A stretch of DNA of 36,598 bases, taken from contig JACZKK010000054.1 of assembly GCA_014860115.1 (NCBI GenBank), forward strand, positions 1-36,598, read 5' to 3'. A program made the translations under genes and the position numbers. Position 1 is the stretch's first letter; the number at the start of each line of letters is the position of its first letter. This document shows, piece after piece, positions 1 through 36,598 of this stretch. The stretch is from Ignavibacteriaceae bacterium. Lineage in GTDB: Bacteria > Bacteroidota > Ignavibacteria > Ignavibacteriales > Ignavibacteriaceae. The notes below the pieces were generated by a model. The model was not told where the DNA came from, ran no database searches, and saw only the letters and a list, made by a program, of their open reading frames with translations.

Positions 1-294
1 TCCAAATATTTATCAAACGAATTGGGTGTGAATTACAGTCACCTCAGTTCAATCTTTTCATCCTGTGAAGGCATTACAATTGAAAAGTTTATCATAAGAC
101 AAAAAATTGAAAAAGTAAAAGAACTATTGACTTACGATGAATTGACTTTAAGTGAAATTTCGTTCATGCTTGGATATAGTAGTGTGCAGCATCTTTCTAA
201 TCAATTCAGACAAATTACAGGACTTAATCCATCTTATTTTAAAAAGCTAAAAGAACATATAAGAAAACCTCTTGATAGGATAAATGAACCATAA
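1..294 (+). CDS. AraC-family transcriptional regulator, C-terminal part (5' end outside window)
   Basis: The reading frame is open from base 1 (SKYLSNELGVNYSHLS...), so the gene starts before the window; the TTG at 22 is an internal codon, not a start. What is visible is the double helix-turn-helix DNA-binding domain of the AraC/XylS family: a first helix-turn-helix around LSNELGVNYSHLSSIF, then RQKIEKVKELL, then the second unit with the family signature LSEISFMLGYSSVQHLSNQFRQITGLNPSYFKK. It lies about 100 bases upstream of and in line with a copper chaperone and a copper ATPase. Known context: in Bacteroidota an AraC-type regulator, often with an N-terminal heavy-metal-associated fold, sits beside CopA. 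That this one is a copper sensor with such an N-terminus is inference, since that half is not in the window. Confidence 0.85.
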   Translation, partial: SKYLSNELGVNYSHLSSIFSSCEGITIEKFIIRQKIEKVKELLTYDELTLSEISFMLGYSSVQHLSNQFRQITGLNPSYFKKLKEHIRKPLDRINEP

Positions 295-298
295 ATAA

Positions 299-335
299 TC
301 TGTAACATTTAACCTGTATTTTGTAACGTAAGTCC
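299..335 (+). promoter_or_regulatory. Candidate AraC-type operator: TGTAAC direct repeat with 21-bp period
   Basis: TGTAAC occurs at 301-306 and again at 322-327, exactly 21 bp apart. The two half-sites agree over a wider frame (TnTGTAACnT....CC, 299-314 versus 320-335). AraC-family dimers typically bind direct repeats two helical turns apart. The site lies between the regulator stop (294) and the copZ start (396). Binding and regulation are inferred, not shown. Confidence 0.45.
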
Positions 336-395
336 TTCCTTTTCACACTAGTTTACCATCGTAAATCAACTCTAATAATATCTCGAGGAATTCTA

Positions 396-593
396 ATGAA
401 TATAACATTAAAGATAGAAGGAATGAGCTGCAATCATTGTGTGATGGCTGTCCAAAAAAATCTCTCCAAAATCAATCTAATAAAATTTGAAGTTGCAATT
501 GGTTCAGCTAAAGTTGAGTTCGATGAAAATACAATTTCAGAAGAAGTAATAATTAATGCAATTGAAGAAGCTGGTTATAAAGTCATAAAATGA
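396..593 (+). CDS. copZ: CopZ-like copper chaperone (heavy-metal-associated domain protein)
   Basis: A 65-residue protein made of one HMA ferredoxin-like domain (beta-alpha-beta-beta-alpha-beta). The metal-binding loop GMSCNHC carries the MxCxxC motif at residues 10-15 that binds Cu(I). Length and ending (AIEEAGYKV) match CopZ/Atx1-type cytosolic chaperones that hand Cu(I) to a CopA ATPase. The start ATG at 396 follows an AGGAAT ribosome-binding sequence (386-391). The copA gene begins 19 bases after the stop, so the two are almost certainly co-transcribed. Silver or another soft metal is possible; copper is favoured because the ATPase next door has Cu(I) signatures. Confidence 0.9.
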   Translation: MNITLKIEGMSCNHCVMAVQKNLSKINLIKFEVAIGSAKVEFDENTISEEVIINAIEEAGYKVIK

Positions 594-612
594 GGAAGGA
601 TGTTTAAGAAAG

Positions 613-2862
613 ATGAGCGAGTCAATAGTTCAAAAGATCAAACCGCAAAAAATCAGTGCACCGGTAAGTGGAATGACCTGCGCAAGCTGTGTTGCCAGAG
701 TTGAGAAATCAATCAATAATATTGATGGAGTAAAAAATGTTTCAGTAAATCTTGCAACAGAAAAAGCAAATTTTGAAATTGATAATAACCTGGCATCATT
801 AACCCAGGTTGAAAAAGCAATAGAAGACGCTGGATATAAAATTGACTTTTCATCTCTCAATAAAAAAAGTGCAGCCAGCACAACCCAACCTGATATAAAA
901 TCTGATTTTGATAGTGAACTAAGAAATAATTTTCTTCTTGCTATTTCCCTAACAGTCCCGATATTCATACTTAGTATGGGAATGATGTTGGAGGGATTTC
1001 ATAACCTAATTCCACTCTCTCAAGATGTAATAAATAAAATCCTTCTGCTTTTAACGATTCCTGTAGTATTCATTTCCGGGAAGCGGTTTTATAAAATATT
1101 CTGGAAGAACTTGCTTCATTTAACTGCGGACATGAACTCGCTGGTTGCGATTGGCACAGGTGCAGCGTTTATATACAGCACAATTCTAACTCTATTTCCC
1201 GAATTAATTTCTAATAACGCAGCGACATCTCACGTTTACTATGAAACCACTGCAGTTATCATAACATTAATTCTGATGGGGAGATGGCTGGAGAGCAGGG
1301 CAAAATCAAAAACCGGATTAGCGATAAAAAAGCTTATCGAGTTAAAACCACAAACCGTTATTGTTAAAAGAAATAATTTAGAACAAGAATTTTCTTTAGA
1401 TGAATTGCAAATAGTTGACTTCGTAATTATAAAACCCGGAGGTAAAATTCCTGCTGATGGAAAAGTTACAAGAGGTTACTCTACAGTAGATGAATCAATG
1501 ATTACCGGTGAGTCTATGCCCATTGAAAAGAATATTGGTTCAAAGGTAATTGGTGGGACGATTAATAAAACAGGAAGTTTTGAATTTGAGGTTACCGCTA
1601 TTGGTGATAATTCAATTCTTGGTCAGATAATTAAAATGGTGGAGGAAGCACAGGGTTCAAAAGCTCCTATTCAAAAGCTGGCTGATAAAATCGCTGCCAT
1701 ATTTGTTCCTGTGATTTTAATTATTGCAATTTTAACATTTGTCGGTTGGCTGTTCTTTAGTGATGCAGGTTTCAGTGCAGCATTAATAAATTTTGTTGCT
1801 GTATTAATTATTGCCTGCCCTTGTGCTCTCGGACTGGCTACTCCAACTGCAATAATTGTTGGAACTGGTAGAGGTGCTCAAAACGGTATTCTGATAAAGA
1901 ATGCCGAAAGTCTTGAACTTGCTCATAAGATTGACACAATTATTTTTGATAAAACCGGAACGATAACAACGGGGAAACCAAAAGTTAGCTCAGTTCATAC
2001 AAATTCTATCAACGAGCGAGAACTTTTAAAGTTTATTGGGTCATTAGAGCAGCGATCAGAACATCCAATCGCAAAGGCAATAGTAAGTTATGCAAAGAAA
2101 GACGGAATTAATTTTGAAACCGTTGAAAGTTTTGAGAGCCTCACTGGAACAGGTTTAATGGGAATAGTTAATGGCGACGAAATTCTTGCCGGCAATCAAG
2201 CTCTAATGGAAAGTAATTCAATCGGTATTAGAGCATTTGAGAGAACTATTGACGAACTCTCTCAAGGCGGAAAAACTCTTGTTTTTGTTGCTATTAATAA
2301 GCAACTAAAAGGTTTAATTGCCATTGAAGATGAAATAAAAAATAACTCCACAGAAGTAGTTGGAAAATTTAAAGCGATGAACCTGAAAACTGTCCTACTT
2401 ACTGGTGATAATAACAGTACCGCAAAAGCAATTGCTGAAATCGTTGGCTTTGATGATTATCAGTCAGAAGTTCTGCCAGGTGACAAACTCGCAATTATAT
2501 CTGATTATCAAAGTAAAGGTAAGATTGTAGCAATGGTTGGTGATGGAATTAACGATGCACCGGCATTAACTCAGAGTAATGTTGGAATTGCTATGGGAAC
2601 AGGGACTGATGTGGCAATTGAATCAGGAGATATTGTTTTGATGAGCGGTGACTTGAATGGAGTTGTCAACGCAATAAAGTTATCCCGGCAAACATTAAAG
2701 ACTATCAAGCAAAATCTTTTTTGGGCTTTCATTTATAATATTATTGGGATTCCGTTGGCAGCTTTTGGTCTGCTGAATCCGATGATTGCAGCATTTGCCA
2801 TGTCGTTTAGTTCTGTTTCAGTCGTGACTAATTCACTGAGACTGAAAAAGAAAAAACTTTAG
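613..2862 (+). CDS. copA: CopA, Cu(I)-translocating P1B-type ATPase
   Basis: A 749-residue inner-membrane pump that exports Cu(I) using ATP. In order: one N-terminal HMA domain with GMTCASC (about residues 20-82); paired transmembrane helices; the actuator TGES loop; the channel motif CPC at 402-404 inside ACPCALGLATP; the phosphorylation motif DKTGT with the aspartate at 446; the SEHP nucleotide-binding motif; the hinge GDGINDAP (643 onward); and two last helices with YN and MSFSSVSVVTNS, the Cu(I) transport-site signature. Length is normal for a one-HMA CopA. The ATG at 613 has an AGGAAGGA ribosome-binding site. It forms an operon with the chaperone gene just upstream. I see no truncation or missing key residue. 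Confidence 0.96.
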   Translation: MSESIVQKIKPQKISAPVSGMTCASCVARVEKSINNIDGVKNVSVNLATEKANFEIDNNLASLTQVEKAIEDAGYKIDFSSLNKKSAASTTQPDIKSDFDSELRNNFLLAISLTVPIFILSMGMMLEGFHNLIPLSQDVINKILLLLTIPVVFISGKRFYKIFWKNLLHLTADMNSLVAIGTGAAFIYSTILTLFPELISNNAATSHVYYETTAVIITLILMGRWLESRAKSKTGLAIKKLIELKPQTVIVKRNNLEQEFSLDELQIVDFVIIKPGGKIPADGKVTRGYSTVDESMITGESMPIEKNIGSKVIGGTINKTGSFEFEVTAIGDNSILGQIIKMVEEAQGSKAPIQKLADKIAAIFVPVILIIAILTFVGWLFFSDAGFSAALINFVAVLIIACPCALGLATPTAIIVGTGRGAQNGILIKNAESLELAHKIDTIIFDKTGTITTGKPKVSSVHTNSINERELLKFIGSLEQRSEHPIAKAIVSYAKKDGINFETVESFESLTGTGLMGIVNGDEILAGNQALMESNSIGIRAFERTIDELSQGGKTLVFVAINKQLKGLIAIEDEIKNNSTEVVGKFKAMNLKTVLLTGDNNSTAKAIAEIVGFDDYQSEVLPGDKLAIISDYQSKGKIVAMVGDGINDAPALTQSNVGIAMGTGTDVAIESGDIVLMSGDLNGVVNAIKLSRQTLKTIKQNLFWAFIYNIIGIPLAAFGLLNPMIAAFAMSFSSVSVVTNSLRLKKKKL

Positions 2863-2873
2863 CCTGATAATTT

Positions 2874-3416
2874 CTATTCAACTCCGTAAAGTCTGCAAAG
2901 ATCAAAATACGTTTTTCCTGGAAGCAGTTGTGATATCCCGGCAGTTACCTGAACCATAAATGAGTCGCCGGCAGCAACACTAAATGTATCCCGAATACTA
3001 TAACTATTCCAGATTATATCATCAATCAGAATGCTCGAGGATCTAATTACTGAACCATTCCGCACCAAGGACAATATCGCCGTACCTTCAATTACACTGT
3101 ACTTAGACCAGAATGTCATCTTGAATTCATTAAAATTTGTTTTCACCGGAACTTTCATTTGAGCATAAGCTTCAGGTGGCTGGCTTGCTTCAAGTAAAAG
3201 AGAAAAAACTCCGCCACCGGTAGGAACATCTGATGAAGAATCGCTTTGTGATGGAAGAGTCCATCCTTCAGTAGAAAATCTTCCGTTCTTTTCAAATGAA
3301 GAATAAAGAAGCGTATTCTCATCAGTTGGCTCTGTTGGTTCATCTTCTGTGCATCCGATAATTAGCAATACAAGAAAAAAATATGTTAGTTGTCTGAATT
3401 TTAACATATGTTTCAT
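2874..3416 (-). CDS. Putative lipoprotein with a jelly-roll-like domain, function unknown
   Basis: A 180-residue protein with a lipoprotein signal peptide: basic start, hydrophobic helix and lipobox LIIGC, cysteine at residue 22. An acidic and Thr/Pro-rich linker (TEDEPTEPTDEN) leads into a beta-rich domain with a pattern reminiscent of carbohydrate-binding jelly rolls (YSSFEKNGRFSTEGW near the start, FDLCRLYGVE at the end). That fold is an impression from the pattern, not a match to a named family. The ATG at 3416 has AAAGGA six bases upstream; a second Met at residue 4 is less well placed. The gene is convergent with copA, the stop codons being about 11 bases apart. Confidence 0.7.
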   Translation of the reverse strand: MKHMLKFRQLTYFFLVLLIIGCTEDEPTEPTDENTLLYSSFEKNGRFSTEGWTLPSQSDSSSDVPTGGGVFSLLLEASQPPEAYAQMKVPVKTNFNEFKMTFWSKYSVIEGTAILSLVRNGSVIRSSSILIDDIIWNSYSIRDTFSVAAGDSFMVQVTAGISQLLPGKTYFDLCRLYGVE

Positions 3417-3510
3417 AATAATCCTTTAATATTCTACAAAAAGATCACGAATAAATTCTCATCATTGAAGTCAAAAATTAATGACATTAGTTATTAATTT
3501 GTGAAATAAA

Positions 3511-3532
3511 AAAGGTCGGATACCCGACCTTT
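3511..3532 (-). terminator. Rho-independent terminator after bacterioferritin gene
   Basis: A perfect 9-bp stem, AAAGGTCGG (3511-3519) with CCGACCTTT (3524-3532), and a four-base loop. It begins 14 bases after the bacterioferritin stop. On the minus strand it is followed by TTTATTTCAC, giving the T tract. Confidence 0.85.
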
Positions 3533-3546
3533 AAAAACCAAATTGT

Positions 3547-4059
3547 TTACTGTCCTGCAGGACCTCTTACGGAAACGACCTTACTTCTTTCTATGGATTG
3601 AAGTGCGAGATAATTCTCTCCGAATTTTTCAAGGTTTTCCATTTCAGTATCAAATTGATCGAAATGCATTTCTTCATCAGCGACCAGATCCTCAAAAATT
3701 TTCTTTGTTGCTGAGTCTGCATTTGCTGCACACTCATTAGCCCAGACGTTATACTCTTTTGCACTTTCATCTTCCATTCCGGCAGCACATTTAAGCATTT
3801 CTTTCGGCTCCCGGATTTTTTTAACCTCACCCAGTATTTTCATTTCAACATCACCTTTAAGGAATAAAATCCGTTCTGATAATACTTCTACATGCATCAT
3901 TTCCTGTATTGCGGTTTTTTTGAAGAGACTTGCCAGCAAGTCGTAACCCTGATCATCACAGTGAAAGTGAAAATACATATACTGGTGAATTGCAAGCAGT
4001 TCATCTGCGACAGCTTTATTTAATAATTTAATACTGTTTTCATTTTTCTTTTTACTCAT
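3547..4059 (-). CDS. bfr: Bacterioferritin-type iron-storage protein
   Basis: A 170-residue four-helix-bundle ferritin-like protein. Aligned by eye with E. coli bacterioferritin, the di-iron ferroxidase ligands are all present: E20 and Y27 (ADELLAIHQY), E53 and H56 (QEMMHVE), E96 (GMEDESAKE), and E129 and H132 (ADEEMHF). M54 matches Met52, which binds haem between Bfr subunits, and SERILFLKG matches the Bfr helix that follows. This supports a haem-binding 24-mer cage that oxidises and stores iron in the cytosol. The C-terminal extension (VVSVRGPAGQ) is about ten residues longer than in E. coli. The ATG has AAGGGAAAT upstream. It stands alone with its own terminator; no bfd-like ferredoxin gene is seen nearby. 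Confidence 0.88.
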   Translation of the reverse strand: MSKKKNENSIKLLNKAVADELLAIHQYMYFHFHCDDQGYDLLASLFKKTAIQEMMHVEVLSERILFLKGDVEMKILGEVKKIREPKEMLKCAAGMEDESAKEYNVWANECAANADSATKKIFEDLVADEEMHFDQFDTEMENLEKFGENYLALQSIERSKVVSVRGPAGQ

Positions 4060-4109
4060 ATTATTTCCCTTAATTTAAAAATTTGTTAATCAAAATTTAC
4101 AAAATAAAA

Positions 4110-5126
4110 TTATGGTTTTGGAAGACGTTCCAGATAGGAATAATTGCTAAGGACTGCAAAGGTTTCAATTTTTCTCAGTTCTTCAATTGTCCTGCAATTC
4201 ATATAACTCATAGAACTCCGTAAACCGTCGGAGACAGCATTTACTACATTTGCTACTGCACCTTTGTAAGCTACCATAGTTTCTTCGCCTTCGATAAATT
4301 CATTCTTCATCTTAACACCAAATGATGCTGAACCGCGATACTTTTTCCAGAGCTGATCACTATATCGAATTACTTCACCGGGAGTTTCTCGTGTTCCAGC
4401 AAGTAATCTTCCAAGCATAACCGCATCAGCACCCAGAGCAATGGCTTTTGCAACATCACCCGCACCTTTAATACCGCCATCTGCGATGATGGAAATCTTC
4501 AGCTTGCTTTCATTTCGTGTAAACAGAACATTGAGTAATGACGAAACCTGCCCGATCCCAATTCCAGTTTGAATGCTTGTTGAACAGACACTTCCACTTC
4601 CAATACCAACTCTCACACCATCTGCCCCGGAATCGACAAGATGTTTTAATGAAGCACCGTGTGCAATGTTTCCAACAATCACTTTTAGATTTACATTCTT
4701 TTTAACCTGCTCTGTTTTTTTAAGAACCTCTCTGTTGCTGGCATTTGCAGTATCTATACAAATAATTTTTCTGCCTTCAGATAATTTTTTAACAACATCG
4801 ATTGGTGTATTAAGAGCAATCGAAATAGCGATGATTTTTCGAGTTCCATTTTTGTTCTTTAGTAATTCATCGAGTGATGAATCGAAGCGATTTACAATTC
4901 CAAGACATCCAAGTTTATAAAGCTCCTTAGCCATATCTATTCCGGTAACTGATTCCATCGGGCTGGAGACAATCGGAACTGCAAGTTTAATTCCTAAAAA
5001 ATTTGAGGAGGTATCAACTTCCTTTCTCGATTTCATCCGGGAAATTTCTGTTGGTATAAGACTAATATCATCATAAGTTAGAGATTGATGATATTCGTTC
5101 AAGGATTGCTTGTTATATAATTTCAT
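4110..5126 (-). CDS. IMP dehydrogenase/GMP reductase family protein without CBS domains
   Basis: A 338-residue TIM-barrel oxidoreductase of the GuaB/GuaC family. Visible landmarks: N-terminal [26 protein letters not shown]; the phosphate and catalytic loop [15 protein letters not shown] with the nucleophile C181; [27 protein letters not shown]; and [11 protein letters not shown] followed by [12 protein letters not shown]. At about 338 residues there is no room for the CBS pair usual in bacterial GuaB, so it resembles GMP reductases or short IMPDH-like proteins. Whether it makes XMP from IMP or IMP from GMP cannot be settled by eye. Its start overlaps the pepF stop as ATGA (5123-5126), so it is translationally coupled to the peptidase gene. 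Confidence 0.82.
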
Positions 5127-6958
5127 AATAGACCTTCCATTTCATCCAGAACCTGATTCATCCTTTCGCTAACTGCCCTAATCGGCTCAGGTGAATTCAT
5201 ATCAACACCGGCTGCTGCTAATATATTAATTGGATAGTCAGAACTTCCTGCTTTTAGAAAATTAAGATATTTATTTACTGCTGGTTTACCTTCGGTTTTT
5301 ACTTTTTTTGCCAGAACTTCCGAAGCCGCAAATCCTGTTGCGTATTGGTAAACATAAAAATTGTAATAGAAGTGAGGTATTCTAGCCCAGGTATATTGCT
5401 CCTCTTCAGGAACGAACATGTCGGGTCCCCAATATTTTTGATAGGTGTTTTTATATAAATCGCTGAGCACTTCTGAAGTAAGCGATTCGCCTTTCTCTGT
5501 TCTGTCATAAACAATCATCTCAAACTCAGCAAACATAACCTGCCTGTAGAAAGTTGCTGTAAGATTATTAAGATATCTTTCAAGAAGAAAAAGTTTTTCA
5601 TTCCTGCTTTCAGCAATTTCGAGAAGATGGTCAAGTAAAAGTGATTCATTAAAAGTTGATGCAACCTCTGCAAGGAAAATAGAATAGTTTGCATAAGGAT
5701 AGGGTTGATTTTGGCCTGTATAATATGAATGCATATTATGTCCCATCTCGTGCGTAAGTGTAAAAACATCATTCAGAAGGTCAGTCCAGTTAAGCAAAAC
5801 ATACGGATGAACTCCGAAAGTAGTTCCTGATGAATAGGCCCCGCTTTTTTTTGCTTTTGTTTCGAACACATCAATCCATTTGTTTTTAAATGCCTTATTA
5901 AGGGATGATATATAATCATCTCCCATTAACTTCAAAGAGTTTAATACGATCTCAACACCCTCTTCATACGAATATTTTTTTTCATTGTGAGAGTTGAATA
6001 CTGTTACGTAAACATCATAGGGGCAAAGCTCACTGATTCCAAGAAGTTTTTTCTTCAATGCTGCCCAGCGGTGCATCGGTTGAAGGTTTTGATTTGCCGA
6101 TTCAATAAGATTATGATAAACAGATTTTGGAATATTGTTTCTGTGCAATGCGGATTCGAGAGCAGAGTCAAAATTCCTGGCGTGTGCATTAAAGATGTTT
6201 GTCTTCAGATTCCCGTTGAACAACACCGTGAAAGTGTTGATATAATTTTTATAGGATTCAAGGTATGCTTTAAATACTCTTGCCCTGTAATCTCTATTCT
6301 TAGAGTACATCGCAGAATAATATCTTCCATGTGAAAGCTCAGTTAAACCTCCGAGTTCGTCTTCAACAACGGGTAGTTTCAGATCTGCATTCGTAAAGAT
6401 TGAAAAAGTGTTGTATGGAGTTTGAGATAACTCGGATGCCATCGCAAGAATTTTTTCTTCAGAGTTCGAAAGAGTATGTTTCTTTGAACGGAGAAGATCA
6501 TCTATGCTCTGTTTATAAATTTTTAAATCTTCATTTGAATCGATTATACCTCTCAATTTTTCATCTGGTATTTTAAGGAGATCGGGACGAATAAATGAAC
6601 TAGCTGCACCAACTTTTGCATAGAGAGATTTAATACGGTCGTCCATCGAATGATACTTCCCTACCCTCATATCGCTATCTTTTGAAAGCATAGCATAAAG
6701 ATGAAGCTGGTCAAGTTTAATATTGATAGCTTCATCAAACTTGAAGCAGGCAAGTAAAGATTCTGCACTATCTGCAAGCTTGCCTTCAAACTTCTGATAC
6801 CCTGATACTTTTTCAGATACGGCCTTAAACTCGGACTCCCATTCTTCATCACTCTTAAAGATGTCGGTTAAATTCCATTTATATTCTTGACTTATTTCTT
6901 CTCTTTCGGGAAGGACTTTGCTTTCAGTTGCAACCTGGTAAAATTTATTATCGGACAT
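5123..6958 (-). CDS. pepF: Oligoendopeptidase F (M3 family zinc metallopeptidase)
   Basis: A 611-residue cytosolic peptidase that cleaves short peptides. The zinc motif HEMGH is at residues 403-407, with the third ligand expected at E431 in AEVASTFNE. N-terminal WNLTDIFKSDEEWE, the SRMF-like barrel-helical body and C-terminal GFAASEVLAKKV are typical of PepF of about 600 residues. There is no signal peptide. The ATG at 6958 lacks a clear Shine-Dalgarno sequence, but the N-terminus fits the family. The downstream partner is the IMPDH/GMPR-like gene, overlapping by four bases. Likely role: turnover of peptides released by proteases. Confidence 0.93.
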   Translation of the reverse strand: MSDNKFYQVATESKVLPEREEISQEYKWNLTDIFKSDEEWESEFKAVSEKVSGYQKFEGKLADSAESLLACFKFDEAINIKLDQLHLYAMLSKDSDMRVGKYHSMDDRIKSLYAKVGAASSFIRPDLLKIPDEKLRGIIDSNEDLKIYKQSIDDLLRSKKHTLSNSEEKILAMASELSQTPYNTFSIFTNADLKLPVVEDELGGLTELSHGRYYSAMYSKNRDYRARVFKAYLESYKNYINTFTVLFNGNLKTNIFNAHARNFDSALESALHRNNIPKSVYHNLIESANQNLQPMHRWAALKKKLLGISELCPYDVYVTVFNSHNEKKYSYEEGVEIVLNSLKLMGDDYISSLNKAFKNKWIDVFETKAKKSGAYSSGTTFGVHPYVLLNWTDLLNDVFTLTHEMGHNMHSYYTGQNQPYPYANYSIFLAEVASTFNESLLLDHLLEIAESRNEKLFLLERYLNNLTATFYRQVMFAEFEMIVYDRTEKGESLTSEVLSDLYKNTYQKYWGPDMFVPEEEQYTWARIPHFYYNFYVYQYATGFAASEVLAKKVKTEGKPAVNKYLNFLKAGSSDYPINILAAAGVDMNSPEPIRAVSERMNQVLDEMEGLL

Positions 6959-7007
6959 AGGGGGAGAATTTGCTTTCGGTTTTCTATTATTTTAATTGAT
7001 TAAAAAT

Positions 7008-7023
7008 TGCCTGTGAAAAGGCA
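7008..7023 (-). terminator. Weak candidate terminator after the lipoprotein gene
   Basis: A short stem TGCCT/AGGCA (7008-7012 and 7019-7023) with a six-base loop, followed on the minus strand by ATTTTTAAT. It lies between the lipoprotein stop (7072) and the pepF start (6958). Only five base pairs, so it is weak. Confidence 0.4.
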
Positions 7024-7071
7024 TTAAAAGATAAGGAAAATAGGTTTATTTATTCTATGAAAATATTTTGA

Positions 7072-7482
7072 CTAGAAAATTTTTCTGAATTCAATTTTAA
7101 TCTTACCGCTGAAATTTTCAGTGTTGATGTTAATAGTTGTGGGAACGTACCCGTCGAGGAGTTCAGTGTGGTAGGAAACTTCTTCTGCAATGTAGTATCT
7201 GAATCTTTCTATATTACTTATATCCTGAGCACTGATGTTTGTATAACCTGATTCATAATCCACCAATCTCAAATTAAACCGCGTTCTAGCCGAACTAAAA
7301 TATAATGGAACGGTTAAACTCATTGTTAAATTTTGTGCATCTAATAAAAAAGTATAAGCATTACGTTCTCTTATCTGAACAGGTTCATTAATATTTCCAA
7401 CCAAATTATCCGGCTCGATAATTTCTTCCCTGCAGGAAATCGAAAATAATAATATTAGGAATAGCCAAATATACTTTTTCAA
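7072..7482 (-). CDS. Small putative lipoprotein, function unknown
   Basis: A 136-residue protein with a lipoprotein signal: MKKYIWLFLILLFSISC, lipobox cysteine at residue 17, then acidic residues. The rest is beta-rich (FLLDAQNLTMSLTVPLYF, RFNLRLVDYESGY, TININTENFSGKIKIEF) and I recognise no family. The initiation codon is a TTG at 7480-7482; it is supported by AAGGGA seven bases upstream, and the lipoprotein signal begins exactly there. It is transcribed toward pepF with a 113-base gap and a weak terminator between. Confidence 0.65.
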   Translation of the reverse strand: MKKYIWLFLILLFSISCREEIIEPDNLVGNINEPVQIRERNAYTFLLDAQNLTMSLTVPLYFSSARTRFNLRLVDYESGYTNISAQDISNIERFRYYIAEEVSYHTELLDGYVPTTININTENFSGKIKIEFRKIF

Positions 7483-7575
7483 TTAAGTATCCCTTAGAAA
7501 ATGACACTGTAAATGAAATTATTTCTAAGTGATAATAAAAAAATTGAATTAAAATAGCAACCCCGTCTTTGGGTT

Positions 7576-7887
7576 TTATCCGGGGATTATTTGATGGACT
7601 GCCCTTAAAGCTTTAAAATTTCCGAAAAATTTATCAGTATGTTCTTTTTGCAAGCGTGGAGCCTCTTTCATCAGATATTCATTATATCGCTCAAGGGATG
7701 ATGTCTTATAGTTAATGATATATATTGATTCACCAGCAGCCGGTTCCGGAATTATTTGTTTTTGCATTTCGCAATTTATGAAGTAGCTGGTTTTCAGAAC
7801 ATCCTTAATATGAACATCCTTCATCCACTCTAACCAGGATTCTTCTACTTCTTTTTTTATCACGACTGTAACGCTATAAATTATCAT
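7576..7887 (-). CDS. DUF4286 family protein
   Basis: A small cytosolic protein, 103 residues when started at the ATG at 7887. The sequence MIIYSVTVVIKKEVEESWLE, then HIKDVL, Y(I)INYKTSSLERYNEYL and LQKEHTDKFFGNF follow the DUF4286 pattern known from Bacteroidota (MIIYNVTVN..., W..WM...HI..V, QKEHT.KF.G.F), a ferredoxin-like fold of unknown function. A longer frame upstream to 7947 exists but would overlap the transporter gene by 38 bases and adds residues foreign to the family, so the inner start is chosen. It starts 22 bases after the stop of the transporter gene and is probably co-transcribed with it. Confidence 0.82.
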   Translation of the reverse strand: MIIYSVTVVIKKEVEESWLEWMKDVHIKDVLKTSYFINCEMQKQIIPEPAAGESIYIINYKTSSLERYNEYLMKEAPRLQKEHTDKFFGNFKALRAVHQIIPG

Positions 7888-7909
7888 TGCAAAATTCACT
7901 TTAGAACGA

Positions 7910-9406
7910 TTATGGGTTAGCCCATCCAGGAAAAGTATCGAGCCCAAAAATTAGGGCCCCCAGAAAATAGACAAGAAAACTTACAATAATTACTCCGATA
8001 AAATTAAGAGCGAAACCGGTTTTTGCCATTTCAAATATTTTGATTCTTCCACCTGCAAATATTATTGTATTGGGTGGTGTTGCAACAGGTAACATAAATG
8101 CCATTGACGCAGATAACGTAACGGTAAACATCAGCAGAAGCGGATTTAACCCGATTGCGATTGAAACTGAAGCAACGATTGGAATAAGCATCTGTGTAAC
8201 TGCGGTATTAGAAGTCAATTCTGTCAGGAAGCTAACCATTAAAGCCGTAATAAAAATGATAAGTATTGGTGATACACTTTGCAAACCGGTAAGATGCTCG
8301 CCTATAAAATTTGCAAGACCTGTGGATGAAAATCCCTTTGCAAGTGCAAATCCTCCACCAAATAAAAGAATAATTCCCCAAGGAACCTTACTAAAAGCAT
8401 TATGATCAAGTAAAGATCTTTTTCCTGATTCTGATGGAATTAAAAATAGAATAAATGCCATTGTGACCGCAACCGTACCATCATTTATAAAATCTGAAGT
8501 TGGTAAAAAGTTCGACCAGCCTGGGATTGTTACAAATCCAAATAGAATATCACTTCTAAAAATCCATAGTAGAGCAGTTGTTATGAAAACAATACTTACA
8601 GCTTTTTCTTCAAAGGAAAATTCTCCAAGCCGTTTATATTCATTTTCAATAAATCCTTTATCCAGCTTAACATTTTTGTCAACTTTAAATAGAATTTTTG
8701 TGAGAAGGACTGCCACAGCGCAAAGCATTAATAAAGAAACAGGTAATGATAACAGCATCCAATTACCAAAAGATATTTCCGGTGCGTTAGGAAAAAGCAC
8801 ATTAAGCATTTTAACCATAACTAAATTTGGTGGAGTTCCAATTAAAGTTGCAACTCCACCGAGCGTACAGGAATAGGCGATTGATAAAAGTAGTACGATC
8901 GTAAAGTTATGAGTTTTCTCATCCCCAAATTCATTTTCAAGCTTTTGAATTACAGCTAAGCTAATTGGCAGCAGCATAAGAGCCGTTGCAGTGTTAGATA
9001 TCCACATTGAAAGTAAAGCTCCCGATGCCATAAATCCAATTATGATTGCTGTGGGTGTTCCGCCGAATATGGTAATAATCTTTAATGCTATTCTTTTATG
9101 TAATGACCATTCTTCCATCGCAATAGCAATCAGAAATCCACCGAGAAATAAAAAAATGATTGAGTTAATGTAAGATGATGCAATCTCTTCAGTTGATAAT
9201 ATTCCGGTTATTGGAAAAAATATTAATGGAATTAATGAAGTTGCTGCCAGAGGGATTGCTTCAGTGATCCAGAGTATTGCCATTAGAACAGTAATTGCAG
9301 CCATAGTATTAATTTGCGGCTTTGTCGGATCAAGGTCGCCTATCAATAACAAAGTGACGAATGCTATTGCCCCAAGTATAAATCCAAACTTCTTATTTGT
9401 CTGCAT
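7910..9406 (-). CDS. DASS/SLC13-family sodium:dicarboxylate (or sulfate) symporter
   Basis: A 498-residue inner-membrane transporter of the divalent anion:Na+ symporter family (CitT/VcINDY type). Two inverted halves each hold a helical hairpin with the substrate and sodium motif SNT: S137-N138-T139 in MWISNTATALMLLP, and S399-N400-T401 in ELTSNTAVTQMLIP. ITEAIPLAATSLIPLIFFP near residues 48-65, GTPPNLV and ATPPNTI are further family landmarks. Expected cargo is C4-dicarboxylate such as succinate, possibly citrate or sulfate; motifs alone do not decide. The start ATG is at 9406. The DUF4286 gene follows. The promoter must lie in the divergent region 9407-9758. Confidence 0.92.
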   Translation of the reverse strand: MQTNKKFGFILGAIAFVTLLLIGDLDPTKPQINTMAAITVLMAILWITEAIPLAATSLIPLIFFPITGILSTEEIASSYINSIIFLFLGGFLIAIAMEEWSLHKRIALKIITIFGGTPTAIIIGFMASGALLSMWISNTATALMLLPISLAVIQKLENEFGDEKTHNFTIVLLLSIAYSCTLGGVATLIGTPPNLVMVKMLNVLFPNAPEISFGNWMLLSLPVSLLMLCAVAVLLTKILFKVDKNVKLDKGFIENEYKRLGEFSFEEKAVSIVFITTALLWIFRSDILFGFVTIPGWSNFLPTSDFINDGTVAVTMAFILFLIPSESGKRSLLDHNAFSKVPWGIILLFGGGFALAKGFSSTGLANFIGEHLTGLQSVSPILIIFITALMVSFLTELTSNTAVTQMLIPIVASVSIAIGLNPLLLMFTVTLSASMAFMLPVATPPNTIIFAGGRIKIFEMAKTGFALNFIGVIIVSFLVYFLGALIFGLDTFPGWANP

Positions 9407-9758
9407 AATCTGCCAAAAGAATTCTAGCCAAAATAAATATTAATATGAACAGAAGGAACTATTATGATTAAGTGCTTTCCAAAATAAATTTAGAATAAAG
9501 TAAAAAGCCGGATAATTATCTGTTTTCAAAGAACTTTATTTTTGTTCGAATTCAATCTCTCTGTAAAATAATCTAATAAGGTAATTGATTTTTTTGCTTT
9601 TTGTTACTAAGGTTTCTCATACAATATTAATAAAGTGTGAAGAAGTTTAACGATAAAAACCTTATTCTACTGAAACCTTAGTAACACTATCCATCCCGGA
9701 AACTGTTAACCTTATTACCTTATCTTTTTTGATAAAAATTATTTTGGACAGATATATT
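9407..9758. other. Divergent intergenic region, 352 bases
   Basis: Separates the symporter gene (-) from the M23 peptidase gene (+), so it must hold promoters for both. No open frame or RNA gene recognised. Its right half carries the nested inverted repeats described at 9576-9723; the left half (9407-9575) shows only AT-rich sequence with no structure I can name. Confidence 0.6.
9576..9723. repeat. Nested inverted repeats with six copies of ACCTTA/TAAGGT
   Basis: Outer arms ATAAGGTAAT (9576-9585) and ATTACCTTAT (9714-9723) are perfect reverse complements. Inner arms GTTACTAAGGTTTC (9603-9616) and GAAACCTTAGTAAC (9672-9685) are a perfect 14-bp pair 55 bases apart. The hexamer ACCTTA or its complement occurs at 9577-9582, 9608-9613, 9659-9664, 9675-9680, 9709-9714 and 9717-9722. 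It could be a multi-site operator, a folded leader, or a relic of a small palindromic element; the sequence alone does not say. Confidence 0.75.
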
Positions 9759-11129
9759 ATGATTGAAGAGTTCCGCGGCTTTTACAGATTTACGTTGCAT
9801 TATTTTAAAAATAAGCCTAAGTTTGTTAAAAATTTTATCAATCATTACTGCTTAGTGAAGACAGGCAAAAATATCCCCATATTTTTAAGATTATCATACT
9901 TACTTATAAGCATTGTATTTCTGTGTGTACTTCTTTGGAGTTGGGTTAAATGTTCCGACACTAAAAATGAAATTCCTGCAGATATCATACAAGAGCAACC
10001 GCTAAACAGTTTCGGATTTTTCTCTGACTCACTCGAGCATCAAACATTTTCGGTGTCTAAAAATGAAACTCTGTCCGATATCTTAATAAAGCATGGTGTC
10101 GCGGCAGCAGAAATAATAAATATTGTAAATAATGCGAATGACGTTCTTGATGTCAGAAAAATAGTAGCTGGAAATTTCTATCATACGTTTACAAACAGTG
10201 ATTCGCTCAATACATTGGCATATTTTGTTTATGAGAAAAGTCCAAGACAATTTGTTGTTTTTGATTTAAGAGATTCGATTAATGTATATGAAAGTGAGAA
10301 AGAAGTTGTCGTCAGAGAAAATCAAAAATCGGCTGTTATAGACCAATCTTTGTATATCTCTCTAATGAATGCAGAAGCTACGCCCGAGCTCGCAATTAAG
10401 CTGTCTCAGATATTCGCATGGCAAATTGATTTCTATCATCTGCAAAAGGGAGATAACTTTAAAGTAATTTATGATGAGCTTTATGTTGATGATAAATTTT
10501 TTGCAATAGGTGAAATTAAAGCTGCCCACTTTAACCATCACGGAAAAGATTTTTATGCTATACCATTCACACAGGACAGCGTGTATCAGTATTTCGATGA
10601 AACTGGAAACAGCTTGCGGAAAGCATTTCTAAAAGCTCCGATTGAGTTTGGCAGGATAAGTTCCAGATACAGTAATAGCAGACTACATCCCGTACTCAAA
10701 GTTCGCAGACCTCACCACGGTGTTGATTATGCAGCTCCGGTTGGGACACCAATAAGAACAACAGGCGATGGTGTAGTAGCAGATGTTGGTTACAATGGAG
10801 GTTCCGGAAAGTTTATAAAAATCAGGCATAATTCAGTTTACACCACAATGTATTTGCATCTTTCGCGGTATGCAAAAGGAATAAAGAAAGGAACAACTGT
10901 ACAGCAAGGTCAGGTTATTGGTTATGTTGGAAGCACTGGTTTGTCAACCGGTCCTCACCTCGATTACAGATTTTATGTGAATGGAAGTCCTGTTGATCCT
11001 TTAAAAGTTGAAATTCCTTCTGCCCATCCTGTTAAAGAGGAATTAAGAGCCGAGTACGAAGTGCAGAGAGATAGTATCATGAATTTATTGAACAAAGTTG
11101 AAGTTTTAGCTTCTGTAAAACCGGTTTGA
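9759..11129 (+). CDS. Membrane-anchored M23 family metallopeptidase (OapA/MepM-like)
   Basis: A 456-residue envelope protein from the ATG at 9759; an upstream in-frame TTG at 9729 would add ten residues and is less likely. A hydrophobic helix (LSYLLISIVFLCVLLWSW) anchors it. Next comes a LysM/OapA-like region (FSVSKNETLSDILIKHGVAA), a linker domain, and a C-terminal M23 domain: HHGVD with ligands H319 and D323, YLHL, and GPHLDY. In most M23 enzymes the last motif is HLH; here it is H400-L-D402, so the usual third zinc histidine is replaced by aspartate. Expected role is peptidoglycan cross-link cleavage in the periplasm or regulation of it. The next gene, 170 bases on, is signal peptidase I. 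Confidence 0.88.
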   Translation: MIEEFRGFYRFTLHYFKNKPKFVKNFINHYCLVKTGKNIPIFLRLSYLLISIVFLCVLLWSWVKCSDTKNEIPADIIQEQPLNSFGFFSDSLEHQTFSVSKNETLSDILIKHGVAAAEIINIVNNANDVLDVRKIVAGNFYHTFTNSDSLNTLAYFVYEKSPRQFVVFDLRDSINVYESEKEVVVRENQKSAVIDQSLYISLMNAEATPELAIKLSQIFAWQIDFYHLQKGDNFKVIYDELYVDDKFFAIGEIKAAHFNHHGKDFYAIPFTQDSVYQYFDETGNSLRKAFLKAPIEFGRISSRYSNSRLHPVLKVRRPHHGVDYAAPVGTPIRTTGDGVVADVGYNGGSGKFIKIRHNSVYTTMYLHLSRYAKGIKKGTTVQQGQVIGYVGSTGLSTGPHLDYRFYVNGSPVDPLKVEIPSAHPVKEELRAEYEVQRDSIMNLLNKVEVLASVKPV

Positions 11130-11299
11130 TTTTCACTTAAAAGTCATCATTCCCATTTTAATATTATCATCATTCAAAAAAATTAGGCTTTATATTTTCA
11201 GCAAAGAGAGTATATTTCAATCCGTTTTAATTATTATTTCTTTTTTAGTTTGATTTTTAATGTTCTCAACAACCAATTAACTTTTACCCTTATCCTCAT

Positions 11300-12271
11300 A
11301 TGAATGACAAATCCACGCAGAAAGACTCCGAAGTAAAGTCAAAAAAATTTTTCTTTTGGAAAAAGAAAGAAAGAAAGAAACCTGAAACTTTCACAGAAAA
11401 AGTAATCGAGTTTTTCAGACAACTTTTCTGGGCAGCTATTGCCGCATTTTTCATCATCACTTTTATTATTCAAAACACCCGGATACCAACCGGTTCAATG
11501 GAAGATACAATTCTTGTTGGTGATTTTGTACTGGTTAATAAATTTATTTATGGCTCATCCTCGCCAAAGTATATTCCCTTTACTGAAATAGAACTTCCAT
11601 TTTTTCGTCTTCCTGCGTTCAAAGATCCAAAAGCAAAGGACATAGTTGTTTTTGAATATCCCGGAGATCGTGATCAGCTTTTTGCCTCAGAGCGAGGAGT
11701 AAATTATGTCAAACGATGTATCGGAGTACCCGGTGATACGCTTGAAATCAAAGACAAAGTTGTTTTTGTAAATGGTAAAGAATTCTGGAGACCAACTTTC
11801 GTTAAATATTATAAGGGAAGATATGGCAACTTTCTTAAACCAGTACCAAAAGGTGTTGCTGAACCAAGAATTTTTCCAAAGGGAATGCCATGGAATGAAG
11901 ATAATTACGGGCCACTGGTAATTCCAAGAAAGGGTTCAACTATTCCGCTAAATAAGTATAATGTAGAACAATGGCGAACAATAATTGATCGTGAGTACGG
12001 TAATCGTGTTGTTGAGATGGCTAATGGTGCAGTAACTATTGAAGGTATTCCAGTATCATCTTACACGTTTAAAAAAGATTATTACTTTATGATGGGTGAT
12101 AACAGAGATGATAGTTTAGACAGCAGATTCTGGGGACTTGTTTCAAGAGATATGGTTGTCGGTGAAGCATTCATCATTTTGTTTTCATGGGATAGAGATA
12201 TTCCCTTTTCGCAACTCTTCAAGCTTCTTGGTTCTATCAGAACTGATCGGATCTTATTACTACTTCATTAA
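11300..12271 (+). CDS. lepB: Signal peptidase I
   Basis: A 323-residue inner-membrane serine protease that removes signal peptides from exported proteins. A basic cytosolic N-terminus (KKFFFWKKKERKKPE) precedes one membrane helix (about residues 43-57). The catalytic serine is S66 in PTGSMEDTI and the general base K138 in YVKRCIG; GDNRDDSLDSRFWG is the conserved box near the C-terminus. An insertion of about 70 residues between the Lys box and the GDNRDDS box is typical of Bacteroidota and Chlorobi homologues. No good ribosome-binding site precedes the ATG at 11300. A strong terminator follows. Many exported proteins in this window would be its substrates. Confidence 0.95.
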   Translation: MNDKSTQKDSEVKSKKFFFWKKKERKKPETFTEKVIEFFRQLFWAAIAAFFIITFIIQNTRIPTGSMEDTILVGDFVLVNKFIYGSSSPKYIPFTEIELPFFRLPAFKDPKAKDIVVFEYPGDRDQLFASERGVNYVKRCIGVPGDTLEIKDKVVFVNGKEFWRPTFVKYYKGRYGNFLKPVPKGVAEPRIFPKGMPWNEDNYGPLVIPRKGSTIPLNKYNVEQWRTIIDREYGNRVVEMANGAVTIEGIPVSSYTFKKDYYFMMGDNRDDSLDSRFWGLVSRDMVVGEAFIILFSWDRDIPFSQLFKLLGSIRTDRILLLLH

Positions 12272-12276
12272 TATAA

Positions 12277-12304
12277 AAAAGGCTGCCCTTCTGAGCAGCC
12301 TTTT
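12277..12304. terminator. Bidirectional terminator between lepB and the TonB receptor gene
   Basis: A perfect 10-bp stem, AAAAGGCTGC (12277-12286) with GCAGCCTTTT (12295-12304), and an eight-base loop. Flanking A and T tracts suit termination in both directions; it lies five bases after the lepB stop and about 21 bases beyond the receptor stop on the other strand. Confidence 0.9.
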
Positions 12305-12325
12305 CATTTTCACACCAATCTTTTC

Positions 12326-15115
12326 TTACAAACCAATTCTAAAGCCTGCATTGAATGCTGTTGGTAATCCAAGATATACCTCGGCAGCACTTGCTGAGTG
12401 AGATTCATAGAATTCACCACCAACTTTATATCCGTTGAATGCACTATTATCTGTTGCATCTTCAACATATAATTCGTTGAACAGGTTAAATACATGTCCA
12501 AATACACTGACATCTAAACCAGCAACTTGTCCTGGAATTCTGTAAAGCAGATGCAAATCAACGAGACTATAAGATGGCACTTGCCATACTTGCTCTCTAT
12601 CTGTTTCGTCGTTTCTGCTAAATGGGTCGAAGTCAGCATAATAACTATCATAATATCTCCAAACTAATTGGGTCTGAAGACCTTCTGGGAAGAAAAGAGT
12701 AAAACCTAGAACAAGTTGTGTTTGTGGTGCATCACCAACTTTTAGGTCTTTAATGTAATAATTGTACTCTTCGACAGAGTTGGGATCTGAAAAGTCAGGA
12801 ATATATGAACCACTAACGTCGTCGGTATAACTCCAGAATCCCTGGCTGAAAGCTGCATCAAATCTGATATATCTTACTGGTTGGTATGCAGCTTCAAGTT
12901 CAACACCAGCATATGATGCGTCGATTCCGTCTAACCTTACCAATCCATCTGTTCCATCAGCATTAAGAACGTTGATACTCTGTGCACGATCGGACCAAAT
13001 AGTGTAATAACCGTTTAATTTAAGAGTAAGCTGATTCTGAAGCAGTCTTGAATTTACACCGGCTTCAAACGAAATAAAATTCTCATTCTTTGGATCTTCT
13101 ACTTTAGTTCCATTAACATCATTGATCACCTGATCAAAGATTGGCACTTTAGAAACATAGCCGGCATTAGCAAAAATACTCCACTCATCAGTTGCCCTAT
13201 AGCTTGCGCCGCCTTTAAATTGGTAACCACCTATCATATCGGTTTCAAGCTTTAATTCTCCGGAATTCAAGTCACCTTCAATCTGAGATTTGAAGTGGTC
13301 TGTGTAATCATATTTGATTACCGAATAACCTGCTGTTCCATAAAGAGTGTATTTTGGCTGAGTGTACTCTGCCTGAACGTAACCACCAAGCCAGGTTACT
13401 TTATTAGTGTTATTGTAATCAATCCTATCTCCTAAATCTTTGTACATATCAGTTGCTTTTGATGGATCAAGTCTCTCAAAATCATTTCCATCCCAGTAAT
13501 AATAATCGTTTCCTAATAAGTCACGAACTTCACGAAAATGTTCAATCTCAGCGTATCTACCATCAACGCCGAAAGATGTTGTTAGGTTTTCAGTGGTTTT
13601 CCAAAATGCCTTAGCAATTCCACCAAGCGTATACTGAGAATTCACACTATTTCTAAGAATACCACCACGATTAGGATCTCCACTAATATTATTTGAAACG
13701 ATATATTGTGTCGGACCATTTCCGAAATCAATTGTATCAATGTGGGTTAGATTTCTTGAAATCGTTGCATCCCAATCAACTACACGCTGTAAAAGTGAAG
13801 TGTTATAAACCAAGCTTCCAAATGTACCGCTTCCACCGCCTAAGCCACCAGAATAATAGATGGTAGTATATAGACTCCAATTATCAGATAATTGTGAATA
13901 CCAGTTCAAATTAGCTAAAGGCTTGTGATAATAGTTAACACTTTCATTTATAGAGCTTGCATCATAACGTTGATTTATGTCATTATTCCAATATGATCTT
14001 TGCCATTGCAAGCCATCATATGACGAGTTAACGCCTGCCCAGTTTGAGTTATACAAAATACCTTGATCTCTTAACCTTTTATCATTTAGTGCGGATTCAG
14101 GATAATCTAATTCGCGTGCTAGCTCATGACTAAAGTTTGCAATGTTCAATCTCCATCTTCTCTGACCATGCTGCTGAGGAGCACCCATAGCATAAAGTTC
14201 TAATCTGTTATTGTTATTAATCTGATATGCTACACCCATATAATACGCCCAGGCATCTGTCCAGGTTTTATCAGCATATCCATCACCAACTTTACGTACT
14301 CCACCAATACTTAATGCAAACTTATCATCAATCAATCCGGTATTTGCATACAAAGTGTTTTTACTTAAACCAGCAGTTCCTATTTCATTTTGATAAATAA
14401 CGCCAGCTTTTTGTTGTGTCGGATCAGTAATGACATTTACTGTACCACCAATAGATGGCGTTGCAAGATTTGTTGCACTCAATCCTCTCTGTATCTGGAT
14501 CGAAGATGTGACATCTCCTAAACCATCCCAGTTAGACCAGTAAACCCAGCCGTTTTCCATATCATTTATTGGAATACCATTGATCATTATTGCAACATTT
14601 CTCTGAGTAAATCCACGAACATTTACTCTCGCATCACCAGCACCACCACCATTGTTTGTTGCGAAGACTGATGGAGTACTATTCCAAACCAGAGGAATAT
14701 CTCTGGAACCAAGATTAAATTGGATTTGTTTTTTGTCGATATCAGTAAACGCAACAGGTGTTTCTCTGTCTTTAGCTCTGTCCGAAATAACAGTTACGCT
14801 TAGAGTAAACTGATATTCTTTCAGACTGAAGTTCATTGTCATATCACCCATAAGGTTAATATCCTGCTCTACCTTATCGTAACCGATATAGCTGCAGGTA
14901 ATTGTATATGACCCGGGGTTGGCTGTAATAGAATAATTTCCATCTGCATCTGATGCAGCACCTAAAGCAGTCCCCTTTAGAAAGATGTTAGCACCTAGTA
15001 GTGCCTCTCCATTTGTACCATCAGTAACTTTTCCACTAATTTTATATGTTTGTGCAAAAGTTGTGACTGAAAGAAGGAGAAAAAGCATAACAATGAAGGT
15101 ATAGATTTTACTCAT
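12326..15115 (-). CDS. TonB-dependent outer-membrane receptor with CarboxypepD_reg-like N-terminus
   Basis: A 929-residue receptor from the ATG at 15115, chosen over a start 22 codons upstream because AAGGAGAGGA lies just before it and the signal peptide (MSKIYTFIVMLFLLLSVTTFAQ) begins there. Domains: a carboxypeptidase regulatory-like beta domain (KISGKVTDGTNGEALLGANI, about 24-105); a TonB plug (ARVNVRGFTQRNVAIMINGIP, about 120-235); then a 22-strand barrel with aromatic strand ends, ending FNAGFRIGL. It moves a scarce ligand across the outer membrane with TonB energy. No SusD partner is adjacent, so the ligand (siderophore, metal complex, sugar or other) is unknown. The gene stands alone, with a terminator on its 3' side. 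Confidence 0.93.
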   Translation of the reverse strand: MSKIYTFIVMLFLLLSVTTFAQTYKISGKVTDGTNGEALLGANIFLKGTALGAASDADGNYSITANPGSYTITCSYIGYDKVEQDINLMGDMTMNFSLKEYQFTLSVTVISDRAKDRETPVAFTDIDKKQIQFNLGSRDIPLVWNSTPSVFATNNGGGAGDARVNVRGFTQRNVAIMINGIPINDMENGWVYWSNWDGLGDVTSSIQIQRGLSATNLATPSIGGTVNVITDPTQQKAGVIYQNEIGTAGLSKNTLYANTGLIDDKFALSIGGVRKVGDGYADKTWTDAWAYYMGVAYQINNNNRLELYAMGAPQQHGQRRWRLNIANFSHELARELDYPESALNDKRLRDQGILYNSNWAGVNSSYDGLQWQRSYWNNDINQRYDASSINESVNYYHKPLANLNWYSQLSDNWSLYTTIYYSGGLGGGSGTFGSLVYNTSLLQRVVDWDATISRNLTHIDTIDFGNGPTQYIVSNNISGDPNRGGILRNSVNSQYTLGGIAKAFWKTTENLTTSFGVDGRYAEIEHFREVRDLLGNDYYYWDGNDFERLDPSKATDMYKDLGDRIDYNNTNKVTWLGGYVQAEYTQPKYTLYGTAGYSVIKYDYTDHFKSQIEGDLNSGELKLETDMIGGYQFKGGASYRATDEWSIFANAGYVSKVPIFDQVINDVNGTKVEDPKNENFISFEAGVNSRLLQNQLTLKLNGYYTIWSDRAQSINVLNADGTDGLVRLDGIDASYAGVELEAAYQPVRYIRFDAAFSQGFWSYTDDVSGSYIPDFSDPNSVEEYNYYIKDLKVGDAPQTQLVLGFTLFFPEGLQTQLVWRYYDSYYADFDPFSRNDETDREQVWQVPSYSLVDLHLLYRIPGQVAGLDVSVFGHVFNLFNELYVEDATDNSAFNGYKVGGEFYESHSASAAEVYLGLPTAFNAGFRIGL

Positions 15116-15425
15116 ATATCCTCTCCTTTTTATTTGTGAGTATAATTTATGGTTAGTTAAGAATTGAAAAAATATTATCATCGATATTTAAACATTTTCT
15201 TCCCACCCCGGATGAAAAAGTTTTAATTTGTCTTACCAAATATTTAGTATATTCGTGATGAATTCAAGTTTTTTGTAAAAAAATAATAATTATTTAATAA
15301 TTAATTTTTAATTACTCTCATTTATTGTTTTTTTGTCGATTTATTGAACATTTACAATTCTTTCATTTTGAACTAAACGGTAATATTTTCTTGTTAATTT
15401 CACTATAGACAAGCTCAGAAGAATT
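15116..15425. other. Divergent intergenic region, 310 bases
   Basis: Lies between the TonB receptor (-) and the M16 peptidase (+). It holds the receptor's ribosome-binding site (15119-15128, minus strand) and very AT-rich sequence with long T and A runs around 15270-15340. I see no open frame, hairpin or convincing promoter hexamers. Confidence 0.5.
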
Positions 15426-16700
15426 ATGAATCTTTTAGATATCCCTTACGAAAAATATAAACTCCTTAATGGTCTTGAGGTTATTCTTTTTCAAAATAAT
15501 TTTCTTCCTTCAGTTGCAGTTAATATATGGTATAAGGCAGGGTCAGCAAACGAAGTAAAAGGTAAAACTGGTCTCGCACATCTATTTGAACATATGATGT
15601 TCCAGGGTTCTAAGAATGTACCTAAGGAAATGCATTTTAAATATATCCAGGAAGCAGGTGGAACTTTGAATGCATCTACAAGCTTTGACAGAACAAATTA
15701 TTTTGAAAAACTTCCTTCAAACGATTTGGAACTTGCACTCTGGCTGGAGTCTGATAGGATGGGATTTTTTCTTGATGCTCTCGACCAGATAAAACTTGAC
15801 AATCAAAAAAGTGTTGTTCTGAACGAGCGTTTGGAGAGATATGATAACCAACCGTACGGTTTAGCTTGGGAAAAAATAATTTCAAATCTTTACCCGGATG
15901 GTCATCCTTATAGTTGGGCTACGATAGGCTACTACAAAGATATTGAAAGCTATACTCTGGAGGATGTCAGTTCATTTTTTCAACAATACTACTCCCCTTC
16001 CAATGCAACACTTGTAGTTGCGGGAAATTTTGAAATCAATAAAACAAAATCGCTTATTGAAAAATATTTTGGTGAGATAAAAAATAATGGAACACCGGCT
16101 GCAATAAATTCTAAATCCTCTCAGCTTGAAGATTTAAAGTTTATCACAGTAGAGGATAAAGTAAATCTTGAAAGAATTTATTTTGCCTGGCACACACAAA
16201 ATGCATTCAGTTCAGATGATGCAGCTCTTGATATTCTTTCAGACTTGTTAACCGGTTCAAAAAATGCGCGGCTAACAAGAAAGCTCGTCTATGAATTAGA
16301 AATTGCTCAGGATGTTAACTCTATGCAATTTTCAGGCAAGTATGGCGGACATTTTATGATTGTTGCAACAGCAAAACCAGATAAATCTCTCAACGAAATA
16401 AAGAGAATAATTTTTGATGAAATTTCAATTCTTAGAGAGGAAAATATTTCTCCGAGGGAGCTGAAAAGATCAAAAAATGTCATCAAATCAAATTTCATTT
16501 ATTCTTTACAAAATATAGATACCATTGCCGATATGCTGAATCTTTACAATTTCTATTTAGGTGAGCCTAATTCATTCAACTTCGATCTTAAAAGATACAA
16601 TAATGTAAATGAGGATGGGATTGCCAAAGTAGTAAATAAGTATTTGCAAAGTAATTATGTTGAATTGAGAATTGTTCCGGAGAGAAAAAATGCAAACTGA
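15426..16700 (+). CDS. M16 family zinc peptidase, catalytic subunit
   Basis: A 424-residue protein of the pitrilysin/M16B family. The inverted zinc motif HLFEH is at residues 52-56, with E134 (VLNERLERYDNQPYG) at the right distance to be the third ligand. The N-terminus (YEKYKLLNGLEVILFQNN) has no signal peptide. Its C-terminal half lacks the R...GY substrate-binding motif usual in M16 second domains; that motif is present in the protein of the next gene. Together they look like the two-subunit M16B arrangement, one catalytic and one structural, as in mitochondrial processing peptidase. The next gene overlaps by 11 bases. The substrate is unknown. Confidence 0.92.
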   Translation: MNLLDIPYEKYKLLNGLEVILFQNNFLPSVAVNIWYKAGSANEVKGKTGLAHLFEHMMFQGSKNVPKEMHFKYIQEAGGTLNASTSFDRTNYFEKLPSNDLELALWLESDRMGFFLDALDQIKLDNQKSVVLNERLERYDNQPYGLAWEKIISNLYPDGHPYSWATIGYYKDIESYTLEDVSSFFQQYYSPSNATLVVAGNFEINKTKSLIEKYFGEIKNNGTPAAINSKSSQLEDLKFITVEDKVNLERIYFAWHTQNAFSSDDAALDILSDLLTGSKNARLTRKLVYELEIAQDVNSMQFSGKYGGHFMIVATAKPDKSLNEIKRIIFDEISILREENISPRELKRSKNVIKSNFIYSLQNIDTIADMLNLYNFYLGEPNSFNFDLKRYNNVNEDGIAKVVNKYLQSNYVELRIVPERKNAN

Positions 16701-18057
16701 GAGAAGCAAAAGACCAGCAAGTTCTGGAGAAATTAATTTTATTCTTCCTACTATACAAACCTATCAGCTGAATAATGGGTTAAAAATATATTTCAGTGAA
16801 AAAAAAGAACTTCCATTAATCAGAATAAACTTTTTAGTCAACAATGGCAGCAGATTCGATCCTGAAAATCTTAAGGGTTTGAGCAATCTTCTGGCTATGT
16901 GTATTGATGAAGGTGCTGGAAAATTTGATGCACTTCAGTTAGCAGATGAGTTTGAGATGCTTGGTGCGCAATTTTCAATCTCATCGGATCCTGATGTTAC
17001 TTTTCTCTCTTTACAGGTATTGCGTGAAAATTTTTTGCCTGCATTAAAACTTTTATCAAGTGTAATTACAGAGCCTCATCTTAACGAAAATGATTTTAAT
17101 CGAGAGAAAAGAAAAGTGCTCGCAAGACTCGAACAAGTTAAAGCTGAACCGGATTATGTTGCGGAAATTTCATTTGAGTATTTCTTATTTGGGAGCGATT
17201 CGCCCTATGCTTTTCCTGTTATGGGTATTGAACCTACAGTTCAAAATATTCAAATCGAATTGATAAAAGGTCTTTATCAAAAGAAATTCTCTCCTTTTAA
17301 TTCCTCAGCTGTTGTGGTTGGAGATATTGATTTAAGATCACTTCAGTCAGAACTGAATGATACATTCGGAAATTGGGATGTAAAAACAACTGTTGAAGAA
17401 TCATCACTTAATTTGACAAAATCACAAAGAAAAGTTTTTGTAATAAATAAAAAAGATGCTCTTCAAACCGAAATCCGAACAGGTCATCTGTCATCTAAAA
17501 GAAGTGAAAAAGATTTCTTTCAAAAGCAGATAATGAATCTTGCTCTCGGAGGACAATTTTCCAGCAGACTGAATCTTAATCTTAGAGAAAAAAACGGCTA
17601 TACTTATGGAATACATTCAAGGTTCAATTATCTTAAAGAAGCCGGCTATTTTGCAGTTTCAACATCTGTAGATGTTGAAAACACAACAAATGCATTAAGA
17701 GAAATCTATAATGAAATTAATAAAATCAAAGATGGTATTACTGAAGATGAACTGGTATTCTCCAAATCATCACTAACAAAAAGATTCCCGGCAAATTTTG
17801 AGACTTACAGGCAAATTGCAAGTAATATAAGCAGTAAAATTATTAACAATCTTCCGGACAATTATTTTGAAACTTACATCGATAGAGTAAATTCAGTCAG
17901 CCTGGATGATATAAATAAAATTGCGATTGATAGTATCCATCCAGAGCAGTTGATAACTGTTTTGGTTGGCGATTCAAATAAAATTCTTAGACAGATCAAT
18001 AAAGATGTATTTGGTGAGATAGTGGTTCTTGAATTCGAAGACGTATTCAAAAAATAA
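16690..18057 (+). CDS. M16 family peptidase-like protein, non-catalytic partner
   Basis: A 455-residue M16 homologue from the ATG at 16690, preceded by GGAGAG inside the upstream gene; a non-ATG start at 16672 is possible but lacks this signal. At the place of HxxEH it reads GLSNLLAMCIDEG, so both zinc histidines are lost and it should be inactive alone. It keeps the C-terminal motif LREKNGYTYGIHSRF, which holds the Arg/Tyr pair that grips substrate in M16 complexes. The 11-base overlap with the catalytic gene suggests translation in step and assembly of a heterodimer. No signal peptide is seen. Confidence 0.9.
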   Translation: MQTERSKRPASSGEINFILPTIQTYQLNNGLKIYFSEKKELPLIRINFLVNNGSRFDPENLKGLSNLLAMCIDEGAGKFDALQLADEFEMLGAQFSISSDPDVTFLSLQVLRENFLPALKLLSSVITEPHLNENDFNREKRKVLARLEQVKAEPDYVAEISFEYFLFGSDSPYAFPVMGIEPTVQNIQIELIKGLYQKKFSPFNSSAVVVGDIDLRSLQSELNDTFGNWDVKTTVEESSLNLTKSQRKVFVINKKDALQTEIRTGHLSSKRSEKDFFQKQIMNLALGGQFSSRLNLNLREKNGYTYGIHSRFNYLKEAGYFAVSTSVDVENTTNALREIYNEINKIKDGITEDELVFSKSSLTKRFPANFETYRQIASNISSKIINNLPDNYFETYIDRVNSVSLDDINKIAIDSIHPEQLITVLVGDSNKILRQINKDVFGEIVVLEFEDVFKK

Positions 18058-18071
18058 CATAACTTCATGAT

Positions 18072-19073
18072 CTAAAGAATCAGACTGCTTGTAATAACTC
18101 TGTAACCTCTCTTTTTATACTTTATTATTTCAGAACTCAAAGTCATGTAAGCATCTTCGCTTACTAAAAAAATAATCGATCCACTACTAGCAAGAGAATT
18201 CATTTGATAATTGAATGAATCGAGCATCATTTCTTCGTTATTTAGATTTTCAAATTCGGATTTACTAAATAGCTTAATTTTTCTTTTCGAGAGTTCTCTT
18301 TTCAGTATTTCATAATTCGGAGAATTATAGACATTGGATTTTTCATCAATTATAAAACAGACTGCTTTCTCGAAATCAGTCACCAAAGTTTTGATAACAG
18401 TGACAACCCTTTGCTCTGAGTAAGTCTCGCCAAGCTTGTACTTTTGTTCACTGATATCATCATCAATTAAAACTGAAAATTGCTGTCCGTTACTTCTTAT
18501 ATATTCAAGCTGCTGTAGATGTTTGGTCTCTGGCCGGATCAATAAATTTATTTTTGCGGGAGACTCAATCAGAGCAATAGTTGATTCGTTTGCTGGATCA
18601 ACATCGTTAATAATAAATGCCAGGTACCCATTATTCCTGGAGTAATCTTTGGCATAATTAAACTCCACTTGAAGAACAGCTGAATTTCCTTTCTTCAGAG
18701 CAAGTGTAGTTTTACTGCCTTTCACTTTTTCGAAGGATTGTATTATTAGACTGTCTTTTTTGAATGACTGAAATACGTCCTGCAGGATTTCCGGTATTGA
18801 AAGATCTTTGGGAACCTGAACTTTAAAACTTGAAATTTCCTGATCAGAGTATTTGTCCTTTACTTTTTTTTCTTTTATCAGTTTATCTGCGATATCAAAT
18901 TCAGCGAGGATATTTAAAAATCTTTCGCTGATTTCTTCTCCGTCAATTGTATTTTCATACGAGCTATTCACGAACAGATCGCTTTTCAAAAGTATATTCG
19001 CTACAATCAGAATCACTGCTGTAGCAATTAATGTAAGCAATAAACTCTTCCTGATTTTAAATGAAGGCATCAT
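18072..19073 (-). CDS. Membrane-anchored protein of unknown function, possibly a degenerate divergent polysaccharide deacetylase
   Basis: A 333-residue protein with one N-terminal membrane helix (SLLLTLIATAVILIVANILL, about 10-29) and the rest probably periplasmic. The middle alternates beta strands and helices: YLAFIINDVDPANE, then STIALIESPAKINLLIRPET, QLEYIRSNGQQFSVLIDDD, then KAVCFIIDE and ELSKRKIKLFSKSEFEN. This order recalls YibQ-type divergent polysaccharide deacetylases (IIIDD, then F.ILP, then G.EVL.H.P), but the second Asp and the metal-binding His are not evident. I hold that as a weak suggestion. It is last in the run that starts with truA, 12 bases after the enoyl-CoA hydratase gene, and convergent with the M16 pair. 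Confidence 0.55.
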   Translation of the reverse strand: MMPSFKIRKSLLLTLIATAVILIVANILLKSDLFVNSSYENTIDGEEISERFLNILAEFDIADKLIKEKKVKDKYSDQEISSFKVQVPKDLSIPEILQDVFQSFKKDSLIIQSFEKVKGSKTTLALKKGNSAVLQVEFNYAKDYSRNNGYLAFIINDVDPANESTIALIESPAKINLLIRPETKHLQQLEYIRSNGQQFSVLIDDDISEQKYKLGETYSEQRVVTVIKTLVTDFEKAVCFIIDEKSNVYNSPNYEILKRELSKRKIKLFSKSEFENLNNEEMMLDSFNYQMNSLASSGSIIFLVSEDAYMTLSSEIIKYKKRGYRVITSSLIL

Positions 19074-19085
19074 CTATTTTTAAGA

Positions 19086-19868
19086 TTAACGATGCTTGAA
19101 CTGAGGTTTTCTTTTTTCGAGGAATGCTGCAGTACCTTCTTTGAAATCTTCCGTTCCGCAGACAAGAGCAAACAAGCTTGCTTCGTAAGCTAAACCTTCA
19201 TTCAAAGAAATGTTATCAGTAGCTTTAACAGCTTTAAGTGCAAAGCGAATTGCCTGATGTCCCTTTGAAGCTATCTTTTCAGCCATTTCCAAAGTTTTAT
19301 TTAACAACTCAGCTTGTGGATAAACTTTATTAACTAGACCAATTCTGATAGCTTCTTCTGCGCCAATCATATCACCGGTTAAAATCATTTCCAATGCTCT
19401 TGCCGAATTAATAACTCGTGCGAGTCTTTGTGTTCCGCCGTAGCCGGGAATAATTCCAAGATTAACTTCTGGTTGACCAAACTTAGCATTCTCACTTGCG
19501 ATCCTTATGTGACAAGCTAAAGCTAGCTCGCAGCCACCACCGAGAGCAAAACCATTGACCGCTGCGATTACAGGTTTATCAAGTGTTTCGATTGCTCTGA
19601 ATACCCTGTTGCCTTTCTCAGAAAATTCCTTTGCAGAAATTACATCAAGCTTATTTAGTTCAGCAATATCAGCACCTGCAACAAAAGCTTTTTCGCCGCT
19701 TCCTGTCAACACAACAATAAATACTTCAGGATTATTTTTAATTGAATGGAAAACATCTTCAAGTTCATCAATGGTTCGACCGTTTAAAGCATTAAGCTTA
19801 TCTGGACGGTTTACGGTTACTAAAGCAGTATGATTTTTAATTTCAAAGAGAATGTTTTGATAATTCAT
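19086..19868 (-). CDS. Enoyl-CoA hydratase/isomerase family protein (crotonase type)
   Basis: A 260-residue cytosolic enzyme that hydrates trans-2-enoyl-CoA (crotonyl-CoA or longer chains). Both catalytic glutamates of true hydratases are present: E114 in GGGCELALACH and E134 in GQPEVNLGIIPGYGGTQRL, 20 residues apart as in the classical enzyme. VNRPDKLNALN and FVAGADIAEL form the CoA-binding loop and oxyanion hole. The ATG is preceded by GAGGTAA. It lies 9 bases downstream of the outer-membrane barrel gene; no thiolase or acyl-CoA dehydrogenase is nearby, so the pathway (fatty acid, butyrate or amino-acid breakdown) cannot be named. Confidence 0.92.
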   Translation of the reverse strand: MNYQNILFEIKNHTALVTVNRPDKLNALNGRTIDELEDVFHSIKNNPEVFIVVLTGSGEKAFVAGADIAELNKLDVISAKEFSEKGNRVFRAIETLDKPVIAAVNGFALGGGCELALACHIRIASENAKFGQPEVNLGIIPGYGGTQRLARVINSARALEMILTGDMIGAEEAIRIGLVNKVYPQAELLNKTLEMAEKIASKGHQAIRFALKAVKATDNISLNEGLAYEASLFALVCGTEDFKEGTAAFLEKRKPQFKHR

Positions 19869-19877
19869 TTTATTACC

Positions 19878-20480
19878 TCAAAGATTAACGAATAATGGGA
19901 GTCTAACATTTAAGTTAAAAGATAAGTATTGATTAGATTCGTAATAAGTATAGTTCGCCATAATTTCCAGAATGAACATTGAAAATCCGGCTCCTACAGT
20001 TCCCCCAAATTTCCATAAATCTTCTCTATAATTACTCCGCCCTGCATCAGCTTTGAATTCATTCAACACCTCAAAGTATGTATATGAAACCGAACCTTCT
20101 ACAGTTGGCATAAGCAATACAACACTCTCAACTAAAGGACTGAAATAATAGCGAAGTCCCAAAGAAACGGGAATTATAGTAGTTGAATAATTTGAGTAAT
20201 CTGTTCCCTGATAAAAATCCTGTGACCCGGGAAATTGTTCATAGCCCAATCGCGCAAAAAGGAAAAAAGGCAAATAATCACTATCAGTATAGGAGGCTTC
20301 AAAGTTTAAACCATAACCAAGATCTGTTGAATTTGAGAAGTCACCAATAGGAAGTCTTGCACCAACACCAGCAGAAAGAAAAACACCAACAGCTTTGCTT
20401 GCAGGTGGTTCACCGGCGAAAGTAATTGACTGCAGAATAATTAAGAATAAAAGAAAATATTTGCTGAATGCTTTGATCAT
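19878..20480 (-). CDS. Outer-membrane beta-barrel protein
   Basis: A 200-residue protein from the ATG at 20480; a GTG one codon earlier is possible. Signal peptide MIKAFSKYFLLFLIILQSITFAG, then amphipathic beta strands with aromatic ends (FLSAGVGARLPIGDF, GLNFEASY, FFLFARLGYEQF, VSLGLRYYFSP, TVGAGFSMFILEIMANYTYY, LSFNLNVRLPLFV). That is the usual build of an eight-stranded OmpX/OmpW-sized barrel (OMP_b-brl type). No ligand or partner can be inferred. It lies within the truA run, 9 bases before the enoyl-CoA hydratase gene. Confidence 0.75.
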   Translation of the reverse strand: MIKAFSKYFLLFLIILQSITFAGEPPASKAVGVFLSAGVGARLPIGDFSNSTDLGYGLNFEASYTDSDYLPFFLFARLGYEQFPGSQDFYQGTDYSNYSTTIIPVSLGLRYYFSPLVESVVLLMPTVEGSVSYTYFEVLNEFKADAGRSNYREDLWKFGGTVGAGFSMFILEIMANYTYYESNQYLSFNLNVRLPLFVNL

Positions 20481-20530
20481 CACATTACAAACTTAAATAA
20501 AATTTCAGGTAGATGAATGGGAAATAATTT

Positions 20531-20998
20531 TTATTTCGAAATTTTGGTTTCGAAAACATCAGTCCCTATCCCATATTTTTTTACTAGATCCCCACCATGC
20601 ATACCTGTTTGGTAAACTAGAAACAATATTATTAATACAAAAAGAATAAAAAGATACTTTGTAATTCCGAAAAATTTTTTCTTTAAGACAACAAAAATCC
20701 TGAACCCGCAAACAAGTACCGAAAACCAGAGCAAGTACGTTGCATAGTTTTGATGCTCACCTAATAATGCACTGCTGTCATCAGTCCAGAAATTAAAATC
20801 AGATGATGCCTGATTGCCTGTTAATACAGCAAAGAAAGCCGTCACGACACCAAGACATAAAATAAGCAAAGCTGATTTTGAGATAAATTCTTTCTTAAAA
20901 ACTATTCCCACGATTTCAAGCAATGAATAAGTCGTTAGTAATGCTACAGGGAAATGAACAACTTTCGGATGAATATCAGCCAAAAAACTTGAATCCAT
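20531..20998 (-). CDS. DUF2231 family inner-membrane protein
   Basis: A 155-residue protein with four predicted membrane helices. It opens with LADIHPKVVHFPVALL, then has LTGNQASSDF after the second helix, GEHQNYATYLLW opening the third, and TGMHGGDLVKKYGIGTDVF at the end. These His- and Gly-bearing spots are the DUF2231 signature (HP.hvHFPiAL ... GEHq ... G..GG.lVY.hG.G). The function is unknown; the conserved histidines suggest haem or metal binding, which is inference. The start at 20998 has GAGAGGAAT upstream. It lies 26 bases after the SDR gene. Confidence 0.85.
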   Translation of the reverse strand: MDSSFLADIHPKVVHFPVALLTTYSLLEIVGIVFKKEFISKSALLILCLGVVTAFFAVLTGNQASSDFNFWTDDSSALLGEHQNYATYLLWFSVLVCGFRIFVVLKKKFFGITKYLFILFVLIILFLVYQTGMHGGDLVKKYGIGTDVFETKISK

Positions 20999-21024
20999 CT
21001 AACTATTCCTCTCTTCTCTAAATT

Positions 21025-21780
21025 CTAACCGCATAAAACTGAACCACCATTAACGTTCAATATTTCACCGGTAATGTGTGAAGCAAGGTTCGAAGCAAGG
21101 AATAGAACCGGTCCTGCGATTTCTTCTGGTTTAGCAATTTTATTTAAAGGAATATCGTTCAGCACTTTCTTATATATTTCAGCATCTGCTAAAGAATCGG
21201 TGGTCATATCTGTAACCACCCAACCTGGGGCAACACAATTAACGGTAATGTTATTTTGTCCTAATTCTGAAGCAAGTGATTTTGTTAAAGATATTATTCC
21301 TCCTTTTGAAGCTGCATAATGAGAATGAAAAGCTTCTCCCCTTTGTCCTGCAGTCGAAGCGATATTAATAATTCGTCCGAATTTATTTTTTTTCATTCTG
21401 GGAACAACAAGTTTTGTTATCAGGTATGTGCTTGTAAGATTTATATTCATCGTCTCATTCCATTGTTCGATTGTCATTTGATCAATTGCAGCCTCTTTCC
21501 AGACACCAGCATTATTAATAACTATATCTATATTTCCAAAGTCGTTTAGAATATTCCGGATCACTTTCTCAATGTCAACCGCATCAGCTAGATTAAGTTT
21601 ATATTGTTTCAGTTTTAATGGGCCGATATAACCGGTAACCACTTTATCAGCTTCATTTTTTGCCGATTGAAATGTGAAGGCAACGTTGGCACCAGCCTGA
21701 AGAAATAATTCAACACAAGCTTTACCGATGCCACGTGAACCACCGGTAACCAATACATTTTTGTTTTGAAGGGATATCAT
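21025..21780 (-). CDS. Short-chain dehydrogenase/reductase, FabG-like
   Basis: A 251-residue classical SDR. The NAD(P)-binding motif is TGGSRGIG (residues 12-19), NNAG at 89-92, and the catalytic triad S142, Y155 and K159 (YAASKGG); VAPGWVVTDMT and the C-terminal HITGEILNVNGG are typical of 3-oxoacyl-ACP reductase (FabG). The reaction is likely NADPH-linked reduction of a 3-oxoacyl thioester, though FabG-like SDRs also act on other alcohols and ketones. It starts one base after the truA stop (TGATATG), indicating coupled translation. The enoyl-CoA hydratase further down the same run could act on related acyl substrates. Confidence 0.9.
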   Translation of the reverse strand: MISLQNKNVLVTGGSRGIGKACVELFLQAGANVAFTFQSAKNEADKVVTGYIGPLKLKQYKLNLADAVDIEKVIRNILNDFGNIDIVINNAGVWKEAAIDQMTIEQWNETMNINLTSTYLITKLVVPRMKKNKFGRIINIASTAGQRGEAFHSHYAASKGGIISLTKSLASELGQNNITVNCVAPGWVVTDMTTDSLADAEIYKKVLNDIPLNKIAKPEEIAGPVLFLASNLASHITGEILNVNGGSVLCG

Positions 21781-21781
21781 A

Positions 21782-22510
21782 TCAGTATTTCACTTTGTAC
21801 AAAAATAAACCTTTAGCAGGAACAGCATCCGCAGCAGCGCTTCTGTCATTTTGGATGAATATATTTTTTAAATAACTATCTCCATCTTCAGAAGAATATG
21901 CCTTTATCAACGAACCAACAATTGCTCTAACCATTCCGTATAAAAACCTGTTAGCTTCAATATAAAAAATAAGTAAGTTTTTTTGTCTACGCCACCTCGC
22001 TTCGAAAATTTCACAAATTTTATTTTGAACTTCAGTATTAATTTTACTGAATGAAGTAAAGTCCTTAATTCCAATTAAAGTTGACGAAAGTTCATTAAGT
22101 TTTTCAGGATTCAATTCAGAAAAATATGTGTACGAATAACGCTCGAAGAAAGGTGATTTCTGACTTGAAATCAAATAAATATATGATCTTCTCTTGGCAC
22201 TAAACCTGGAATGAAAATTCTCTTCAACAGTTTCAATGTTAGCTATTGAAATATCTTTTGGCAATACTGAATTCAGGGAATATTTAAACTTAAATAAATC
22301 CAGTTTCTGACTAACGGTAAAATTTGCAACCTGACCCAAAGCATGGACTCCTGCATCAGTTCTACCTGCCCCGAGGAGGTTAATATCCTCTTGTAATATT
22401 TGCTTAATAGAATTGCTAATTACTGCCTGGATTGAAGGGGCATTTTCTTGAATTTGCCAACCAGCATAGTTTGTTCCGTCGTATTGAATTGTTAGTTTAT
22501 TGTTAAACAT
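21782..22510 (-). CDS. truA: tRNA pseudouridine(38-40) synthase TruA
   Basis: A 242-residue enzyme that makes pseudouridine at positions 38-40 of the tRNA anticodon arm. The catalytic aspartate is D52 in GAGRTDAGVHALGQVANF; the N-terminus KLTIQYDGTNYAGWQ and the segments FHSRFSAKRRSYIY and NRFLYGMVRAIVGSL are family landmarks. The ATG at 22510 is preferred to a GTG two codons upstream because family proteins begin close to this point. No clear ribosome-binding site. It is first in a six-gene minus-strand run and divergent from the hybrid kinase gene (129 bases between the ATGs). Confidence 0.95.
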   Translation of the reverse strand: MFNNKLTIQYDGTNYAGWQIQENAPSIQAVISNSIKQILQEDINLLGAGRTDAGVHALGQVANFTVSQKLDLFKFKYSLNSVLPKDISIANIETVEENFHSRFSAKRRSYIYLISSQKSPFFERYSYTYFSELNPEKLNELSSTLIGIKDFTSFSKINTEVQNKICEIFEARWRRQKNLLIFYIEANRFLYGMVRAIVGSLIKAYSSEDGDSYLKNIFIQNDRSAAADAVPAKGLFLYKVKY

Positions 22511-22639
22511 TGGCACAAAATTAGTAATTTTAATTTATTTCTTACATTAAGTCTTCTTAGTCCATTAAAAAACTAAAGGTTTAAAAGAAAAGTAAACAGA
22601 ACAATGATGCAAATTAAACAAGGCCAGCTTTAAGTACTT

Positions 22640-25600
22640 ATGCAAATAAAACACAGCAATCTTTTAGAAGAGTCATCTGACATTAAAATTATTATTGATA
22701 AGCAAGACTTTAAAATAATAGAAGCTAATAAAGCTGCTCGTAAATTTTTTAAAGTCCTGAAAAATAATAAGAAAGATAAATATCTTACAGATATCTTCCC
22801 TGTCGATATATCTGGGAGACAACTAAAAAAATTCGCCAATAAATCATCAAAAAAATCTTTTCAAATTAATTCGGTTGAACTGACGGGCAACAACGGAAAA
22901 GTACATAAAATGAATGCGGAAGTTGTTAAAGTAAACGTCAAAACCAAAAAGTTTCTGTCGGTCAGTTTCACAGAAAATAAAAATAGAACCACAATAAAAA
23001 ATACTAATGATGAATTAAAAAATACCCGGCTAAAGTTAAAATCAATTTTTGATAATAATCCATTAATGATTTTTATCCTGGATAGGAATGGTATTATCAA
23101 AGAAGTAAATACGCTTGGTGCTAAAGAACTTGGCTATAAAGTAAACGAATTATTGAACCAGTCTGTTGAAAAAGTTTTTCTTGAGGATGACTGGAAAACA
23201 GTTAAGAACCAAATTCTAAAATGTGTAAAAAATCCTGGTAAAATGTTTAACTGGGAGATCAAAAAAGTTAAGAAAAACGGGGAAATTATTTGGGTAAGAG
23301 AAAACGCCAGCACAATTGAATCAAATGGAAAAAATTTAGATATTCTGATTGTTTGTGACAACATAACAAAAATCAAAGAAGCTGAAGAATCAGTTAATGA
23401 ATCTACAGCTAAAGTAAAACAAATTTTTGATGCCTCACCCTACGGTGTTCATGTATACGATCTTAAGGACAACGAAGATCTCATTTTCACTGCCTATAAT
23501 TCAGCCGCTGATAAAATTCTGGGAATAGAACATTCTCAGTTTATAAATAAAAAAATCGGAGATGTGTTTCCAAGACTCCACACAACTGAAATACCAAAGA
23601 TTTACTCAAAGGTAGCTTCGAAGGGAATAAAGTTCGAAAATGAATTTATTGAGTATGATGATAAGTATATAAAAGGAGTATTTGATGTTTCAGCAATTCA
23701 AATAGCACCGGGTAAAGTAGCAGTATTCTTCGTTGACATAACTGAAAAAAGAAAGGCATTCGATAAGCTTGAAAAAAGTGAATTAAAGTTTAAATCATTA
23801 TTCGAGCTGGCAAATGACTCGATTTTTATAATGGATCATGAAATCTTCATTGATTGCAATGAAAAGACACTTGAAATATTCGGCTGCAATAAAGAAGATA
23901 TAATCGGTAAACCACCTTATGATTTTTCACCTGAAAAACAGTCCGACGGCAGATACTCCAAAGAAATAGCACTTGAAAAAATAACAGCTGCTTTAGCAGG
24001 AATTCCTCAAAGATTTGAATGGAAACATAAAAAATTTAATGGGGAATTGTTTGATGCTGAAGTCAGTTTAAATAGAATTAAGCTGGGTGCTGAAAATTTA
24101 ATTCAGGCAATTGTAAGAGATATAACCGAACGTAAAAGTGCAGAAGAACAAATATTGATGCTTGCACATGCACTGAAAAGCATTTATGAATCGGTATGTA
24201 TTACAGATATGATGGACAACATTATTTTCGTTAATAATTCTTTCTGCAATATCTTCGGTTATAGTAATGAGGAAATAATAGGAAAACATATTTCTGTTCT
24301 AAGGTCAGAAAGAAATTCGGCTAACATTATTAATCAAATTCTGCCCGAGACATTAAAAGGCGGTTGGAGCGGTGAGATTATAAGTAAAAGAAAAGACGGT
24401 ACGGAATTTCCAGCATCAGTATCAACATCAGTTATTAGAAATGATGAAGGAAAACCTGTTGCATTAATTACAGCTGCTCTGAATATTACTGATAGAAAAA
24501 TATCTGAAAATGAACTTCGTAATTCCAAACAGATGCTCCAGCTAATACTGGACAACATTCCTCAGAGAATATTTTGGAAAGATTTGGACTCTAGATATCT
24601 GGGATGCAATAAAAATTTTGCAAAGGATGCCGGCCTTTCAAAACCCTCTGATCTCATTGGTTCAACCGATTATGATATGCCATGGAAAAGCGCTGAAGCT
24701 GATTACTATCGATCGATAGATTACGAGGTGATGAAGAATGATAAACCAACTTATCATTTAATAGAACCACAGACACATCTTGATGGGCAAATCTCCTGGC
24801 TCGAAACAAATAAAATCCCGCTTCACGATGAGTTGGGCAAGGTTGTAGGTGTTCTTGGAACATATGAAGATATCACCGAACGTAAAAAGGCAGAGGAAGC
24901 TTTAAAAGATAGTGAGGCACGTTTTCGCTCACTAATTGATAATATGATTGAGGCTGCCTTAATAATTGATTGGGATGGAGAAATTATTTTTGCTAATAAC
25001 AGTGCCGCACATTTAGTTGGACTTGAAAATCCAGGTCAGGGAATAGGAAAAAAAGTTTTTGATTTTTTACATCCGGATTTCATAACACGTGTTTTAAATG
25101 TTCTTGCTAAATCCAGAAAATCTTCTCAACCAATTATTGATGAGTATTTGATTAAAACAGTTGATGGAGAAGATAGATGGGTTGAAAGCCTCGGCACTAA
25201 AATTACATTTGCTGATAAGAATTCTATTTTGGTTACAATGAGAGATATTACTGAGCGAAAAAACACTGAATATCAACTTAAAATTGCTAAGGAACAGGCT
25301 GAAGAACTGAGCAAGATTAAATCTAACTTTCTTGCAAATATGAGCCATGAATTAAGAACACCACTTGTTGGCATACTTGGTTTTGCAGAATTGCTAAAAG
25401 AGGAGCTTAAAAAGGAAGAGTTAAAAGAAATGGCCGACAGGATTCTGATTAGCGGAAACAGATTAATGGATACTCTTAATTCTGTGCTCGACCTCTCAAG
25501 GATTGAGGCAAATAAGGTGGATCTTAAAATTTGGCCGCACAGACTTGCTGAGATGGTTAAATCACAAGTTCAGTTATTTGAAGCGGTTGCTGAGAGAAAA

Positions 25601-26452
25601 AATCTTTACTTAAAAACTGTAATCGCAGATAATACTGTTTGTTCAGAAGTTGATGAGCAAATTTTCCGGCAGATAATAAACAATTTGGTAAATAATGCGC
25701 TTAAGTACACTTTATCAGGAGGAATTATAGTAACGATTGATTCAATTTATGACGGCTCAACAAATTACGCCAGAATTACTGTTAAAGATACTGGAATCGG
25801 AATCCCTGAAGGTAGTCTAGGGATGATATTCCAGGAATTCAGACAAGTTAGCGAAGGCTTTAACAGACATTTTGAAGGATCAGGACTTGGCTTAACAATT
25901 ACGAAAAAATTTGTCGACATAATGAATGGTAGAATAGGTGTCACTAGCGAAGTAGGATCCGGTTCAACTTTTACAGTTTTGTTTCCTTTGGTTAAAGACT
26001 ACGCTACTTCAGATACAAATACATTTCAAGGTATTGAATCACTTTCTGAAGCGTCTGAAGAAAATGAAATTGGTAGGCAGCCTAAAGTACTCATTGTTGA
26101 AAATGATGAAGGCAGCAAGGATATAACAAGACTTTTCCTTAGGAATTTCTGCGAGCTGGAATTTGCTGATAGCGGTGAGGAAGCAATTAAAATGGTAGGT
26201 CAAACCAACTTTGATATTATTCTTATGGATATTAATCTTGGAGTAGGCATGAGTGGTATTGATGCTACAAAGCAAATAAGAAAAATTAATGGATATAAAA
26301 ATATTCCGATTGTTGCTTTAACAGGTTTTGCTATGCGCGGTGACAGAGAGGAATTTATCAAAGCCGGATGTACACACTATCTTTCAAAACCTTTTTCGAA
26401 GCAGAGCATTATTAAACTGGTTAAAAACATCGTTCACGAAAAACAAGATTAA
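22640..26452 (+). CDS. Soluble hybrid histidine kinase with seven PAS domains and a receiver domain
   Basis: A 1270-residue sensor kinase with no membrane helix or signal peptide. I count seven PAS-type units of about 110-130 residues, several closing with DITERK-like motifs (VDITEKRK, RDITERKS, NITDRKI, EDITERKK, RDITERKN). Then come a HisKA domain with phosphoacceptor H903 (NMSHELRTPLVG), a HATPase_c domain (NLVNNALKYT, DTGIGIP, GSGLGLTITKKF), and a C-terminal receiver with phospho-aspartate D1197 (IILMDINLG) and the lysine in LSKPFS. No HPt or output domain is present, so the phosphate must pass to proteins coded elsewhere. It is likely to sense cytosolic signals such as redox state, light or a ligand. 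No partner regulator is adjacent. Confidence 0.93.
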   Translation: MQIKHSNLLEESSDIKIIIDKQDFKIIEANKAARKFFKVLKNNKKDKYLTDIFPVDISGRQLKKFANKSSKKSFQINSVELTGNNGKVHKMNAEVVKVNVKTKKFLSVSFTENKNRTTIKNTNDELKNTRLKLKSIFDNNPLMIFILDRNGIIKEVNTLGAKELGYKVNELLNQSVEKVFLEDDWKTVKNQILKCVKNPGKMFNWEIKKVKKNGEIIWVRENASTIESNGKNLDILIVCDNITKIKEAEESVNESTAKVKQIFDASPYGVHVYDLKDNEDLIFTAYNSAADKILGIEHSQFINKKIGDVFPRLHTTEIPKIYSKVASKGIKFENEFIEYDDKYIKGVFDVSAIQIAPGKVAVFFVDITEKRKAFDKLEKSELKFKSLFELANDSIFIMDHEIFIDCNEKTLEIFGCNKEDIIGKPPYDFSPEKQSDGRYSKEIALEKITAALAGIPQRFEWKHKKFNGELFDAEVSLNRIKLGAENLIQAIVRDITERKSAEEQILMLAHALKSIYESVCITDMMDNIIFVNNSFCNIFGYSNEEIIGKHISVLRSERNSANIINQILPETLKGGWSGEIISKRKDGTEFPASVSTSVIRNDEGKPVALITAALNITDRKISENELRNSKQMLQLILDNIPQRIFWKDLDSRYLGCNKNFAKDAGLSKPSDLIGSTDYDMPWKSAEADYYRSIDYEVMKNDKPTYHLIEPQTHLDGQISWLETNKIPLHDELGKVVGVLGTYEDITERKKAEEALKDSEARFRSLIDNMIEAALIIDWDGEIIFANNSAAHLVGLENPGQGIGKKVFDFLHPDFITRVLNVLAKSRKSSQPIIDEYLIKTVDGEDRWVESLGTKITFADKNSILVTMRDITERKNTEYQLKIAKEQAEELSKIKSNFLANMSHELRTPLVGILGFAELLKEELKKEELKEMADRILISGNRLMDTLNSVLDLSRIEANKVDLKIWPHRLAEMVKSQVQLFEAVAERKNLYLKTVIADNTVCSEVDEQIFRQIINNLVNNALKYTLSGGIIVTIDSIYDGSTNYARITVKDTGIGIPEGSLGMIFQEFRQVSEGFNRHFEGSGLGLTITKKFVDIMNGRIGVTSEVGSGSTFTVLFPLVKDYATSDTNTFQGIESLSEASEENEIGRQPKVLIVENDEGSKDITRLFLRNFCELEFADSGEEAIKMVGQTNFDIILMDINLGVGMSGIDATKQIRKINGYKNIPIVALTGFAMRGDREEFIKAGCTHYLSKPFSKQSIIKLVKNIVHEKQD

Positions 26453-27817
26453 TTATTTTACAAAAACAGTTTTAATATTCACAAATTCTCTGATTCCAAA
26501 AGAAGAAAGTTCTCTGCCATAGCCGGATTCCTTTATTCCTCCAAATGGTAATCTTGGATCAGATTTGACAAATGCATTTACAAAACAGCAGCCTGCCTGT
26601 ATTTTTTCCTTCGCAATCAATTCTCCTCTTTTCAAATCTCGAGTAAAAACAGAAGCACCAAGTCCAAAAATTGAATCGTTGGCTATTTGAATTGCCTCTT
26701 CTTCATCCTTCGCCTTAATTAATGCGGCAACCGGTCCAAATAATTCTTCATCGTACGCAGGCATTCCTTTTTTAACATTTGATAAAACCGTTGGTGGATA
26801 CCATGCCCCTGCCATTTCAGGAATATTTCCACCGAGTAAAAGCTTAGCACCAAATTCAATACTTTTTTCTATCTGCTGATGAAGTTCATCTCTTAATGGA
26901 ACGCTTGCCTGAGGACCAATATAGTTTGATTCATCAAATGGATCTCCCATCTTTTTTGATTTCATATTCTCAACAAATAGCTTTTCAAATTCATCATACA
27001 CTTTTTCCACAACAATAAATCGTTTAGCGGCAATGCAGCTCTGTCCACCATTAATTAATCTTGCAATTACACAAGTATCAGCAGCCATTTCCAGATCAGC
27101 ATCTTCAAGAATAACATAAGGATCACTACCTCCAAGTTCCATTACGGTTTTTTTCAATACAGAACCCGCAGTCTTTGCTACAGCCTTACCAGCAGGAACG
27201 CTCCCAGTTAAAGTCACTGCTTTGATTTTTTCATTCCTTATCACCTCTTCCATTTGAGACGAGGGGACTAAAATTGTTCTGAAAAGATTTTTTGGGAAAC
27301 CTGCTTCACGAAAAACTTCTTCAATTGCAAGCCCACAGCCTGAAACATTTGAAGCGTGCTTCAGAATTCCTGCATTGCCAGCCATCAATCCCGGCGCAGC
27401 AAATCTGAACACCTGCCATAATGGAAAATTCCATGGCATTACTGCAAGTACTATTCCCAATGGTTGAAAGGTAACAAAACTTTTTGAGGCATCTGTAGAT
27501 ATTAATTCATCAGTTAAAAACTTCTCTGCATTTTCAGCGTAAAACTCACAAACCCATGCACATTTATCTACTTCAGCTCTGGACTGTGCAATCGGTTTTC
27601 CCATTTCGAGCGTCATCAGTCTGGAACATTCTTCTTTCTTTAATCTTAAGACTTCTGCAGCATTTGTCATTAGTTTTGATCTTTGACTGAACGAAGTTTC
27701 TCTCCACTCTTCGAAAGCACTATTAGTTAAATTAATAATTTCGCTGACGTCAGATGTTAACATCTGTGGATAGGTATTTATAATTTGTAAGTTTGTTGGG
27801 TTTACTGAATTAAGCAT
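26453..27817 (-). CDS. NAD(P)-dependent aldehyde dehydrogenase, succinate-semialdehyde dehydrogenase type
   Basis: A 454-residue cytosolic enzyme oxidising an aldehyde to its acid. Catalytic residues are in place: N130 (MPWNFPLWQ), E227 (VMELGGSDPY) and C261 (NGGQSCIAAKRF). The glycine motif LTGSVPAGKAV and the C-terminal PFGGIKESGYGRE are typical. The moderate length and these motifs resemble the YneI/Sad and GabD-like succinate-semialdehyde group; the natural substrate is not proven. The start at 27817 has GGGGTGAT nearby. It is last of three minus-strand genes (M64 peptidase, phosphatase, this), 28 bases after the phosphatase gene. Its stop codon directly abuts the stop of the convergent kinase gene. 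Confidence 0.9.
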   Translation of the reverse strand: MLNSVNPTNLQIINTYPQMLTSDVSEIINLTNSAFEEWRETSFSQRSKLMTNAAEVLRLKKEECSRLMTLEMGKPIAQSRAEVDKCAWVCEFYAENAEKFLTDELISTDASKSFVTFQPLGIVLAVMPWNFPLWQVFRFAAPGLMAGNAGILKHASNVSGCGLAIEEVFREAGFPKNLFRTILVPSSQMEEVIRNEKIKAVTLTGSVPAGKAVAKTAGSVLKKTVMELGGSDPYVILEDADLEMAADTCVIARLINGGQSCIAAKRFIVVEKVYDEFEKLFVENMKSKKMGDPFDESNYIGPQASVPLRDELHQQIEKSIEFGAKLLLGGNIPEMAGAWYPPTVLSNVKKGMPAYDEELFGPVAALIKAKDEEEAIQIANDSIFGLGASVFTRDLKRGELIAKEKIQAGCCFVNAFVKSDPRLPFGGIKESGYGRELSSFGIREFVNIKTVFVK

Positions 27818-27845
27818 ACATCACCCCATATTTTTTTATTAATCT

Positions 27846-29084
27846 CTATTTCATTTTTTTGATGACGACTAAAGTCATATCATCAGAATATTTTCCGTTC
27901 TTAGAATACTTAATTACATCATCAAGAATTCCCAGTGCAATTTCCTTAGTTGTTAGCTTAACTAAAGATTTCAGTTTTGCTAAAAGTTTTTCGTCGCCAT
28001 ACGGTTCAAAATTTTCATCCGCCGATTCAGTAATACCATCGGAATATAATAGAAGCACATCCCCTTTTGAGAAGTTAATACTGTCAATATGGTATTTAGC
28101 ATTTGGTGCTGGACCAAGTACAGGACCCGTCGGTTGAAGAAATTCTGCTTTTTCAGATTTTGCTTTAATAAATATCGGCGGGTTGTGTCCGGCATTGGCA
28201 TAAAGAAATAGGCCCGTGCTGTGAGTTGACAGCTCTCCATAAAAAAGGGAAGCAAATTTATCGTCTTCAAATATTCTGTTTACGAGCTGATTTATTTTTC
28301 GCATCAAAGTGACAATTTTAATTTCGAAACCGCTCGCCATTCTCAAAGCACCTGAAATGTACATTGCCTCTGCAGCTGCACCAACACCTTTGCTAGCAGC
28401 ATCTCCTATGGTTATACCTAATCTATCCTGTTCTTCACCGTGTTCAAGATAGTCAAAAAAATCTCCGCCTACTATATCAGCAGGATTTGTTATTCCATAT
28501 AAATCGTAGTCGTGAAATTTAAATTCGTGTTCCGGTAAAATACTTTTCTGAAGTTGACGTGCTTTATCAATGTCTGCCTTCAGATAATTAACGCTTTCAG
28601 CTGATCTTCTTTGTTTAATTTGCGAAGTTATTGCTGTGGCAATCATATTCAGATTTATTCTGAAGTCTTCATCAATTTTGTGACTGTTCAATGCGAGAAG
28701 GTAATCATAGTAATATTTATCTTCAATTTTTTTTCGACCACCAACACCTGAAGCTGAATACTTAAATATTCCTTTTTTTCGAAGTGCACTAATTGTCTCT
28801 TTGCCAAGTATGGTTCTCTGTTTGGCTATTAAATCCAGTATTGGGTATCTGTGAATATCTATCTGAAATGTCGTATCAATCTTTTCGATTTTTCCAGTTT
28901 GATATAAAAGGTGATAAGTTTCCGTCTGTGCATTCAACTTCCAGATTCTGCCACCCGTAATATCTATTGCCTCATTGCCAACAATCTCATTGATAGTTGT
29001 AATGAGCATCTCTTCTTCAGTCTTAAATTTACCGGAAGCGATTGACTCAACAAGTCTGTGTAATTTTTTTTGGTCTATTGGCAT
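27846..29084 (-). CDS. RsbU/SpoIIE-type PP2C serine phosphatase with N-terminal GAF-like domain
   Basis: A 412-residue cytosolic protein. The first 170 residues look like a GAF-type sensor (LHRLVESIASGKFKTEEEML, GRIWKLNAQTETYHLLYQTG). A helical linker (DIDKARQLQKSILPE) leads into a PP2C_SIG domain: DIVGGDFFDYLE, TIGDAASKGVGAAAEA, ANAGHNPPIF, LLYSDGITES and C-terminal YSDDMTLVVIKK hold the metal-binding aspartates. Members remove phosphate from anti-sigma-factor antagonists in partner-switching pathways; no such antagonist or anti-sigma gene lies in this window. The start lies three bases after the stop of the M64 peptidase gene, with GGAATAA serving as ribosome-binding site inside that gene's end. 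Confidence 0.9.
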   Translation of the reverse strand: MPIDQKKLHRLVESIASGKFKTEEEMLITTINEIVGNEAIDITGGRIWKLNAQTETYHLLYQTGKIEKIDTTFQIDIHRYPILDLIAKQRTILGKETISALRKKGIFKYSASGVGGRKKIEDKYYYDYLLALNSHKIDEDFRINLNMIATAITSQIKQRRSAESVNYLKADIDKARQLQKSILPEHEFKFHDYDLYGITNPADIVGGDFFDYLEHGEEQDRLGITIGDAASKGVGAAAEAMYISGALRMASGFEIKIVTLMRKINQLVNRIFEDDKFASLFYGELSTHSTGLFLYANAGHNPPIFIKAKSEKAEFLQPTGPVLGPAPNAKYHIDSINFSKGDVLLLYSDGITESADENFEPYGDEKLLAKLKSLVKLTTKEIALGILDDVIKYSKNGKYSDDMTLVVIKKMK

Positions 29085-29087
29085 AAT

Positions 29088-30356
29088 TTATTCCGAATAA
29101 AAATCTATCATTTCCTGAATTGCTCTTTTACAAACAGGACAGAAACCATCAACTTTGATTGACTTCATTGTGCAATCATGTGTTGGTCTGTAAATTCCTT
29201 TCTCCATATAACCTCCGCCTTCAAATGCACCGACTTTGTTTTTGTAGTCATCGGTATCAGGAGTTGGAATTGGTGTATTGTCTTCGACAAGATCTTTCCA
29301 CTTGGAATCGAAATCAATCAGAGTAGTTAAATTTGGATCTGTCGGTTCAACATCAAGCGGATAAAATTCCTCATAAGCAACATCTGAAGTGTAATACTCA
29401 TCTGCGAGTGAGGCAAATCCGTGACCAAATTCGTGAACAAAAACAAATTCAGAGTATTTATTATCATTAACGCAAACTGAATAATGATTGTAAATAGCGC
29501 CTCCTCCGTATTTATCTGAATTAACGAGAATATAAATCTGATCATAAGGAGCATTGGACGCAATGTTTCTTAATGTTTTGTTGTCATAAGTCATCAGGTA
29601 TCTTTCAAGATCAAATGTATACAAGGTTGAATTGATCAGAGTTTTCTTCCAGATATTTTCTTTTGGAATATCAGTGCCTGACTCGATTGAAGCAGCCTCA
29701 ACTCCCCAAATATTAAATTTGTCTTTATTCTCTCTGAATGGAGAAGAGTTGAACAAATAGCCAGCAAACTTTTCACTGTCTTCTTTAAATAAATTCATTT
29801 GATCTTTTGTATAACCTTCAGGGATGATGACGATATCAACTTTTTCTGAAGGATCACCTGAGTTAAGCACTTCAAAATTTTTGTATTCTGAAATTCGTTC
29901 CGGCTTAATAAAATAATTTTCAGGATTTACCTCATACTCAAACTTATGTATCCATTCGCTCTTCCTGTTTGATGCATAAAATTTTACCAACACAGGATTT
30001 TGGGGAAACGGAAACACAACCGTTTCGTTAAATGTTCTCGTTGTGTTTTTTGCTTCTTCGGTCGTCTGCCATTCATTAAATATAGTTGAATATCCTCTTG
30101 AATAGATAAGCTGATTACTTGCAACATCGTAAACTTCAAACTTGTATTTGCCGTAATTGAATTTATCAATTAAATTAACTTTTGATCCGCCCCAGTATGG
30201 TTCTTCAATCAGTTCATCGAATGAATAGTAATCGTTCTCTTTATCACCTGAGTGAAAATAATCCAATCGGAGAGTTTTGTTCTCGAAGTAATTTTCAAAG
30301 TTTACTTGCGAGTAAGTGATCGTGAGAGTCAATAGAAAAAATGAGATTAATTTCAT
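29088..30356 (-). CDS. Secreted M64 family metallopeptidase (IgA-peptidase-like)
   Basis: A 422-residue protein from the ATG at 30356; a GTG five codons upstream is possible. Signal peptide MKLISFFLLTLTITYSQ. An N-terminal M64 beta domain (about 20-150) precedes the catalytic domain, which begins SGDPSEKVDIVIIPEGYT. The zinc motif HEFGHGFASLADEY starts at residue 308, and the C-terminus has HDCTMKS and FCPVCKRAI, both usual in M64 proteins. The prototype cleaves immunoglobulin A hinge regions, but environmental members have unknown targets, so that activity should not be assumed. There is no T9SS sorting domain, so it is likely periplasmic or released. It is first in the run with the phosphatase and aldehyde dehydrogenase genes. 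Confidence 0.88.
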   Translation of the reverse strand: MKLISFFLLTLTITYSQVNFENYFENKTLRLDYFHSGDKENDYYSFDELIEEPYWGGSKVNLIDKFNYGKYKFEVYDVASNQLIYSRGYSTIFNEWQTTEEAKNTTRTFNETVVFPFPQNPVLVKFYASNRKSEWIHKFEYEVNPENYFIKPERISEYKNFEVLNSGDPSEKVDIVIIPEGYTKDQMNLFKEDSEKFAGYLFNSSPFRENKDKFNIWGVEAASIESGTDIPKENIWKKTLINSTLYTFDLERYLMTYDNKTLRNIASNAPYDQIYILVNSDKYGGGAIYNHYSVCVNDNKYSEFVFVHEFGHGFASLADEYYTSDVAYEEFYPLDVEPTDPNLTTLIDFDSKWKDLVEDNTPIPTPDTDDYKNKVGAFEGGGYMEKGIYRPTHDCTMKSIKVDGFCPVCKRAIQEMIDFYSE

Positions 30357-30447
30357 TAGCAATTCTTTCACAAGGGATTAAAATTTATATCACAAAGATA
30401 GGATTTTTTGAGTGATAGTGTTAAAGACTTGTGTTCTTTCATTATTT

Positions 30448-30515
30448 GTCATTCCTGTGAAAACAGGAATCTAGGGATTGTTTGAAAAATGGATTCCCGC
30501 GTTCGCGGGAATGAC
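30448..30515. repeat. Two-hairpin palindromic repeat after pyrE
   Basis: Outer ends GTCATTCC (30448-30455) and GGAATGAC (30508-30515) are inverted. Inside are two hairpins: ATTCCTGT/ACAGGAAT (30451-30458 and 30463-30470, loop GAAA) and ATTCCCGC/GCGGGAAT (30493-30500 and 30505-30512, loop GTTC). The form resembles dispersed REP-like elements of the GTCATTCC...GGAATGAC type seen in many genomes. It begins 11 bases past the pyrE stop and is more GC-rich than its surroundings; it may act as a terminator or mRNA end. Confidence 0.85.
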
Positions 30516-30526
30516 AGACTCAGAAA

Positions 30527-31102
30527 TTATTTGATTTTCCGTGAACCCGGCTTTACAAGCTCAATATCTTTTCTGCAAAGAGGACATTCATCCGGCAGAT
30601 AAGAGACAACTTCCATCTTCAACGTGCTGAATTGAGGATAGCCAAAGTTTACTTTACCGTTGCTTCTGTCTACAATAAATCCAACTCCGACTACTTTTGC
30701 ACTGTTGTTTTTCACAATATCTATCACTTCATACACTGAACCACCGGTTGTAACAACATCTTCGCAGACCAAAACTTTTTCATTTTCATCGAGAGTGAAT
30801 CCTCTTCTAAGAGAAAGTTTTTTGTCCTCTCTTTCTGCAAAGATGAATCTTTTGTTCAACTGTCGTGCAACTTCCTGACCAACAACAAGTCCGCCGATTG
30901 CAGGAGCAATAACAGTATCAACATTAGAATTTCTAAAATTATCTGCAATCATTTTGCAAAGCATTTCTGTGTACTCAGGATATTGTAAAACTTTTGCACA
31001 TTGAAAATATCTATCGCTGTGTCTTCCTGAAGTTAAGAGAAAATGGCCGGTTAGCAGAGCGCCTGATTTTTTAAAGATGTTTAAGATGTCTGATTCTGTC
31101 AT
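30527..31102 (-). CDS. pyrE: Orotate phosphoribosyltransferase
   Basis: A 191-residue enzyme that joins orotate to PRPP to form OMP, the fifth step of pyrimidine synthesis. The PRPP motif VLVCEDVVTTGGS is at residues 110-122; FLLTSGRHSDRY and IAPAIGGLVVGQEVAR bind substrate. The C-terminal CPLC (173-176) followed by LVKPGSR marks the Thermus-type OPRT subgroup rather than the E. coli type. The start overlaps the stop of the upstream dehydratase gene as ATGA (31099-31102). A palindromic repeat follows the stop closely. Confidence 0.93.
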   Translation of the reverse strand: MTESDILNIFKKSGALLTGHFLLTSGRHSDRYFQCAKVLQYPEYTEMLCKMIADNFRNSNVDTVIAPAIGGLVVGQEVARQLNKRFIFAEREDKKLSLRRGFTLDENEKVLVCEDVVTTGGSVYEVIDIVKNNSAKVVGVGFIVDRSNGKVNFGYPQFSTLKMEVVSYLPDECPLCRKDIELVKPGSRKIK

Positions 31103-31383
31103 TTATTAAGTTCCTCTATTTTTTCTGCAAGCTGAAAATCTTTTTTTGTAATTCCGCCTTCGCTGTGAGTTGAGATTGTGATTTTAACTTTATTCCAGGA
31201 ATGAATAAAAATATCCGGATGATGGTTCATTTTTTCTGCTTCCGCACCGACTTTATTTACAAATACAAGTGCTTCAGCAAAATCTTTGCGCTGAAATAGC
31301 TTGGCAATTTGGTTTCCTTCCTGCACCCAGTCTGATAAGGAAGAAAGATTTTTCGATATTTCAGTTTGAGTTAATAGTGACAT
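31099..31383 (-). CDS. Pterin-4a-carbinolamine dehydratase
   Basis: A 94-residue protein of the PCD/DCoH (PhhB) family that dehydrates 4a-hydroxytetrahydropterin, recycling the cofactor of aromatic amino-acid hydroxylases. The active-site signature is EKMNHHPD (E50, H54, H55, P56), then W63, then STHSEGGITKKD (H73, D82). Length is normal. No hydroxylase gene lies in the window. The four-base overlap with pyrE means the two are translated together, an unexpected pairing. Many bacterial PCD proteins lack a hydroxylase partner and may have another role. Confidence 0.92.
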   Translation of the reverse strand: MSLLTQTEISKNLSSLSDWVQEGNQIAKLFQRKDFAEALVFVNKVGAEAEKMNHHPDIFIHSWNKVKITISTHSEGGITKKDFQLAEKIEELNK

Positions 31384-31420
31384 AGTGTTTTAATTTTTAT
31401 TAATGATAGCTAAAAATAAA

Positions 31421-31450
31421 AAAATCCCGATTAAGTTTAACCGGGATTTT
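31421..31450 (-). terminator. Rho-independent terminator after the T9SS cargo gene
   Basis: Stem AAAATCCCG (31421-31429) with CGGGATTTT (31442-31450), extendable past one mismatch by TTAA/TTAA. On the minus strand it is followed by TTTATTTTTA. It lies 22 bases after the stop at 31473 and upstream of the dehydratase gene. Confidence 0.85.
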
Positions 31451-31472
31451 AAATATTAATTGTAATAGAGTA

Positions 31473-32510
31473 CTACTTCAACAATATCATCTTCTTCGAG
31501 CTTATAAATTTTTCTGCAATTAACTGATAAATATAAACACCACTCGCAAGTGAAGAAGCATCGAACTGAACTTCATACCTTCCTGCCTGCTGTTTTGTGT
31601 TTACTAATTCTTTGATCTTTCTTCCGAGTATGTCGTAGATGATAAGTGATACATCACTTGTGTGTGGAAGATCGTATTTTATTGTTGTAACAGGGTTGAA
31701 TGGATTCGGGTAGTTCTGATATAAAGTATATTCAGTTGGAATGAGTTCTTTTTGGTTTTCTTTTGACTCGCTTCCAAAATGTTTTCTAAGTATTTCATCA
31801 ACTTTTTGGTTATAATCTGCAGAAGATTTTATCAGATACTTTCCTAGTCTTCCTTTCTGTAATGTCGAGTCTGCTTCCTCAATTAAAAGTGCAGTTGTAA
31901 GAGCATCTATCTCTGCATAGACTGCTTCCTCTGTGTTTGGATTCTGCTGAACTATGTTATCAAATTCAGCTATTGCTGTTTCATATTCCTGTTCACCGAC
32001 TTTGCTGAGTGTTGAAAGCTGGTTGAGTATCTTTTTGTTAAGTGTGTCCTGTGTGTTTGAAGCTAATGTTGAAAATGTATTGCTCAATTGGTTGAAGTAT
32101 TCTGCTGATTGACCTGTCAGCTTTCCGATTGTATATTTTCTTTCGTAAGCTGGATATTTCTCTTCATCTGTTGCACTGCTCATTATGATGTTCTCATATA
32201 TCTGTAATGCCGATGTCAAATCCCCGGTTAAATAATATTCTTCTGCTTCAGCATAATTCAGTTCAGTCTCGGTAAGTTCAAGTATTTCTCCTTCCACCGA
32301 GTAAACAGTATCAATAACATCACCAAACTGGTTCATCATTACCAGTTCTTCTTCACCGCCACCTATTGGTACGGGACAGGGCGAAAATGCATAAGGAACA
32401 TATTGAACATTAAGATTTCCAAATCTTGCTGCATAAACAGTATCTCCCCAAAAATTATTTTGAGCCTTTAGAGATATTGGAGGGTCAGTACTGGGTCCGT
32501 TCATTAACAA
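31473..32510 (-). CDS. C-terminal fragment of a frameshifted secreted protein: TPR-like region and T9SS type A sorting domain
   Basis: 345 codons from the first ATG at 32510, though the frame is open from 32588. It has no signal peptide and begins in mid-domain: the segment before and after the ATG (CVDNGCNLIVDDRL..., LKAQNNFWGDT) is the last coil of a beta-helix. Then come a helical repeat region resembling TPRs (AEEYYLTGDLTSALQIYENII, YETAIAEFDNIVQQNPNTEEAVY) and an 80-residue T9SS type A domain (YQNYPNPFNPVTTIKYDLP, LVNTKQQAGRYEV, ASGVYIYQL, KKMILLK). Such domains route cargo through the type IX system and are then cleaved. It is almost certainly the other end of the protein coded at 32555-35530, put out of frame by one base. 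A terminator follows. Confidence 0.8.
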   Translation of the reverse strand: MLMNGPSTDPPISLKAQNNFWGDTVYAARFGNLNVQYVPYAFSPCPVPIGGGEEELVMMNQFGDVIDTVYSVEGEILELTETELNYAEAEEYYLTGDLTSALQIYENIIMSSATDEEKYPAYERKYTIGKLTGQSAEYFNQLSNTFSTLASNTQDTLNKKILNQLSTLSKVGEQEYETAIAEFDNIVQQNPNTEEAVYAEIDALTTALLIEEADSTLQKGRLGKYLIKSSADYNQKVDEILRKHFGSESKENQKELIPTEYTLYQNYPNPFNPVTTIKYDLPHTSDVSLIIYDILGRKIKELVNTKQQAGRYEVQFDASSLASGVYIYQLIAEKFISSKKMILLK

Positions 32511-32554
32511 CAGTGTATTTATTAATGGTGGCGAGGCCAGTCTGTCATCAACAA

Positions 32555-35530
32555 TTAAATTACAACCATTATCAACACAGCTTTGGAATTATAAAAGTAA
32601 ATCTCTGAACCATCATTATCATCTCCCTCGCCCTCGTATCCACCATTCTCATAGATTGTATTGTAACCTGATAATCCGTACGGTAACGCTGGATTGCCTA
32701 TATACTCACCTTTCATATATGGATTTGAATTTGCACCAACGTAAATACCGTGGTATTTGTTGCTCGTAATTGCGTTGACTCCAATTTTTGGTGATGAGTT
32801 TCCTAATTGTATTGCTGATGTATGTCCACTTATCATATTCCCATATATAATTCCTCCACTGCTCAAGGATAGTATTCCTTGAAGTTCTTCATTACTAGAT
32901 CCGATCTTGTTGCAAACTATTAACGCATCAGAAACATTTGAAAGATAAATGCCGCAATCTGTATCCGTTATTTCATTCCACCGAATTAAAATACTTGATG
33001 TATTGTTAACAAATATTCCATATTCTGAATTGTCAATTGAACAATTATTTATTTTAATAGGTACATTCTCTTCACCGCTTCTACCGGCAATACTGATTGA
33101 ATTATCTTCGCACTCAATAAAATCAACATATTCTACTATTAAGGAATCGGCATTTAGTTCTGAGAATATACCAGTTCCTGCATTTTTTATTTCACAGTAT
33201 GCGATGGTTAGTGATCCTCCGGATTTTACTATTATTCCATTGCTGTCTGCAGGTGAAAGAAAATCAAGAATAAGTTTATGTTCTGCTGTACCTGAAATAG
33301 TTACAGATCCTTCAATTATTAAACTTAAATTATTATAGAATTTCATTGTCCCGCCAGAAGTTGTAATAATACTGCCGTTATCTTTTATTGTTATGGTTCT
33401 ATCCACATTGTAATTACTGTTAACAGTAAGCACTGCATCATCTTCAATCGTCATTTCATCAAGCAATGTTGTTGTACTTGAAATGGTTTCGTCGTAAAGC
33501 AATCTTCCACCATATTTTATCACTGGTGCAACGCGGTATAGTCTTCCTTCTCCCGCTGGCATTTCTTCAAAATATTCTATAGAAGAATTATAATTAATGG
33601 TTGTATCAACTCTTCCAATTCCTACTTCTATATCTGTGAAGCTAATATTATGATAGCTAGTATTGTTTGAAACAATTAATTTGCTTTCTACAGCATTATT
33701 CGTCCTGAGATTAGTTAAAAGAAAATGTTTGTTATCAGAATAATCTTTATGGCTGAAAAATCCAGCGTGCCAGAAATAGCTCATCCCATAATGCTGTATT
33801 GAGAGATAATCGTGCTCATTATCTTGCGGTGGCGGCTGTTCCTGATATTCCATATCTATGTATTCACCCGTATAATCCAAACCCATCAACGTTTTGCCAA
33901 GCTTGCCTGTTAATCTTGGTGCTAAATTATTTTTAATTTCATAATATAATTCTGTCCCTTCAGCAGTTGGACTAACAATAGCATCCTTTAGGGTCGTACC
34001 ACAATAACCCTCTCCAGATACGTATGAATCAAACCATTTGAAGAAAATACCTTTTGCACCGTGAGCTGAAGCAAGCATTACCATTGCTCTAAGTTCTGCG
34101 GGTTGCGGTTTTCTCCAAATACACCATTCTGGATCTTCATTAGGCTCGTTGTAGTTTGTTCGATATCCCTCTGCTTGAACATTGAACCAGAAATTTGAAT
34201 CCAATGCGCTTGTCCTCTGAAGATTAAATCTTAAAAATTCAAAATCTTCATAACGTATAGTCGTGTAGTCCTCAAGACAAGGATTGTTTGACAAAGTAAT
34301 TCTTTTTGGTTTTGCTATATTGTAAAACATACTTACTTCATCTTCGCCATTTATTTCATAATTATCCCAGCTCCAGGTTGGATTGAAAGGTACAACTAAT
34401 GGTGTGTTAGGATTTACACTCCGCACTAATTCATCAACTACACGGATTGGTGTGTAACAGTCTATCGAGTAAGGCTCATCTACACCAAGCCAGTATCTTA
34501 TGTTTTGCCATGTTTGATTGTTAAAACTCGCAGCGTAGTCTTGAATTCTGGTTGTAATAAGTCCTGGGGTTTCGACATATTCATTCCAGCCGTTATTATC
34601 ATAGACTTCGACATAGTCAATGTAAAGAGTGCAAAGAGTATCATCTCTCAACCAATCGACACAGAATTGGATACCCGTAAAGGATTCAGAATCAATATAA
34701 CCAACTGGTGAAGGAACTCCTTCAGCTACTGAAAATTTCATTGGTAAGCTAAACTCGGGTGGATATTCATACCTACCTAAAGGAGTATTTGGGTCCAAAT
34801 AGAAATCATCGAATCCTCCGCTACTATCAAAATCTCTAACCTTCAATGTTCTCTGGATAAAAGTCGTATCCTGTGGGTAAGTGTTTTCGTATCGATAGCT
34901 GAACACCACTTTTATGATACATACATCTTCATCCGAATTTGCACCACCGTGGTTATCAAGTGCCATTCGAAATCTTGGGGTGTAAGATAAGCAACCAGGC
35001 TGATTGTAACAGGTATCATAAAGCCATCGTTTATATCTTTTATCCTGTCTGTAATGTGGACCAAACATAATAGAATTTTTGGGATCAGTTATTCCTATTG
35101 TTGACCAGCACGATACTGTATCATTCCAAAAAGCTTGCTGACCCCATTTATGTTTTACTCCAACTCTTGCTTCATCAGTTTGATTCTCTTCTGCTTCCCA
35201 TTTTGAATAATAACAGGTTGTATAGTGTGCAATCCAGTCTGTTTTATTTTGAACATTGCTTGCTAAAATATTATAGTCTTTTAAATGACTCCAAGTACTT
35301 ACAATATCAGCCCGCTGCGAAATTGTATTCATTCCGCTTGTATCGAAAGGATCATAAAAAATTGTGTTCTCGATAGTTTGATTGTGGAACTCAGCACCAA
35401 TATAAAACTTATCCTCTCCCGCTGGGGTTTCTTGTGCTGATACTGTTATACTGTATAAAAGCAAAGCTATTATTATTATCCAGCTTCCTGGATAAAACAG
35501 ATAATACATATGGTGAGTTTTGTGTTTCAT
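32555..35530 (-). CDS. N-terminal part of a frameshifted secreted protein: glycosidase-like region and right-handed beta-helix
   Basis: 991 codons from the ATG at 35530, with GGAGGA just upstream and a signal peptide ending SITVSAQ. Residues about 40-330 are beta-rich. Residues about 335-600 suggest a TIM-barrel glycosidase-like fold: IRYWLGVDEPY with E352, WFNVQAEGYRTNYNEPNEDP, and RAMVMLASAHGAKGIFFKWF near 490. No named hydrolase family is claimed. Residues about 690-985 are a right-handed beta-helix of short repeats (INNCSIDNSEYGIFVNNTS, ITDTDCGIYLSNVSDALIV). The last residues (AVLIMVVI) are out of character, and the true continuation lies in the next frame at 31473-32588. Joined, it would be about 1350 residues, exported by Sec and then T9SS, perhaps acting on polysaccharide. 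Confidence 0.8.
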   Translation of the reverse strand: MKHKTHHMYYLFYPGSWIIIIALLLYSITVSAQETPAGEDKFYIGAEFHNQTIENTIFYDPFDTSGMNTISQRADIVSTWSHLKDYNILASNVQNKTDWIAHYTTCYYSKWEAEENQTDEARVGVKHKWGQQAFWNDTVSCWSTIGITDPKNSIMFGPHYRQDKRYKRWLYDTCYNQPGCLSYTPRFRMALDNHGGANSDEDVCIIKVVFSYRYENTYPQDTTFIQRTLKVRDFDSSGGFDDFYLDPNTPLGRYEYPPEFSLPMKFSVAEGVPSPVGYIDSESFTGIQFCVDWLRDDTLCTLYIDYVEVYDNNGWNEYVETPGLITTRIQDYAASFNNQTWQNIRYWLGVDEPYSIDCYTPIRVVDELVRSVNPNTPLVVPFNPTWSWDNYEINGEDEVSMFYNIAKPKRITLSNNPCLEDYTTIRYEDFEFLRFNLQRTSALDSNFWFNVQAEGYRTNYNEPNEDPEWCIWRKPQPAELRAMVMLASAHGAKGIFFKWFDSYVSGEGYCGTTLKDAIVSPTAEGTELYYEIKNNLAPRLTGKLGKTLMGLDYTGEYIDMEYQEQPPPQDNEHDYLSIQHYGMSYFWHAGFFSHKDYSDNKHFLLTNLRTNNAVESKLIVSNNTSYHNISFTDIEVGIGRVDTTINYNSSIEYFEEMPAGEGRLYRVAPVIKYGGRLLYDETISSTTTLLDEMTIEDDAVLTVNSNYNVDRTITIKDNGSIITTSGGTMKFYNNLSLIIEGSVTISGTAEHKLILDFLSPADSNGIIVKSGGSLTIAYCEIKNAGTGIFSELNADSLIVEYVDFIECEDNSISIAGRSGEENVPIKINNCSIDNSEYGIFVNNTSSILIRWNEITDTDCGIYLSNVSDALIVCNKIGSSNEELQGILSLSSGGIIYGNMISGHTSAIQLGNSSPKIGVNAITSNKYHGIYVGANSNPYMKGEYIGNPALPYGLSGYNTIYENGGYEGEGDDNDGSEIYFYNSKAVLIMVVI

Positions 35531-35575
35531 AAATCCTCCACTGTTTATGTGTGAATAAAGTATTTATTTAATAAC

Positions 35576-35638
35576 GTCATTCTGAACGAAGTGAAGAATC
35601 TCTGAGATTCTTCAGTCGCTTCGCTCCTTCAGAATGAC
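35576..35638. repeat. 63-base palindromic repeat between two T9SS cargo genes
   Basis: Outer arms GTCATTCTGAA (35576-35586) and TTCAGAATGAC (35628-35638) and inner arms GAAGAATCTC (35593-35602) and GAGATTCTTC (35604-35613) make one long imperfect hairpin with GAACGAAGTG facing CGCTTCGCTCC. It resembles dispersed GTCATTCTGA..CGAAG elements found across Bacteroidota genomes. It starts five bases past the stop of the gene to its right and may serve as that gene's transcript end. Confidence 0.85.
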
Positions 35639-35643
35639 TGTCA

Positions 35644-36598
35644 TCATTTTATATATATCATTTTCTTTACATCACTATACACTGGTATCCGGTTATCTCT
35701 GCTTACGAAAATCTGGTAGATGTATACCCCACTGCTAAGGACAGGAATGGATTCCTGTCCTACGGAAAAATCTACTTCATAATAACCCGCTTCCTGAACT
35801 TCATTGACCAACACAGAAACCAATTCTCCTTTAATGTCATAAACATAAAGCTTCACATATCCTCTCTCTTTCAGCTTGTAGCCTATCTTTGTGCTTGGGT
35901 TGAATGGATTAGGATAATTCTGGTATAGAATGTAATTGTTTACCGGTTTCCATTCATCTTTCACTGATGTCACAATTACTCCTACTTCTTCCGATGGGTT
36001 TGATTCATTTCCCTGGTTATCAACTGCTGTAAGCTTGAAGTAAAGACTTTCAACTCCGGTTGGAATTACAAAATAATAGAACGTATCAGGCTGTGAAGAA
36101 ATAAGTTTGGTTGAATCTATCTGGAAGTTATTTGTTGTATCATAAAATAAATTATAATAGCCGAAGTCCGCTTCTGTGTTTTTGTTCCATTTCAGAGTTA
36201 CAATATTGCTGTCAACATTAGCAGTCAGATTAACCGGAGGTCCGGGCGGCAGATCAAGATAAATATAGCTTTCACCAAAAGGTCCGCCGTAAAGACCAAT
36301 GTCGCTTACGCTTTCATCTTTGTCAAGAATAGTAGGGTCGCCTGCATCGATGAGTGATGAATACATCTGAAGTCTGAAATCCAAATCTCCCTGTGTTGTG
36401 TCCTCGTTTACTACCATTGGGTCAACCGAAAGGTTTGTTGTATCACCTGCAAAACCAGAATAGTTAACGTCGTTATTCCAAAGATTGTTGTATTGAACCA
36501 AAAGATTTTGTATCCCACCTCCGGAAATACCTGTGACAGTGTTAACAACCACATTGTTTTTAACCGTGTTTGAACCACCCACTAACATACCTTCTGGT
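35644..36598 (-). CDS. C-terminal part of a secreted T9SS cargo protein (beta-helix end, FN3 domain, sorting domain); N-terminus outside window
   Basis: The frame is open to the window edge (PEG precedes the Met at 36588), so the gene begins outside. The visible 318 residues run in order: end of a beta-helix/right-handed repeat (NTVKNNVVVNTVTGISGGGI, VQYNNLWNN); a DUF1565-like close (DFRLQMYSSLIDAGDP, DIGLYGGPFG); a fibronectin type III domain (PPGPPVNLTANVDSNIVTLKW to the SNPSEEVGV segment); and a T9SS type A sorting domain (YQNYPNPFNPSTKIGYKL, YVYDIKGELVSVLVNEVQEAG, LSSGVYIYQI, KKMIYIK). The product should be secreted or surface-bound; what it binds is unknown. Compared with the sorting domain at 31473, it has about five extra residues (VGQESIPV region), exactly where a perfect DNA palindrome lies. 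Confidence 0.88.
   Translation of the reverse strand, partial: PEGMLVGGSNTVKNNVVVNTVTGISGGGIQNLLVQYNNLWNNDVNYSGFAGDTTNLSVDPMVVNEDTTQGDLDFRLQMYSSLIDAGDPTILDKDESVSDIGLYGGPFGESYIYLDLPPGPPVNLTANVDSNIVTLKWNKNTEADFGYYNLFYDTTNNFQIDSTKLISSQPDTFYYFVIPTGVESLYFKLTAVDNQGNESNPSEEVGVIVTSVKDEWKPVNNYILYQNYPNPFNPSTKIGYKLKERGYVKLYVYDIKGELVSVLVNEVQEAGYYEVDFSVGQESIPVLSSGVYIYQIFVSRDNRIPVYSDVKKMIYIK
35738..35761. repeat. Perfect palindrome inside the T9SS sorting domain coding sequence
   Basis: Arms AGGACAGGAAT (35738-35748) and ATTCCTGTCCT (35751-35761) are exact reverse complements around two bases. It encodes, on the minus strand, the GQESIPVL segment of the sorting domain. The arm core ACAGGAAT/ATTCCTGT also occurs in the palindromic repeat at 30451-30470. 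Confidence 0.8.

Follow-up and report, generated by a model that had tools for sequence, protein, structure and literature searches.

A REP-like palindrome lies in frame in a loop of a type IX sorting domain and has counterparts in other sorting domains of the Ignavibacteriaceae

Palindromic repeats inside genes, both REPs and Rickettsia palindromic elements (RPEs), are already known (PMC3733652, PMC10969869, PMC2229807), and in-frame palindromic repeats have been described mainly as isolated examples, from Rickettsia and a few other genomes. In the account of Di Nocera et al. 2013, GTAG-tagged REPs carry GTAG at one end, with stems mostly of 6-9 bp and loops often of 2-3 nt; they form subfamilies with compensated stem changes, some of their copies are intragenic, and two Xanthomonas species have different REPs at about one site of recB (PMC3733652). 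The CGTC-tagged REPs of the same account include Neisseria dRS3 and Rickettsia RPE-4 and RPE-6 (PMC3733652). A Calditrichaeota genome is reported to contain a REP-like 18-mer, mostly between genes and with a different sequence (PMC5317091). As for the host of the element studied here, the C-terminal sorting domain (CTD) of the type IX secretion system (T9SS), known CTDs are reported to have widely variable loop lengths, and in P. gingivalis RgpB three residues of the loop Lbeta5beta6 were swapped for 11 with export, PorU cleavage and surface anchoring unaltered (PMC11285876). Among titles and abstract beginnings in the open-licence literature on T9SS and palindromes, coding palindromes, REP/RAYT and CTD loops, we find no report of such inserts.

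The window is the whole stretch of 36,598 nucleotides analysed here, contig JACZKK010000054.1 of an Ignavibacteriaceae bacterium, and its relevant features are collected in Table 1. The original prediction was that a perfect palindrome with 11-bp arms encodes part of a sorting domain, and this is confirmed. The palindrome reads AGGACAGGAAT GG ATTCCTGTCCT, and on the coding strand it supplies the last base of a V, the residues GQESIPV and two bases of an L, in frame within ..YYEVDFS-VGQESIPV-LSSGVYIY... Alignment of the two window CTDs (47 invariant columns of 107 aligned) also bears out that the other one reads FDASSLASGVY at the matching point and is 5 residues shorter. Synonymous shuffling of the 75-nt segment yields an arm of at least 11 in 20 of 20,000 trials, and GACAGGAATNNATTCCTGTC at up to 3 mismatches has one match in the window and none in 100 dinucleotide shuffles; the palindrome is more than chance. 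With 24 nt, a 9-bp stem (11 with the ends) and a 2-nt centre, it falls within the stem and size range of REPs (20-40 bp, 6-13 bp stem, short loop). The GTAG tag is present, but its last two bases are able to pair, which they mostly cannot do in the sister copies GTAGCTCAGG..CCTGAG. Scanning the window against Rfam and for tRNAs gave no matches. Nearby, at 35576-35638, between a beta-helix ORF and the sorting-domain ORF, there is a 63-nt composite palindrome (GTCATTCTGAACGAAGTGAAGAATCTC..GAATGAC).

Table 1. Features of the window, with their coordinates, strand and the basis of each assignment.
Feature	Positions	Strand	Basis
Perfect palindrome, 11-bp arms and 2-nt centre	35738..35761	-	
REP-like element, GTAG + 9-bp arm + CC + 9-bp arm, 24 nt, encodes VGQESIPV	35740..35763	-	architecture shared with GTAGCTCAGGTCTCCAGACCTGAG copies
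T9SS C-terminal sorting domain (CTD), element in predicted beta5/beta6 loop	35647..35934	-	HMM, alignment; loop is residues 65-76 of the 103-residue model
Host ORF, 317 aa, 5' end beyond the window edge, with C-terminal sorting domain	35644..36597	-	ORF list, translation
Second sorting domain of the window, canonical short loop FDASSLASG, insert-free comparison	31476..31760	-	alignment
CGTC-like palindrome (TGTC, 8-bp stem beginning AT, GAAA loop), intergenic, a different element from 35738..35761	30447..30471	+	
CGTC-like palindrome GTCATTCCCGCGAACGCGGGAATC, inverted partner of 30447..30471, distant match (3 mismatches) to the C pattern	30492..30515	-	

The host domain has the beta-sandwich and the motifs of a T9SS type A sorting domain, and it scores 22.6 bits against TIGR04183, just below the curated cut-off of 23, and 21.7 bits against PF18962, below the cut-off of 27. 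Its structural model (mean pLDDT 73, from two sequences) has six predicted strands, with the insert between those predicted at residues 57-64 and 77-85. In RgpB a D-x-x-G turn marks the beta3-beta4 loop (PMC4804311). We read D40-G43 of the model, between predicted strands 32-39 and 45-54, as the equivalent turn, which would place the insert in Lbeta5beta6. By analogy, the loop swap in RgpB is independent evidence that this loop could accept about the length that a REP adds. A fold search with the window domain gave no match at E <= 0.001, and the weak matches include FlgD and PorU (PorU at E 0.05). A sequence search of the PDB returned a single weak match, which is irrelevant.

The architecture of the element recurs in the family. 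Searching 80 family genomes for the pattern GTAGSWCAGGNNTCCANNCCTG with up to 1 mismatch, we find 29 places in 12 genomes and none with the control pattern. Sixteen are in-frame CTD loops, the window included; one is a decayed CTD; 11 have no gene-length frame, the longest stop-to-stop frame covering any of them being 107 codons; and one is a chance match, non-palindromic and inside another protein. A GTAG REP would be expected mostly between genes, but only 11 of the 28 real matches are frameless while 16 of the 28 lie in CTD loops. In the window's own genome, the sister element GTAGCTCAGG[A/T]CTCCAG[T/A]CCTGAG occupies seven loci (eight rows, one of them the C56 site read in reverse), namely two intact CTDs, one decayed CTD and four intergenic places. 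One decayed sorting domain (L258/L228, G000 C43:18703) carries both a loop-1 insert (LTPIPLSEGEGVR) and a GTAG palindrome. A search of the 80 genomes for [EK]VxFxVGQ as DNA gives 23 places in 12 genomes, compared to 8 for the backward control, and 22 of the 23 are sorting domains. The 23 matches use 5 of the 32 possible codon combinations for VGQ. An arm of at least 8 is present in 16 of the 22 sorting domains, and the other six fall short; the arms themselves differ, as in GACAGACT-ATT-AGTCTGTC, GACAGAAT-AGT-ATTCTGTC and GACAAACT-TCC-AGTTTGTC.

The exact element is much rarer than its type. Further copies of the window 24-mer in its own genome had been anticipated, and these we reject: at up to 3 mismatches, the 22-mer of the palindrome has one true copy in 3.93 Mb, and the sole other match is poor. 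At up to 2 mismatches, the 80 family genomes hold one further match, with other flanks and in no frame above 100 codons. The exact pattern occurs in three contigs of a collection of bacterial and archaeal genomes, and viral contigs have no exact match to it. One of the three contigs belongs to an Ignavibacteria genome of the same class (G221), and there 28 nt identical to the window, TAAGGACAGGAATGGATTCCTGTCCTAC, precede the first ATG in a frame of 542 codons. The pattern GGACAGGN{2,16}CCTGTCC matches 24 times in G221, at 19 distinct places (five are counted twice), compared to 3 in the control. More widely, TAGGACAGGN{2,14}CCTGTCC is present in 20 of 391 genomes of the class, and one match to the TAGGACAGGN pattern, in a genome of the same family as the window but a different genus, again reads in frame through a T9SS loop (FSVGQDNILSLSSG). 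A TAGGACAGG..CCTGTCC palindrome (L064, G319 C202:8356-8378) lies in a frame of 468 codons, at codon 345, and this frame has no sorting-domain motif. One genome (G032 C1:823778-824409 and 972364-972983) has series of TAGGACAGGTCNCGACCTGTCC-like units, mostly spaced 101-123 bases apart.

A second family of palindromes, which we call C (the GTAG type being A), uses the same loop. The pattern GTCATTCCGGCNNNNTCCGGAATC at up to 3 mismatches gives 27 places in the window's genome and none for the control: 16 CTD loops, 10 places without a gene-length frame, and one in a frame that by eye is glycosyltransferase-like. This last frame (L287, G000 C185 near 3005) apparently has two in-frame composite repeat inserts. 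The 16 CTD-loop copies encode SHSGxxRN or something near it, two of them (L299, L300) in CTDs without the SGxY motif. Of the 10 matches outside genes, six differ in the stem and fit the pattern only when 3 mismatches are allowed. The tag is TGTC in nine of the 10 matches outside genes and AGTC in 14 of the 16 CTD copies. In stem (8 bp, beginning AT) and loop (4 nt) the family agrees with CGTC-tagged REPs. The original prediction held that the core of the window palindrome is shared with a repeat at 30451-30470. Eight letters are indeed present there, in the opposite arm order (ATTCCTGT-GAAA-ACAGGAAT), and it is therefore a different palindrome. With its partner it makes an inverted CGTC-like pair between genes (30447-30515), of the same broad kind as the SHSGxxRN inserts of CTD loops. 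Other palindromes in CTD loops of the same genome are GTAGGGACAAGTC..GACTTGTCC, TCCGCCT..GGCGGA and TGCCTACCGGTAGGCA, and in relatives GGGCTTGATTCATCAAGCCC, GGAACGGTCTCCCGACCGTTCC, GGTCAACTTGGCAAGTTGACC and GGACGGGTTTCAAACCCGTCC.

The inserts go together with lengthening of the loop. The window's genome has at least 150 CTD matches (150 scored of 271 first-look candidates). For a loop survey we obtained 147 CTDs of this genome and parsed 144, measuring the loop between F and SG(V/I)Y. The loop has 6 residues in 101 of them, another short length in two and 8 residues or more in 41. Arms of at least 7 occur in 14 of the 41 long loops, where synonymous shuffles give a mean of 0.81 and a maximum of 4 in 300, and in one of the 103 short loops, where the shuffle mean is 1.68. 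A coarser test on 69-nt segments is weaker, with arms of at least 7 in 15 of 147 loop segments and 20 of 441 control CTD segments, and arms of at least 10 in one of 147 and six of 441, the palindromes in the controls being due in part to another CTD loop that also takes inserts. That loop lies near the N-terminal strands (L138:2317, L162:10283 and 12305, L154, L153, L146, L143), and its repeat-like inserts include PSVETRHASSL (a 28-nt perfect palindrome), GAQYIVP, VIVSEAKQS and LRQAQSD; related palindromes lie outside long ORFs at L164. In a test of this loop 1 for arms of at least 10, one of 8 long loops is a clear case, and 2 of 137 others have such arms. A third place in a CTD (L154:11700) has NLPAGQAGSG encoded by a CCTGCCTGTCCGGCAGGCAGG palindrome.

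Filled and unfilled versions of the strand 5/6 loop stand side by side. Paralogues in one stretch (L162) with near-identical flanks have the filled FNASSASGGLPSG / AATGCAAGCTCCGCCTCAGGCGGTTTACCAAGC (arm 6) and the unfilled FNASSLPSG / AATGCAAGTAGCTTACCAAGC. More distant pairs are L089 and L153, 66% identical over 455 residues upstream, and L090 and L256, 62% over 398 residues. A clean insertion is not seen in these data, as the inserts seem to take the place of about three residues. The three closest paralogues of the window domain in its own genome have long HPTLAERGRVTQLEVPMGKRYNQM-type loops without a palindrome, and the palindromes are thus not the source of every long loop. For the protein part upstream of the window CTD, relatives occur in 29 of the 80 family genomes. 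Their loci, with a few neighbouring genes, give 51 CTD rows, of which 44 could be parsed, and eight of these 44 have an arm of at least 9 at the loop, in five sequence types. A same-genus relative, 67% identical upstream (L107), has the short loop FTAESTLASG.

On our best reading, the palindrome at 35738-35761 is of REP type, not an RPE, and sits in a permissive loop as one example of something that recurs within the genome and the family. We consider it highly probable that a GTAG-tagged REP-type element joined the T9SS sorting domain with the frame intact and was kept there. The identity to extragenic elements, the match with loop lengthening, the many CTD loci and the differing palindromes in relatives of the gene are all direct observations. 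Counting against this reading, no second copy of the window element's exact arms occurs in its own genome. The original prediction of a mobile palindrome that joined a reading frame stands for a dispersed type with extragenic copies and an insertion, and proves far more general than was proposed; it does not stand as a claim about the exact element, which is single-copy. The sorting domain would be an immunoglobulin-like beta-sandwich whose strand 5/6 loop tolerates extra residues. Elements of 24 nt (8 codons) that are free of stops and land in this loop would be retained because of that tolerance, probably at the cost of about three original residues, and elsewhere they would survive mainly outside genes. 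Since the genome has some 150 CTDs, equivalent landing sites would be many. At least two unrelated families (GTAG-type and CGTC-like), together with several other palindromes, occupy this same loop. We suppose that tolerance, rather than benefit, keeps them there.

How the elements spread is a separate question. The palindrome may ride on the CTD family: after a few original insertions, gene conversion, unequal recombination or gene duplication would have carried the loop from one CTD to another. We hold this, which is compatible with a REP-type origin, for a serious if somewhat less than even possibility. Frame and orientation speak for it, since all 16 A and all 16 C copies in CTDs use one frame and one orientation (for A 3 of the 6 frames are stop-free, and for C 5 of the 6), as do the start of A copies directly after F-x and the at least 150 CTD matches available in the genome. 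Against it, the flanks are far less alike than the elements. For the 16 A copies the element is 0.85 alike compared to 0.65 and 0.71 for the flanks, and at third positions 80% compared to 44% and 50%. For C copies (11 of the 16 CTD cases, the other five falling outside the pattern used) the element is 0.87 alike and the flanks 0.59 and 0.70, where the upstream figure is lowered by one of the 11 (L283) that is anchored differently upstream. A CTD tree from which the loop was left out also shows the bearers dispersed, with 3 changes for 3 rows (A), 2 for 2 (B), 11 for 13 (C), 8 for 8 (D) and 19 for 26 for any of the four types, raw counts that come without a shuffled-label figure and from short, weakly resolved sequences. 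Copying would likewise have to account for the starts of C copies, which vary from 1 to 4 residues after F, for a shorter C version (L154, SSFRLFRN) that starts in another frame, and for the differing palindromes among relatives of one gene. Because the flanks are less alike than the elements and the bearers are scattered, the element seems to be younger than the divergence of the CTDs and would have arrived via transposition or via gene conversion limited to the loop. The encoded peptides, such as VAQVSRPE and SHSGEVRN, are polar, and the use of a single frame fits selection on the peptide or CTD-to-CTD copying better than blind insertion.

If the REP-type elements are mobile, a Y1/RAYT-like transposase would be the probable agent, as we infer from known GTAG REPs (PMC3733652). 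Y1 transposases are present in 72 of the 80 family genomes, and the window's own genome has four. A tie through the same palindromes at the gene flanks was not found in the 30 Y1 loci examined: nine lack any palindrome with an arm of at least 9, in 20 the hairpins are all of other kinds, and at the remaining one (L204), the single representative among the 30 of the four own-genome loci, a GTAG-type palindrome centred on CTCC lies about 1 kb from the gene. Several family Y1 genes (L204-L223) are flanked by hairpin series of their own, for instance CCACGACCTTTAGGTCGTGG. A further idea is that the CTD loop is a preferred landing site, targeted by REP-type elements from two superfamilies or serving as their route of spread, and that these elements would form a standing source of new surface-loop peptides for the secretion signals of some 150 exported proteins. 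We regard this as unlikely.

The palindrome could also be retained for a role in DNA or RNA, either as a 3'-end mRNA hairpin or as a recombination site for CTD swapping. The site is near the 3' end of the gene, and there are compensated changes in the arms (CAG..CTG and CAA..TTG in G049, GGACTCC..AGTCC and GGTCTCC..AGACC), both of which speak for such a role. We nevertheless find it quite improbable, since most parsed CTDs of the genome have the canonical 6-residue loop, decayed palindromes remain in loops (for example L110, L112 and L164), and families with differing stems share the same site. Finally, the palindrome-free long loops of the closest paralogues and the wide length variation reported for known CTDs (PMC11285876) might suggest a plain protein loop that varies in length and is palindromic in its codons by accident. 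This is already contradicted by the synonymous shuffles, the extragenic copies, the alikeness at third positions and the restricted VGQ codons, and we give it almost no credence. The outcome named as refuting the original prediction, a segment present in most sorting domains with varied codons, was not seen.

Here the inserts are concentrated, with dozens in a single, structurally defined loop of a single domain family, and unfilled paralogues and relatives alongside. This makes it testable how selfish palindromes become protein, including which frames survive, whether the peptide is selected, and whether transposition or gene conversion spreads the element. It is also a warning that VAQVSRPE, SHSGEVRN and VGQESIPV in sorting domains are DNA repeats, and not conserved protein motifs.

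Set against the described systems, the window CTD is like those of TIGR04183 and PF18962 in its NYPNPFNPST start, its beta-sandwich and the conserved lysines near its end, and differs in its scores below both cut-offs. The resemblance to Rickettsia that had been proposed is only partial. Rickettsia palindromic elements (Ogata et al. 2000, 2002; via PMC10969869, PMC2229807) likewise lie in frame in protein genes and leave the genes intact, but they are reported to be 105-146 bp long and to occur in unrelated genes (PMC2229807), whereas here the element is 24 nt, the size of a REP, and several families share one domain and one loop. The C family is like the CGTC REPs in its 8-bp stem beginning AT, its 4-nt loop and its mostly TGTC tag outside genes, and is unlike them in that 16 of its 27 places in the genome are CTD loops and that 14 of those 16 begin with AGTC, instead of CGTC or TGTC. 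With the GTAG REPs the window element shares the GTAG end, the short stem and loop, compensated stem changes and intragenic copies, as well as the occurrence of different palindromes at about one site. The difference lies in where the copies are: the main text of PMC3733652 stresses DNA repair genes and does not contain the string 'ignavibact', while here more than half of the real matches (16/28) sit in one loop of one domain family.
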